From a virus: a stretch of DNA of 49,148 nt. The notes beneath the pieces were generated by a model. It was not told where the DNA came from. It worked only from the letters and a program-made list of their open reading frames with translations, and made no database searches. This document shows, piece by piece, positions 1 through 49,148 of the stretch (the first letter of the stretch is position 1; each line of letters begins with the position of its first letter). Location of the stretch: positions 1-49,148 of the IMG/VR virus record IMGVR_UViG_3300043470_000280. One strand, written 5' to 3'. Made by a program: the position numbers and the translations under genes.

Positions 1-2
1 TT

Positions 3-179
3 GAGTATGAGTGTGACGGGTTGGCAAATGTCTTCTGCAAGGTTACGCAATGGGCAAATGGCGAGGGCTTTGATATATCCTTCGACACCGATAAGCAGGA
101 TACAAAGGCGATATCACTGCACACGGACGAGATAGACACAATGCTTGCTTGCTTAAATCACTTAAACTACTTTAATTAG
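3..179 (+). CDS. C-terminal fragment of an unknown phage protein (cut by window edge)
   Basis: An open frame runs from the left edge to a TAG at 177-179 and gives 58 residues (EYECDGLANVFCKV…, ending NHLNYFN). It ends one base before the primase-helicase ATG, so it is probably the upstream gene of the same operon. The fragment is mildly acidic, with two cysteines in its first dozen residues and a third near the end. I see no recognisable motif, and the true start lies outside the window. It is kept because the frame is open, the spacing to the next gene is tight, and base use resembles the downstream gene. Confidence 0.6.
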   Translation, partial: EYECDGLANVFCKVTQWANGEGFDISFDTDKQDTKAISLHTDEIDTMLACLNHLNYFN

Positions 180-180
180 A

Positions 181-2589
181 ATGATAGTAACCGTGTTCAA
201 AAACATTAAGGACACCTCAACACCCTTCTTCAGAGACGTCTCTGTAGTATTAGAGAGGGTAAGGGAGGGGAAGTCTAAAGACATCGTCAAGGCTGTTCGG
301 GCCGAGAAGGATAAGTCCAAGCAGAACGAACTCAAGAAGGAACTCCCAGCGATATGCTTCTCTGGGAAGTTTAGCAAGAGGTCGGACGCAAGCCTTGAGA
401 TGTACTCAGGGCTTATCTGCCTAGACTTCGACAAGTACCCAAACAAGACAGAACTAAACGCCGACAAGGAAAGACTCTCTAAGGATCGTTACGTGATGTC
501 TGTATTCCTGTCTCCATCTGGCACGGGCCTAAAGGTTATAGTAAAGGTGCCTAACGACCCCGCTAATCATCTAGGGTACTTCAACGCCTTACAGGACTAC
601 TTTAGTTCAACGTTCTTCGACAAGACGTCTAAGAACATATCTCGCGTCTGTTACGAGTCCTACGACCCGTCTATCTACGTCAACATGGACTCGGACGTAT
701 GGGACAAGGTGAGCGAGAAGGAGTATAGGGAGGTCGAGCGCTATGACTCTAAGCCAACCATCCCCATCACCGACGAGAATAAAATCGTCGATATACTTAT
801 GAAGTGGTGGACGAAGCGCTATGGCATGGTCGATGGTGAGCGCAACAACAACGTGTTCATACTCGCGGCGGCTTTCAATGACTTTGGGGTGAATCGCTCG
901 CTCGCTGAGTACATCATGTCGCAGTTCGAGGCCAAGGACTTCCCGATGTCGGAGATAAAGTCCACCATAAGTTCAGCCTATTCAAACACGCATAAGTTCG
1001 GTACTAAGTTCTACGAGGACGAAGAGCGCCTGAACCACATAAGAGGGCAGGTGAGGAGGGGTGTGTCAAAAAAGGACATCAAGGAGTCGCTGTACAACAT
1101 AGAGGCTCCAATCGCAGAGGCGGTGATATCAGAGATTGAGAACGAGGAGTCGAACAAGGTGTTCTGGTCCAAGTCAGACAAGGGCGTTGTGAACATAGTG
1201 CACTACCTCTTCAAGGAGTTCTTGGAGTACAACGGGTTCTATAAGTTCGTGCCAGAAGGGTCGAAGAACTTCATCTTCGTAAAGATTACAAACAACCTCA
1301 TCGAGAACACGAGCGAGGGAGAGATCAAGGACTTCGTGCTTGACTACCTCTACAACCTCGGAGACTTTTCTGTGTACAACCACTTCGCCGACAAGACTCG
1401 GTACTTCAGCGATGAGTTCCTGTCCATGCTCGACTCTGTCAGCGTTCACTTCATGGAGGACAGCAAGGACGAGTCCTACCTGTACTACCGCAACTGTGCG
1501 GTCAGGGTAACCAAAGACACCGTAGAGACTATTGACTACCTCGACCTTGGCGGTTACATTTGGAAGGATCAGATAATCGACCGAGAGTTTGATATATGTG
1601 ACTCGACCGAGTGCGACTACAAGACATTCATCGCCAACATATCAGGGGACGACACACAGCGTATCGCTTCGATGCAGAGCACGATAGGGTTCCTGATGCA
1701 TGGGTACAAGAACCTAAGCTACTGCCCAGCGGTCATCCTAAACGACGAGGTCATCACAGACAACCCAGAGGGCGGAACAGGCAAGGGTCTGTTTGTCAGG
1801 GGGTTGTCGCAGATGAAGAAGACAGCGGTGATTGACGGAAAGATGTTCAACTTCGACAAGTCGTTCGCATACCAGACCGTTGACATCGACACGCAGGTAC
1901 TGTGCTTCGATGACGTGAAGAAGCACTTCGACTTCGAACGATTGTTTAGTATCGTGACAGAAGGGTTGACCATAGAGAAGAAGAACAAGGACGCTATAAA
2001 GCTGCAGTTCAGCAAGTCACCAAAGATTGTCATCACGACAAACTATGCGATAAAGGGTAAGGGCAACTCGTTCGAGCGGCGTAAGTGGGAGCTTGAGTTT
2101 AGGCAGTTCTATAACAAGGACTTCACGCCCCTTGTAGAGTTCGGCAGACTTCTATTCAGTGACTGGGATGAGGACGAGTGGTGCCGATTCGACAACTACA
2201 TGGTGAACAACCTTAAGTCGTATCTAAACACTGGGCTTGTTAAGAGTTCATTCGTCAACCTTAAGGTGCGTAAGCTGTCGGCAGAGACGTCCCATGACTT
2301 CATTGAGTGGTGCGGGCTGCTCGACGGGTCACAGCCGAACGAGAAGTTAAAGACGGATAAGGTGTTGTTCAAGCAAGACCTCTACGTCGACTTCATCAAC
2401 GAGAACCCAGACTACGCCCCGAAGGCAAAGATGACTATATCGCGCAACACGTTCTATAAGTGGGTCACCGCCTACGGCGTGTTCATCACGGGAAGACAGC
2501 CTGTCGAGGGTCGCGATGCGAATGGCAGATGGATAAAGTTCGTAACAGAAACTAAACCGCAACAGAAGATTGGAGAACTCGAATTTTAA
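181..2589 (+). CDS. Primase-helicase: VirE N-terminal (BT4734-like) domain plus SF3/D5-type helicase
   Basis: An 802-residue replication protein. Residues 1-150 resemble the VirE_N/BT4734 domain found with primases and plasmid/phage replication proteins in Bacteroidota: CLDFDK at about 80-85, then SPSGTGLKVIVKV near 110-122. The C-terminal half has a superfamily 3 helicase core: Walker A GGTGKG at about 531-536, Walker B LCFDD at about 574-578, and a sensor-like IVITTNY near 616. An Arg-rich segment, SFERRKWELEF, follows. The inferred role is primer synthesis and/or unwinding at phage forks. The primase activity is inferred from domain family only. It opens the visible early operon, and the next gene starts inside its 3' end (20-nt overlap). 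Confidence 0.85.
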   Translation: MIVTVFKNIKDTSTPFFRDVSVVLERVREGKSKDIVKAVRAEKDKSKQNELKKELPAICFSGKFSKRSDASLEMYSGLICLDFDKYPNKTELNADKERLSKDRYVMSVFLSPSGTGLKVIVKVPNDPANHLGYFNALQDYFSSTFFDKTSKNISRVCYESYDPSIYVNMDSDVWDKVSEKEYREVERYDSKPTIPITDENKIVDILMKWWTKRYGMVDGERNNNVFILAAAFNDFGVNRSLAEYIMSQFEAKDFPMSEIKSTISSAYSNTHKFGTKFYEDEERLNHIRGQVRRGVSKKDIKESLYNIEAPIAEAVISEIENEESNKVFWSKSDKGVVNIVHYLFKEFLEYNGFYKFVPEGSKNFIFVKITNNLIENTSEGEIKDFVLDYLYNLGDFSVYNHFADKTRYFSDEFLSMLDSVSVHFMEDSKDESYLYYRNCAVRVTKDTVETIDYLDLGGYIWKDQIIDREFDICDSTECDYKTFIANISGDDTQRIASMQSTIGFLMHGYKNLSYCPAVILNDEVITDNPEGGTGKGLFVRGLSQMKKTAVIDGKMFNFDKSFAYQTVDIDTQVLCFDDVKKHFDFERLFSIVTEGLTIEKKNKDAIKLQFSKSPKIVITTNYAIKGKGNSFERRKWELEFRQFYNKDFTPLVEFGRLLFSDWDEDEWCRFDNYMVNNLKSYLNTGLVKSSFVNLKVRKLSAETSHDFIEWCGLLDGSQPNEKLKTDKVLFKQDLYVDFINENPDYAPKAKMTISRNTFYKWVTAYGVFITGRQPVEGRDANGRWIKFVTETKPQQKIGELEF

Positions 2590-2827
2590 GTGGTGTATCG
2601 AGAATGACTTCCAGGTCTACATCAAGCCATACGGTAAGTATGCAAAGATAGCGATACGTAGGGGTGGTATATCGGCGTGTGGCAAGGATGTCCACTACGA
2701 TAAGCAGACGGGTAACACGTACTACAGCTCAGAGAATGAGGGTACTGTGATGTATAAAACGCATGAGAAGGCAATGGAGAAGTTGCCAGAGGTTTACGAA
2801 TACTTAAGAAAGAAATATGGGAAATGA
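2570..2827 (+). CDS. Small conserved-type phage protein, unknown function (TTG start)
   Basis: 85 residues, beginning at a TTG codon because no in-frame ATG lies nearby. It overlaps the primase-helicase end by 20 nt and the helicase start by 4 nt, which indicates translational coupling. It is basic and aromatic (YIKPYGKYAKIAIRRGG) and probably forms a small beta-sheet domain. I do not recognise a family. Its position between two helicase genes suggests an accessory role in replication, by context only. Confidence 0.6.
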   Translation: MENSNFKWCIENDFQVYIKPYGKYAKIAIRRGGISACGKDVHYDKQTGNTYYSSENEGTVMYKTHEKAMEKLPEVYEYLRKKYGK

Positions 2828-4053
2828 AGCTAAGAGACTATCAGATAGACATAGCCAACAAGGCTAACGATATCCTTCGGGCCAAGCATATTGTGTACAT
2901 CACAGCCCAGGTACGAACAGGTAAGACGCTCATGGCGCTTGAGACGTGTAGGCTGTATGGAGCGAGTAGTGTATTGTTCCTAACCAAGAAGAAGGCCATA
3001 CCATCCATACTGTCCGACTACGAGACCTTCGGATACCAAGCGTTCTTTGACCTTGACGTTGTCAACGACGAATCCATGCACAAGGTAGACGCCGACTATG
3101 ACGTTGTCATCCATGACGAGCACCACCGCTTTGGGTCATTCCCTAAGCCGAGTGGTGGCGCCAAGACGTTTCGTAATATGTTCGGCAAGCTCCCGATGAT
3201 ATTCCTGTCGGGCACGCCGACCCCAGAGTCGAACTCTCAGTGGTACCACCAGATGTGGGTGAGCTACTTCAGCCCATTCAAGGAACAGACGTTCTATAAG
3301 TGGGCGGCTAACTACGTGAGAATCAAGGTTAAGTACCTTGGGTACGCCACGGTGAAGGACTACTCCGATGCAGACTACGAGAAGATTATGAGTGTGATAA
3401 GAGACTACATGCTGACGTTCACGCAGTCCGACGCTGGGTTCACGACCTCGGTAGATGAAGAGGTGCTCCACGTAAAGATGCATCCCAATACTTACATCCT
3501 GTGCGATAATCTGGCCAAGGACCTGGTGATACAAGGCGACAAGGAGGTAGTGCTTGCAGACACGTCAGTTAAACTGATGCAGAAACTACACCAACTGTAC
3601 AGCGGTACAATAAAGTTCGAGAGTGGTAACTCAATGGTGCTCGACACCTCTAAGGCCGAGTTTATCAGGTCGCATTTTGCGACCTCAAGGATAGGTATCT
3701 TCTATAAGTTCAAGGAGGAGTACAATGCGCTGAAGCAAATCTTTGGCGACGACCTTACCGACGACCTGTCCGTGTTCACATCGTCAAACGTTAGGGCCAT
3801 AGCCCTGCAGATTGTATCAGGACGTGAGGGTATTACACTCAAGGACGCCGACTACTTGGTCTTCTACAACATAGACTTCTCCGCCACGAGTTATTGGCAG
3901 GCCAGGGATAGGCTAACCACAATGGATAGGAAGTTCAACAAGGTCTACTGGATATTCTCCAGGGACGGTATTGAGGACAAGATATACAGAGCCGTGACGG
4001 CAAAGAAATCATACACCACTAAAATTTTTGAAGATGACCTACGAAGAACTTAA
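2824..4053 (+). CDS. SF2 DExH-box DNA/RNA helicase
   Basis: 409 residues with a compact superfamily 2 helicase layout. Motif I is AQVRTGKT (28-35), the motif II DExH box is DEHH (98-101), motif III is SGTP near 130, and a motif VI-like QARDRLTTMDR lies at about 359-369. This size matches the single-protein phage SF2 helicases that act in replication or recombination (as T4 UvsW does), with no accessory domains. It overlaps both neighbours by a few bases (ATGA at the 5' junction). It probably serves fork remodelling together with the SF3 helicase upstream. ATPase activity is expected from intact motifs; the substrate is unknown. Confidence 0.85.
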   Translation: MKLRDYQIDIANKANDILRAKHIVYITAQVRTGKTLMALETCRLYGASSVLFLTKKKAIPSILSDYETFGYQAFFDLDVVNDESMHKVDADYDVVIHDEHHRFGSFPKPSGGAKTFRNMFGKLPMIFLSGTPTPESNSQWYHQMWVSYFSPFKEQTFYKWAANYVRIKVKYLGYATVKDYSDADYEKIMSVIRDYMLTFTQSDAGFTTSVDEEVLHVKMHPNTYILCDNLAKDLVIQGDKEVVLADTSVKLMQKLHQLYSGTIKFESGNSMVLDTSKAEFIRSHFATSRIGIFYKFKEEYNALKQIFGDDLTDDLSVFTSSNVRAIALQIVSGREGITLKDADYLVFYNIDFSATSYWQARDRLTTMDRKFNKVYWIFSRDGIEDKIYRAVTAKKSYTTKIFEDDLRRT

Positions 4054-4405
4054 GGACTTGAGTGATAAGATTGAAGACGTAATGTCCGCCAAGGAGGATA
4101 TAGACAACCTGCTTGAGTTTCAGTCCAAGCTGGTTGAGTTAGAGACGCCTGTGACACTATCTTTTTCCTTCTTTACAGAGTCAGAGACTCCTACGATAGA
4201 TTTAAACCCGTTCATTACGTCTGTTGTATCAGCCAACACAACTGAGAATCAGATAAATATGGCGTACACAGAGATTGATTCGAGGACTTGCATAAGGTTA
4301 ATCACCGAACTTGTAAGATACAACGAAAACGAAATAAAACGTAAGCTAAGCCAAATAAAAAATGAAAGAGCAGCAGATACAGTCAAGGAGGATAAAACAG
4401 CTTGA
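4034..4405 (+). CDS. Unknown small early protein
   Basis: 123 residues from the ATG at 4034; a TTG two codons upstream is possible but less likely. It is acidic at the N-terminus (EELKDLSDKIEDV, a probable helix) and basic at the C-terminus. It overlaps the SF2 helicase by 20 nt and the VRR-NUC gene by 44 nt, so it belongs to the replication operon. I recognise no domain. A helical binding partner or single-strand binding accessory would fit the context, but there is no direct sign of either. Confidence 0.6.
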   Translation: MTYEELKDLSDKIEDVMSAKEDIDNLLEFQSKLVELETPVTLSFSFFTESETPTIDLNPFITSVVSANTTENQINMAYTEIDSRTCIRLITELVRYNENEIKRKLSQIKNERAADTVKEDKTA

Positions 4406-4607
4406 GACCCAAGGGTACTACGTGATAAAGTTGATCAAGACCAATAAGAACGGCATCCCTGACCTTATCGCTATACCAAGGGATGCGGACGTTCTATTCT
4501 CGGAGATAAAGACTCCTAAAGGTAGGCTGTCAACGCTTCAAGAGTACCGACTAGAGGAATTAAAAGGTTATGGATTTAAAACAGAGGTTTACAATGGGGA
4601 AGAATAG
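4362..4607 (+). CDS. VRR-NUC domain nuclease
   Basis: 81 residues forming a minimal VRR-NUC fold, a PD-(D/E)XK-type nuclease common as a stand-alone phage protein. The signature is visible: GIPDLI (D34), then E48-I-K50, then Q60 in the helix STLQEYRLEELK. These are the expected metal-binding and catalytic residues. Such proteins are thought to process branched or Holliday-type DNA. It lies inside the replication operon and overlaps the DnaA-like gene by 14 or 38 nt depending on which start is used. Confidence 0.85.
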   Translation: MKEQQIQSRRIKQLETQGYYVIKLIKTNKNGIPDLIAIPRDADVLFSEIKTPKGRLSTLQEYRLEELKGYGFKTEVYNGEE

Positions 4608-5079
4608 CTATGAGACACTGATACAAGTGTTTGAGAATAGATTTAAGTTTGACTTACTAAAGAAGACGAGGCACGCACCGTATGTGTATGCCAGGATGAT
4701 TTTCTTTAAGATACTAAGGGAAGACTTTGGACTTAAGTTCGAGGATATATCGAAACTGACTGGCAAGCACCACGCCACAGTCATTCATCACATCAAGAAG
4801 TACCACGACTACGCCTCTTATGACAAGTCAATCGTTAGAGACTACGAGAACATTAAGTTCGACTTCGACGTGGCAAGGAAGACCGAGTACACCATAAAGG
4901 ACGTCTACAAGCTGGTTAGCATGGTGGAGTCCCTAAAGAGAGAGAATGACGAATTGAAGTCAAAGACAGATACCCGTATGTTTAGAATGATTGAGACCAT
5001 CCACCCAGATGCAGAGCCCAACATATACTATAGACTTGAGGCCATCGTCAAGATGAATAATATTGTTGATAAAAAATAA
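4570..5079 (+). CDS. DnaA domain IV-like DNA-binding protein
   Basis: 169 residues, or 161 if the ATG at 4594 is used; both starts are in frame and the sequence does not decide. The helix-turn-helix with KHHATVIHHIKKY (66-78) matches the DnaA box-recognition signature (…R/K-D/H-H-(S/T/A)-TV…). There is no AAA+ domain, so this is a stand-alone domain IV, a type seen in phages. It could bind the phage origin or the host's DnaA boxes. The C-terminal half is coiled-coil-like (VSMVESLKRENDELKSK) and may dimerise. It is the last gene before a short promoter-containing gap. Confidence 0.75.
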   Translation: MDLKQRFTMGKNSYETLIQVFENRFKFDLLKKTRHAPYVYARMIFFKILREDFGLKFEDISKLTGKHHATVIHHIKKYHDYASYDKSIVRDYENIKFDFDVARKTEYTIKDVYKLVSMVESLKRENDELKSKTDTRMFRMIETIHPDAEPNIYYRLEAIVKMNNIVDKK

Positions 5080-5101
5080 CACCCTTCGGATTTTTTAGCT
5101 T

Positions 5102-5109
5102 TATCTTTG
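5102..5109 (+). promoter_or_regulatory. Putative Bacteroidota-type -7 promoter element TATCTTTG
   Basis: TATCTTTG is an exact TAnnTTTG match, 16 nt before the ATG at 5126. It is preceded by a T6 run and followed by GTAAAAA. The same arrangement (T-run, TAnnTTTG, A-run) precedes late genes at 32416, 35908 and 41917. No convincing -33 TTTG at the usual spacing is visible. Confidence 0.5.
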
Positions 5110-5125
5110 GTAAAAACATACTACA

Positions 5126-5287
5126 ATGATAAGTTATATTAATCAAACAGTCAAGGACTTAAACGATTGCGTAGACGAGATTTACGAAGGTTTAATGGAT
5201 AAAGAATCCGAGGAGGTTTTAAGCGCTATTAAAAAGCTAGACAAAATCACGAGAGAGATAAAAGAAACTCTAAAAGAAGAACTGTAA
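5126..5287 (+). CDS. Small helical protein, unknown
   Basis: 53 residues (MISYINQTVKDLND…), strongly helical and charged, with a possible coiled coil at SEEVLSAIKKLDKITREI. It follows the putative promoter at 5102 and its TAA overlaps the ATG of the phosphoesterase gene (TAATG). The coupling and the good codon structure support a real gene. No function can be assigned. Confidence 0.6.
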   Translation: MISYINQTVKDLNDCVDEIYEGLMDKESEEVLSAIKKLDKITREIKETLKEEL

Positions 5288-6507
5288 TGAAATTCACGAA
5301 AGATCAGATCGACAGGTTTAACGAGTTGATGCCTCAGCATGACTTCTCTATATCACTGTCGGCCAAGGCACTGTGCTCTGAGTTGGGGGTGCCATACACA
5401 GACTCCATACGTAGGAACCTAAGCAACCACGTAAACAGAGAGACACATACCAATCAGTACGAAGCCTCATCGAATATGTCTGCCCTCACAAAGGACGGGG
5501 TGCTGATGGATATAGACGAGTACTGCGCACACTACGGGATACCGAGGAGCCACGCAAGGACGTACAAGCTAGTGACACACACTGGGACGCCATACTACAA
5601 CATAGCGTCCAATGTAATAGAAGAAGCTACCTACGTAAGTGAGTACGAGTTAAAGCACCTTATAGAAGAAGGGCTGAAGTCGGTAACATTAAGACCTAAT
5701 GCTGTTCTTAAAAACAAAGGTAAGACTGGTGTTGTAAAGATAGCCGACCTTCACTTAGGAGCGTATGTAGACAACCTAATAAAAACCAAGGATTTTTCGA
5801 TTGACATCTTGGCCCAGAAATTATATGATGCGGCAAATATGGTTAATGAAAGAAACTACAAGTTAGTTCACATCCATATTTTGGGAGATATAATTGAAAG
5901 TTTTACGGGTCTTAACCATAAGAACTCTTGGAAGGGTTTAGACAAGGCTATGGTTGGAGCAGAGGCTATTAAGCTAGTAGTAAGGGTTTTGCACGATAAC
6001 TTCCTTTCAAGGATTAACAATTTAGGAGAGGTTAAAGTTGTTGCTGGCAATCATGACAGAGTCTCTTCAGACAACAAAGAAGACGTTTGGGGTGGTGCAG
6101 CGAACCTTGTGTGTTGGGGCCTTGGACTTATAGGGTATAATGTTGAGTTTAATCCGTTGGTTATTACCCACGTTGTGGACAGCATCTGTCATATCATTAC
6201 TCACGGGCATCACGGCATAAGTGGCAAGACCACAAAGCAAATTTGTTGGGACTACGGAGTTCAAGGTAAGTTTAACCTTGTGTGTGAGGGTCACCTACAC
6301 AGCATCATAGAGAAGTTGTCTATAAGACAGCGAGAGTTGTTTCAGGTCATCAAGGATGATTCGGTAGACCACAGACGTATGAACTGCCCATCGTTCTTCA
6401 CGGGTAACTTCTATAGCGAGAGCTTGGGTTATACGTCACAGAGTGGATTTGTTGTAACTGAGGACAACGGCAAGGGTGTCCCGAATGTATTTTATTATGC
6501 TGTTTAG
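5287..6507 (+). CDS. Calcineurin-like metallophosphoesterase (SbcD/Mre11-like nuclease or phosphatase)
   Basis: 406 residues. An N-terminal stretch of about 150 residues resembles a DNA-binding or helix-turn-helix region (LCSELGVPYTDSIRRNLSNH). The metallophosphoesterase core shows all family motifs: D154-x-H156, G200-D201…E204, GNHD (254-257), HGHHG (about 306-310) and GHLH (335-338). Stand-alone phage proteins of this class are usually annotated as DNA repair exonucleases, though activity on other phosphodiesters is possible. It ends at 6507, directly before the AT-rich cassette region. Base composition changes inside the gene: the first 400 bases look like the replication block, while about 5690-6200 is clearly more AT-rich. 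Confidence 0.8.
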   Translation: MKFTKDQIDRFNELMPQHDFSISLSAKALCSELGVPYTDSIRRNLSNHVNRETHTNQYEASSNMSALTKDGVLMDIDEYCAHYGIPRSHARTYKLVTHTGTPYYNIASNVIEEATYVSEYELKHLIEEGLKSVTLRPNAVLKNKGKTGVVKIADLHLGAYVDNLIKTKDFSIDILAQKLYDAANMVNERNYKLVHIHILGDIIESFTGLNHKNSWKGLDKAMVGAEAIKLVVRVLHDNFLSRINNLGEVKVVAGNHDRVSSDNKEDVWGGAANLVCWGLGLIGYNVEFNPLVITHVVDSICHIITHGHHGISGKTTKQICWDYGVQGKFNLVCEGHLHSIIEKLSIRQRELFQVIKDDSVDHRRMNCPSFFTGNFYSESLGYTSQSGFVVTEDNGKGVPNVFYYAV

Positions 6508-6528
6508 AGATAATTCCTTTATAAATAT

Positions 6529-6849
6529 ATGAGTAAGCAATCAACTATCAGAAAAACACACAACACCCGCTTGAGGTTAGGTGATGTTATAGCCCTTTTT
6601 TCTTTATTTTCAACTGGGCTTATTCAAGTTTACTTTGTTGCAGTCAATACTTATTTTATAGCAAACGAAATGTATTTAGGGGTTTTAATTGCTGCTTTTA
6701 TGATTAGCTTAATTTGGTCTTTCAACGTTAAGAAAATCGCCTTCGGCTCAACAACTGATAGAGTCGTCTATGCTTTAGGAGCTACTTGCGGGAGCCTTGT
6801 CGGGCTATGGTCTAGTTCGTTTATCGCTTTGGTTTTAAATGAGTTGTAA
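6529..6849 (+). CDS. Small integral membrane protein (first ORF of cassette region)
   Basis: 106 residues with a basic N-terminus (MSKQSTIRKTHNTRLR) and three hydrophobic segments of about 20 residues (near 20-40, 47-67 and 80-102). It is AT-rich, unlike the replication genes before it. Its TAA stop lies inside the TAACG of the first attC-like site, the same arrangement as in two later cassettes. The expected complement of its 3' end (GTTACAACTC) is not seen upstream, so whether it is itself a cassette is uncertain. No family recognised. Confidence 0.65.
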   Translation: MSKQSTIRKTHNTRLRLGDVIALFSLFSTGLIQVYFVAVNTYFIANEMYLGVLIAAFMISLIWSFNVKKIAFGSTTDRVVYALGATCGSLVGLWSSSFIALVLNEL

Positions 6850-6937
6850 CGTTTTGCGGCTTTGCGATGGCCGCCAAAGAAGAATTTAATTATTAACCGA
6901 GATTTGTCAGGCAGCTATTGCAAAACCGATGTTAGCC
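6844..6937. repeat. attC-like recombination site 1
   Basis: 94 bp from TTGTAAC (6844-6850, R''-like) to GTTAGCC (6931-6937, R'-like). The stem arms are 6856-6875 (GCGGCTTTGC…GCCGCC) and 6910-6928 (GGCAGCTATTGCAAAACCG); 15 of 19 positions pair and the rest are transitions. It shares TAACG-TTTTGCGGC on the left and CCGATGTTA on the right with site 5. Length and layout match integron attC sites (about 57-141 bp). Confidence 0.7.
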
Positions 6938-6966
6938 GCTAGCCTTTCTCATAACACAAAATAAAA

Positions 6967-7167
6967 ATGAAAGCAAAAGTTATTATTGAAAATGGAGAAA
7001 CAACGATTGTTTTAACTCCTGAAAACGAATTTGAAATTGATGTAATTGAAAAGGTGCATTGCAAAAAAGAAAAGCATAACATTCATACTCAATTTGAAGC
7101 ACAATACAATTATGGAACTTACTCTAAACATAAGATTGAATTGTCAATTAGGGAGGAGCGTCCGTAG
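6967..7167 (+). CDS. Cassette-borne hypothetical protein A
   Basis: 66 residues, AT-rich, with alternating beta-type segments (KAKVIIENGETTIVL) and a basic middle. It sits between attC-like sites 1 and 2 and is the only ORF of that segment. The segment's first bases (GTTAGCCGCTAGCCT at 6931) are complementary to its last (AGGCTTGCGGCTAAC at 7166-7180) at 14 of 15 positions, as expected of a mobile cassette. No function recognised. Confidence 0.6.
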   Translation: MKAKVIIENGETTIVLTPENEFEIDVIEKVHCKKEKHNIHTQFEAQYNYGTYSKHKIELSIREERP

Positions 7168-7173
7168 GCTTGC

Positions 7174-7305
7174 GGCTAACGATTTGCAGATTGCCGAAGG
7201 TGGGGCATTATACCACTAAACTTTAATTGAAACAATAAATTTTATAATATGAAAAATGTTGATTTGAAAAACGAAACCCACACTTTTGGCAATGTGCTGT
7301 TACCT
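7174..7305. repeat. attC-like recombination site 2
   Basis: 132 bp from GGCTAAC (7174-7180) to GTTACCT (7299-7305). The short stem arms are GCAGATTGCC (7186-7195) and GGCAATGTGC (7288-7297), pairing at 9 of 10. The large loop contains the ATG at 7249 of the following ORF, so the right arm lies inside the coding frame. Confidence 0.65.
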
Positions 7306-7647
7306 GCTGTTAAATTGTGTGTAGGGCAGAAACTTTGGCTTGTTCGTTCACATCATTACAGAAACGATGATAGAACTCCAAAAGAAGTTACAATAAGTAA
7401 GGTAGGTAAAAAATATTTTGAACTTGAAGATTATCCAAGAGCAAAATTTGAAATTGAAACATTAAAGCAAGTAACGGAAACTAACTACATTGATAGGTGT
7501 CATTTAACATTACAAGAGATACTGGATGAAAGGGAGTTTGATAAACTTGTAGGTGAAATTAAAAATATTTTTGGTGGATATGGAAAGCCAAAGTTGACAC
7601 TAGAACAACTGCGTAAAATTAAGGATGTGGTGGGTGGCAAAATTTAA
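7249..7647 (+). CDS. Cassette-borne hypothetical protein B
   Basis: 132 residues if translated from the ATG at 7249, which lies in the loop of attC-like site 2. The recombination point (G^TT at 7299) falls at codon 17, so the first 16 residues belong to the upstream site and not to this cassette. In-frame alternatives are GTG at 7294 and TTG at 7315. The conserved-looking body starts at VGQKLWLVRSHHYRN, where GQKLWLV suggests a small beta-barrel start, and it ends in a helical, lysine-rich tail. It is AT-rich. Family not recognised; the true start is unresolved. Confidence 0.55.
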   Translation: MKNVDLKNETHTFGNVLLPAVKLCVGQKLWLVRSHHYRNDDRTPKEVTISKVGKKYFELEDYPRAKFEIETLKQVTETNYIDRCHLTLQEILDEREFDKLVGEIKNIFGGYGKPKLTLEQLRKIKDVVGGKI

Positions 7648-7651
7648 TTGC

Positions 7652-7773
7652 AGGTAACGCCCGCCGCTTGTTGCTGTTTGCGAATTAGAACTGCGTACTC
7701 TCGGCTAAGAAAAAAGAAGTAAAAAACGATTAAATAACTAAAACCCGCAAATAGCTACAAACGGCTGTTATAA
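7652..7773. repeat. attC-like recombination site 3
   Basis: 122 bp from AGGTAAC (7652-7658) to GTTATAA (7767-7773). The arms are GCTTGTTGCTGTTTGCG (7666-7682) and CGCAAATAGCTACAAACGGC (7746-7765), an imperfect inverted repeat with isolated mismatches. An additional outer pair AACGCCCGC (from 7656) / GCGGGTGTT (from 7780) lies outside it. Confidence 0.7.
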
Positions 7774-7802
7774 GAAGTAGCGGGTGTTTAAATTAAGACG
7801 TA

Positions 7803-7961
7803 ATGAGAATTTCAGTAAAAGTAAAAGATGTTGTTGTTGAAATGGATGATAATAGTGATTTAACTCTTGTTAAATACGAACCCCACAACAAAGAGATTCA
7901 GAAAATATTAAAAATTATGTGTGAAGAAGCTATAAAAATACTAAAAGAAAGAGAATCGTAG
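7803..7961 (+). CDS. Cassette-borne hypothetical protein C
   Basis: 52 residues (MRISVKVKDVVVEMDD…KERES), beginning with a beta-hairpin-like region followed by a helix. It is the sole ORF between attC-like sites 3 and 4. Its TAG is 6 bases before the next R''-like TACTAAC. The short length and AT-rich codons match the neighbouring cassette ORFs. No family recognised. Confidence 0.5.
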   Translation: MRISVKVKDVVVEMDDNSDLTLVKYEPHNKEIQKILKIMCEEAIKILKERES

Positions 7962-7967
7962 TATTGC

Positions 7968-8044
7968 TACTAACGTTTCGCAGCCTTGTACTGCCGCCTA
8001 TGCGGTTGCGAGATTTTGGCGGTAGTTCAAGACTGCTGTTATAA
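7968..8044. repeat. attC-like recombination site 4
   Basis: 77 bp from TACTAAC (7968-7974) to GTTATAA (8038-8044). The arms are CAGCCTTGTACTGCCGCC (7981-7998) and GGCGGTAGTTCAAGACTG (8018-8035), pairing at 15 of 18. It has the shortest loop of the five and the clearest attC-like shape. Confidence 0.75.
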
Positions 8045-8075
8045 GTAGTACGGATAATTTAAACAAAAAGTAATT

Positions 8076-8300
8076 ATGGAAAATGTATTAATTCATCTTA
8101 AAATATCTAAAGTAGATTTTAATTGTCCTAAATGTGGCAAAGAATACAGCGATGAAGATGATAAATATCTTAATAGATGTGAAAAAAACAAAAACTTTAG
8201 AACAAATATTAAATGTAAATGTGGTAATTCATTTTATATGACTTACAACTATATGGGTAACGCTGTTTCATTTGAAAAGGAGTCAAAGTATTACTTATAA
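8076..8300 (+). CDS. Cassette-borne zinc-ribbon-like protein D
   Basis: 74 residues with cysteine pairs CPKC (C17, C20) and CKC (C47, C49) plus C35, suggesting a small zinc ribbon. The rest is charged and AT-rich. It is the only ORF between sites 4 and 5. Its segment ends are complementary: GTTATAAGTAGTAC at 8038 against GTATTACTTATAAC at 8288-8301, 13 of 14. The TAA stop is part of the R''-like TTATAAC. The role is unknown; zinc ribbons commonly bind nucleic acid or protein. Confidence 0.6.
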   Translation: MENVLIHLKISKVDFNCPKCGKEYSDEDDKYLNRCEKNKNFRTNIKCKCGNSFYMTYNYMGNAVSFEKESKYYL

Positions 8301-8419
8301 CGTTTTGCGGCTTGGCGAAGTTGCCGAACACAAAACTTCATTAGTAGTACAAACTTTAAAATTTAGATAAAATGTCAATAGAAGGACAAAACGGCAATTT
8401 TGCCAAACCGATGTTATCG
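8295..8419. repeat. attC-like recombination site 5
   Basis: 125 bp from TTATAAC (8295-8301) to GTTATCG (8413-8419). The arms are 8307-8326 (GCGGCTTGGCGAAGTTGCCG) and 8392-8410 (CGGCAATTTTGCCAAACCG), pairing at 16 of 19. The loop contains the ATG at 8372 of the next ORF. An ATG at 8411-8413 uses the G of the recombination point G^TT. Confidence 0.75.
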
Positions 8420-8644
8420 GCAGGTTTTTTTGAAGAACTTGGTTTTTATGAAACGTCACCGCAACCACTATACAAATTACCATTACCAACAGTGGGCACA
8501 TATTTACTTGCTACCGATGAAGGGTCTTTGTGGATGGAATATGATGAAGGTAATGGTGAACAATACAAGCAAAGTGTTGGGGTTGGTAAATTTACTGAGC
8601 AAGATATTATCTCTCTTGTTTCGGTTCTGCAAACTTGCCGATAA
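8372..8644 (+). CDS. Cassette-borne hypothetical protein E
   Basis: 90 residues from ATG 8372, or 77 from the in-frame ATG at 8411 that straddles the attC-like crossover point. Residues MSIEGQNGNFAKP are encoded by the loop and right arm of site 5, so they are not part of the cassette proper. The body (PLPTVGTYLLATDEGSLWMEYDEG) looks like a genuine small domain. The TAA stop lies in the terminal R''-like CGATAAC. The segment is bounded by GTTATCGGCAGGTTT and AAACTTGCCGATAAC, which pair at 14 of 15. Function unknown. Confidence 0.5.
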   Translation: MSIEGQNGNFAKPMLSAGFFEELGFYETSPQPLYKLPLPTVGTYLLATDEGSLWMEYDEGNGEQYKQSVGVGKFTEQDIISLVSVLQTCR

Positions 8645-8655
8645 CTCATCGCTAA
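8631..8655. repeat. Incomplete terminal attC-like half site
   Basis: AAACTTGCCGATAAC (8631-8645) is the R''-type end of cassette E and pairs with its start at 8413. It is followed by TCATCGC, but no second stem arm or GTTA is found in the next 150 bases. The last site therefore seems truncated or rearranged at the junction with phage sequence. Confidence 0.5.
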
Positions 8656-8687
8656 GAGCATATTTTACCGACTTATACAACAAAACT

Positions 8688-8969
8688 ATGAATATAAAAG
8701 AATTTGAAAGAGGCGAGCATTGCTTCGGCCCAATACTAACAGTCAATGGAATTGAGTACAACGACTTAAATCAGCAGGAAGTAATTGATTTCATTAACGA
8801 TATGTTTAAGAACAACCTGAACAGCGGATTGCTGATTAGAGAGTGTTTTGACACTTGTTTGGACTACCTTCAAGCAGATATGGTAGACTCTAGCTCAGAC
8901 AGATGTGATCAGTGTGGTAATTACAATACATACGCTAAATACATTGTAGACGATGAAAATTTTAATTAA
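8688..8969 (+). CDS. Small phage protein with CxxC pair, possibly 5'-truncated
   Basis: 93 residues from ATG 8688 (MNIKEFERGEHCFGP…). It has a probable beta region (ILTVNGIEYNDL), then helices, and a C73-x-x-C76 motif near the end. The same frame is open upstream of the ATG (…LRAYFTDLYNKT-M…) back into the cassette array, so an older gene may have been cut by array insertion. It precedes the dNMP kinase group with only 8 bases to the next gene. No family recognised. Confidence 0.6.
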   Translation: MNIKEFERGEHCFGPILTVNGIEYNDLNQQEVIDFINDMFKNNLNSGLLIRECFDTCLDYLQADMVDSSSDRCDQCGNYNTYAKYIVDDENFN

Positions 8970-8977
8970 AAACAAGG

Positions 8978-9433
8978 ATGAGTAGATACGAGCTAATAAA
9001 GGAATACCCAGGCAGCCCTTGCTTGGGAACAATTGTAGAAAAAGATCCACTATCTAAGTCTTACTATCACCGTGACGAAGATAAAAAATGGTGTATACTA
9101 AACAATCACGTTGAAAACAACCCTGAGTATTGGGAGAAACTTAATGAGAATATTTATTGGGTGGTATCTACTGAAATATATAAACAGTTTGGACAGGTAT
9201 TATTCTTTGCTTGGACTATATATAAAGTGGAAGCATTTGAACCTAAAGATTCTGTGATTAAATATTTCAAAACAAGAGAAGAAGCCGAAGGATTTATTTT
9301 ATACAATAAGCCATGTCTAAGTTATGATGATGTTTGTAAAATGTTTAATTCTTCAAGAGATTTTAAAGGAGATGTTATGACATTTAGGATTAGCGAAAAA
9401 TCATTAAAAGAATTTGTAAAAAGCAAGCTATGA
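8978..9433 (+). CDS. Conserved-type phage protein with 'YELIKEYPGSP-LGTIVEKD' N-terminus
   Basis: 151 residues. The N-terminal segment (YELIKEYPGSPCLGTIVE…ENNPEYWEKL) is of a kind I recall from many Bacteroidota phage proteins of unknown function; that recollection is not verified. The second half may form another small alpha/beta domain (FKTREEAEGFIL). It overlaps the dNMP kinase start by 4 nt. It is AT-richer than the replication genes. Confidence 0.6.
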   Translation: MSRYELIKEYPGSPCLGTIVEKDPLSKSYYHRDEDKKWCILNNHVENNPEYWEKLNENIYWVVSTEIYKQFGQVLFFAWTIYKVEAFEPKDSVIKYFKTREEAEGFILYNKPCLSYDDVCKMFNSSRDFKGDVMTFRISEKSLKEFVKSKL

Positions 9434-10140
9434 AGAACTTAATCAGCATATCAGGAAGCGCTGGACACGGCAAGGATACCATAGGTAAAATCATTCAGTG
9501 GTTGCTTAGTGGTAATACAGAAGGTCAGTTTATAGAACAGGTTTGCGCCACAAAGAATAACGAGTGGTGGCTGGAAGAACAGTCTGGGTTTGAGATCAAG
9601 AAGTTTGCTGACAAGTTAAAACAGATCGCGTCCATACTAACTGGAGTCCCTATCAAGAGCTGGGAGGACCAGTCCTTTAAAAACGAGACCATGCCAAGGG
9701 AGTGGTGGGTTCCAAACTGGAGCTGCGAGGAGGATCCCTTTGACCCAGTGACCTACAGATTGTTTTTACAAGTACTTGGCACTGAGGCTATTAGAGATAA
9801 TATACACCGAGATACTTGGGTAAACGCCTTGTTCGCGGACTACAGACCGCAGAAGTTGAGTGAGTACAACCCAAGCAAATGGATCATCACCGACACAAGG
9901 TTTCCTAATGAGCTGGTTGCTATAAAGGAAAGGGGCGGTATAACCATAAAGGTCGTAAGAACAGAGGTCGACTCTTTTGGTAATAGGGTATTGAGCAACC
10001 ATATAAGGTCAGCGATACACTCCTCTGAGAACGCGTTAGACGGCTACGAGTTTGACCACATTATATTCAACGATGATGGTATTGTAGAGTTGGCACACAA
10101 GGTAAAAAATGTTTTAATCAAGGAAGGGATTTTAGTATGA
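9430..10140 (+). CDS. Deoxynucleoside monophosphate kinase-like protein
   Basis: 236 residues. The P-loop GSAGHGKDT (9-17) opens the protein. FADKLKQIASILTG, QVLGTEAIRDNIHRDTWVNAL and IITDTRFPNELVAIKERGG follow in the order seen in T4 gp1-type dNMP kinases. The inferred role is to phosphorylate dNMPs and so supply dNTPs for phage replication. It is coupled to the genes on both sides (ATGA overlaps at 9430 and 10137). Length is normal for the family and the active-site motifs look intact. Confidence 0.8.
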   Translation: MKNLISISGSAGHGKDTIGKIIQWLLSGNTEGQFIEQVCATKNNEWWLEEQSGFEIKKFADKLKQIASILTGVPIKSWEDQSFKNETMPREWWVPNWSCEEDPFDPVTYRLFLQVLGTEAIRDNIHRDTWVNALFADYRPQKLSEYNPSKWIITDTRFPNELVAIKERGGITIKVVRTEVDSFGNRVLSNHIRSAIHSSENALDGYEFDHIIFNDDGIVELAHKVKNVLIKEGILV

Positions 10141-10292
10141 CGCCAAAAGAAACTGCATTAGAGTTAGTGTTTAAAAAATTTGGATGTTCAAAACAATATG
10201 CATTAATAGCAGTTGATGAGATTTTAAAACACTGTTACGAAGTTATGAAACCATTTTGGGAGGAGGTTAAGCAAGAAATACAGAGGTTATGA
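10137..10292 (+). CDS. Short helical phage protein (ALIAVDEIL…FWEEVKQEI type)
   Basis: 51 residues: a helical N-terminus, then YALIAVDEILKHCYEV and FWEEVKQEIQRL. This pattern (CALIAVDEI…YW-EVK-EIE-L) is frequent in short proteins of Bacteroidota phages and prophages as I recall; the function is unknown. Its ATG overlaps the TGA of the kinase gene. The frame is fully consistent and the end is a TGA at 10290-10292. Confidence 0.65.
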   Translation: MTPKETALELVFKKFGCSKQYALIAVDEILKHCYEVMKPFWEEVKQEIQRL

Positions 10293-10317
10293 CATCAAAA
10301 TAAAATTAGAAGCAGAT

Positions 10318-10422
10318 ATGTCTACAGCTATGTATGGGAAAGGAAAATCAGATGGCTATGATTTTGCGACAACTGAGTCTCAAAAAGAAATTAATAAAAT
10401 TAGAGTATATGGAAACTATTAA
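10318..10422 (+). CDS. Possible 34-residue peptide gene
   Basis: MSTAMYGKGKSDGYDFATTE…IRVYGNY fills the small gap between the 51-residue gene and the next ORF and overlaps the latter by 14 nt. The frame stays open upstream into the end of the previous gene. Composition (Gly, Tyr, Lys) is not random-looking but no family is recognised. It is listed as a candidate only. Confidence 0.35.
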   Translation: MSTAMYGKGKSDGYDFATTESQKEINKIRVYGNY

Positions 10423-10678
10423 AATAAAAAGTAATGAATCAGAATATTCCTTTTCTTGTCTTAAATCAGAAAACAAAATAACTTACCATCTATTTCAAAA
10501 TGATAAGTTAATCAATAAAGCAGTAGACTTAGGAGATGGTATAGAATTGAACGGCAAATCTATGGATTACGGTGAATTTGCAGAAATGTATTTACTTTTA
10601 AGAGCAATAATAAAAACCGATACTAGCCTAATGGGCGAGTATATCGCTACAACTGAAACTAAATTATTTGATTTATGA
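10409..10678 (+). CDS. Unknown small early protein
   Basis: 89 residues from ATG 10409 (METIKIKSNESEYSF…). The open frame extends upstream to 10334, but the upstream residues look like non-coding translation and overlap the candidate peptide gene, so the downstream start is preferred. It appears to be beta-strand rich, then helical (MDYGEFAEMYLLLRAII). It is linked to the next gene by a 4-nt overlap (ATGA). Function not recognised. Confidence 0.55.
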   Translation: METIKIKSNESEYSFSCLKSENKITYHLFQNDKLINKAVDLGDGIELNGKSMDYGEFAEMYLLLRAIIKTDTSLMGEYIATTETKLFDL

Positions 10679-11088
10679 CAAGCTACAAGAACAGATACGA
10701 TGATGTCTACACGTTTGAGAAGACAGACGACGGAAATATTATGATGAAGGGCGACTTCAAGTGGTTAAGGTTTGGCTACCCAAATGAATACAGCAAGGCG
10801 TATGAAGAGTACTTGAAGGACAATAAAAATCATAAGTACTGCATGGACTTAAAGACATTCAAGGAAAAGGTTCACGACTACGACAAAAAGGCAGGACAGC
10901 TTGTCTATGAGAAGTACGCAAGACTCGTCGAATCAAGGGCAGACATCATTAATATGTTGGACCCGTCGGGAGGTCCCTATATGTGCCAAGGAATGGATAT
11001 GGGAACTATCGGCAAGGAGTTTATGGGAATGAAGATAAAGGAGTTTAAACCACACCCTGACGGGTATAAAATTTTGATTGATGAGTAA
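10675..11088 (+). CDS. Unknown early protein
   Basis: 137 residues, charged and mostly helical, with a Met/Gly-rich segment near the C-terminus (MCQGMDMGTIGKEFMGMKIK). GC content returns to that of the replication block. Its end overlaps the next gene by 8 nt. No motif points to a function. Confidence 0.6.
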   Translation: MTSYKNRYDDVYTFEKTDDGNIMMKGDFKWLRFGYPNEYSKAYEEYLKDNKNHKYCMDLKTFKEKVHDYDKKAGQLVYEKYARLVESRADIINMLDPSGGPYMCQGMDMGTIGKEFMGMKIKEFKPHPDGYKILIDE

Positions 11089-11272
11089 TAAGATAGAAGA
11101 CATAGAGGTCAAGGACGCTGAGATTTTGGATTTCACATATCCTTTATTAAAGGTTAAATCTGTAGAGATCTACAGCAACAGGAAGTTAATCGAAAATATC
11201 CAAGGCATAGACGAGCTCTCTATAAGCTACGTTGATAATGGAGAGAAACTTAAACTAATGATTAAGTTATGA
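11081..11272 (+). CDS. Small acidic protein, unknown
   Basis: 63 residues from ATG 11081; a TTG one codon upstream is less likely. It appears to be beta-rich with an acidic start (MSNKIEDIEVKDAEIL). It overlaps both neighbours (8 nt upstream, 4 nt downstream), as do the others in this run of short coupled genes. No family recognised. Confidence 0.55.
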   Translation: MSNKIEDIEVKDAEILDFTYPLLKVKSVEIYSNRKLIENIQGIDELSISYVDNGEKLKLMIKL

Positions 11273-11472
11273 CAGAACAGCAGAAGAGAGACCTTATGTT
11301 TAAGCTATGGCTAAACAGCGGGATGACAAAGACCGAGTTTGCCATTCGATGTGGATGGAAAAACAGCAGCAACTTCTGCGGTATGATTTCTGGTAGACAC
11401 CGAGTGACTTACGAGCACTTAGAGAGGGCTTGTAAGGTTTTAGATATTAACTTTAAAGTAGAGATACAATGA
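11269..11472 (+). CDS. Small helix-turn-helix (XRE/Cro-like) protein
   Basis: 67 residues consisting of little more than one helix-turn-helix domain: MTKTEFAIRCGWKNSSNFCGMISGRHRVTYEHLERACKVL. This resembles the Cro/C1 type, where the scaffold helix, turn and recognition helix (SSNFCGMISGR) are followed by a third helix. It could regulate early genes or bind DNA in another role. ATGA overlaps link it to both neighbours. Confidence 0.65.
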   Translation: MTEQQKRDLMFKLWLNSGMTKTEFAIRCGWKNSSNFCGMISGRHRVTYEHLERACKVLDINFKVEIQ

Positions 11473-11642
11473 TTTACACAAAACTATTCTGCACAGACAC
11501 AGCGTGTCCGTCGAGGCAAACCTGCGACAGAGCAACAACCCCAGAGAACACACAAATAATCGAAACAACTTACAACAGAGAAGAAGATGCAATCAACTGC
11601 GACTACTACCAAGCAAAAACAGTCCCCACTACAGAGGATTAA
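11469..11642 (+). CDS. Cysteine-containing small phage protein
   Basis: 57 residues with cysteines at 8, 13, 19 and 44 (LFCTDTACPSRQTCDRATT), suggesting a small metal-binding knuckle. The ATG overlaps the TGA of the helix-turn-helix gene. Short cysteine proteins of this look occur in Bacteroidota phages as I recall, with no known function. The frame overlaps the next ORF by 56 nt. Confidence 0.55.
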   Translation: MIYTKLFCTDTACPSRQTCDRATTPENTQIIETTYNREEDAINCDYYQAKTVPTTED

Positions 11643-11745
11643 CAGGGTGATGAAGTACTACCTTGACAGGGGTGCAAACAAAGAGCGAGTGAACGACGTT
11701 TACAGGTCGATACTCGCTCAGAAGTTTAAGAAAGGGGAGGTTTAG
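11587..11745 (+). CDS. Last gene of the early block, small basic protein
   Basis: 52 residues, strongly basic (QRINRVMKYYLDRGANKERVNDVYRSILAQKFKKGEV), all helical. It overlaps the cysteine protein frame by 56 nt and its TAG (11743-11745) overlaps the stop codon of the opposing giant late gene. The last codons form the left arm of the terminator hairpin. Function unknown. Confidence 0.55.
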   Translation: MQSTATTTKQKQSPLQRINRVMKYYLDRGANKERVNDVYRSILAQKFKKGEV

Positions 11746-11762
11746 TCTTCCCCTTTCTTTTT
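11728..11762. terminator. Intrinsic terminator between the convergent early and late blocks
   Basis: A 13-bp stem (AAGAAAGGGGAGG at 11728-11740 with CTTCCCCTTTCTT at 11747-11759, 12 pairs) and a 6-nt loop are followed by T5 on the + strand. The hairpin contains both blocks' stop codons. The - strand reading has a weaker T tract, so it is best for the early operon. Confidence 0.8.
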
Positions 11763-14700
11763 ATACTGACCCTTCAATATAGGCCTAAAATCTCTCGCAA
11801 GGGGCAGGTACCCAGCTTGCGACGCCGTGTTTATCAACACCTCATCAAGCACTGGCTCTAACTTAACAGCCTCCCTTGCCTTTTTCTTTGCCTGAGACAT
11901 AGACCTCGGAGTCTTAGCCTCATTCTTAGAGATGTCGTCAACCTTCCATGCCGTCTCCACAATGTTCTGATACGGGCCGCTTAGGTTCACCGAAGCCATT
12001 CTTACGGGTCCCTTCTTCTCGATATCCTTCTCAGATATCTTGTTAAATACAACCGAGTGCTTGTACGGGTTGTACTCCTCCCCATCCCTAAGCATCTGCC
12101 CATTCTCCTTGTTAAGCTCCTCTATAGCGTAGTTCTGACCCATCTTTGTTAGGTTACCAAAGTTCCTTCCTACAAGCAGGGCAATCTGAGCAGACGTCAT
12201 AGATCGTATCAACTTATCCCATGTCAACTCCTCCTCCTCGTCGTCCTTCTCGTACCCAGCCAACCCATAGAACGCTGCGGTTATGGTGGACCCTAAGAGT
12301 GAGTACATTATCAGTCGAAGCTCTATGCCAGCAAGTACAGCGGCCGCCTTCTTCTTGCTCATCCTTCCGTCGGTCACCAGTGAGTACAACGCCGCTCTGG
12401 CCGTGCTGAACTCAAACATCTGGAAGTTAGTCAAGAAATTGTTCATCCTCTTAGCCAACACCTTCGCTGCGCTTTGGTCTGTATCAACGCTCATCTTCGC
12501 CGCCTTATCGAACGGGTTCTGCGTTGACCCTGCCATCTTCACCTCTTCGTCTGCGACCCTTCTCGCGGCCTCGATAGCGGACTTGTACTTATTTCTGTAC
12601 CTCTCGTCGTACATCCTTGAGAAGTCTATACTCACCCCAGTCTGTCTCTTGAACTCGTTAGCCATCGCCCCAACCCATATAGGTCTACTGACCAACATAT
12701 CAGGGGTGGACATCATCTTATCTCCAATCAAGGCTACAATCTCCCTAACTGGACGTTCTGTATTCCTAGCCAACGTCTCTAGTGCGTTCTTAAACGCTCC
12801 CTGACTCTTACCTGCGTGAGACACGTTGGAGCTACCCATGAACCCTACGTCTGAAATCATCCCCACATTCTTTCTTCCTGTAACCTTCTCAGTCACCGTG
12901 CTGTTTACCAACGTCATTATATCCCTGAGCTCTACACCCATAACCTCGTCAGCGTGTTCAAAGGTATACTTAAGACCTGTGAGCCAGTTCTTAGGCTGAG
13001 GCAGCACGTATGATATGTTCGACATTAACTCGTTTGCAAACTTAGGGATACCTGCCAATAAGGCGCGATACGAGTTGGACATAATGAGCTTATCTGCCTT
13101 GGAGAACAAGTCATCCTTCGTTGACTTAGCCGTTCCAAACACAAACTGCGCCACCTCTTCTCTGACAGCCATCACCGCATTTATAGCGTCAATGTTTACG
13201 TCCTTAGAGTTCTCGTCTTCAATAACGTCCTTCTTTACCTTCTCAAGTATCCTCTTTGTTGTCTGCATCGGAACGGCCATGTGGTACTCAAGCAGTACGT
13301 CGTTGGCGCTCGATAGCGATGTCGTGAACGGATCGAACACGATAGCCTTCGCACCAGGCATACGCTCCTCTAACGAACCAGCCTTGGTACCAATCGCATT
13401 GATTTTCTTGTACGCCTCCTTGACAGACTCTAACTCCTCCTTCTTACTCATCACTCCCGACAATACCTTGTGGGGTACGTAGTTGTTGAACATTACGGAT
13501 CTCTTCCCGCGTATCACCCCTGACGTAAATATTGCAATGTCCGTCATAGACTTGTTCACGTCCTCCAGTATGGCAAGGGCTCGCTTCTCTCTGTCAGACA
13601 GGCTGTTGAATATAGCGTCCGCACTTATCTGGCCGTCTACAGAGTATTCGTCAGCGATAGACTTGAGTATGTCGGCGTCCTGCTGAGAGTACATTGTCGT
13701 CTTGCCCTTTATCTCCTTTATCGTCTGCTTAATGAAGTCTATTGCTGGAGCAACACCCTTCGCCCCTGCGTTAGACTCGTACTCCTTCTGAAGGAGGTAC
13801 GCCATCATCTTAAACTTCACCTTCGTCACCTCGTTTGGAGACCTCTTCAAGATAGGCCCTTCGATAAGCGCTACCGCCTTCTCAAGTTTCTCTGTCAGCT
13901 CTGTAGTTGCGGTCTCGTATGAAGAGTACGCCTTGGCTAGCGGCTCCATTATAGACTCGTAGATTCTTCTCCCTTTATTGTCTCCAAGCATGAAGTCGAT
14001 GTCGAACGACATATTCTGACGTAGCGTTTCACCGATTGCTGTTCTGGCACCTCCCGCTACATTTAGTAACGCAGATTTGGCCGAGTTATATGCATTGCTA
14101 ATCAGTCTCGTTGACGTGTTTTTAATAACGTCCTCAACAAGCGGAGCCTTCTGCTCAATCATCATCGCCTGGTAGACCTTGACCCCGTAGTTGGGAAAGT
14201 ATCCACTGTCTATGTTGCCCATAACAGCGTTTAGGTTTCTTAACGTATTGGTGCTCAGTTTTTTAAGTAAGGACTTACTTCTCGCCATCTGTATCAACTC
14301 CCTTGCGTAAGCTCTCTCGTTCGGGTCGGATAACCTGGAAGAGGTGACGATACGTGCCGAAGATATCTGAGCAATCAAGTCCTTGCGTTCTTGCGCATCC
14401 TCTTCCTTGGTGGCCCGCTCCTTTCGGTAGATGTCTGATCGGTACTCGTCCATCTCCTTGGCTGTCGCCTCGTCGATATACCCTTGGCGCTTCATCTCTT
14501 CGATGGTCTTGTCAAATAATATATCTCCGTTAGCGTCTCTCTTCTTTTCTGCGTCTGGGAACGCCTCAAATATCATTGAAAGCTCATTGGCCCTTGACAT
14601 ATCCTCATCGACCTTATCAAGAACCGACTGAGCCTTCTGTATAGCCGTGGCTATTTTTTCTGTGGTCAGAACAGACTTTCTTTCTCCAAACTGCTGAACA

Positions 14701-17700
14701 AGGCTAGAGAAGTCCTCAAGCGCTTGCAGGGGAATGTTTCTTGCGTCTATAGCGAACAGCTTGGATAGTATTGGGTACGCCTCCTTGGCGCCGCCAATCT
14801 TAGACTTTATGTTCTTGAGCGCTATCTTTCTCTTTGCGTTTGAGTTATAAATCTTCTCGGCTAGCTCAGCGTTGTTGTACACCTTCTCGATGTACTTCAC
14901 AAGTTTGTCAACAGCATTTTCGTTGTTGAGGTTCACACTCATGACTCTGTTAATCATAGCGGCCGCCTGTCTTGTATTTATTTTACCAGACTTCACCAGT
15001 GATTTTAACGCATCTCGTAGCGCCTCACGCTTCTCCTTAAGGTCCTTCAGGGCAGCCTTAGCTCCTATGTTCTGGTCTTTGATAGTCTGAAGCACTAACT
15101 TCATTGAGTCTACGGTAACAAGATCCTTAGCACCTTTGGTTACCTTCTCCGCAGTAGGTGCTTGTCTCTCAGAGAACCCTAAATCCTTTCTAAGCTCACG
15201 TACAGCAGTCTCACGCTCGGTGTCGGATGCGTTCTCATACCACAACGACTCCTGAAGGTAGTTCATAGCGTCATTGTACTTACGCTCCCTAACCTTCTTA
15301 GGGTCAGCGTCTTTACCAGCCCTCTTCTCTACCTTTTCGGTTATTCCCTTTATGTTCTCCTTAACTCGGTTGTATTCATCCGAGCGCATCGCATTGTACT
15401 GGTCGATATACGCCTTAGCCTCAGCCTCAGTATATCCAGCCTTAACCATATCCGCAACAACCTCAGCCTCAGACATTCCAGAGGCTAACGCCTTCTCAAT
15501 CTTTTTGGTTACTGTTGGGCGTTGTTTTTTATTTTTATTGAAGAATATAATTTGATCTTCCCTTGAAACATCTTCAGTTTCTTGTAATGTAACCTGCCTC
15601 CTTTCTTCTGGAGTCATTTTCATACGCCTTTCTACATTCCTAGCCTCAACTTCTCCATATAATTTATTATACAGTTCAAGGGCGTTTTTATCTATATTCT
15701 TGTAGTCTTCTTCGCTGTAAAAAGTATTTAATACAAAATCTTTTAGTAACTTTTCTTTTTTAGTCACTTTTAATTTCTCAACATCTTCTTTAGATGCTTC
15801 TTCAAGATTTTTATTGAGCTTTTTTTCTATAGAAGTTATTGCTAACAATTTTACAGAGTTTAGATCACCTCCCTCGGAAAACCCTTCAAAATCTTGTATA
15901 GCGTGCTGAACTTCATGAGCTATTGTAGATTCAAAAAACTCCTTATAAGACCTTAAATCAGGCGATGGTTTTATAGCTATAGTTTTTACACCGTTGTCTA
16001 CAAAGTAAGCCGCTTGAGTTCCTTTCCCTAAAACATCTTGGAATCCCTTTTTATATGAGTTCGATATAACTAAAGAAACATTTTTTAAGAATGGATACGC
16101 GTTAAAAATTTCATTCCCCGAAACCACTTCAGATAGCTTATATTGCTCAAGACCGCCTGTCAATGCACTCTTAATCAAGTCTTTAAAAGATACCTGAACG
16201 TATTTGTTTTTGTTTACTAATTCGTTTAACTTAAAATCAGGGACTTCATATCTCCATTTTTTATCAGCACCTCTCTCCCATCCAGTCGCAAGACGTATGG
16301 TTTTAGCAGATTTTTTAGCTGACTCCATCTGTCTTGCTATAGTTAGATTATCTCTAACTTGTTGAGACAGCTTGGCATTCTCACCTACAATCTGTTTCTT
16401 TATCTGTTTTTTAGGCTTGAAGTCTGGAGCTTTATTTTCGGTCCACGTCCACTCAGGCATTAAACCTGTTTTTTGTTCCGCAAAAACAGTGTCCTCGACC
16501 ATAGCTGTTCGATTTTTCTCTCCAAAAGGACCGTAATTCAACCATGAATTTTGACCTCTAGTCTCTGTTGTTATCGCTGCTACAGCGGGTCCAGTAAACA
16601 GTCTAACGTGTGCTTGCCAAGCGTTCTCTTCTCCTCTAGCTCTGAAGCCTGCTCCTTCCAGCCCATGGCCAAACGCATCGTGCACAGCTCTAAATAAGTC
16701 GTTAGCTGTAACAGGTTTATCCACACCGTTCTGATCTTTCCATACCAGCCCCGTATCCTCTAACATCGGGTTTGACTTTAAGTCCGAGTCTGTGATGCCC
16801 TCGGTACCATACCCATCATACGTGCCGTAAACAGCCATTTTCTTGTTGGCTCTAAGGTCTCTCATCGCTGATGACGGATTCCCATTGTAAGGGTCTGTCT
16901 CTGAGTCGAAAAATGTAAACTCGTACCCAGCATCAACAAGCGCATCGTATTGAGCTTTTGTTTGTCTTATTAAGTCTGAATACGCCTCCTTCACCTTTGG
17001 GTTGTTAGGGTCGTGCTTCATCTCTTCATAAGCATCAGCTATTCTCTTTGAGAAAGCCTCATCCACCTTTACATACTCACCCTGTCTTACGAACGGTACG
17101 TTATTATCCTCAGCGTATTTTTTAGCTACCGAAACAAGGTTAGGATCAGGGCCAGTCGCGCCTTCGGTTCTTGGAGCGCCTTCTAAAGGCGTTAACTCCT
17201 CTTCGTTAAGTACCTGGGCCTTTGTTTGTTTTTTAGGAACTGTAGCGTCTGCTTTTTTAGATTTTCCATCCACCTCAAAAACATCCTCAGTCGTAACCGC
17301 TTCTCCAGTTGTTATTTTGGCTGACAATACGTTCAACAAGTCAAGCACCTCATCGGTCTTGAATGGACGTAGTCCAAGTAATTCAGCTAGCTTATTTAAG
17401 AATCGCTCGACAAGCGAACGCTCCTTCTTGTTTAACTGAGCGTATCCAGCGGCCATCTGAGCGAACAACTCCGTTAGCTTCTCCTCGTTCTTAACGTTCT
17501 CGTCATAGTTGGCGATGAAATTTTCAAGATCCTCCTTCAGCTTTTGGTCTGACTTAATCTCCTTAGCAATAGCCTTAAGCATCGCCTTAGCGTTCTTGTT
17601 TATGTTCTCATCGGAGCCAAACATCTTGAACAACACGGCATGGAACGTCTCGTGAGCAACAGTATTATCCTCCGCTGCTCTTCTGTTTATGTGTATCGTA

Positions 17701-18833
17701 TTAGTAGCTGCGTCAAAGAACCCAGCAGATTCCTGCCCTTCCTCGTCTTGAGCTAACGCGTTGTAGTTGTCATACGAGTCGTGGATCACAAAGTTCAGTT
17801 CTGGATACAGCTTAGCCATAGCCTTCTTAGCATTGTCCACCTGTTCTTGTAGGTCTTCAACCTCGAAGAAAGACAGTCCCTTATCAGGCGCTGTCTTCTT
17901 CTCAGAACGTCTCTTATCCTCCTCAGACTTAAGTATCTCTTGATATCTCTGCTTAATATCGTCAGACAGGTCGGAGTTCATTATAAGATCCGTAATCTCT
18001 TCCTGAGTCTTTTTAGGATACTGCTCCTCAAGGCCATACAGTTCATCGTATCTATTTTCCTTGTTTCTCAGCTTGTAAATCTCGTTGTATAGCTTCTTGA
18101 ACCTTGACTCCTTGGTTTCAGGAATAACCGCCTCAAATCCTTTCTGCTTGTTTGTCGTGTACTTCTTGTCGAAGCCCTTGACTACTCGGTCCCCTTCCTT
18201 AAGGCTAACGTCCGACGGAGCCATTGCCTCAGTGGTTTGAGCCCTTGTTCGCCCATCCCATTCAGCGACCACCATCTTATACCCTCTCTCCCCTGCTATC
18301 TTTGTCACGTAGGCTAACTGATTGTTTGCATCGAACGCCATGTTAGGAAACTCAGACTTGAATCGCTCTCTCGCCTCGTCTATCAAGTTGTCAGGGTCTT
18401 CATTAAAGTCATACACCTCGTCTGGCGCTACCGTAACAGCATACTGAGCGTCTCCGTCCACCATTCTCTCTGAGTCTGTTGGCGTTGTATAGTACATGGC
18501 CACGCCTCCGACACGGCCTATAGCGGCTGCCTCGTTAGCGGGGGTTCTGCCTGACTGACCAGTCCCAGGCTTTATCTGTTCAAACCCCTTGTCTCCACGA
18601 TGGAAGAACACGAAGTTTCCTTCATCGTCTGTGGTGAGGTTCGCGAAGTTTGAGGACGTCTCAGGAGCTATTCCTTTACGGGTCGTATCAAGCAAAGAAC
18701 TCGGAACTTGTGCTCCGAGGTCCTTTAGTTTTAGCTCTCCTGATTTTGACATCCTTGAAAACCCACCATCCTTTAGCATTGCGCCAAATTCTTCGTAGGT
18801 GTATTTTTTCCCTTTATATTCTATACAAGGCAT
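11742..18833 (-). CDS. Giant polyvalent virion-associated protein with two HExxH metalloprotease-like domains
   Basis: 2363 residues, the largest gene. The N-terminal ~200 residues (FFHRGDKGFEQIKPG…GGVAMYYTT…VYDF) look like the compact toxin/ADP-ribosyltransferase-like domains of polyvalent phage proteins (low certainty). A first metalloprotease-like motif HETFH is at 394-398. A second domain near 715-760 carries HDAFGHG…RARGEENAW…TETRGQNSWLNYG. A further HEVQH with IQDFEGFSEGG is near 970, with GEVEARN downstream, as in large polyvalent protein-associated domains. The long C-terminal half is helical. Such proteins are thought to be packaged and ejected with the DNA to protect or establish it in the cell. 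A more AT-rich patch at about 15530-16600 covers the second HExxH part. It is the last gene of the late block. Confidence 0.7.
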   Translation of the reverse strand: MPCIEYKGKKYTYEEFGAMLKDGGFSRMSKSGELKLKDLGAQVPSSLLDTTRKGIAPETSSNFANLTTDDEGNFVFFHRGDKGFEQIKPGTGQSGRTPANEAAAIGRVGGVAMYYTTPTDSERMVDGDAQYAVTVAPDEVYDFNEDPDNLIDEARERFKSEFPNMAFDANNQLAYVTKIAGERGYKMVVAEWDGRTRAQTTEAMAPSDVSLKEGDRVVKGFDKKYTTNKQKGFEAVIPETKESRFKKLYNEIYKLRNKENRYDELYGLEEQYPKKTQEEITDLIMNSDLSDDIKQRYQEILKSEEDKRRSEKKTAPDKGLSFFEVEDLQEQVDNAKKAMAKLYPELNFVIHDSYDNYNALAQDEEGQESAGFFDAATNTIHINRRAAEDNTVAHETFHAVLFKMFGSDENINKNAKAMLKAIAKEIKSDQKLKEDLENFIANYDENVKNEEKLTELFAQMAAGYAQLNKKERSLVERFLNKLAELLGLRPFKTDEVLDLLNVLSAKITTGEAVTTEDVFEVDGKSKKADATVPKKQTKAQVLNEEELTPLEGAPRTEGATGPDPNLVSVAKKYAEDNNVPFVRQGEYVKVDEAFSKRIADAYEEMKHDPNNPKVKEAYSDLIRQTKAQYDALVDAGYEFTFFDSETDPYNGNPSSAMRDLRANKKMAVYGTYDGYGTEGITDSDLKSNPMLEDTGLVWKDQNGVDKPVTANDLFRAVHDAFGHGLEGAGFRARGEENAWQAHVRLFTGPAVAAITTETRGQNSWLNYGPFGEKNRTAMVEDTVFAEQKTGLMPEWTWTENKAPDFKPKKQIKKQIVGENAKLSQQVRDNLTIARQMESAKKSAKTIRLATGWERGADKKWRYEVPDFKLNELVNKNKYVQVSFKDLIKSALTGGLEQYKLSEVVSGNEIFNAYPFLKNVSLVISNSYKKGFQDVLGKGTQAAYFVDNGVKTIAIKPSPDLRSYKEFFESTIAHEVQHAIQDFEGFSEGGDLNSVKLLAITSIEKKLNKNLEEASKEDVEKLKVTKKEKLLKDFVLNTFYSEEDYKNIDKNALELYNKLYGEVEARNVERRMKMTPEERRQVTLQETEDVSREDQIIFFNKNKKQRPTVTKKIEKALASGMSEAEVVADMVKAGYTEAEAKAYIDQYNAMRSDEYNRVKENIKGITEKVEKRAGKDADPKKVRERKYNDAMNYLQESLWYENASDTERETAVRELRKDLGFSERQAPTAEKVTKGAKDLVTVDSMKLVLQTIKDQNIGAKAALKDLKEKREALRDALKSLVKSGKINTRQAAAMINRVMSVNLNNENAVDKLVKYIEKVYNNAELAEKIYNSNAKRKIALKNIKSKIGGAKEAYPILSKLFAIDARNIPLQALEDFSSLVQQFGERKSVLTTEKIATAIQKAQSVLDKVDEDMSRANELSMIFEAFPDAEKKRDANGDILFDKTIEEMKRQGYIDEATAKEMDEYRSDIYRKERATKEEDAQERKDLIAQISSARIVTSSRLSDPNERAYARELIQMARSKSLLKKLSTNTLRNLNAVMGNIDSGYFPNYGVKVYQAMMIEQKAPLVEDVIKNTSTRLISNAYNSAKSALLNVAGGARTAIGETLRQNMSFDIDFMLGDNKGRRIYESIMEPLAKAYSSYETATTELTEKLEKAVALIEGPILKRSPNEVTKVKFKMMAYLLQKEYESNAGAKGVAPAIDFIKQTIKEIKGKTTMYSQQDADILKSIADEYSVDGQISADAIFNSLSDREKRALAILEDVNKSMTDIAIFTSGVIRGKRSVMFNNYVPHKVLSGVMSKKEELESVKEAYKKINAIGTKAGSLEERMPGAKAIVFDPFTTSLSSANDVLLEYHMAVPMQTTKRILEKVKKDVIEDENSKDVNIDAINAVMAVREEVAQFVFGTAKSTKDDLFSKADKLIMSNSYRALLAGIPKFANELMSNISYVLPQPKNWLTGLKYTFEHADEVMGVELRDIMTLVNSTVTEKVTGRKNVGMISDVGFMGSSNVSHAGKSQGAFKNALETLARNTERPVREIVALIGDKMMSTPDMLVSRPIWVGAMANEFKRQTGVSIDFSRMYDERYRNKYKSAIEAARRVADEEVKMAGSTQNPFDKAAKMSVDTDQSAAKVLAKRMNNFLTNFQMFEFSTARAALYSLVTDGRMSKKKAAAVLAGIELRLIMYSLLGSTITAAFYGLAGYEKDDEEEELTWDKLIRSMTSAQIALLVGRNFGNLTKMGQNYAIEELNKENGQMLRDGEEYNPYKHSVVFNKISEKDIEKKGPVRMASVNLSGPYQNIVETAWKVDDISKNEAKTPRSMSQAKKKAREAVKLEPVLDEVLINTASQAGYLPLARDFRPILKGQYKKKGED

Positions 18834-18834
18834 A

Positions 18835-19329
18835 CTAGAAAAGTTTTTCTTCTAAAAGTAATAGCTCGAACTTAGTCATCTCCGTTCCTTCAATCATATT
18901 GAGCATATCGCTGTAAGCGAACACTGCATCCGTCTGATTCTTGCGATACTGCTGAAGGAAGTCGAACGTACATATCTCGCCCATCTTAAACATCTTCATA
19001 GAGGTGTCTTCGTACAGCTCGTAAAGCTCATACTCAGTCTTGTAGGCCGTCTCTATAGTATCCACTAGGGTAGAGAACTCAATCTTAGGAGTCTTTATTA
19101 CGGGCAAGTCTACCGTGATGTTCCAGTCAGTCAGGTAGTCTATTATGCCACGGGCATGCCCCAACTCCTCGTCGCTCTCTGCCTTGAAGTACGTGGCCGC
19201 CTTCATAAAGCCAACGCCTCTGCACCAGTTGCTGATTGACTGATACAGATAGTGGTGATTGTACTCGTTTACTAATCGCTGCGTCAATAAAGACACTGCC
19301 TGGTCGCTAAGTTTTTTAGGTTTTATCAT
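18835..19329 (-). CDS. Ferritin (non-haem iron storage / ferroxidase)
   Basis: 164 residues that align over their length with bacterial ferritin FtnA from memory: NEYNHHYLYQSISNWC near the start, then FMKAATYFKAESDEELGHARGIIDYLTDW. The expected ferroxidase ligands are present: E22, Y29, E54/E55, H58, E99 and Q132. The third-site residues of FtnA are partly lost (N131, A135). Ferritins oxidise Fe(II) and store iron in a 24-mer shell. The gene lies between two giant virion proteins with gaps of one base on each side, so it is co-expressed with late genes. It may act in infected cells or be packaged; the sequence cannot decide. A phage-encoded ferritin is unusual. Confidence 0.8.
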   Translation of the reverse strand: MIKPKKLSDQAVSLLTQRLVNEYNHHYLYQSISNWCRGVGFMKAATYFKAESDEELGHARGIIDYLTDWNITVDLPVIKTPKIEFSTLVDTIETAYKTEYELYELYEDTSMKMFKMGEICTFDFLQQYRKNQTDAVFAYSDMLNMIEGTEMTKFELLLLEEKLF

Positions 19330-19330
19330 C

Positions 19331-22300
19331 TTAACACTCTACTACTTTGGCACCATCGATGCCTTTGATTATACTTTCTATATTGTTGTGGATAAACGCC
19401 ACGTCTGGGTTCTGATTAGAGAACTCCTGCATCTCAGACTTGTTTGTTATGTCTGATATTTTCTGAAACAAAGATACTGAATTTTCTGCTTCGGTCTGTT
19501 TTAATGACTCATCTATATTCTCCTCGGCAGACTTGTTTGATTCGATATATTCCTTTACTTTTTTTACCGATTCGTTTATTAATTCCTTCCCCTTTAAATC
19601 AGTATTATTCATAACATCCTCCAATATAGACTGTATATCTTTAGACGTAGAATTATTACCCTGCGGAATAACAAATTCAAACGTATTTGTGGCGGATCTA
19701 CCAAAATTGTCGGTAGAAGGAGTTAGTATCGTGATGGATTTATCTCCATTGGTCAGTACGTCGTCTTTCGATATCACAGATTTAAATTGGTTGAGCAATA
19801 CCTGCTGCTCTTTAGGCAAAAACCCTCTACCATCCCCTGGGGTTTTTATCTCCTCCTTGTTTATACCTTCTGAGTATTGCAACCCAAAGCCGTTTACAGC
19901 ACCGTGAACAATTATAACTGGCTCTGTTGTTTTTTTTGCTTCTTGCGTAGCTTGCTCGGCAATGACCTTCTCTGTCTTTGCTTTATCTTGAGCGGCGACT
20001 GCTTTAGCGTTTTTAAGCTGCTGTATTGTTTCTGAAGAAGGGTCGTACTCTCCAGACAGAATCTTAATACGCTCGTCCTCTATCTTTGCAAACTCTGACT
20101 TTAATTCTTTTAAAACAATCTTTTTATCAGCAGACTCAATAGTCTTGTCTTTTATTACAGAGCTTGCCGTTGCCTTTAATTCTGCTTGTTTCTTGTCTAT
20201 CGAGACAATAACCTCTCTTTGTTCAATAGGCATACTTTCCATTTGTGAAAGCACCTTGTCTACAATAGATTCAGACTGACTATTTATTTTATCCGCAGAA
20301 AACTTTAAAGCCTTTTTAGCGGACTCGCTAATGTTAGGGTCATTTAACTGCTTCTCAATCTCTATTAGTTTTGAAGCATTATTTTTTAAAACTTCAGTAT
20401 ACTCTGGTTTTGAAAAAGGTTTTGAAACAGCTCCAAAAACGTGAGGAGCCCCTTGCAACATTAATGAAAACATCGCTGTGTCTTTTATAACATCCTCAAT
20501 ATTATCAAAAACACTAACATCCTCTTTTCCAAGTATATACTTGTCAAATGAGTTTTGAGCAGTATTTGTGAATATCTCAGCCGCTTCTTCTTTTAAAATG
20601 TCCTTAGCATTATCAAATCCAGTTTCTATAAATCTTTTTGTATATGACTCAGTAAGACTTCTTCTAGCAATGTCATCAGCCTTTAAAGCGCTAAGAGCCC
20701 TTGAAGCCTTTCTTATCATATTCAAACTATTCATCTCAGGAATAGCTTCGGCAGCACCATACAACATTGGAACAAAAATCATCTGAGCCTTAGAATATTT
20801 TTGCTCTCCTGACTCAATCTCAGACCTCATCTCTATTCTTTTTTGACCTGCCGAAGTCACGCCTAGAACAGGAAGGGAAGCGGTACCTGTTAACGTCATT
20901 AATACAAGGTTTGGAGCTTGATTAGCTAAAAGATCTGATGCGTAATCAACAAAATCAGACGCACTTTCAACACTCTCTAAAGGCACTCTGTACAGACCTC
21001 TTAATTCGTCTGACTTTTGTTTTATTTCAGACGCTATCTTTTCCGAAGCTGTATTTACAACTCCATATTCAGGGGAGAATGACCCAGAAAATTCAACAGC
21101 ACCAGCCAACATGTCCATGACAGTTGACGTGTACTTTGCATTGAATCCTTCTACACCATCATAATTTCTTTTAAGTAAATTAACCTCATCCTCTAAAGTA
21201 CCTATCTTCTCTTGATCGCCATATACTGAAGCCTCTAATTTTTTTATGTCATCTATTTTTATTTTTGCTTTATTTCTTATAGAGTTGGCTTCGTTGCTGT
21301 TCTCTCCATATTTAGCTACAGCTTCTTTTAAGTCATCAAGATCTAACTCTATGCTTTTTTGAAGTATTTTTATTTTTGAAACCTTTTCTTTTGCTGACTC
21401 GTCTATAGATGATAATTCCAATATCTTGTCTAGCTCTAGTGATTTTTTTTGATCTTCAGGCAATGAAGCTATATATTGACTGGTTGCTGATTGACGTATT
21501 TTATCAGCTCTTTCGTCTACCGCTAATTTATAAGCCTTTTCTTTAACCTGTTCGTCAGATAGTTTGGAGTTTTTAGGATCTGACTTTACTTCCCTTATCT
21601 TTTTGTCTAGTATTGTTTTGTCAGCCTTTAGAAGCTCTCTTGTCTTCTTACCTTCTTCTCCGAAAGCACTAGATATTGCCTCTCCGACAGGGCTTTCTAA
21701 GTAAGCATTCCAAGCTCCCTTTGCTGTTTGCTTAATCGTATTCCAAACGCCTTCTCCCTTGGTTTCTGAATCCACTTGCTTTTTAGCTTCATCCACGTAG
21801 GAATCCTTGTCATCCACATAATCAAACTCTTGATTAGTAATGATGTCTAGTTCTTTTGATTTCGACCTTACTTGTTTTAATCTCTCTTGATCCTTCTTGG
21901 TCAACGAAGGTCTTGAAAATATTTTAGACCCTTCTTCTGTGTATTCCTTTGATTTTGAACTAGCCAAAAACTTTCTTAACTTGTTAGCCTCCTCCCTTTC
22001 AGTATCAGAAAAGAACGGGTCTAAGTCAATCTCTATAGACTCACCTGCGCTATTTCTTACAATCATAGCGTCTCCAATACCAGTCTCTTCAAAGGTAAAT
22101 CCCTGGCCTTTAAATTCTTTTGAAAGAAGAGCTACAGCCTCTTCTTCTTCTAAGTCAGTAATCTTTTGAGTTACATTCTTTATTTTAGCTATAATGTCTC
22201 CACCTAAACCATCCGAAGCCTTCTGACCTCGACGTTTTTCGGTACCCGACAAAGGTTTTGTACGACCCGTCTGAGTACTCGAAGCCTCTGGACTTGGTTG

Positions 22301-22516
22301 TCCAGTACCATCTGAAGAGTCTTTTTTTTTTACAGGAGAAGAAACTAACGATGTAAAATCATTAAATTCTCCTAAAGTTTTTTTACCTATGCTGTTATAA
22401 AAGTCTTTCTGGTAGGATTTGTCTGTAGTTATAAGGAATTTAAAGTCTTCGAAAGAACCGAACTTAGCTTTTCCTCCTAATTGACTGTATAAATCTTGAA
22501 TATATTTTTCGTCCAT
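19331..22516 (-). CDS. Large internal virion protein (candidate ejection protein)
   Basis: 1061 residues. The N-terminus contains two related ~20-residue units (LGGKAKFGSFEDFKFLI and IGKKTLGEFNDFTSLV), then a low-complexity linker rich in Ser, Thr and Gly. Long charged helical and coiled-coil regions follow (residues about 180-470 and 720-880). A hydrophobic stretch near 530-550 (LVLMTLTGTASLPVLGVTSA) could insert in membrane. The architecture and position resemble podovirus internal/ejection proteins. No enzymatic motif is seen. The whole gene is more AT-rich than the capsid and terminase genes, suggesting separate origin. Confidence 0.55.
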   Translation of the reverse strand: MDEKYIQDLYSQLGGKAKFGSFEDFKFLITTDKSYQKDFYNSIGKKTLGEFNDFTSLVSSPVKKKDSSDGTGQPSPEASSTQTGRTKPLSGTEKRRGQKASDGLGGDIIAKIKNVTQKITDLEEEEAVALLSKEFKGQGFTFEETGIGDAMIVRNSAGESIEIDLDPFFSDTEREEANKLRKFLASSKSKEYTEEGSKIFSRPSLTKKDQERLKQVRSKSKELDIITNQEFDYVDDKDSYVDEAKKQVDSETKGEGVWNTIKQTAKGAWNAYLESPVGEAISSAFGEEGKKTRELLKADKTILDKKIREVKSDPKNSKLSDEQVKEKAYKLAVDERADKIRQSATSQYIASLPEDQKKSLELDKILELSSIDESAKEKVSKIKILQKSIELDLDDLKEAVAKYGENSNEANSIRNKAKIKIDDIKKLEASVYGDQEKIGTLEDEVNLLKRNYDGVEGFNAKYTSTVMDMLAGAVEFSGSFSPEYGVVNTASEKIASEIKQKSDELRGLYRVPLESVESASDFVDYASDLLANQAPNLVLMTLTGTASLPVLGVTSAGQKRIEMRSEIESGEQKYSKAQMIFVPMLYGAAEAIPEMNSLNMIRKASRALSALKADDIARRSLTESYTKRFIETGFDNAKDILKEEAAEIFTNTAQNSFDKYILGKEDVSVFDNIEDVIKDTAMFSLMLQGAPHVFGAVSKPFSKPEYTEVLKNNASKLIEIEKQLNDPNISESAKKALKFSADKINSQSESIVDKVLSQMESMPIEQREVIVSIDKKQAELKATASSVIKDKTIESADKKIVLKELKSEFAKIEDERIKILSGEYDPSSETIQQLKNAKAVAAQDKAKTEKVIAEQATQEAKKTTEPVIIVHGAVNGFGLQYSEGINKEEIKTPGDGRGFLPKEQQVLLNQFKSVISKDDVLTNGDKSITILTPSTDNFGRSATNTFEFVIPQGNNSTSKDIQSILEDVMNNTDLKGKELINESVKKVKEYIESNKSAEENIDESLKQTEAENSVSLFQKISDITNKSEMQEFSNQNPDVAFIHNNIESIIKGIDGAKVVEC

Positions 22517-22526
22517 TTTTTAAAAC

Positions 22527-24029
22527 TTATGGTTTTTTATCTCTTCTTTCACTAGCATTTAAACTCACTTTTGGGGAGGCATTGGCCTTCGTCTTCTTTG
22601 GGTACTCTTGTGTTAGTACGTCAATATTCGCTCCCTGATCCTCTAATATACCCTTAAGGCTTCCATACCTAGCTGCATCAACAACACTCCCTCTTGGACG
22701 GGTATACCCCTTCGGAGGTTCTTTTAAGAATACAACCCTAGACTGCTCTGTCTTGACAGAGGTTCCATCTGTAGTTGTTGCAGCCGATCCGCCAGCCCCT
22801 GGCATAAAACTTTCAGTGCCGCCAGACGCCTTTCCTCTTCTTGAAACTACACGAATGTACGGTATTCCATCTTCTGTCTTACCGAACGCCGTTATCTGCT
22901 CAGTAAACCCTGTTCCAGCCCTTTCAAGCGGATCCATAGTGACAGGGTACTGAATACCTTGCTTCCCTCCTTTAGTTACAAAAACAGGATCTTCTACCTT
23001 AAACACAGGCTCTTTCTCACCTTTTACTCCCGAAGAACCTCTTGCTGCCCTTTGAGGCGGAGCTGTTCTTTCTTCTTCTTTCTTTATTTGAACTATCAAA
23101 GCTCTTGATACCGCGTCAGCGGCAGCCTTCTCTTGCTCTGGGGTTAGCTTAGGCATATCGAATCCGTTGTTTGACTTCACCATCTTAACAGCCAATGGAT
23201 TCGTATCGTTCTGATTTTCAGTAAGATAGTAGCCTCCTTCAGCGTAATTTACGAGAACGTCTGCCGTTCTCCTTGGAGTTGAAAGAACGTAGTTGGCTAC
23301 CTCTTTCTTGAGGGTGTTAAATTCTGGCCTTTTTGTAGCGTCATCGATTGAATAGTAAGGGCTTGTAGCTGTTATAAATTCAGCAATCTTTTTGCCTGCG
23401 AAGTTATACACCTCATCTTGTACGTTAACCTTTTCTGCTAACTGATTCTGAAGGTTTCGTATTGTGTTAACATCCGTTATTGACCCAGGTATGATTTGAT
23501 TCTTCTCGTCTACAGCGGCCCAGCTCACAGTTCCTGAAGAAGGGTCTATGACCAAGGATTTGTTGTTAAGCATCTGCATATCAGCTATCTTCTTTGCCTG
23601 ATATATAGACTGAGCATCAGCCTTCCCTGAGTTTAATAGGTCTACGTATTTTTGGTTGGTAGCATTAAACTCCTTTGCCGCTATGGAGGACGTCTTGGTT
23701 CCGTTTAAAAGGTTTTGAGTTCTTAAGGCATATTCCTTACGAGACATCTTACCAGACGTAAGTTGCTTGTACCACTCCCCTTGCAAGCCCTTTGCGTTGT
23801 AAGCGTACTTGGTTACAATTCGGTTCATGTCCTGATCAGACCCGTAGGAAAGGTTAGATAACTCCTCTATATTTTTCTGAGTAATCTCCGCGTCCTCTTT
23901 ACGCTGACGCTCTCGCTCTAGCTCATTCTTCTCTAAACCCTCTGTAATCGATTTTGTAACCGCAGAGAAATCTATGATAGGATTGGCGTCTACCTTTGAA
24001 GCGTCTTGAAAGCCAAAAAATTCTGCCAT
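22527..24029 (-). CDS. Virion structural protein, unknown
   Basis: 500 residues. The N-terminal half is helical and charged (ELERERQRKEDAEITQKNIEE). The middle is a mixed region with many Asn and Tyr, and the C-terminal part carries Gly/Ser/Pro linkers (GGTESFMPGAGGSAATTTDG) and a basic tail. Its start touches the end of the next upstream gene (1-nt overlap at 24029). By position among internal virion genes it is probably a packaged or tail-hub component. I do not recognise a specific family. Confidence 0.55.
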   Translation of the reverse strand: MAEFFGFQDASKVDANPIIDFSAVTKSITEGLEKNELERERQRKEDAEITQKNIEELSNLSYGSDQDMNRIVTKYAYNAKGLQGEWYKQLTSGKMSRKEYALRTQNLLNGTKTSSIAAKEFNATNQKYVDLLNSGKADAQSIYQAKKIADMQMLNNKSLVIDPSSGTVSWAAVDEKNQIIPGSITDVNTIRNLQNQLAEKVNVQDEVYNFAGKKIAEFITATSPYYSIDDATKRPEFNTLKKEVANYVLSTPRRTADVLVNYAEGGYYLTENQNDTNPLAVKMVKSNNGFDMPKLTPEQEKAAADAVSRALIVQIKKEEERTAPPQRAARGSSGVKGEKEPVFKVEDPVFVTKGGKQGIQYPVTMDPLERAGTGFTEQITAFGKTEDGIPYIRVVSRRGKASGGTESFMPGAGGSAATTTDGTSVKTEQSRVVFLKEPPKGYTRPRGSVVDAARYGSLKGILEDQGANIDVLTQEYPKKTKANASPKVSLNASERRDKKP

Positions 24030-24697
24030 CAGCCTTGCTTTTTAATGTATGGATTAAATAAATACCAATAAGCGTTAGGAAGGTTGTCGAGTCCAGGTAT
24101 AACGACTTTATTCTCAGTATTTTCGGTTCTGTAGGTGGGGTTCAACGTCTTGTCAAGGGATACGCCCATGGCTCCAAACTGACCTAAGGCCTGCTGCATA
24201 GACCCTACCCTTGCCTTTTCTGCTGCCATTGACGCAGCCTGCGCACCCATTGCTCTCTTCATCTCTAGCACCCCTAAATTCTGAGCAATGTCTTGAGCCG
24301 CGCTAGCCTTTAGCTTGTCTAACTCAAACATCCTGTTTGCTAAGTCTTCTCGTTGTTTTGCTAGGTAGTCATTTGACGTCATCTGTAGTCGACCTACTCC
24401 TCCAGCCAGAGCCCTTGGGTCAGCCTCCTGCATTGCGGATAACGCTTGCATCTGCTGGGCCGTAGTTTCTCGCATAGCTCTTTCGTATGCGTCCATAGGC
24501 AACTGTAAGCCTGCAAAGAAGTCTTGACTCATTTGTCTTTGCGCCTCCTCCATTGCGGCCCTAGCCGCCTTGTCAGCCTCTTGTCTTGCCGCGGCCTGCT
24601 TGTCCGCTTGAACCAATGACATTACACCTCCTAAAGCCTGAGTCCCTAAGTTTACACCCATGCCTATATTCGCTGATTGAGACATTCCTGCTCCCAT
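24029..24697 (-). CDS. Internal virion protein, Ala/Gln/Met-rich helical
   Basis: 222 residues with a short hydrophobic Gly-rich N-terminus (NIGMGVNLGTQALGGVMSLV), possibly membrane-active. A long alanine-, glutamine- and methionine-rich helix follows (QADKQAAARQEADKAARAAMEEA…). This layout fits podovirus internal core proteins and one of the helical proteins of crAss-like phages as I recall. It is tightly spaced in the late operon, 3 bases after the acetyltransferase-like gene. Confidence 0.6.
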   Translation of the reverse strand: MGAGMSQSANIGMGVNLGTQALGGVMSLVQADKQAAARQEADKAARAAMEEAQRQMSQDFFAGLQLPMDAYERAMRETTAQQMQALSAMQEADPRALAGGVGRLQMTSNDYLAKQREDLANRMFELDKLKASAAQDIAQNLGVLEMKRAMGAQAASMAAEKARVGSMQQALGQFGAMGVSLDKTLNPTYRTENTENKVVIPGLDNLPNAYWYLFNPYIKKQG

Positions 24698-24700
24698 ATC

Positions 24701-25096
24701 TTATAGTATTTTTAAATATTCGTTGTAATTCTCTCCTGTCTTCTTATAGCCCTCGGCTTCAAAAAGTTTCTTTAGGTGCGTTGACGCTGTACTCGTGATT
24801 ACGACACTAATTCCAAGCATCTTCATGTAGGACTCCACGAACTTTGTTAATGAGCTCAAGGCCTCCTTTCGTTCTTCTTTGGTTGAGTCGTGGCTCCCAG
24901 TTACAAACCCAATAAAGCAAGTATTCGTGTCGGTCGTATATACAGGCATGGCGTAAACGTCCTTGCCTTCAAACGAGACTACGAATATCATGCTTGGCAA
25001 ACACTCGTAAGGTAGTCTAGGAAACTTTCTTCCGTCCCACCACTTACATATAGTTTCGTAGAAATTAATCTTATGTTCTATCCTACATTCGTGCAT
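24701..25096 (-). CDS. GNAT acetyltransferase-like phage protein
   Basis: 131 residues with an acetyltransferase-like pattern: beta strands MIFVVSFEGKDVYAMPVY, a helix EALSSLTKFVESYMKML, and the C-terminal THLKKLFEAEGYKKTGENYNEYLKIL typical of GNAT folds (the 'LF…GF' segment). The Q/R-x-x-G-x-G/A acetyl-CoA loop is not obvious, so enzymatic activity is uncertain. Similar proteins sit inside structural operons of podoviruses. A TAnnTTTG promoter element lies 4 bases before its ATG. Confidence 0.55.
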   Translation of the reverse strand: MHECRIEHKINFYETICKWWDGRKFPRLPYECLPSMIFVVSFEGKDVYAMPVYTTDTNTCFIGFVTGSHDSTKEERKEALSSLTKFVESYMKMLGISVVITSTASTHLKKLFEAEGYKKTGENYNEYLKIL

Positions 25097-25100
25097 TGTG

Positions 25101-25108
25101 CAAATATA
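25101..25108 (-). promoter_or_regulatory. Putative -7 promoter element TATATTTG (leaderless)
   Basis: The - strand reads TATATTTG-CACA-ATG, an exact TAnnTTTG match only 4 nt before the start at 25096. Transcription would begin at or near the A of the ATG. No T-run precedes it, unlike the other late candidates. It could be chance in an 18-base gap. Confidence 0.35.
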
Positions 25109-25114
25109 CGAATT

Positions 25115-25861
25115 TTAAGGGTAGCTTCTGAATACGTCAGACTCAACCGCAAATATCTCCGCCCTTTGCGTGCTGTCGTTCGTGACCTTAAACTGACAAT
25201 AGTACCCTGTCACCCCGTAGGATTCAGCCACACTATTCTTTAAGTACATCGCAAACTGACCCGCAATAGGAACCGACCCGCCCGTAACCGTAGTGTTCAC
25301 TGTTATGGTGTTTGCGCTTGTATTGGTTATTACCCCAACCTTTACTGGTACACCAGCGTTGTTGATATACAACGTGTCCCCCACGGACACTATGCTTCCT
25401 ATGCCAAATGAAAACGTAAGCACAACAGCGGAAGGCACCGAACTATTTACGGAGGTTATACCTCCTATACCCTGAGCGGATCGCATAAAGAAACTCAAGT
25501 CGGTCTCCAACCTTCTGATGTATCCATAGTAGTACCCTTCCTTTAAGTCGAACCAGTCGTCCTCTATAATCCCTTGGCCTAGATTGGAGAGAAGCTCGCA
25601 CTTCCAAGGAGAGTCGCTATCCAAGGTTATCGCCTTGAATGTTTTAGTCATCATCGGCTCGTCGTTAAACACAGACGTAACCGAAGACGGGGTATAGACC
25701 CCATAGAACGTGTTTCTCTGCGTGTTTGTGTTGTGCTTGTACAGGTTGCCGTTTTTAAACGTGTACAAAAACCCATTCATCCCGATTATTCTCTCAGGAA
25801 TGAATGAGTAAAATGAAGGCCATCCTTGCGATAACTCGCTGTATGTAAGTGTTTTATCCAT
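25115..25861 (-). CDS. Tail-associated structural protein
   Basis: 248 residues from ATG 25861, chosen because that ATG overlaps the TAA of the upstream gene by one base; an in-frame ATG at 25876 is possible. The N-terminus (MDKTLTYSELSQGWPSFYSF…GMNGFLYTFKNGNLYKHN) is a signature I recall from structural proteins of crAss-like and related Bacteroidota phages. The middle holds a beta-rich inserted domain (about 130-215, Val/Thr/Ser-rich). It probably joins the tail hub with the gp10-like protein before it. Confidence 0.65.
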   Translation of the reverse strand: MDKTLTYSELSQGWPSFYSFIPERIIGMNGFLYTFKNGNLYKHNTNTQRNTFYGVYTPSSVTSVFNDEPMMTKTFKAITLDSDSPWKCELLSNLGQGIIEDDWFDLKEGYYYGYIRRLETDLSFFMRSAQGIGGITSVNSSVPSAVVLTFSFGIGSIVSVGDTLYINNAGVPVKVGVITNTSANTITVNTTVTGGSVPIAGQFAMYLKNSVAESYGVTGYYCQFKVTNDSTQRAEIFAVESDVFRSYP

Positions 25862-28800
25862 TATGGTATTGTGCAACTTGTCGATACTAATCCTACTGAC
25901 CCGAATCCTGTCTCTGAAGGCGTGTTAGAGGCGCAGAACTCAACGGTCTCACCTTCAAGCACGGATACTGACTGATTATTTCCTGAACAGTCTATGTAGT
26001 CAGCTCCACCTGGTCCTGCAACACCTGTTACCTCCCATGTCCAACAGGTAGCAGTACCTCCGCACTCCTCCTCCGAGTCGTACTCAAACGTAACATCGCT
26101 AACTCCTTCTATAGGAGTCATTGAGGCACTTTCGTTTATAGCGCATCGGAATGGAGACAATGTGTACGCTGCTGGTTCGCTAGGTGTCGGGTTAACGGGT
26201 AGTGTTATGTTGAATGTTTGTTGAACAAAATCACAATCCAGGTAAGAGAACTCAACCTCTATGCCTCCCTCTCCAATAAACGTACCTCCCGTCCATACAG
26301 TACAAGGGTCGCAGTCAGGGCAGAATATCATTGCCTGAAGCTCTCCGTCTATAACCTCTCTATACATACCAGCTATGCCAGTGCTGTAGTGCCCGTCAGG
26401 GGCGAGAATAGTCAACCCTGAACCTGTGTATATCGCAGTAGCTAAGTCAAAAGACTCAGCGTCAATATAATACGTAGACAACTCCTCGCAGTTGCAGCAT
26501 ACAAACTCTTGAGAATCAACAGAGTAACACAACCCTATTTCGGAGGACTTTCTGTAATCCCATACAAGGTATAGGTATGCGCTTGACGACAGGTTAACAT
26601 CCTCGGCCACCGCATAGTACTTGCCTGTCGAGGGGTTTAGTATGGGGGTAGCTAATGTAGTTAACGGCAGCAATGTAGCTACATCGTACAGCGTATTTGA
26701 GGCCAGGTACTTGAATTTGTTTATAGTAGGGTCGAACTCAAAGGTGTCGCCCTCGTACTGGTTTGATATCATGAGCACGTCACTTCCGTTTACAGGAATA
26801 ACTCCCTGAGACTGCTCTCCTGTTATCTGCCTTTCAAGAGATACGCCATCCGATTCGAGGGTAACGTAATCAGTGTCTGTAGGACTAACATAGGAGTTAA
26901 ACTTCCACTTATACTGAACGTGAGACGTTTGGTCTACATACCCTGCACTGTTTACGACTATCTTAACAACTGTAAGTTCGTCATTCTCAGGACATAGCGA
27001 AGATACCGTGTAGGTTGCTTCGTCTGGGACGATTCTTACAAAAGCATCCGACACCAATGGGTTAGATTTCTCGAAAGACACGGTGTCGTTTGATGCAATG
27101 CGCTGATCGTCAATTACATTTACTCCATCGTATTCTACAGTCACGTCTGCAGATCCTTCCTCAAAATTAAACGAAAGAGAAGATTCTCCAACCCCGTTTC
27201 CTAAATTCACCTTGAACTCTAAAGGCTCGCTTGTCTTGAATTGACTTATTAAGAACCCGCAGTCGTATTCGCTCGGCTCGAAAGGAAGTCTCTCGTCTTT
27301 TAGAGATAATACATACTCACTCATGTACGGGTCGTATCCGCCTATCCTGACCTTGTCTACAGACTCCTTGAACTCATTCCTGAACCAATACTTAAGCCCG
27401 ATATCAGATATTACGTTGAGCGTGTCGTTTGAGTACGACGAGCCCTTTATGTTAATTACCGCCGTTCTCTTGGCGTCTGTGAAGTACATATCATACCCAT
27501 ACGAAGCGAAGCTCTCAGGGTTCATACTCATACCGTAATTCTCAAGCCTTGGTATCTGCTCTCCAAAAACTTGAGGAACCGACGTAAGAGCCTGTCCAGC
27601 GCCTGCGTCAGACAATAAGTCTTTCCCTACAAGTACATACGATATCTTGTCCTCTTGGAGTGTTAACATATCGTTCTTTCTTCCGTACAGGTACTGTATA
27701 GGGCCAAACGAATACTCTAAGTCCTCATAATTTACAAGACCTAAGTTAAACTCGTTCAGTTTATTTACGTTGTTGATGATGTTGTATATGCCACTGTAAG
27801 TGATTGACCCGTATCTGTGACCCTCCGAATACACCTCATCTGGTGTAGACGATACTCGCTCTCCTAAGTTGAAGTGCCTGCCTACAATAGAGTCAGTGTA
27901 TCTGTAACTCTCGCAACCGTTACCGAATGAAAAGCAGTTAAAGAATCCAGAGTCAACTACCGCTGGGTCAGACACCGTTTGATTTTGAATGTCCCCCTGA
28001 TGAAGGCCATCAACGATATCAAACGTCTTGTATGATTCGTAATAAATGTCGGCAGGACTTTCGTCAGCCTCTGTCTCGAATATAACGATGTCAGATGGTT
28101 GGTTTATACGAACTATCGATTCATTTGTTAACGTTCTTCTCGAAGAGAATAGGTTACCAGAACAGCTAGGCGTACCAGACGCTACAATTAAATATAATCG
28201 ACCATCCTTCTCGGACATCGGGTCTGTAGGGTCTTCGTAACCCTCTTGAAACGCCCACTGGTCAGTTCCTTGAACGGCAGGGACATATATCTTATTACCG
28301 AAAGGAAGAACCGTAGGATTGTACACCTCAGGCGTATTATCCTGAGTCTGAACATTTTGGTCCTCACCTCCCGAATACGTTCCTGTAGTAAAGTCTATGT
28401 TTTGAAATATGACCATCTCGTCAAAAGACTCGTAGTCTCTCGCCGCCGTGAATCTCTTTTCATAGGTATAGTAGTAGGACTCACACAAGGTCCCTCTACC
28501 ATCCCTTCTTAAGGAAAACTTAATGTACACCAAGCTACCTGCTGGGATTGGTATAGGTCGGAATGGTCTGTTTGTAGGGCTTATAGGGTCGGCCTGCACA
28601 AAGTCAGGATTATCTTCAAACAGCTCTAAGGCTACCTGTGTCAGATTTCCAGTTCGTTCTTCTTTGATATCGTAGTTTGAATTCTCCTTTGTTATAGCGG
28701 TGAAGTTCGAAGCGAATATCTTCATGTACTGACCCGCTGGCTCGAATATACCGTTATCGTCGATGAAGTCATTCTCCCTAAAAACAACCTCTAAAGGCTT

Positions 28801-30831
28801 TGTTTTCACTAAGTTATCTAGTGGTCCGATAGAATCTTTCTTAACGATTAACTGAGACGACGTGTTTATTTTAGAAGCATTCTCTCCAGATACCTTGAAC
28901 CAAGTAAATCCATCTTCGTCTGTGTAGTATATATCAGAGAATATCGTATCGTAACCTGACTTAGACTGCTTCATGAATAGCCTGTATTTTTTTGCCCAGT
29001 ATGGTGCGGTGTTGTTAATAGATACCTGTATACTATTCTTCTTGTCTGATGCAGACGGAGGGCAGAACACTGTGTTTTCTTGGCTTACAAGCACGGTAGA
29101 TGCTCTTCCGTAGTCATCTAAGTAAGAGATGCCAACCTCGTAGTCTCTATTGCTGTGTAGCGATTTGTTATTCCCTGGCTCCTCTATAAACGCATTTATT
29201 ATAGCGTTCGTAAAGTACTCATAAGCGTATAGTGTAGGGTTTGGAGCGTCCTCAAACTTATACTTAGCAGCTACGCACTGTATAGACAGTGTTGTAGGAG
29301 TGTGCGTTATTTGAAATCCTTGGTCAATCCCTGATATTCCAGTACCTACCTTTGTCCATCCAGCCTTAGTCACTAACGAGCAGTTAAAGAAGTCTGTAAG
29401 ACTAACCCCGTCAGAGCAGTCCAATATAGGCAATGAAGTACTAACTGCGCTTATAAACTCTGGGCTTTCTGCCAAGTCTTGGATGCTTACATAGTCTCTT
29501 TGGAATGTAAACACAAACAAGAAATCGAACTGATTCTCAGGAGCGTCAGAGTATGACGGATCACCTCCAAACCTGTCGTGCGCTATAGTAAACTCTATAA
29601 TTAACGAGCTGCCCTCCTTTAACTTAGTCACGTCAAGCTCGATATCAGCCTTGGCCTCTGAGACAATCTCCGAAGACGTTGCGTCTATGTTGTATGAAAC
29701 GCCATTAGATAGCGTTGTGTTTTGTTCTGAAGGCTCAATATCCTCAGATATTAGCTCAGCAAACAAGTCAACGTTGATAGGTATGCCATCCTCTGATTCG
29801 ATATTGTACCCGTCCACGTAGTTGCCGTAAACGATTCTATTCCCTATAACTGTCTGAGCCTTAGCTCTTCTAGGCACGTTATCGTACAGCCTTAGCAACT
29901 CGCTCTGAGGGAGTGTTGTGTAAATCTTTCTATTGCTAAACACAACAGACTTGTTGTCGTTGTCGGCCCAACCATTCTGAGCCTTGTCATACTTCTCTAT
30001 CACGTTTATGACGTTGTCGTCGGACAACTTAAAGCATAAATCAATGCCAACAACGTTGTCACCTCCAGTATTGAATCCTACCTCTACGGCATTGAAAACG
30101 TTAGACATACCTGCGTTATTGTACGTAGCGTAGTCCAACTCAAACCTAGAAGGTTCAAACGCAATCTCACTAAATGGAGACAAGGCGCTATACTCCCCGT
30201 TTCGGTACTTATATCGGTAAGAGAACGTCACCATTCTATCGTCTATGTAATTCTCCTCCCCTGGGATGTTGAACATAGATATTGTTGGAGACTCTAATGG
30301 AGGTTTGACAATGACGTTTATGTCCTCCTCGGTTATCTGATCGACACCCGCTAAAGGCTGTGGGTACGCTCTTTTTATGTCTATTCGTCTTGGAGGATTT
30401 AAGTTATCTGTCCAAAACAAAAGATTCTCTACTAGATTTATTCCGTTTATTCTGTAGTCTTTATCGAAGCTCAATACAGACGTGGACACCACGTGATATG
30501 TTGTATTATTCGTATTTTCGTTGAATGATACGATTAAGTCTACATTGCCTGGGTCTGTTACGAACCAAAAAATAGTCTCCCTTGATGGGTCTGCAAAGGC
30601 TCCTAAACACACGGCGTCATCGCTTAGTTTTAATCCGTCGTAGACTAACTGAGATATCATTATGTTTCCCAATGAATTTTCAAGAGCACCAATACTGCTT
30701 TCCTCAGTGGAGCCCGCCCGAATATTCATGGCGTCTATATACTCACCATCAGGAAGAACTCGCTCGTCAAAAGACTTGTTCATTCTACCCTTGGTAAAAA
30801 CCCTAGTTAGTGTAGCTCCTATTTTATCCAT
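25861..30831 (-). CDS. Large tail stabilisation protein (P22 gp10-like / tail hub)
   Basis: 1656 residues. The N-terminus has MNKSFDERVLPDGEYIDAMN and IGALENSLGN, the 'MN-D-x-x-x-x-P-x-G-x-Y-x-D/A-x-N' start of podoviral stabilisation proteins, which cap the head-tail connector. Beta-propeller-like repeats (LLFWTDNLNPPRRIDI, IVYGNYVDGY) fit that assignment. The C-terminal third is Cys-, Gly- and Thr-rich (CCNCEEL, FCPDCDPC, EECGGTATCW) and looks like a series of Ig-like or fibre-associated domains. It overlaps the connector gene by 13 nt upstream and the next gene by 1 nt. The length is larger than P22 gp10 and reflects the C-terminal extension. Confidence 0.65.
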   Translation of the reverse strand: MDKIGATLTRVFTKGRMNKSFDERVLPDGEYIDAMNIRAGSTEESSIGALENSLGNIMISQLVYDGLKLSDDAVCLGAFADPSRETIFWFVTDPGNVDLIVSFNENTNNTTYHVVSTSVLSFDKDYRINGINLVENLLFWTDNLNPPRRIDIKRAYPQPLAGVDQITEEDINVIVKPPLESPTISMFNIPGEENYIDDRMVTFSYRYKYRNGEYSALSPFSEIAFEPSRFELDYATYNNAGMSNVFNAVEVGFNTGGDNVVGIDLCFKLSDDNVINVIEKYDKAQNGWADNDNKSVVFSNRKIYTTLPQSELLRLYDNVPRRAKAQTVIGNRIVYGNYVDGYNIESEDGIPINVDLFAELISEDIEPSEQNTTLSNGVSYNIDATSSEIVSEAKADIELDVTKLKEGSSLIIEFTIAHDRFGGDPSYSDAPENQFDFLFVFTFQRDYVSIQDLAESPEFISAVSTSLPILDCSDGVSLTDFFNCSLVTKAGWTKVGTGISGIDQGFQITHTPTTLSIQCVAAKYKFEDAPNPTLYAYEYFTNAIINAFIEEPGNNKSLHSNRDYEVGISYLDDYGRASTVLVSQENTVFCPPSASDKKNSIQVSINNTAPYWAKKYRLFMKQSKSGYDTIFSDIYYTDEDGFTWFKVSGENASKINTSSQLIVKKDSIGPLDNLVKTKPLEVVFRENDFIDDNGIFEPAGQYMKIFASNFTAITKENSNYDIKEERTGNLTQVALELFEDNPDFVQADPISPTNRPFRPIPIPAGSLVYIKFSLRRDGRGTLCESYYYTYEKRFTAARDYESFDEMVIFQNIDFTTGTYSGGEDQNVQTQDNTPEVYNPTVLPFGNKIYVPAVQGTDQWAFQEGYEDPTDPMSEKDGRLYLIVASGTPSCSGNLFSSRRTLTNESIVRINQPSDIVIFETEADESPADIYYESYKTFDIVDGLHQGDIQNQTVSDPAVVDSGFFNCFSFGNGCESYRYTDSIVGRHFNLGERVSSTPDEVYSEGHRYGSITYSGIYNIINNVNKLNEFNLGLVNYEDLEYSFGPIQYLYGRKNDMLTLQEDKISYVLVGKDLLSDAGAGQALTSVPQVFGEQIPRLENYGMSMNPESFASYGYDMYFTDAKRTAVINIKGSSYSNDTLNVISDIGLKYWFRNEFKESVDKVRIGGYDPYMSEYVLSLKDERLPFEPSEYDCGFLISQFKTSEPLEFKVNLGNGVGESSLSFNFEEGSADVTVEYDGVNVIDDQRIASNDTVSFEKSNPLVSDAFVRIVPDEATYTVSSLCPENDELTVVKIVVNSAGYVDQTSHVQYKWKFNSYVSPTDTDYVTLESDGVSLERQITGEQSQGVIPVNGSDVLMISNQYEGDTFEFDPTINKFKYLASNTLYDVATLLPLTTLATPILNPSTGKYYAVAEDVNLSSSAYLYLVWDYRKSSEIGLCYSVDSQEFVCCNCEELSTYYIDAESFDLATAIYTGSGLTILAPDGHYSTGIAGMYREVIDGELQAMIFCPDCDPCTVWTGGTFIGEGGIEVEFSYLDCDFVQQTFNITLPVNPTPSEPAAYTLSPFRCAINESASMTPIEGVSDVTFEYDSEEECGGTATCWTWEVTGVAGPGGADYIDCSGNNQSVSVLEGETVEFCASNTPSETGFGSVGLVSTSCTIP

Positions 30832-31736
30832 TTATCCTTACCTCTCATGTTCATTAATAAGCGCCCTGGGTGCATATTAGAGATGCGTATCTTGGCGTTT
30901 CTTAGCAGGGCAGACTTTTCTTTTCTTGCTCTATTCACAATATACTCCTGAACACCTGTCTTTGAGCTTAGTATAGCGAATCTTATGTACGCATATATGT
31001 AATCCTCAAACAATTTGTTCACACTCACGGATGTATCATCTCCACCTTCCATGCCATCCGATATGTACTCTATAATACAAATCTCATTCTCCATCCCAGA
31101 ACTGAAGTTTATAACCCCATTCTTTTTATCAAGGTTGTACGTGGGGTTGTAGTTAGCGGTCTCGGTGTTTATACCGTACCTCGCACCTACATTGTAATTG
31201 AATACCCAGTACCCATTCTCGTTCCATCCGTACTTACCAGCGAACGGACCTTCTCCCATGTATATACTCTTCTTTCTTTTCGTAATCCTATCATAGTCAA
31301 GCATAGAGGTTCCCTCTAAGACATTTCCATCCTGATCGAAAAGAACTCGGCAGTTATTGTCTTGCAGGTAACTATTACTCGATAAAACCTGGATATTCTC
31401 TGTCAATGGGCGAATAACACCGTCCTTGTATAGGGATATCCTTACGTAATTCACGAAATCAGGGGGTAGAACCAACTTTAAGTCGCTACAGATAGACATC
31501 TCAAGAACCTTCACCTCCTTCATCGAGTCGTAGTTCAACTCCTGTATTCCTCTCTTTGCGTGAAATATAACGTTGTAACGCTGAACGTTATTAATTAATT
31601 TATCGTTACCGACATACATCAACATAAAGTTATTCACTATGTCGTCTAGGGATATGTATTGATAACTACCCCAATTAGCATTCTCAGGGATATTCCCTGA
31701 GTTTTCATAATACTGCCACCCTGTTAAGTATGCCAT
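30819..31736 (-). CDS. Connector/tail-tube ring protein
   Basis: 305 residues. The N-terminus (MAYLTGWQYYENSGN…YISLDDIVNNFMLMYVG) and KRGIQELNYDSMKEVKVLEM are of a type I associate with the tail-tubular or ring proteins of crAss-like phages. The C-terminus is basic and helical (LLRNAKIRISNMHPGRLLMNMRGKDKW). It overlaps the gp10-like gene by 13 nt. By synteny it should sit below the portal in the connector stack. Confidence 0.6.
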   Translation of the reverse strand: MAYLTGWQYYENSGNIPENANWGSYQYISLDDIVNNFMLMYVGNDKLINNVQRYNVIFHAKRGIQELNYDSMKEVKVLEMSICSDLKLVLPPDFVNYVRISLYKDGVIRPLTENIQVLSSNSYLQDNNCRVLFDQDGNVLEGTSMLDYDRITKRKKSIYMGEGPFAGKYGWNENGYWVFNYNVGARYGINTETANYNPTYNLDKKNGVINFSSGMENEICIIEYISDGMEGGDDTSVSVNKLFEDYIYAYIRFAILSSKTGVQEYIVNRARKEKSALLRNAKIRISNMHPGRLLMNMRGKDKWIK

Positions 31737-31738
31737 CC

Positions 31739-32416
31739 TTATCCTTCTGTTTGTTTATTTTTAGCTTCTTCGGTATTCCCAAACACATTTAGCTCAGGTT
31801 CTCTTATAGAGACTCCAGCGTACTCAAGGATTTTAGCCACCAAGTTAGGCTCATCCCTTAATGGCAACTCAAAGTCTTGATAATCAACCGCAGACTGGTT
31901 GAACATAGGCTCACCTCCACTCAAAGAAGAGTAGGTCCACTTGGGGTCCTTTGGTGAACGTATGTATTGAACCTTCAACGAAGATATTGTGTCTGGATAT
32001 ATGTTGATTCTGTTTGCTTCAGACGTGTACGCAGGGAATAGTAAACTTGGCGCCGTAAGATTTGATGAGTTCAACATAAGTATCTTGTCATGACTAACCC
32101 TGTCCACTTCCTTGTTGCCGTATCTAACTCTGTTTATAAAATACAAGTCAGAAGGCAGTGTAAACGGACTTGAAATAGTTGACTCTGAAACAAATATATT
32201 GATAACGTCCTCAATGTTTTTTACGATATCAGCAAAGCCAGAGCCTGAAACCCTTGCGTTTTGCTTTACTATCCATTGATTGTATTGATAGAAGTAATCT
32301 TCAAACAAGTCTATTTGCGCCTGCTTAGCGTATAGATTAAAATCCTCTGGAGTAATGTACCCAAAGTTGTTTTTATTAGCTACAGACAATACGGTAGCTC
32401 TGACAGAATTTATCAT
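31739..32416 (-). CDS. Connector/adaptor protein (tail-tube A-like)
   Basis: 225 residues. The helical start (MINSVRATVLSVANKNNFGYITPEDFNLYAKQAQIDLFEDYF…YNQWI) followed by a beta domain is the layout of head-tail adaptor proteins of podoviruses. It is the first gene after a terminator-promoter junction (32432-32470), so expression may be independent of the capsid genes. It is followed after 2 bases by the ring protein. Confidence 0.6.
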   Translation of the reverse strand: MINSVRATVLSVANKNNFGYITPEDFNLYAKQAQIDLFEDYFYQYNQWIVKQNARVSGSGFADIVKNIEDVINIFVSESTISSPFTLPSDLYFINRVRYGNKEVDRVSHDKILMLNSSNLTAPSLLFPAYTSEANRINIYPDTISSLKVQYIRSPKDPKWTYSSLSGGEPMFNQSAVDYQDFELPLRDEPNLVAKILEYAGVSIREPELNVFGNTEEAKNKQTEG

Positions 32417-32431
32417 CAGCTAAAATTTACG

Positions 32432-32439
32432 CAAAGATA
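32432..32439 (-). promoter_or_regulatory. Putative -7 promoter element TATCTTTG for the connector/tail operon
   Basis: On the - strand a T7 run (terminator tail) is followed by ATTATCTTTGCGTAAA, 15 nt before the ATG at 32416. This is an exact TAnnTTTG match in a true intergenic gap with no coding explanation. Confidence 0.5.
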
Positions 32440-32440
32440 A

Positions 32441-32470
32441 TAAAAAAACGCCAACCTCTCGGATGGCGTT
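32441..32470 (-). terminator. Intrinsic terminator after the 249-residue structural gene
   Basis: On the - strand AACGCCA pairs with TGGCGTT (7-bp stem, 10-nt loop), immediately followed by T7. It lies 8 bases after the stop at 32478 and just upstream of the TATCTTTG element. Confidence 0.8.
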
Positions 32471-32477
32471 GTTGTTA

Positions 32478-33227
32478 CTACATCTTCTGCTCAAGCAGTC
32501 TAAGCACCTCGATACCTTCATCGGATTGCATGAATGATGCCAGGATATACACTGGATCTTCTCCGTATGGTACTGTTAATAGTTTTTTCTTATTATCGGG
32601 CAGGTTGTAGTATATATCTCTTCCCTTGTTTCTTAGAGCTAACACATTGTTGTCTAGCAATTTAGCGCAGGTGTTCTGCAAATCTAACATTGGATCTGAC
32701 AGCATCTCTAAGAAGTCTTTCGGATTTCTTTTTGCGTAAACAAGTACGTCACGTTTCAATTCGTGAGTCGTCATTCTGTCTACCTTAGATCCGATAAGAA
32801 CACGGGCTACTGTTTCTAATTTTTCTACAGGTAAGTCACGGGCCGTAACCATTGCGTCTAACTCGTAGTTTATTTTTTCAATTTCAGATGTAGCATCCTT
32901 CTCTGAGTTCACCTCTTCAAACAACACTCCATTACTTGGGTGGAGAGATAAGAACTTCTGTAATACTTGATTTGTCTTAGGCACCTTTAAGGCTCCATCT
33001 ACAAATACAATAGGCTCAAGGATAGCTGTACCATCTTGTTCGTCTTCAAACGGAGACTTTTGGTTCTTGGCATAACGCAAGGCTCTGTTTATGCCTGTTT
33101 CTCCATCGAAGTAAAGTAGACTATATCTCGACGTGTTGCGAGACGGAAGAATAAAACTTAATGGCTTAGACTTTCTTTTTAGGACGTATAACTTGTCCTC
33201 GAACTTTTCGATTTCTCTTTTTTTCAT
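32478..33227 (-). CDS. Virion structural protein downstream of the capsid gene
   Basis: 249 residues. The N-terminus is basic (MKKREIEKFEDKLYVLKRKSK). The rest is mixed alpha/beta, with a helical segment near 125-200 (LPVEKLETVARVLIGSKVDRMTTHELKRDVLVYAKRNPKDFLEML). It lies between two hairpin terminators and so forms its own transcription unit after the major capsid gene. Some crAss-like phages have a protein of similar size at this place. Function unknown. Confidence 0.55.
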   Translation of the reverse strand: MKKREIEKFEDKLYVLKRKSKPLSFILPSRNTSRYSLLYFDGETGINRALRYAKNQKSPFEDEQDGTAILEPIVFVDGALKVPKTNQVLQKFLSLHPSNGVLFEEVNSEKDATSEIEKINYELDAMVTARDLPVEKLETVARVLIGSKVDRMTTHELKRDVLVYAKRNPKDFLEMLSDPMLDLQNTCAKLLDNNVLALRNKGRDIYYNLPDNKKKLLTVPYGEDPVYILASFMQSDEGIEVLRLLEQKM

Positions 33228-33251
33228 TTTACTTGATTTTAATTTTTGAAA

Positions 33252-33287
33252 TTTAAAATAGAGAGAGCCTCACTATCGAGGCTCTCC
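33252..33287 (-). terminator. Intrinsic terminator after the major capsid gene
   Basis: A 9-bp perfect stem (GAGAGCCTC at 33263-33271 with GAGGCTCTC at 33278-33286), 6-nt loop, and a TATTTTAAATTT tail on the - strand. It follows the capsid stop at 33298 and would limit read-through from this highly expressed gene. Confidence 0.8.
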
Positions 33288-33297
33288 CTTATTATTA

Positions 33298-34710
33298 CTA
33301 TCCTTCGAACAATACGAAGTTGTTAGCACCTAATGTACACAAAGCACGCTCAGACAAGAAGTTAACCTCCATTGCATCGAGAGTAGATGTCATTGCGCCT
33401 CCAGCAGAACCTGTAACCCAAGTTTTGTAACGACGGTCCTCAGCTTCTGAAGCACGGTAACGAACGTGTAAGAAAGGACGCTTAGCGTTTTTACCTAACA
33501 CTTGGTCGTAAACAGTTGTAGATCCAGCAGGAACCATAACACCATTGATGGCACCACCGTCAATACCACCGCGCATTGTAGCGTCGTTCAAGTATTTCCA
33601 GTCTGTTTTGTAGAAGTCATACCCACGACGGAATCCTGTGAAACCTAAGTTCAAGGCCATTTTCTCGTCGTTGTCGAACAAACCGTAAGATGTACCTCCA
33701 GCGCCGTAGCTGTTTTGAGCTGCCAACATATCGTCGATATCGAAAGAGAATTGACGGTTGATGAACAAAACATTTTCTTGGATAGCACCTTGCTTGTCAA
33801 GACGTTGGATGATGGTGTCAAAGTCACCTAATGTAGATGGGTTACCACCAGCCCAAACGTTACCACGCTGAGACAATACGTAGAACAATCCTTGAGAACC
33901 TTTGTTACCTAAGTTACCAGTGTTCAATTCAGCTCCTGAACCTGTTTCAGCAGGTACAGCTTCAATCATAGCTGTTTCTAAGTAGTCCTCGAAACGTAAA
34001 CGAGTTTCGTGCTCTGCTTTCAAGTACCACAAGTATCCTGTAGCGCCGTTTTCAGTAGTCACCTCAACCCATCCAATCTGAGCCATGTCAGAACCACTTA
34101 CAGCGTACTTGTCACGGATGATGATTGGAGAGTTCTCGAAGATGTCATCGCTTGGCTCGATAGATTCGATGTTTCCATCAGATCCTTTACGGAACTCAGA
34201 ACCATAAACGAAGCAAGTGAAAGTATTGCTAGCACCAGCCACAGCTAAACCAGCCGCCTCGTAAAAAGCAACGTCAAATTTTCCAGCAGCATAGTCAACA
34301 TCAGTGATGATTGCCTTGTTAGATGCTGTACCTCCGTTTTGAGAGATGAACACAGTTTGTCCAACTTTGAAGGCAATGCCTCCGTTTCCAGGGATTAATG
34401 TGTCATTCACAGTAAATGTAGCTGCGTCAGCTCCTAATGCAGCATCAGTCTCACAGTCAACATATTTAGTGTGTAAACGCCCTTGCTCAGCCCATTTGAT
34501 AAGGTCAGAGTTAGAAGGCATTTCAGCTCCAACAGCACGTAAGAACGATGCTACTGAGCGGTTACCATAACGCTCGAACTCTTTTTCATAAGTGTCGGGC
34601 AAGTACTGATCCAAGAAGTTGAAGTCAGTGATGTAGTTTGATGCCAAAGTCTTTTGCTCGGCACTTGGTTGCAACGCGAATCCTGGCGTTGCTTGTAATG
34701 ATCCAGCCAT
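33298..34710 (-). CDS. Major capsid protein
   Basis: 470 residues. Assigned by position directly after portal and scaffold genes, by size, and by composition: Gly, Ala, Asp and Asn-rich with few cysteines, and codon use typical of high expression. The N-terminus is flexible (MAGSLQATPGFALQPSAEQKT), then NYITDFNFLDQYLPDTYEKEFERYGNRS. An inserted beta domain lies near 85-165 (DAATFTVNDTLIPGNGGIAFKVG). FRRGYDFYKTDWKYLNDATMRGG marks the C-terminal third. HK97-fold strands cannot be proved by eye. It is followed by a strong terminator, as often seen for capsid genes. Confidence 0.75.
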   Translation of the reverse strand: MAGSLQATPGFALQPSAEQKTLASNYITDFNFLDQYLPDTYEKEFERYGNRSVASFLRAVGAEMPSNSDLIKWAEQGRLHTKYVDCETDAALGADAATFTVNDTLIPGNGGIAFKVGQTVFISQNGGTASNKAIITDVDYAAGKFDVAFYEAAGLAVAGASNTFTCFVYGSEFRKGSDGNIESIEPSDDIFENSPIIIRDKYAVSGSDMAQIGWVEVTTENGATGYLWYLKAEHETRLRFEDYLETAMIEAVPAETGSGAELNTGNLGNKGSQGLFYVLSQRGNVWAGGNPSTLGDFDTIIQRLDKQGAIQENVLFINRQFSFDIDDMLAAQNSYGAGGTSYGLFDNDEKMALNLGFTGFRRGYDFYKTDWKYLNDATMRGGIDGGAINGVMVPAGSTTVYDQVLGKNAKRPFLHVRYRASEAEDRRYKTWVTGSAGGAMTSTLDAMEVNFLSERALCTLGANNFVLFEG

Positions 34711-34725
34711 TGTTTAGTTTTAGTT

Positions 34726-35799
34726 TTAGTTTTTGTTTCTACTTTTTATCTTAAAATCAGAATTGCCTGAGCTGACCGCAGAAACCTTGAATCCTGAACT
34801 TCCGAATGCTTGTGGAAGAGGTTGCTCACCCATGTCTACATTCTTAATCTTCTTAGTCGTGCTATCTAAAGCCTCAGACTTACCTAGCTCGTAAAAATAA
34901 GCTGCGGCCTTGTCTGGGTTCATAGCAAACGAAAGCGCCTTGTGCCATCCCTTTGCGTCTGATATGTATCCTGTCTCGTCGATATACTTAGACAAAAAAT
35001 TGTTTAAGTTAGACTGAATAGATTTTATCTCGTTCGCATCTCCTGGGGAATAGGTAAGAGTTTTGTCGCCTACAGAAACCTCAAAACCTTTGAAGTTAGC
35101 GAAAACCTCTTCTGTCTTCTTTAAAAACACTTCAGCCTTCTTCGCTGATTCCTGCTCAATCAATTGAGACTCTTCTAAATATTTCTTGTAAGCCTCCTCA
35201 ATCTCTTTGTTAGCCTCAGAGCCTTGACCTCCCGCCTGCTCGGTAGGGATCTTGTACTTCTCCTTCTGCTCGTCAAGAAATTTCTTAGCCTTAGCAAGTT
35301 CTTTCTTCATAGCGGTTTTCTTACGCTTGACATCCTTCTCATCGTCGAAGTCTTCGTCGTACTGAAACTTATCGCTAATGATGTCTAAAATATCCTCCTC
35401 GTCAAGACCCTCTTCAGTGGCCTTGTAGTACTCCAATAAGACAGTGTTCTCATCCATGGAATCAATGTCTCTGTTGTACATTAAAAAGTCCTCCATTCCA
35501 CGCCCAGTCTCTTTCTTGAAGCGGTAGAACGCATCAACGTCAGACGGGAGCTCTAAGGGCTTTTCTTCTCTCTCTTGGAATAGGTCTTCTACAGAGGATA
35601 ATTCCTTGTTGTGTTTTTTCTTAAAATATTCAAGAACGTGCGCATCATCGATTTCAATCTCGGTGGATGCGGGTGATTCTTCGGTTCTTTCTAAAGACTT
35701 CTGTTCTTGCTCCTTAGCGTGCTTATCCAAAAGCTCTTGCTCTATCTCTTGAACAGATTTTTGTTCTTTAGAACCTAAATCCTTTACAGTAAATTCCAT
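34726..35799 (-). CDS. Capsid scaffold-like protein
   Basis: 357 residues, very acidic, almost entirely helical and Glu/Lys-rich (EEEKPLELPSDVDAFYRFKKETG, coiled coils about 145-230). A basic C-terminal tail (FKIKSRNKN) of the kind used by scaffolding proteins to bind capsid subunits closes it. It sits between portal and capsid genes, the standard scaffold position. No protease motif seen. Confidence 0.7.
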   Translation of the reverse strand: MEFTVKDLGSKEQKSVQEIEQELLDKHAKEQEQKSLERTEESPASTEIEIDDAHVLEYFKKKHNKELSSVEDLFQEREEKPLELPSDVDAFYRFKKETGRGMEDFLMYNRDIDSMDENTVLLEYYKATEEGLDEEDILDIISDKFQYDEDFDDEKDVKRKKTAMKKELAKAKKFLDEQKEKYKIPTEQAGGQGSEANKEIEEAYKKYLEESQLIEQESAKKAEVFLKKTEEVFANFKGFEVSVGDKTLTYSPGDANEIKSIQSNLNNFLSKYIDETGYISDAKGWHKALSFAMNPDKAAAYFYELGKSEALDSTTKKIKNVDMGEQPLPQAFGSSGFKVSAVSSGNSDFKIKSRNKN

Positions 35800-35815
35800 T
35801 ATATTGATTTTTAAA

Positions 35816-35908
35816 TTACTTCTTGCATGAAGACTTTGTCATTCCTTTTTTAGAGGATCCCTTCATAACGGGTTTTGACATTGTCTTTTTGGTCATTGTC
35901 TTTTTCAT
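35816..35908 (-). CDS. Very small basic protein (30 residues)
   Basis: MKKTMTKKTMSKPVMKGSSK… is 30 residues, a third of them lysine, with a repeated KKTM unit. It lies between portal and scaffold genes with a good promoter-like element (TAAATTTG) 14 bases upstream. The compact Lys/Met/Ser make-up is like packaged DNA-condensing peptides. It is a candidate gene, and composition alone argues for it. Confidence 0.45.
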   Translation of the reverse strand: MKKTMTKKTMSKPVMKGSSKKGMTKSSCKK

Positions 35909-35922
35909 AGCTATTTTTTTTG

Positions 35923-35930
35923 CAAATTTA
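35923..35930 (-). promoter_or_regulatory. Putative -7 promoter element TAAATTTG for scaffold/capsid genes
   Basis: The - strand reads CTTGTTTTTTATTAATAAATTTGCAAAAA in the 49-base gap after the portal gene (positions about 35918-35946). The same arrangement recurs at 41933 with only a few differences. The ATG at 35908 follows after 14 bases. Confidence 0.5.
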
Positions 35931-35957
35931 TTAATAAAAAACAAGGCTATTTAAGCA

Positions 35958-38393
35958 CTATCTAACATCAAACTCTTCAAGTGAAAATCCATCCAACGTA
36001 TCCTCATTGCTTTCAAAATCTACGGGAGGAAGGTTGTTTTTTCTTTGCTCGATTAGCTTAGACTGTGCTGTAGCCTGTTTTAATATCCTCTTGTCTTTAG
36101 CCTCTTCTTTAAAATCCTCTCTTGACTTTAGTATCTCAGAGTCAATACCCTTGAGTTGCATATTCATCTCAAACTCAATATTCATTAACTCCTTCTTGAG
36201 GGCTGCCTCTTGAGCCATCTTCTGCATTTCCATTTGAATCTCTGCCTGCTTAACCTGCATCTTTACTTGTCCCTCAAGCTGAATCTCTTGCATTCTTGAC
36301 TGAGCTGACATTTGCTGAGACTGCATATTGGCTTGACTCTGCATTTGAATTTGCATCTGTTGAGCTTGCTGATCCCTCTCCTGTTTCTTCTTTCTTTTCA
36401 GTTTCAATAACTGATTAGCTAACTTCAGGTTTTTAACCTCTCTGATATCGATAGCATCCTCGATGTCGATGTTGCCCTTAGATATCGCCATCTGAATATT
36501 AGCTTCAAGCTGAGCCTTTTCTTCCTCGTCTGGAGCAATCTCTATGAATATCCCAAAGTCGTATAGGTACAGGTCTTTGATTTCGTTTAGAATATTGACG
36601 TTGTACTTACCTATCTGCATTATAAACTGCTCCGTAAACTCTGAGTATTCGAGAACGTCTGAGATTCTGTAAGATATGGCCTCTGCAAGACACTTGGTCA
36701 CGTAAACAGAAGCATCTAGTATGTGGCGAGTCGCAGTGTTACTGTTCATTGCTGCTAACTTCTGTAAACCTACCAAAGAGTCTGGGTCAGGACTAGAACC
36801 ATCACGAGCCTCGTTAAGACCTGTAACGTCTCTAATCATGCTCAAGTACTGGTTATAGCTTGTTATAAGGGCATTGATTTTGGCTTGACCGCTGTTTGAC
36901 TGAAGCTCCTGAATAGGAACACGAGCGTTGTTGAACTCTCCGTCCTGAGTAAAGCTGCGGCCTATAACAGAACCTGTCTGGAAGTATAATCTAAGTGCGT
37001 CCTCTGGGTTGTATGCTGCGCCTGTGCCCAAGTCAACTTCATTGATACCGTCCGCATCGACGAACACCCCATCTGGAACAATCTTCGCAATAACCTGCTG
37101 TAACTTTAAGTGAGTCAACTGAATAAGGTCGGCAAAGGGGATCATGCGTCTAACAAGAGACTCTATATTCCCTTTATACATTCTAGGCGCACACGCCACG
37201 TAGTTTGGTAAGGCATACTGAGAGGCTGACTTAGGTCTAACCATATTCTTAGACATCTCCCATTTAAGGAGTATGTTTGTACCCATTACAAGGATTCCTT
37301 CGTACCAAACATCTATTCTCTTTTCAATACGCTCAAACTTACCCTCTTCCATCATCTCGTTCGGAGGATTGAAGTCTTCGTCCTTTTCAATTATTCTAAA
37401 CGTGCCGTTGTCTAAGTACTTCTTCTTGTATACAAACTTTTTAGTTGTCTTGTAGTTAAAGTACAATAGCGTGGTCGTGTTTTTGTTGTATAAGTTGTTG
37501 TTATACAACTGAATAGAGTTGTAGTAGTTGTACCAAGCCTGCCCATACTTAGAAATTTCTTCAAGCTGCTCCTTTGTAAGTGTTTGGTCAATCTTGAGTA
37601 GTTCAGAAATAGCGACGCTCTTTATCTCTCCGAAATAAAAACAATCCCTGAAGAATGGGTCCTCAGTGTAGCTATACACCATATTTTGAGGATCTACGTA
37701 GTCTAGTTTTATACCAGTGCCTGGCAGGAATTGGTGCTTAGCAAAGGCTATCCCTAAGACTGCCTGGTCGTAGTCTAATCTCTTTTTTAATTCATCGTAT
37801 CGGTTAGAATCCAATACAGTGTTTATAGCCTCTTCCTCAGCAATTTCTATAGCGGGCTTATAATTTAATTGCATGTACAAGGATAGCTCCTCGTCGTTTG
37901 CGGGTATCTGTTCGGGGTCCATGTCGAATGCATCAACACCAAACTCTTCTTTTATGGTAAGGAGAAGGTCCTTGGAGACCATGTCTGCCTGCACCATGTC
38001 TTGATATTTAGACCTCTTCTCGGCGGACATTGCATCTTGAGAATAAGCCTTTACAGAGAACAAGCGATCGTTCATTCCGTTGACAACTATGTCTACGAAC
38101 TTAGGTATCACTGGAACAGGTGTCCAGTCTATGTTTAAATGGGATAGGTCTCCATCAACAGACATCTCGTCCTTGTACTTCTGAACAGACTGCTCTCCCC
38201 TCGCATATAGTCTAAGCCTATGAAACTCCGACCACTGGTCATAAAACCTACAGCTTCTATTGTCCTTTCTAAACCACTCATACTGAATGCTTCTACCTAC
38301 GGCTAGTCCAAACTCTCTTGAGCTTTTCTCTGCATCCGTAGCGAACTGATTTGGGAAATAAATAGCTGGTACCTCTACCTTGAAATCATCCAT
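35958..38393 (-). CDS. Portal protein
   Basis: 811 residues, matching the size of large podoviral portals. It has an N-terminal helical and tyrosine-rich head-binding part (QYEWFRKDNRSCRFYDQWSEF). The central region (YDQAVLGIAFAKHQFLPGTGIKLDYVDPQNMVYSYTEDP…) has the wing/stem appearance. A TGLNEARDGSSPDPDSLVGLQKLA segment near 525-545 resembles the conserved portal clip/stem region. The C-terminal 150 residues are Gln/Met-rich coiled coil (QQAQQMQIQMQSQANMQ), the barrel. It is directly downstream of terminase with a 1-base gap. Confidence 0.75.
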   Translation of the reverse strand: MDDFKVEVPAIYFPNQFATDAEKSSREFGLAVGRSIQYEWFRKDNRSCRFYDQWSEFHRLRLYARGEQSVQKYKDEMSVDGDLSHLNIDWTPVPVIPKFVDIVVNGMNDRLFSVKAYSQDAMSAEKRSKYQDMVQADMVSKDLLLTIKEEFGVDAFDMDPEQIPANDEELSLYMQLNYKPAIEIAEEEAINTVLDSNRYDELKKRLDYDQAVLGIAFAKHQFLPGTGIKLDYVDPQNMVYSYTEDPFFRDCFYFGEIKSVAISELLKIDQTLTKEQLEEISKYGQAWYNYYNSIQLYNNNLYNKNTTTLLYFNYKTTKKFVYKKKYLDNGTFRIIEKDEDFNPPNEMMEEGKFERIEKRIDVWYEGILVMGTNILLKWEMSKNMVRPKSASQYALPNYVACAPRMYKGNIESLVRRMIPFADLIQLTHLKLQQVIAKIVPDGVFVDADGINEVDLGTGAAYNPEDALRLYFQTGSVIGRSFTQDGEFNNARVPIQELQSNSGQAKINALITSYNQYLSMIRDVTGLNEARDGSSPDPDSLVGLQKLAAMNSNTATRHILDASVYVTKCLAEAISYRISDVLEYSEFTEQFIMQIGKYNVNILNEIKDLYLYDFGIFIEIAPDEEEKAQLEANIQMAISKGNIDIEDAIDIREVKNLKLANQLLKLKRKKKQERDQQAQQMQIQMQSQANMQSQQMSAQSRMQEIQLEGQVKMQVKQAEIQMEMQKMAQEAALKKELMNIEFEMNMQLKGIDSEILKSREDFKEEAKDKRILKQATAQSKLIEQRKNNLPPVDFESNEDTLDGFSLEEFDVR

Positions 38394-38394
38394 A

Positions 38395-40668
38395 CTACCT
38401 TATAATTCGACTCTGCGAACCTTCGTTATTATATCTTGCAAATTTAATGCTTATTTTACTTTCTTTTTTAACAGGTGTGTACAAGTGCTTTTGGTTGGCC
38501 ATAATAGCTAATCCTGAGCTAATTGCGGCGTCGAACTTCGTCCTATCGTTTATGTCAAACTTAGCCCAGTCCTCTAAAGTCCTGTTGAAATACATTGTAC
38601 CCATCTCTTCTGGGTCTCTGTAAGTTCCTTCAGAGTCATACCCCACATGCTTCTCTATGTATGTCTCAATAGCTGTTGCGTGAGCCTGCTTAACGTCTTC
38701 TGATGAGTTCGGGATTCCACCCAACTCCTTCTCTGTCTTAGACAGCTTTGACATATGCCTGTCTGGCCTGTTCATTGAGTAGTTTCTGTACCCGTTGTTC
38801 TTGAAGAAATACAATAATCGCTGCTTGTTGTTTTCTATCAATACAGGCATGCCGTAAAAGACACAGGCCATCAACACGTCTTCAAAGAATATCTCGGCCG
38901 TTTGTGGTCTTGATATGTACTCAAGGAAAAACTCATTCACTGGAGCATCGTCCATGTGGAACTTAGTCATGCCATGAAGAGACCCGTTAGACCCCCTGCC
39001 GAATACAGTTGCGGATATGTCGTAGGGGTCGCATCCAAAAGCTCCTAAGTGTTCATTTCCAGGTGATTTCATACCGTTCTTAAGGATATACCTGTTCTGC
39101 ATATTCGTAGGCGGTATCCAAGACACAAGGAATCGGCCCCTAATGTCTGGGGTCCACACAACATTCCCAAACTTCACTCCATCCTTCCAGTGAAACGAAC
39201 CCCTTGTGAGTACCCTCTCCTTAATCAAGGAGTCATTGTACTCAATCTGCTGGTATATCTTTGTCAGGTTGAATATAGACGACTTACTCTCGTCTCGAAA
39301 CGCATGGCTAATGGTTCGGGGGTACTGTCTGTAGTGCTCGTTTAGCGCAGACGGATTAGACTTTAGTGAGTCTACCTCGTTGTTCCAGTACTCTACAGCG
39401 CCCATCTCAATCTCCTTGCCATCAATACCTAACACTGGTGAGTCGGGAGTTTCTATGACTGGCATCCCGTACCGATCTATAAACCCCTCCATGTTCCACT
39501 CCATAGGAATAAACAAGGCGTACAGCCCCGACTTGGTCTGCCCGTTAGCGTTTCGTTCATTGACGTCTGAATCGTAGTATAGGTCCTTAAAGTTTTGACC
39601 CCCTTTGTTCAGTGCGTTTACAGTAGAACCCATCATACACTTACCGATGACATTCATACCAACACGAAGACAGGTCTTTCTTACCCTCCATCCGTTAAGC
39701 ACGTTGTTTGGAGCCTCTAACTTACCTGCCTCGTCCTCAACGAGTAACTTCAGCTTCTCACCGTCGTAAGAGTTGTCTGCGGTATTCCTCCAGTCTATAG
39801 ACGAGTCAAGACCCTCTACATCCCCTGAGAGGTCTTCAAGCATGTTCTTCTTTGTTATCTTGGATGCAGGTATTCGGTATGCAAGCTCTGTCTTAGGCTT
39901 GTCCATACCGTCCTGAATTGGCTTGAAGAAGAATGGGTAGTTGGAAGATATTGGCACCACCTTGTTGGTGAACATAGTCTTCGCATCGTGCCCTGACTTT
40001 GATACTATACCTATCCGTGATTTCTTGGTTATTGTCCCAATATTTACAGACTCTGATGAAGCCATGAACGAGAACCCTGAGCGACGAATCTTAACGTATA
40101 CCATCCCGAATGATCTGTCGTCAGCCTTGCAGGCCTCCCAGAAAAGCCAGAATATCCTGTTTGCCTCCCTGTAGTCTGGAAGACCCACGTCAATCTTAGT
40201 CCATTGGAGGTACATATAATTGGAGCCTGTTATATAGGTCGGCTCTCCGTTATTCATAAACCAAAAGCCGTACTCCCTTCTATCGAACTCCTCCTCTATA
40301 TATCCTACCCACTTTGACTTAAACTCCTTCGGGGCGTTGTGCCACATAGCAATATTCTTGATACGAGCTAACTCAGGAGGGTACTCAAACGGCTGCCAGT
40401 ATTGCTCTCTCTTTGTAACAGACCTCTTGTAGACGTTGTCAGGCACGGCTGGAACGGCCACGTTTAGGCCCTGTATATTGTAGATAGAGCCTATGGTGCC
40501 ATCCCTTGATATAACGACCATGTCGTACTCCTTGTTGTATCCGTAAGCCCAATCCTTTCGCTTGTTTCTAGAGGAAATAACCTTCGGGTCTATTAGCCCT
40601 ACCTCTTGAAATAAACTACCTTGATCTTCGCTCAGCGAATCCAGAGCCCGATAGCGCTTCTTCTTCAT
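38395..40668 (-). CDS. terL: Terminase large subunit (ATPase/nuclease)
   Basis: 757 residues. Before the ATPase, PTYITGSNYMYLQWTKID and REANRIFWLFWEACKAD form a conserved TerL patch. The P-loop is of the KIRRSGFSFMASSE type (about 190-203), lacking a classical GKT, as in many Bacteroidota phage TerLs. Walker B is LKLLVEDEAGKLE (about 305-316). The nuclease domain includes FGCDPYDIS (about 543-551). It packages DNA into procapsids through the adjacent portal. The N-terminus overlaps the putative small subunit gene by 53 nt. Confidence 0.85.
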   Translation of the reverse strand: MKKKRYRALDSLSEDQGSLFQEVGLIDPKVISSRNKRKDWAYGYNKEYDMVVISRDGTIGSIYNIQGLNVAVPAVPDNVYKRSVTKREQYWQPFEYPPELARIKNIAMWHNAPKEFKSKWVGYIEEEFDRREYGFWFMNNGEPTYITGSNYMYLQWTKIDVGLPDYREANRIFWLFWEACKADDRSFGMVYVKIRRSGFSFMASSESVNIGTITKKSRIGIVSKSGHDAKTMFTNKVVPISSNYPFFFKPIQDGMDKPKTELAYRIPASKITKKNMLEDLSGDVEGLDSSIDWRNTADNSYDGEKLKLLVEDEAGKLEAPNNVLNGWRVRKTCLRVGMNVIGKCMMGSTVNALNKGGQNFKDLYYDSDVNERNANGQTKSGLYALFIPMEWNMEGFIDRYGMPVIETPDSPVLGIDGKEIEMGAVEYWNNEVDSLKSNPSALNEHYRQYPRTISHAFRDESKSSIFNLTKIYQQIEYNDSLIKERVLTRGSFHWKDGVKFGNVVWTPDIRGRFLVSWIPPTNMQNRYILKNGMKSPGNEHLGAFGCDPYDISATVFGRGSNGSLHGMTKFHMDDAPVNEFFLEYISRPQTAEIFFEDVLMACVFYGMPVLIENNKQRLLYFFKNNGYRNYSMNRPDRHMSKLSKTEKELGGIPNSSEDVKQAHATAIETYIEKHVGYDSEGTYRDPEEMGTMYFNRTLEDWAKFDINDRTKFDAAISSGLAIMANQKHLYTPVKKESKISIKFARYNNEGSQSRIIR

Positions 40669-40906
40669 TATTTTCTATGGATTTAATTACCTCCTTCTCG
40701 GACTGTATCCTTGCAAGGATGTCAAACGCGTCGAATATAGCGAGCTTCTTAGATGCCGCCGCATTCTTTAGTTTGTCGGCAGCAAGGTCTACATCGTCAC
40801 TGTCGTCGCCCTTCAAGATACTCTCCTTGGCAACCTTTATCAACTCCTCTACCGCCTTTTCTCCAGCGTCTATAAGATCTTTTCTTAGTTTTAAAGACTT
40901 GTCCAT
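40616..40906 (-). CDS. Candidate terminase small subunit
   Basis: 96 residues, helical and charged (MDKSLKLRKDLIDAGEKAVEELIKVAKES…LKNAAASKKLAIFDAFDILARI). It overlaps TerL by 53 nt and the upstream gene by 16 nt. A small helical protein directly before TerL is typical of the terminase small subunit, which recognises packaging sites. No clear helix-turn-helix is seen, so the call rests on position and size. Confidence 0.5.
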   Translation of the reverse strand: MDKSLKLRKDLIDAGEKAVEELIKVAKESILKGDDSDDVDLAADKLKNAAASKKLAIFDAFDILARIQSEKEVIKSIENNEEEALSGSGFAERRSR

Positions 40907-41460
40907 CCCTTTATATTTTTAGTGAACATCCTGTAAACCTTCTCGTTGTTTATTGTAAACTCGTATTCAGAGTCTGGCTCAAACAACACCTCGTCTCCAA
41001 CCTTAAAGCCTAAAGACGATAATTCGTCGTTGGAGTATTTTAAGATACCCATGAGTGGCTCTTCATTACCTGGCTTGTCTATGTAGAAATTCTTTTTCTT
41101 AACGGGCTTTACAAAGCAGTATTTACTATGTGCGCTCCATTTATTTCCGTCAAAAAACATAAAGTACTGAGAATCATCAACAAAGAACATGTCGTCCTTG
41201 AAGTAGTTATGACTACTTCGCTCCCTCCCCTTCATGTCGTAGTAATACTTAAACACATTGTGGTGAACCAATAATATGTCACCTTCCTTTATAGGGCCTT
41301 TATAGTTTAAAGGAGTCGATATCACCTCTGCAAACCTGTTAGAGTGTTTGTGATCTTCCTTAGAAGTGCTTGTAATAAGCTCAACCCCTCCTATATCCTT
41401 TTTGTTGTCGTATCTACTTCCGTTAAGTGGTTTTACTATGAAATTAAATGCGGACCTCAT
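40891..41460 (-). CDS. GroES-like fold phage protein (possible capsid co-chaperonin)
   Basis: 189 residues. FAEVISTPLNYKGPIKEGDILLVHHNVFKYYYD and LGFKVGDEVLFEPDSEYEFTINNEKVYRM each resemble the beta-barrel turns of GroES-type proteins (…V-x-x-P…GD-x-V-x-F/H…). Phage GroES homologues such as T4 gp31 assist capsid folding by host GroEL. Its location next to the terminase and capsid genes suits this role. The similarity is by eye only and the mobile loop is not defined. Confidence 0.45.
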   Translation of the reverse strand: MRSAFNFIVKPLNGSRYDNKKDIGGVELITSTSKEDHKHSNRFAEVISTPLNYKGPIKEGDILLVHHNVFKYYYDMKGRERSSHNYFKDDMFFVDDSQYFMFFDGNKWSAHSKYCFVKPVKKKNFYIDKPGNEEPLMGILKYSNDELSSLGFKVGDEVLFEPDSEYEFTINNEKVYRMFTKNIKGWTSL

Positions 41461-41684
41461 TAAAAAGATATTGTGTACTCTATAGATATCGGGATGTTTT
41501 TGTTAAACTTCTTCCATTTGAAGACCTGGTTGCCATGGTCTTCAATCCATACCTCTGCCTCTCCGTCTTCAGAGATGGTTAGGGCGTGTATGGTATGTGT
41601 CTGCTTGAGAACTTCTTGACCCACTGAGTAGTGCATGGCGTTCAAGTAGTCTGGTCCTATGGTTATTTTTCTAATCACATCCAT
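41460..41684 (-). CDS. Small beta-rich phage protein, unknown
   Basis: 74 residues, mainly beta (TIHALTISEDGEAEVWIEDHGNQVFKWKKF) and ending IPISIEYTISF. I recall similar endings (PVSIEYNINF) in Bacteroidota phage proteins of unknown role near the terminase. It shares one base with the start of the GroES-like gene. Confidence 0.6.
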   Translation of the reverse strand: MDVIRKITIGPDYLNAMHYSVGQEVLKQTHTIHALTISEDGEAEVWIEDHGNQVFKWKKFNKNIPISIEYTISF

Positions 41685-41686
41685 GC

Positions 41687-41917
41687 CTACTGAGTTATTT
41701 CGCCAGTGTTAATATCTATGGTCCCCTCTCCGTACTTTTCACGGATAGACTCTCGCTGCTCTCTGAATAAAGACTGATGCTGAGCGTAAGAGTTAAATAG
41801 TGACGCCTTTTGAGTCTCGTACTCTACCTGTAGCCTACCTAAAAGATTGGTTACATTCTGGATATCTTCCTGAGATTTTCTGATCGAAGATAGTTCTTCT
41901 TTAGTTATTTTTTTCAT
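41687..41917 (-). CDS. Small coiled-coil phage protein
   Basis: 76 residues. It is a long helix (ELSSIRKSQEDIQNVTNLLGRLQVEYETQ) with a short C-terminal beta tail (GEGTIDINTGEIT). This type (helix followed by 'KYG-G-IDI-TGEI') is common next to phage packaging genes. Its promoter-like element lies in the 23-base gap upstream. Function unknown. Confidence 0.6.
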   Translation of the reverse strand: MKKITKEELSSIRKSQEDIQNVTNLLGRLQVEYETQKASLFNSYAQHQSLFREQRESIREKYGEGTIDINTGEITQ

Positions 41918-41932
41918 TAGATTAAATTTTTA

Positions 41933-41940
41933 CAAATTTA
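41933..41940 (-). promoter_or_regulatory. Putative -7 promoter element TAAATTTG for the packaging operon
   Basis: The - strand reads CTTTGTTTTTTTTAATAAATTTGTAAAAA upstream of the ATG at 41917. It is nearly identical in layout to the element at 35923. The element lies just 3' of the membrane protein gene ending at 41941. Confidence 0.5.
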
Positions 41941-42264
41941 TTAAAAAAAACAAAGAAAAATCAACCCTCCATAGCCTCCAGAAAAAACATCGTTTATGTC
42001 AAACTTATTTCCTCGTTTTGCGTGGTAATGTTCCCATGCGAAGTTAGGAATATATCCAGCAATCCATCCTATCACAGCCTTGACCAAAAATGGCAAGTCA
42101 GATGTTTGAGGTAGTATGTACACCAAGAAAGCGAAGAATGCACCTGCTAATAAATGCAGGTAGTGTCTTTCTTTAATGAATCCCTTAATTATTTTAGGGA
42201 GATTAGTTACAATAGGGTGTAGATGTTGTAACAATGCGTAAAATGTTGAGTCTTTAAATGCCAT
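41941..42264 (-). CDS. Small membrane protein (holin-like candidate)
   Basis: 107 residues with two or three hydrophobic segments (HLLAGAFFAFLVYILP about 38-53, FLVKAVIGWIAGYI about 59-72, GGLIFLCFF at the end). A charged C-terminal stretch, WEHYHAKRGNKFDINDVF, precedes the last hydrophobic segment. It overlaps the next membrane protein gene by 11 nt. A holin or membrane anchor is possible, but the endolysin cluster further upstream in the block has its own candidate. Confidence 0.5.
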   Translation of the reverse strand: MAFKDSTFYALLQHLHPIVTNLPKIIKGFIKERHYLHLLAGAFFAFLVYILPQTSDLPFLVKAVIGWIAGYIPNFAWEHYHAKRGNKFDINDVFSGGYGGLIFLCFF

Positions 42265-42601
42265 ATCGTTTAGTTAAGGTGTTTCTTAAAATTAAATACT
42301 CTTTAAATTGCTGTGGACTCAGTTTTTCAGGTGCTTTTATTCCAAATTGTACCCTTTGAGTTTCGTCCATGTAATCGAAATCATCACCTGTTAATGGATT
42401 GATTCTGAAATAAATAAACCCAAAAAACAAAGCGGTTATGGTTGTTGCGTATGCAAGCCACTGAAAAATAGTATCTTGTGATAAATACGACAACACAAAC
42501 AATGGATATATTATCCTTGCTGAACGCGTGTAATTATATGTCTTGCCAAAAATGACTACCCAATAATCAAGAGCGAAGTTTTTTACTATTAAATTTCTCA
42601 T
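42254..42601 (-). CDS. Small membrane protein, unknown
   Basis: 115 residues with two hydrophobic stretches (IIYPLFVLSYL about 30-40 and WLAYATTITALFFGFIYF about 48-65). A hydrophilic C-terminal half follows (DDFDYMDETQRVQFGIKAPEKLSPQQFKEYLILRN). It is AT-rich. It overlaps the following membrane protein gene by 11 nt, suggesting a functional pair. Confidence 0.5.
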   Translation of the reverse strand: MRNLIVKNFALDYWVVIFGKTYNYTRSARIIYPLFVLSYLSQDTIFQWLAYATTITALFFGFIYFRINPLTGDDFDYMDETQRVQFGIKAPEKLSPQQFKEYLILRNTLTKRYGI

Positions 42602-42605
42602 GATG

Positions 42606-42803
42606 TTATTCTTCTTCTATATAAGGAATAGGTTTAAATTCTATGATTTGAAATTTATCATTTCCTTCAATGTTTTCAGCTTGCTCTAAAGAAGAAATCC
42701 AATTTTCATTTATATCTTGTGTAAAATTAAAAACAAACCCTTCTTTATACTCTAGATTCTGTAGCTGGTTAACTATCTCTAATGGTACTATCTTGACTAA
42801 CAT
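42606..42803 (-). CDS. Small acidic protein, unknown
   Basis: 65 residues, acidic (PYIEEE end), alpha/beta. It has 2- and 4-base gaps to its neighbours, which are a receptor-binding-like protein and a membrane protein. It is AT-rich like the surrounding tail-tip region. It may be a small tail-fibre chaperone by position, but nothing proves it. Confidence 0.45.
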   Translation of the reverse strand: MLVKIVPLEIVNQLQNLEYKEGFVFNFTQDINENWISSLEQAENIEGNDKFQIIEFKPIPYIEEE

Positions 42804-42805
42804 GT

Positions 42806-43582
42806 TTAAGATATTAAATTATTTATTATGTCTACTAATGCCCCGTGTTCAGAGTTTGTTAAACTTCCTCCTGCCCAAAAAATTCCTCCTAAAGTTGCGT
42901 TTGAGTATATACTTTCAGTCCTTAATAAAACCACATTAGCTCCACTAAAACTGGAAAAACCTGTTTGAGTTCTATTAGCGACGGTTTTATTTCTAAAAAG
43001 TCTTAATGCAGTACTACTATCTCTATAACCAGCTTTTACCTCTGCGGCTGATGTGTAGTTAAAGGTTGAAGTTAAGTTTGAAAGCGAATTAATCCTTATA
43101 GCGCTAGTTGAAATTGTTAATCGCATTCTGTTATTTGAAAAAGAATTAATTTCGGACATTATTGCTTCAAGACCTAAAGTACCACCATTAACAACCCTTA
43201 ATGCGTATCCCGCACTATTCAATTGATAAATACCTCCACCTTGGTTTGGTGCAAATCCTGTATTAAAATAAGCATCAACTCCATTACCGACAATGCCGCT
43301 ATTAGTCACAAAAGAAAGTCCGCCAAATACTGTTCCCTGAAATAGAGATGGATTTCTTACATCTATTCTTGCGCAATCTAAACTACTATTCCAAAGAAAC
43401 TTCATAGACCTTGTTTTTGACCATATACCAGCATTAACCATATCTATAACAGCTTGGTTATGTCTTTCTTTTGTAAAATTATCAGGATGGGGGATAGACA
43501 ATGCTGTTAGTCTATCAAGATAAGACTGATATTCTGGAGAATATCCTCCTAAAGTAAGCATCATCATTCTTCTCAAACTCAT
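42806..43582 (-). CDS. Candidate tail-tip / receptor-binding protein with lectin-like domain
   Basis: 258 residues. The N-terminal helix (PEYQSYLDRLTALSIPHPDNFTKERHNQAVIDMVNAGIW) is of a type I recall from Flavobacterium-type phage tail proteins. The rest is beta-sandwich-like, rich in Asn, Ser, Thr and Gly, with FWAGGSLTNSEHGALVDIINNLIS at the C-terminus. This domain is often read as a concanavalin-like carbohydrate-binding fold. It directly follows the tail-fibre gene and is AT-rich, which fits an exchangeable host-range module. Confidence 0.55.
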   Translation of the reverse strand: MSLRRMMMLTLGGYSPEYQSYLDRLTALSIPHPDNFTKERHNQAVIDMVNAGIWSKTRSMKFLWNSSLDCARIDVRNPSLFQGTVFGGLSFVTNSGIVGNGVDAYFNTGFAPNQGGGIYQLNSAGYALRVVNGGTLGLEAIMSEINSFSNNRMRLTISTSAIRINSLSNLTSTFNYTSAAEVKAGYRDSSTALRLFRNKTVANRTQTGFSSFSGANVVLLRTESIYSNATLGGIFWAGGSLTNSEHGALVDIINNLIS

Positions 43583-43583
43583 A

Positions 43584-45890
43584 TTAAGCTCTTTGATTAA
43601 TAGAATAAATTATTTCAGTAGAATTAATGTACATACAAAAAATGTAATTAATCTGACTTGTAGCATAATTTCCACTTCCACTTAGTTTTTTAAATGGAGA
43701 AGTAAATGTAGGTGCTGTTCCTGAGTTATGTATAATTACATTGGTTACGCCTATTTCAGCATTTGTTGTATCAACTGATATGTTTCCAGTTTCAGGTGTT
43801 GCAATTGAACCATACAATCTATCTGTTACAAAAGTCAAAACTGTACCTGTTGTAGTACCAGCAGCGGTTGGTAAAGGCGTATACCCTAAAGCAGTCGCAA
43901 CGCTTTTATTCTCCCAAAGTTGTGTAGATGAAGTATAAGCTAATATTTGATTATTTGTCGGACTTGAAATGTTAACGTTATGAAGTTCATCCAACTCCCA
44001 ACCGTTCATAATTTTAACGTATAAACTTCCGTGAATAGCATGGGCATATTCTACATAGCCTATCACAACTATATGGCCAGGGGCTGAGGGTTTAACATTT
44101 GTTATTGCACCTGGAATTGTTGGAGATAAGTAAAGCACATCACCATCTGCCCAAGTTTCCCCTTGTAAACTACCTGTGGTATTGATGTCTTCTAACTGCC
44201 CTACAGTAATAATGAATCCTTCCTGATTCGTAGCGATTGTCTCACATACCAATCCAATAGTGTCCGCGGAATTATTATCGTTATTGGCCTGAGCATAGGC
44301 TACCGCTAATCTTTGACCTTGCGCACCGCTTACCCTAACCGCTGGATATGTCGCTTTTGTTAACGTTGTGTTGGGTGTAACCTTATTAACTACGCGAGCG
44401 ACTAAGTCAACGCCGTTTTTAAGAATAACGTTACCGCCCTTTAGGGTTGTTTCAGTAGAACCTATAGTATCGTTCCAACGAGTAGTACCTACTGATGCTG
44501 TACCAGTAGGAGACGTATCTAAAGTCACTTGCCCTGCCTTCAGTTCAAACTCTCCCAAGTCCACATTTTGTGTTGCGCCTGTGTATGGCACAAAACCAGT
44601 CACAACAGGGATTGTTGGATACGCTATCTGCTTTACATTACCTGACGAATCTCTTACCAATAAACTATCAGAAGTCACTCCTGTATCGGGTGTCTGAGAT
44701 ATTTTTAATTTACCATCAGAACCTATAACAAAAGACTCAGTATACGACGCTCCAGTTTTAAACGTGTATGTTCCTCTTGTTCTATATTCTGTTCCTATTG
44801 TGTTGTCGTCTATAATTATATTTGACTGCGATGCGCTAGGGTTACCCAATACAAAATCCATTTGCGTTTGAGCTCTTTGTATAGATAGTAGCGTATTGCC
44901 GTTTAAGAAATTTCTGTTTGAGTCGTTAATCTTTACAGAGCCAAAGTTATCTTCTGATATTTTACTCCAAACAACGCTTGTCGGAGAATCAAACTTAGCT
45001 ACTCTATTTATTCTACCAACGCCTGTAATCCCAGTGTTAGGCATAGATGTCAACACATAGTCCATTGTTCCAGGGTCCCACACATAGGCCAAGTCTGTAT
45101 CTAGCGCAATATATATGATACCCACCGTTCCTATTGATGGAAACGACGCTAGGTCAGCGTACTCAACAACCTGCTCCTGCGATATAAAAGGATTTACGCC
45201 ATCCTCCCCGTCATTGGTTAGGTCCGAGGTTTTTGTTGGTATTGTGGGCTTGTTTAGTATTTCTCCCAAACCACTTGTTGCGTCCCAGTCGGGCTGAACC
45301 TGATTCACTACAGGGTTTAACGGGTCGGTATTGTCTACGATGTTTCCGCTAACAGACTGAACACCCCCTGGCGCATTTTCTCCAAATCGTATGAGCTCAA
45401 CAGAGTACGCCTTATCCTCTACAAGACCCCCGTTCCCATCAACAAAGGTGAGCTCCACCTCGTAAAAGTTCGGCTCAAGAATTATTTGAGTGACCGACGT
45501 TATATCGAAGATACCGAAAGAATTGGGGTTGTCCGAATTGCATATCGCGACCTGAGATCCTGGCAGTTTTTGTAAGTACTGCTCCACATCCTTACCACCA
45601 GTAGTGAACTTGCTAAGTATGAACGTAGATATCGAGCTGAATGGCACGTTAGGTCCCTGCTGCGGATTGAAGGTTATGGTCCCGTATTTACGAGCCTCTC
45701 CTACCTCAAGGATATCATACACGTATCTAAGGGTCATCCCTATAGATATGGTCTCGCTATTGTTAAAGTACTTAGCGAGCTTCACAGGGGTGAAGTTCTT
45801 GGTCATGTTAAAGGTCTGACTATCAGTACCTATCCACTTATCAGAGCCTACGACATCTGTGTCTATAGCGTATGTTGATATCTTTGTCAT
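43584..45890 (-). CDS. Tail fibre protein
   Basis: 768 residues. The N-terminal anchor (STYAIDTDVVGSDKWIGTD…TKNFTPVKLAKYFN) is one I recall from Bacteroidota phage fibres. Fibre-type shafts follow (GLGEILNKPTIPTKTSDLTNDGEDG, VDLGEFELKAGQVTLD), with a beta-rich tip ending ATSQINYIFCMYINS. The anchor half is higher in GC than the distal half, a usual sign of tip exchange. It is followed by the smaller tip protein gene after one base. Confidence 0.7.
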   Translation of the reverse strand: MTKISTYAIDTDVVGSDKWIGTDSQTFNMTKNFTPVKLAKYFNNSETISIGMTLRYVYDILEVGEARKYGTITFNPQQGPNVPFSSISTFILSKFTTGGKDVEQYLQKLPGSQVAICNSDNPNSFGIFDITSVTQIILEPNFYEVELTFVDGNGGLVEDKAYSVELIRFGENAPGGVQSVSGNIVDNTDPLNPVVNQVQPDWDATSGLGEILNKPTIPTKTSDLTNDGEDGVNPFISQEQVVEYADLASFPSIGTVGIIYIALDTDLAYVWDPGTMDYVLTSMPNTGITGVGRINRVAKFDSPTSVVWSKISEDNFGSVKINDSNRNFLNGNTLLSIQRAQTQMDFVLGNPSASQSNIIIDDNTIGTEYRTRGTYTFKTGASYTESFVIGSDGKLKISQTPDTGVTSDSLLVRDSSGNVKQIAYPTIPVVTGFVPYTGATQNVDLGEFELKAGQVTLDTSPTGTASVGTTRWNDTIGSTETTLKGGNVILKNGVDLVARVVNKVTPNTTLTKATYPAVRVSGAQGQRLAVAYAQANNDNNSADTIGLVCETIATNQEGFIITVGQLEDINTTGSLQGETWADGDVLYLSPTIPGAITNVKPSAPGHIVVIGYVEYAHAIHGSLYVKIMNGWELDELHNVNISSPTNNQILAYTSSTQLWENKSVATALGYTPLPTAAGTTTGTVLTFVTDRLYGSIATPETGNISVDTTNAEIGVTNVIIHNSGTAPTFTSPFKKLSGSGNYATSQINYIFCMYINSTEIIYSINQRA

Positions 45891-46264
45891 TTAACTACAT
45901 ATAGCACTCCAAGTGCCATGGCTAAGTATTTCCAGAAACTCTTTTTTCTCTTTTCCTTTCGTATCACAGCATCCTTCTGAGTAACAATGTTGTTCACAGC
46001 ATCGAGCTCCATCTGCTTCGTGTCAAACGCCTTCTTCAGAGTATCGTTAGCCTCCTTCATTGTTTTAATGCGTTGATTAGCTACCCTTAGCAGACTATCC
46101 AACACCTTTACCTCAGCACAGCATACATCACCCCTGATTAAGTCTTTTATGATTATAGATGCCTGAGTACTATCTAGGACCACCACCTTTTCCTGTGCGC
46201 TCGTCAAAGTAACGTTGCATATCAGAAACAGTGTAACGGTCAACAATCTTAATCTTCTCAACAT
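45887..46264 (-). CDS. Envelope protein with signal peptide and C-terminal membrane segment (spanin candidate)
   Basis: 125 residues. Residues 1-23 form a signal peptide (LLTVTLFLICNVTLTSAQ) with a likely cleavage after SA. The centre is coiled coil (DSLLRVANQRIKTMKEANDTLKKAF). A short hydrophobic C-terminal segment (FWKYLAMALGVLYVV) follows a KRKKS stretch. Signal plus C-terminal anchor is the unimolecular-spanin arrangement. Its gene overlaps the N-anchored coiled-coil gene by 95 nt in another frame, as Rz/Rz1 pairs often do. A clear lipobox is not seen. Confidence 0.5.
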   Translation of the reverse strand: MLRRLRLLTVTLFLICNVTLTSAQEKVVVLDSTQASIIIKDLIRGDVCCAEVKVLDSLLRVANQRIKTMKEANDTLKKAFDTKQMELDAVNNIVTQKDAVIRKEKRKKSFWKYLAMALGVLYVVK

Positions 46265-46514
46265 ACTCTTTCTTTATTTTTTGCCTTTCAACTAGAAGGC
46301 TGTCATACTTTAGTTTTAAGACACTATCTTTTGCTATCTGCTGATAGTATGCCTTTACGTATAGATCTGCTCTCTCGTTTAATCTAATGACCTTGTTTTC
46401 GAGTTCCTCTATATTCTTCTCAGACTCCTTTGAGCTGTTGAAGAAAAAGAAGCAGCTAAGCGCCAAAATAACGCTTATAATAATCCAAAAGATCCTTTCT
46501 CTCTTCAATACCAT
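46170..46514 (-). CDS. N-anchored coiled-coil membrane protein (i-spanin-like)
   Basis: 114 residues. One transmembrane segment (IFWIIISVILALSCFFFF about 8-25) precedes a long helical periplasmic part (KESEKNIEELENKVIRLNERADLYV…). This is the inner-membrane spanin layout. It overlaps the endolysin gene by 59 nt and the following envelope protein gene by 95 nt. Together with the endolysin it probably disrupts the Gram-negative envelope. Confidence 0.6.
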   Translation of the reverse strand: MVLKRERIFWIIISVILALSCFFFFNSSKESEKNIEELENKVIRLNERADLYVKAYYQQIAKDSVLKLKYDSLLVERQKIKKEYVEKIKIVDRYTVSDMQRYFDERTGKGGGPR

Positions 46515-47049
46515 TGAAACCTCCGTTTATAATTCTTGTCACCCTGTTAAGGTCGTCTCTATCGGCAACCTGATTTATTTTCTTGTCTGTCCAGAACCAC
46601 ACCGCAGAAATCATCGCATTTACCTCTTGCTCAAGAAGTTCTGGCTTTGACACGAAGTCTATACCCACGTCCTTGCTTAACTCTCTGTAGTTCGCCCTGC
46701 CTGTTATTTGTATATACCCACGCCCCTTGAATCGCCACCCGTCGCCAGAGTTTACTCCACCATTGCCGTTTTGATTTGCGTACACAAAGTTAGCTATCTG
46801 TTCTGGCTTTCTTGCAAGCATCTCAGCTACCCTTATTTCTGTCGGTGATAGTCTTCTGTCTTTGTTGGTGTCAAAGTCGGACCTGAATATCTTAAGCAGC
46901 CCATCCTTTGAATAGTTAAGATTCTCTACCAATCGCTTTCCACCGCCACTCTCGTGGTGTATCTGAGCGAAGAAGTGAGCCAAACGAAGCGGGGTGTTTA
47001 TGCCGTTTCTGTTTAGTAGTGTTTTGTATTTTGTTGCAAGGGATTTCAT
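46456..47049 (-). CDS. Endolysin, GH19 chitinase-like muramidase
   Basis: 197 residues covering a full glycoside hydrolase 19 domain. It has the catalytic region FAQIHHESGGGKRLVENLNYS with E33 and E42 as the likely acid and base, and WRFKGRGYIQITGRANY in the middle. The C-terminus is NGGFNGIEERKDLLDYYKRYF. It degrades peptidoglycan at lysis. No signal peptide, so release depends on a holin; two small membrane proteins precede it. It overlaps the neighbouring membrane protein by 4 nt. Confidence 0.85.
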   Translation of the reverse strand: MKSLATKYKTLLNRNGINTPLRLAHFFAQIHHESGGGKRLVENLNYSKDGLLKIFRSDFDTNKDRRLSPTEIRVAEMLARKPEQIANFVYANQNGNGGVNSGDGWRFKGRGYIQITGRANYRELSKDVGIDFVSKPELLEQEVNAMISAVWFWTDKKINQVADRDDLNRVTRIINGGFNGIEERKDLLDYYKRYFGA

Positions 47050-47351
47050 TTTGAAAACGTTTTAACCAATAGCGTAGCAAGGGCTGCTAAGACAATACCT
47101 ATAATATACTTGGCCTGCTTCATGTACGTCTCTACCTCTGACTTGAAATCATTTATAACCTCTATCTCGTCCTCAACGTCTTTTATACGGGCAGACATAC
47201 CCTTCTCGGTACTTAATGGGTTGCCCATGATGGCGTTCTTTATATCGCGAACGTCACCAGCAACATCCTCCATTTTTTCTTTTAACTGTCTTTGATGTTG
47301 TTCCAAACGATCTAATCTTTCGCTCTTGGCGTAGTTGCTATCAGGCTCCAT
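47046..47351 (-). CDS. Small membrane protein with coiled coil and C-terminal TM (holin-like candidate)
   Basis: 101 residues from ATG 47351 (MEPDSNYAKSERLDRL…). An in-frame ATG at 47387 would lie deep in the previous gene and give an unlikely N-terminus. Residues 8-75 are charged helix, and the C-terminal TM is YIIGIVLAALATLLVKTF. It overlaps the endolysin gene by 4 nt and the 69-residue membrane protein by 11 nt. C-tail anchored helices like this are often annotated as holin or holin-associated. Confidence 0.55.
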   Translation of the reverse strand: MEPDSNYAKSERLDRLEQHQRQLKEKMEDVAGDVRDIKNAIMGNPLSTEKGMSARIKDVEDEIEVINDFKSEVETYMKQAKYIIGIVLAALATLLVKTFSK

Positions 47352-47550
47352 ATTCAGAAGAATTTTTACTCTTAAACAACTCGACAACAGTGTCCTTGAC
47401 TCCTTGAACCGCCATGTATGTTGTGGCTATTATGACCCAGTCTGTTGACGTGAGCACACCTCTAAACAAGGCTACAGACCCTATTATAAAGACCAACAGC
47501 TTCCTGCTAATCCATTTGCTCTGGTACCTGTCTAAAAATGCTCTTCTCAT
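47341..47550 (-). CDS. Small two-TM protein (holin candidate)
   Basis: 69 residues. Hydrophobic segments lie at about 18-34 (LLVFIIGSVALFRGV) and 38-50 (VIIATTYMAVQGV), with basic N- and mixed C-tails (FLDRYQSKWISRK at the start). Two short TMs plus location next to the endolysin make this the best holin candidate. Function is inferred from context. Confidence 0.5.
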   Translation of the reverse strand: MRRAFLDRYQSKWISRKLLVFIIGSVALFRGVLTSTDWVIIATTYMAVQGVKDTVVELFKSKNSSEYGA

Positions 47551-47569
47551 GCCACTGATATTACAACTG

Positions 47570-47851
47570 CTACCATAACGCTATGATTTTTTTTGCTGTT
47601 GTATCTGTATTAAATACTCTTAAAACTTGAACGGGTAAGAATGTTCCCTTTTGTACATTACTGAAGGTAACGTCGTCACCACCAACAGTTAATACCCTTA
47701 CATCTCCGTAATCACTACCAGTCGTACCCTCTCCAATATAAAGAACACACCCTTCCTTTGTAGGGTTTCCATCCGCTGGATTGGTAATATTAACGTCGTC
47801 ACTTGGGTCTACTAAAATCGCCCTGCCAGGTTGTAGTTTTTGATATGCCAT
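47570..47851 (-). CDS. Spike-base / decoration-like phage protein
   Basis: 93 residues, all beta: MAYQKLQPGRAILVDPSD, VLYIGEGTTGSDYGDVRVLTVGGDDVTFSNVQKGTFLPVQVLRV, ending KKIIALW. The pattern (P-S-D…Y-I/V-G…V-T-F-x-N-V…P-V-x-V…I-A-L-W) matches short virion proteins annotated as spike-base in gene transfer agents and phages, as I recall. A virion surface or tail role is likely; the exact one is unknown. Confidence 0.6.
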   Translation of the reverse strand: MAYQKLQPGRAILVDPSDDVNITNPADGNPTKEGCVLYIGEGTTGSDYGDVRVLTVGGDDVTFSNVQKGTFLPVQVLRVFNTDTTAKKIIALW

Positions 47852-47852
47852 C

Positions 47853-48020
47853 TTATTTCTTTTTTGTGAATAATAACTTGTTTATCTTTAGGTCAGGGTT
47901 ATTTAGCTTAGCCTTTCGAGCGGCGCACCCGCAGTCCTTCCCTGTTGTCTTCTTGTATAAGTCGGCCAAGGCTGCCGCCCCAGTCTTCTTAGCTAATTTC
48001 TCTATCTTATCTCCTAACAT
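47853..48020 (-). CDS. Small basic protein with CGC motif
   Basis: 55 residues from ATG 48020 (MLGDKIEKLAKKTGA…). The open frame runs further upstream, but those residues look like antisense translation of the next gene. KDCGCAARKAKLN is a short motif I recall from Bacteroidota phages in small structural-cluster proteins. It ends in Lys-rich residues, and its end is 1 base before the spike-base-like gene. Function unknown. Confidence 0.55.
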   Translation of the reverse strand: MLGDKIEKLAKKTGAAALADLYKKTTGKDCGCAARKAKLNNPDLKINKLLFTKKK

Positions 48021-48024
48021 ATGT

Positions 48025-48309
48025 TTAGTATTTACCTCTCCTGTTCCCTGGGTTTGACGTCTTTCTACCCCCAGCCTTCCAGAGCTCTGTGCACGCAAGG
48101 TGTCGGGCTGTCCCTGGCTGTGCGGTAGAACACTTGTGTCGGGCCTTGAAGCTCTTCCTTGCGGCAGACGAGTAGTTGTTGCCGTAGCCCTTGGCCCCCG
48201 CATGGACTAACTTCTCCTTGCCGTCAACGCAGTACAGCTTCATTATCTTCTTCCCAGGTCTTGTGGAGGGCCTCACCTCCCCACATCTCATCTTACTTTT
48301 TACGCCCAT
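48025..48309 (-). CDS. Basic small virion-type protein
   Basis: 94 residues from ATG 48309 (MGVKSKMRCGEV…). The frame upstream is open but overlaps the next gene heavily, so this start is preferred. It is highly basic with four cysteines and GYGNNYSSAARKSFKARHKCSTAQ, a signature I recall from phage minor proteins. It overlaps the neighbouring gene by 17 nt. It may be a packaged DNA-associated protein, by composition only. Confidence 0.55.
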   Translation of the reverse strand: MGVKSKMRCGEVRPSTRPGKKIMKLYCVDGKEKLVHAGAKGYGNNYSSAARKSFKARHKCSTAQPGTARHLACTELWKAGGRKTSNPGNRRGKY

Positions 48310-48571
48310 TTCCTCTCGCTCTTTTATCGCCAGCCATCGCTGTCTTTGACCCCCTGTTAACCGATGCCTTCTGTAGCTTCGTCCCGTTCTTTGTGTGTGC
48401 GACATCAAGGCCATCCCCATTGCCATAGGTTCCCCTCTTACGGTTCTCCTTGTTTAGCTCAACCCTTTTCTTTACCTCGCGAGCCTTCTTGTTGTACTCC
48501 TTCTGGTACTCAAGGCGCTTCTTGCGGGCCTCTGGGTTTGACTTATAGTATGCTGATGTTTTGCCTGGCAT
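48293..48571 (-). CDS. Basic small phage protein ('RKRLEYQKEYNKK…RGTYGNGDG' type)
   Basis: 92 residues, basic throughout. PEARKKRLEYQKEYNKK looks like a helix, followed by KRGTYGNGDGLDVAHTKNG and AMAGDKRARGNGRKK. I recall this pattern from small proteins of many marine and Bacteroidota phages, without a confirmed function. The start codon overlaps the TAA of the upstream gene by one base. Confidence 0.6.
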   Translation of the reverse strand: MPGKTSAYYKSNPEARKKRLEYQKEYNKKAREVKKRVELNKENRKRGTYGNGDGLDVAHTKNGTKLQKASVNRGSKTAMAGDKRARGNGRKK

Positions 48572-48705
48572 TACTTCTTCTTTTTGTTTTTACCTGCCTT
48601 AGACAACGCAATAGCTATCGCCTGCTTGCGTGGCCGACCAGCCTTTATCTCTGTTCTAATATTCTCTGATACCACCTTCTGTGACTTCCCTTTCTTTAAC
48701 GGCAT
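48571..48705 (-). CDS. Short basic protein ([14 protein letters not shown] type)
   Basis: 44 residues: [20 protein letters not shown]…[18 protein letters not shown]…, ending in lysines. It is one amphipathic helix bordered by basic tails. The [10 protein letters not shown] segment is common in short phage and host proteins of the DUF6496 kind as I recall. It shares one base with the start of the downstream gene. Confidence 0.6.
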
Positions 48706-48708
48706 CGC

Positions 48709-49050
48709 CTATCTCTTTACTGATTTAACTCTCTTACCCATCCCGACCCTTGACTTCTCACGCTTCTTCGACTCTAGCCTTGACGTGCCCATCTCGGCCT
48801 TAGTGACTGGCGTCTTTGACGACACCCTCTTGGTTGGCCTACAGTACTCGTTACTGCCTCCGCCTCCGCAGGGCTTACCAGTCCTCGTATCTTCCCATCG
48901 CTCGCTCTCCCATCGCTTTAGGCTCGCTCCCTTCTCTGTCTTCTTGACCACCCCCTTGGCCTTACGACACTTAGCTATCGCTTGGGATGCCCTTGCCGAT
49001 GGGAACACGTCATACTGGGCCTTGACCTTCTTGTAGCAGGAGTCCTTCAT
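48709..49050 (-). CDS. Basic virion-type protein with CYKKVK…PSARAS…CRK motif
   Basis: 113 residues. The N-terminal unit KDSCYKKVKAQYDVFPSARASQAIAKCRKAKG is a motif (CY-KVK-Y…PSA-ASGA…CRK) often seen in phage minor proteins with unknown function. The middle has ERWEDTRTGKPCGGGG and EYCRPTKRVSSKTPVTKAE, and the end is strongly basic. GC-rich relative to the rest of the window. The ATG shares one base with the stop of the gene running in from the right edge. Confidence 0.6.
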   Translation of the reverse strand: MKDSCYKKVKAQYDVFPSARASQAIAKCRKAKGVVKKTEKGASLKRWESERWEDTRTGKPCGGGGSNEYCRPTKRVSSKTPVTKAEMGTSRLESKKREKSRVGMGKRVKSVKR

Positions 49051-49148
49051 TAGCTATACACACGGATCTCGACGGTCGTGTTTGACAACTGATTATCCCC
49101 TGACGTTGTTATGGTTATTAAATCAGCCGCGTCATACGAGGCGGATAT
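49050..49148 (-). CDS. C-terminal fragment of an upstream gene (cut by window edge)
   Basis: The last 32 codons of a frame entering from the right, ending with TAA at 49052-49050: ISASYDAADLITITTSGDNQ…EIRVYS. It is beta-like and rich in Ser and Thr, as in virion surface proteins. The stop shares a base with the next ATG. Only the end is visible, so no product is assigned. Confidence 0.55.
   Translation of the reverse strand: MSASYDAADLITITTSGDNQLSNTTVEIRVYS

Follow-up and report, generated by a model that had tools for sequence, protein, structure and literature searches.

The window, that is, the whole stretch of 49,148 bases that was analysed, is an IMG/VR record that contains phage structural genes and encodes a large terminase at 38398-40668 (PHROG match). 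Between two phage genes of this record lies a row of five attC sites, each followed by a small ORF that reads away from it (Table 1).

Table 1. Features of the cassette region and its flanks in the window. E-values are those of the covariance models R1 and R2.
Feature	Position	Strand	Remarks
Upstream phage gene	5287..6507	+	query for 29 relatives
Left flank gene	6529..6849	+	phrog_6764 (unknown function), PHROG match; stop TAA is part of the TAAC of site 1
attC 1	6844..6937	- (canonical, R2 strand)	R1 E 2.8e-7 on +; R2 E 2e-10 on -
Unit A: attC 1 + inverted ORF 6967-7167	6850..7179	-	closure GTTAGCCGC/GCGGCTAAC
Unit A ORF	6967..7167	+	66 aa, function not known; weak phrog_29681
attC 2	7174..7305	-	R1 E 8e-13; R2 E 6e-18 on -
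Unit B: attC 2 + inverted ORF 7249-7647	7180..7657	-	closure GTTACCTGC/GCAGGTAAC
Unit B ORF	7249..7647	+	132 aa; start within attC 2; Phage_ProQ_C_like PF24203
attC 3	7652..7773	-	R1 E 4e-9; R2 E 2e-11 on -
Unit C: attC 3 + inverted ORF 7803-7961 (52 aa)	7658..7973	-	limits set by the TAAC of site 3 and that of site 4; weak closure
attC 4	7968..8044	-	R1 E 8e-8; R2 E 3e-8 on -; DNA fold z -3.4
Unit D: attC 4 + inverted ORF 8076-8300	7974..8300	-	closure GTTATAAGTA/TACTTATAAC
attC 5	8295..8419	-	R1 E 1e-13; R2 E 2e-21 on -; 74% identity to Flavobacterium phage site
Unit E: attC 5 + inverted ORF 8372-8644	8301..8644	-	last before phage DNA; ends GTTATCGGCA ... TGCCGATAA|C at 8642-8645
Unit E ORF	8372..8644	+	90 aa; start within attC 5; stop TAA is part of the terminal TAAC
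Right phage flank CTCATCGC...	8645..8687		expected cassette-entry side
Right flank phage gene	8688..8969	+	87% identical relative in L004

A sequence-only reading of this DNA had proposed five attC-like sites separating the ORFs, and a covariance search was run with two models. The first, R1, was built from 15 sites of the Flavobacterium phage filifjonk9-1 only, an isolate unrelated to the window phage that was traced via its 74% DNA identity to site 5. R1 matched the five sites at exactly the proposed coordinates with E-values of 2.8e-7 to 1.4e-13, and the next-best place in the 49-kb window had an E-value of 1.6. In the alignment from which R1 was made the helices covary: 89% of the cells are paired, and cells with a double change number 54 compared to 18.4 in shuffles. 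The second model, R2, was built from 25 bacterial sites located beside recombinase genes, each taken in its own orientation. It found the same five sites with E-values of 3e-8 to 2e-21, in each case on the minus strand, so that all the proposed sites were recovered by both models. The window sites are of the kind that adjoins recombinase genes in Bacteroidota chromosomes. A search against Rfam returned zero matches in the window.

The core TAAC/GTTA is present in all five sites. Of the heptamer GTTRRRY only G|TTA is kept in the window, where the sites read GTTACAA, GTTAGCC, GTTACCT, GTTAGTA and GTTATAA in canonical orientation; the heptamer is variable too in the bacterial sites of this attC family. 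When the plus strand of the window was folded, the R box was paired at each of the five sites and the plus strand was always the more stable one, as expected of the recombining strand. In class 1 attC sites the extra base lies on the arm side opposite to the longer arm of these hairpins, and the longer-arm side, taken alone, would suggest the opposite polarity. The attC-like hairpins of the Polaribacter phage P12002L are missed by both models; TAACG...TGTTA hairpins like those of the window were seen in this phage by eye.

The sequences behind the sites (GTTAGCCGC, GTTACCTGC and GTTATAAGTAGTAC) are complementary to those in front of the following site for sites 1-2, 2-3 and 4-5. Closure is weak for sites 3-4, and is clear in three of the four internal cassettes. 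The terminal unit is closed by GTTATCGGCA...TGCCGATAAC with no further hairpin, a complementarity that was judged by eye. Such complementarity between the end of one site and the start of the next is expected if each cassette was once closed on itself in a circular form. The region 6850-8644 consists of five complete crossover-to-crossover units. The earlier proposal counted one ORF per segment between sites; the last ORF (8372-8644) adds an extra segment, which is terminated by TAAC and has no hairpin after it. The array had also been described as more AT-rich than its flanks: its GC content is indeed 0.34 compared to 0.40 leftward, but the region at 10-11 kb also has 0.35, which makes base composition weak evidence.

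The cassette products are small proteins of which the function is not known, except for a ProQ-C-like protein and a weak zinc-ribbon candidate. The former is encoded by the ORF of unit B, in which the match to PF24203 begins at residue 22 (Pfam E 3e-17) and which also matches phrog_3032; the latter, from unit D, is zinc-ribbon-like by a weak Pfam match. A relative of the unit A ORF is part of a cassette in a different phage, L009.

To orient the sites, we turned to Bacteroidota genomes with the same attC family, in which a tyrosine recombinase gene adjoins the arrays. Throughout ten large bacterial regions every attC match lies 3′ of the recombinase end and, by R1, on the opposite strand. The cassette ORFs of eight of these regions are co-directional with the recombinase in a ratio of 44:2. 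Among the bacterial regions, L312 carries a recombinase that is broken by a stop. This is the layout of an ordinary integron, and the canonical orientation is therefore the reverse complement of R1. The orientation in which the sites had initially been read is opposite to the recombining one, as follows from the minus-strand matches of R2, the bacterial arrays and the indels of sister phages described below. The last two also led us to reject a first orientation with the crossover at GTTA.

Once the sites were oriented, the phage ORFs were found to be inverted. They read out of the preceding attC, whereas bacterial ORFs read into their own attC. Sites were sampled with one 18-base pattern, taking the best 150 of each set, and the viral status of contigs was taken from IMG/VR. 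Counting clear cases only, inverted and ordinary segments occur in a ratio of 103:1 in phages and 7:49 in bacteria. Per contig the ratios are 45:1 and 3:20 (Fisher p 3e-13), with related contigs being not fully independent. The ordinary arrangement, in which the ORF starts at the G|TT end and stops before the attC, is not the one found in the phages. The inversion, as well as the start of two ORFs inside an attC, had escaped the sequence-only reading. Among the exceptions in the bacterial set, L231 is a phage contig, judging by a terminase-like ORF in our own reading of its sequence. Another, L215, represents a cassette of the phage type within a recombinase-linked array of Flavobacterium kayseriense, and its protein is 88% identical to gp007 of filifjonk9-1 over 76 residues, beginning exactly at the junction. 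The remaining bacterial exceptions look like repeats or spurious ORFs.

Two of the window sites provide the start of the ORF that follows. Site 2 bears an ATG (7249) and a 17-codon leader fused in frame to the ORF of unit B, which has no Met past the junction, and site 5 bears an ATG (8372) and a 14-codon leader, MSIEGQNGNFAKPM, fused in frame to the ORF of unit E. In the same way, several methyltransferase bodies in phage cassettes reach their conserved domain from the junction without a Met. We counted as an attC-borne start any ATG located 27-85 bases before the junction, in frame and with at least 40 further codons. By this measure 64 of 160 phage sites carry a start, compared to 3 of 144 bacterial sites. 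Random re-pairing of the phage sites gave a mean of 25 and a maximum of 37 in 2000 trials, so that the observed number is 2.5 times the permutation value in phages; in bacteria it is not above it. The sequence upstream of these ATGs is A-rich (86% A at -12), which fits the Kozak-like starts described for Flavobacterium. The attC-borne ATGs are presumably translated, and the attC leader of the methylase gp010 would then yield peptides such as MIDRITEQPFCQTR. Stop signals are carried as well: the TAA of the TAAC (R'') is the stop of the upstream ORF at 36 of 154 phage sites compared to 9 of 129 bacterial sites, and in the window the ORFs 6529-6849, 8076-8300 and 8372-8644 stop on it. A promoter inside the attC was unsupported, with the Bacteroidota-type TAnnTTTG found 9 times on the coding strand and 22 times expected.

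Homologous ORF bodies align from the first residues after the junction, and their leaders are for the most part unrelated, except where conservation extends over the entire attC. This indicates that leaders are exchanged over longer time scales by switching at the other attC end, and that the link between an attC and its ORF is not absolute.

These observations bear on the possibility that an ordinary array was captured passively from the host, its orientation being nothing special and its ATGs a matter of chance. Clusters of attC sites were indeed already known from phages and look ordinary in some of them (PMC9892861), and the chromosomal array of F. kayseriense contains a phage-type cassette 88% identical to one of a Baltic phage. 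We nevertheless consider passive capture improbable, because it accounts neither for the difference in orientation between phages and bacteria per contig nor for the excess of in-frame ATGs in phages only, and because several methyltransferase bodies and the ORF 7249-7647 lack any Met from the junction up to the conserved domain.

Near-identical Flavobacterium phages from the Baltic differ by whole units of an attC and an ORF. Two indels, each located at TAAC, separate filifjonk9-1 from mumin6-1, which otherwise show 99.6-99.9% identity over the region compared, and the comparison of mumin6-2 with mumin6-3 and tooticki6-1 gave two further indel events at TAAC. All four indels between near-identical phages are thus located at this motif. 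Among 11 sympatric Baltic Flavobacterium phage genomes, 58 of the 70 distinct ends of near-identical blocks lie at TAAC: 37 at the TAAC end (R'') of a site and 21 at the array end, where TAAC meets phage DNA. Another 7 lie inside a site and 3 elsewhere, and the GTTA end accounts for only 2. An initial survey of boundaries relied on short matches and was distorted by those that covered an attC alone, chiefly bacterial ones; it was replaced by a survey with longer matches. In distant phage pairs, conserved blocks of at least 350 bp end at TAAC in 17 cases, at GTTA in 5 and inside a site in 5. The breakpoint at TAAC is the G|TT point of integrons on the opposite strand. These positions indicate that the mobile unit is an attC followed by an ORF in the orientation initially read; seen on the other strand, this is the usual unit from crossover to crossover. 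Moreover, all 46 records that have the right phage flank match it from at most 4 bases of the array end, and several different cassettes abut there. With its shared flank and varied cassettes, the array end behaves like a putative entry site.

Slightly less probable still than passive capture is that the repeats are terminator or translation hairpins between phage genes, with blocks reshuffled through illegitimate or homologous recombination at a short shared TAACGTT: the breakpoints do have just TAAC or TAACGTT in common, the sites do bear stop and start codons and the phage is without a recombinase, but the same hairpin family, with its structure kept while the sequence varies, is arrayed directly beside a bacterial recombinase, and breakpoints gather at one hairpin end and at the array end with only two at the other end, though the 4-bp core is present at both.

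In the window, the gene 6529-6849 has nine viral homologues with 61-73% identity and no attC behind them. It is an ordinary phage gene, so that the array starts at its stop codon, and the pairing of site 1 with this ORF as a cassette was dropped. The insertion point is the TAA stop of this gene, a minus-strand G|TT site. New cassettes would be expected to enter at the 8645 side, an analogy drawn from the TAAC|TACAATATT end of the array in 46 records of Baltic phages. We also aligned the region with relatives, as the sequence-only reading had suggested. L004 alone has both flanking genes, its relative of gene 5287-6507 being likewise 87% identical; there is no attC between its relatives of genes 5287 and 8688, and the intervening DNA is unrelated. 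The search gave no sister of the window phage with an empty site, and an allele without the array would be predicted to read ...GAGTTGTAACTCATCGC... Among the 29 relatives collected by gene 5287, attC matches occur in only five (L009, L019, L020, L025 and L031), which indicates that arrays come and go. Precise gain or loss of cassette units at the crossover point is seen in sister phages only, and not in the window array itself.

As had been noted before, the window contains no integrase: a search for tyrosine recombinases (PF00589) gave no match in its 49,148 bases, although the record may be incomplete. The alignment of an array-linked bacterial protein to IntI4 (2a3v) falls into two pieces and leaves out chain residues 181-246. 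When six array-linked proteins were compared to TIGR02249, the match was in two pieces in five and in one piece in L308 (304 aa), all below the cut-off. With NF040815, four of the proteins scored at or near the cut-off, L314 somewhat below and L308 well below it. The array-linked recombinase is thus IntI/Xer-like and lacks the IntI-specific domain, and standard integron searches may miss such a system. Since the phage has no recombinase, the mover of its cassettes is likely to be a host Xer/IntI-like enzyme of this type. The common site type and crossover point suggest that it is the array-linked one.

Taken together, 6850-8644 very probably comprises five integron-type cassettes with inverted ORFs, punctuated by attC sites and moved by a host recombinase. 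Cassettes would enter, leave and reorder when folded attC sites recombine site-specifically at their TAAC, which is G|TT on the opposite strand, with the recombinase most likely supplied by the host. The phage ORF, inverted relative to its attC, reads out of the hairpin. The attC would then serve as punctuation, its TAA often ending the preceding gene and its loop giving a start codon and a short leader to the next gene at about 40% of phage sites. A wider proposal, which we find evenly balanced between right and wrong, is that Bacteroidota phages keep their own class of inverted cassettes, in which the attC is a portable stop-and-start signal. Counter-defence genes (DNA methylases, Mom) would be traded among phages, and occasionally with host arrays, via a recombinase of the host other than a true IntI; if a host array captured inverted cassettes, these would be antisense to its transcription and so silent.

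The array without a recombinase agrees with what had been proposed for this locus, but it is not the new kind of cargo that was then suggested, because attC clusters of virulent phages were published in 2023. According to the main text of Qi et al. (PMC9892861), 10,705 phage genomes contained 17 attC clusters without an integrase, and several phage attC sites were recombined by IntI1 in a conjugation assay. Like the window array, these CALINs are attC arrays without an integrase; they also include DNA methyltransferase cassettes. In contrast, that main text does not name Flavobacterium, nor does it describe ORF inversion, start codons borne by attC, the polarity of breakpoints in sister phages or the type of host recombinase. 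No description of inverted phage cassettes or attC-borne start codons was found in the open-access literature. Relative to that main text and the papers found, the inversion of phage ORFs, the exchange of attC-plus-ORF units with breakpoints at TAAC and the attC-borne start and leader are new.

Sedentary chromosomal integrons of the Vibrio type, with their own arrays beside a tyrosine recombinase, share the complementarity of circular cassettes, the G|TT crossover and one small ORF per cassette, but the window has no integrase and no evident attI, and its ORFs read out of the attC, not into it. Among integron sites that carry a translation signal, the nearest precedent is ORF-11 of attI1 (review PMC8876359), where a recombination site likewise provides a start codon that expresses the adjacent cassette. 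There, the start lies in attI and acts by translational coupling, whereas here the ATG belongs to the attC and opens a reading frame continuous with the cassette ORF. Our results point to a recombination site with a second role as translation punctuation.

The cargo of 117 phage cassette proteins includes 25 N6_N4_Mtase, 5 C5 methylases, 3 Mom and single members of further methylase families. The Baltic Sea Flavobacterium phages of Nilsson et al. 2020 have the same attC family, long arrays and many DNA methyltransferases, although integrons and cassettes go unmentioned in that paper (PMC7077304). The same authors report that Baltic isolates with reduced plating on one host were without a specific methyltransferase (PMC7077304). 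Counter-defence may be the selective benefit of the cassettes. Our findings suggest a way for virulent phages in a major aquatic phylum to exchange anti-restriction genes via a bacterial platform. As both the Baltic phages and the Flavobacterium strains that they infect are in culture, one can directly test how cassettes are exchanged and what this does to infection.

Joining 6834-6849 of the window to 8645-8652 reconstructs an empty site, ATGAGTTGTAACTCAT, which is a near-perfect inverted repeat, and this symmetry may be due to chance. In L004, the closest relative, GGATAACGTTTTGC (9160-9180) is found directly after the upstream gene shared with the window and resembles the first arm of an attC; it is possibly an attC remnant, or a chance match. 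In the phage attC sets, the promoter motif TAnnTTTG was present on the coding strand below the expected frequency within and just before attC.

In Polaribacter phage P12002L (L307:29940-38970), methyltransferase genes are separated by short TAACG...TGTTA hairpins, which, as judged by eye, have the same polarity relative to the ORFs. These hairpins, a second attC-like family, were not detected by covariance models from filifjonk9-1 phage attC (R1) or recombinase-linked bacterial attC (R2).

The array-linked recombinases of Bacteroidota listed below are IntI- and XerA-like, without the IntI-specific domain; some forms (558-585 aa) are extended considerably at the N-terminus.

Tyrosine recombinases adjoining attC arrays
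Locus	Coordinates	Source
L309	13755-14792	Bacteroidota genome
L311	8845-9888	Bacteroidota genome
L314	8302-10044	Bacteroidota genome
L317	7811-8851	Bacteroidota genome

The recombinase-adjoining array of Flavobacterium kayseriense (L315:1-9508) harbours apparent type I restriction-modification subunit genes, a gene for a DUF262-like protein and one inverted cassette of the phage type. In Flavobacterium cheongpyeongense (L199:933-6959), near-identical attC sites are spaced by ~440 bases with no clear ORF in between, apparently tandem cassettes without an ORF.
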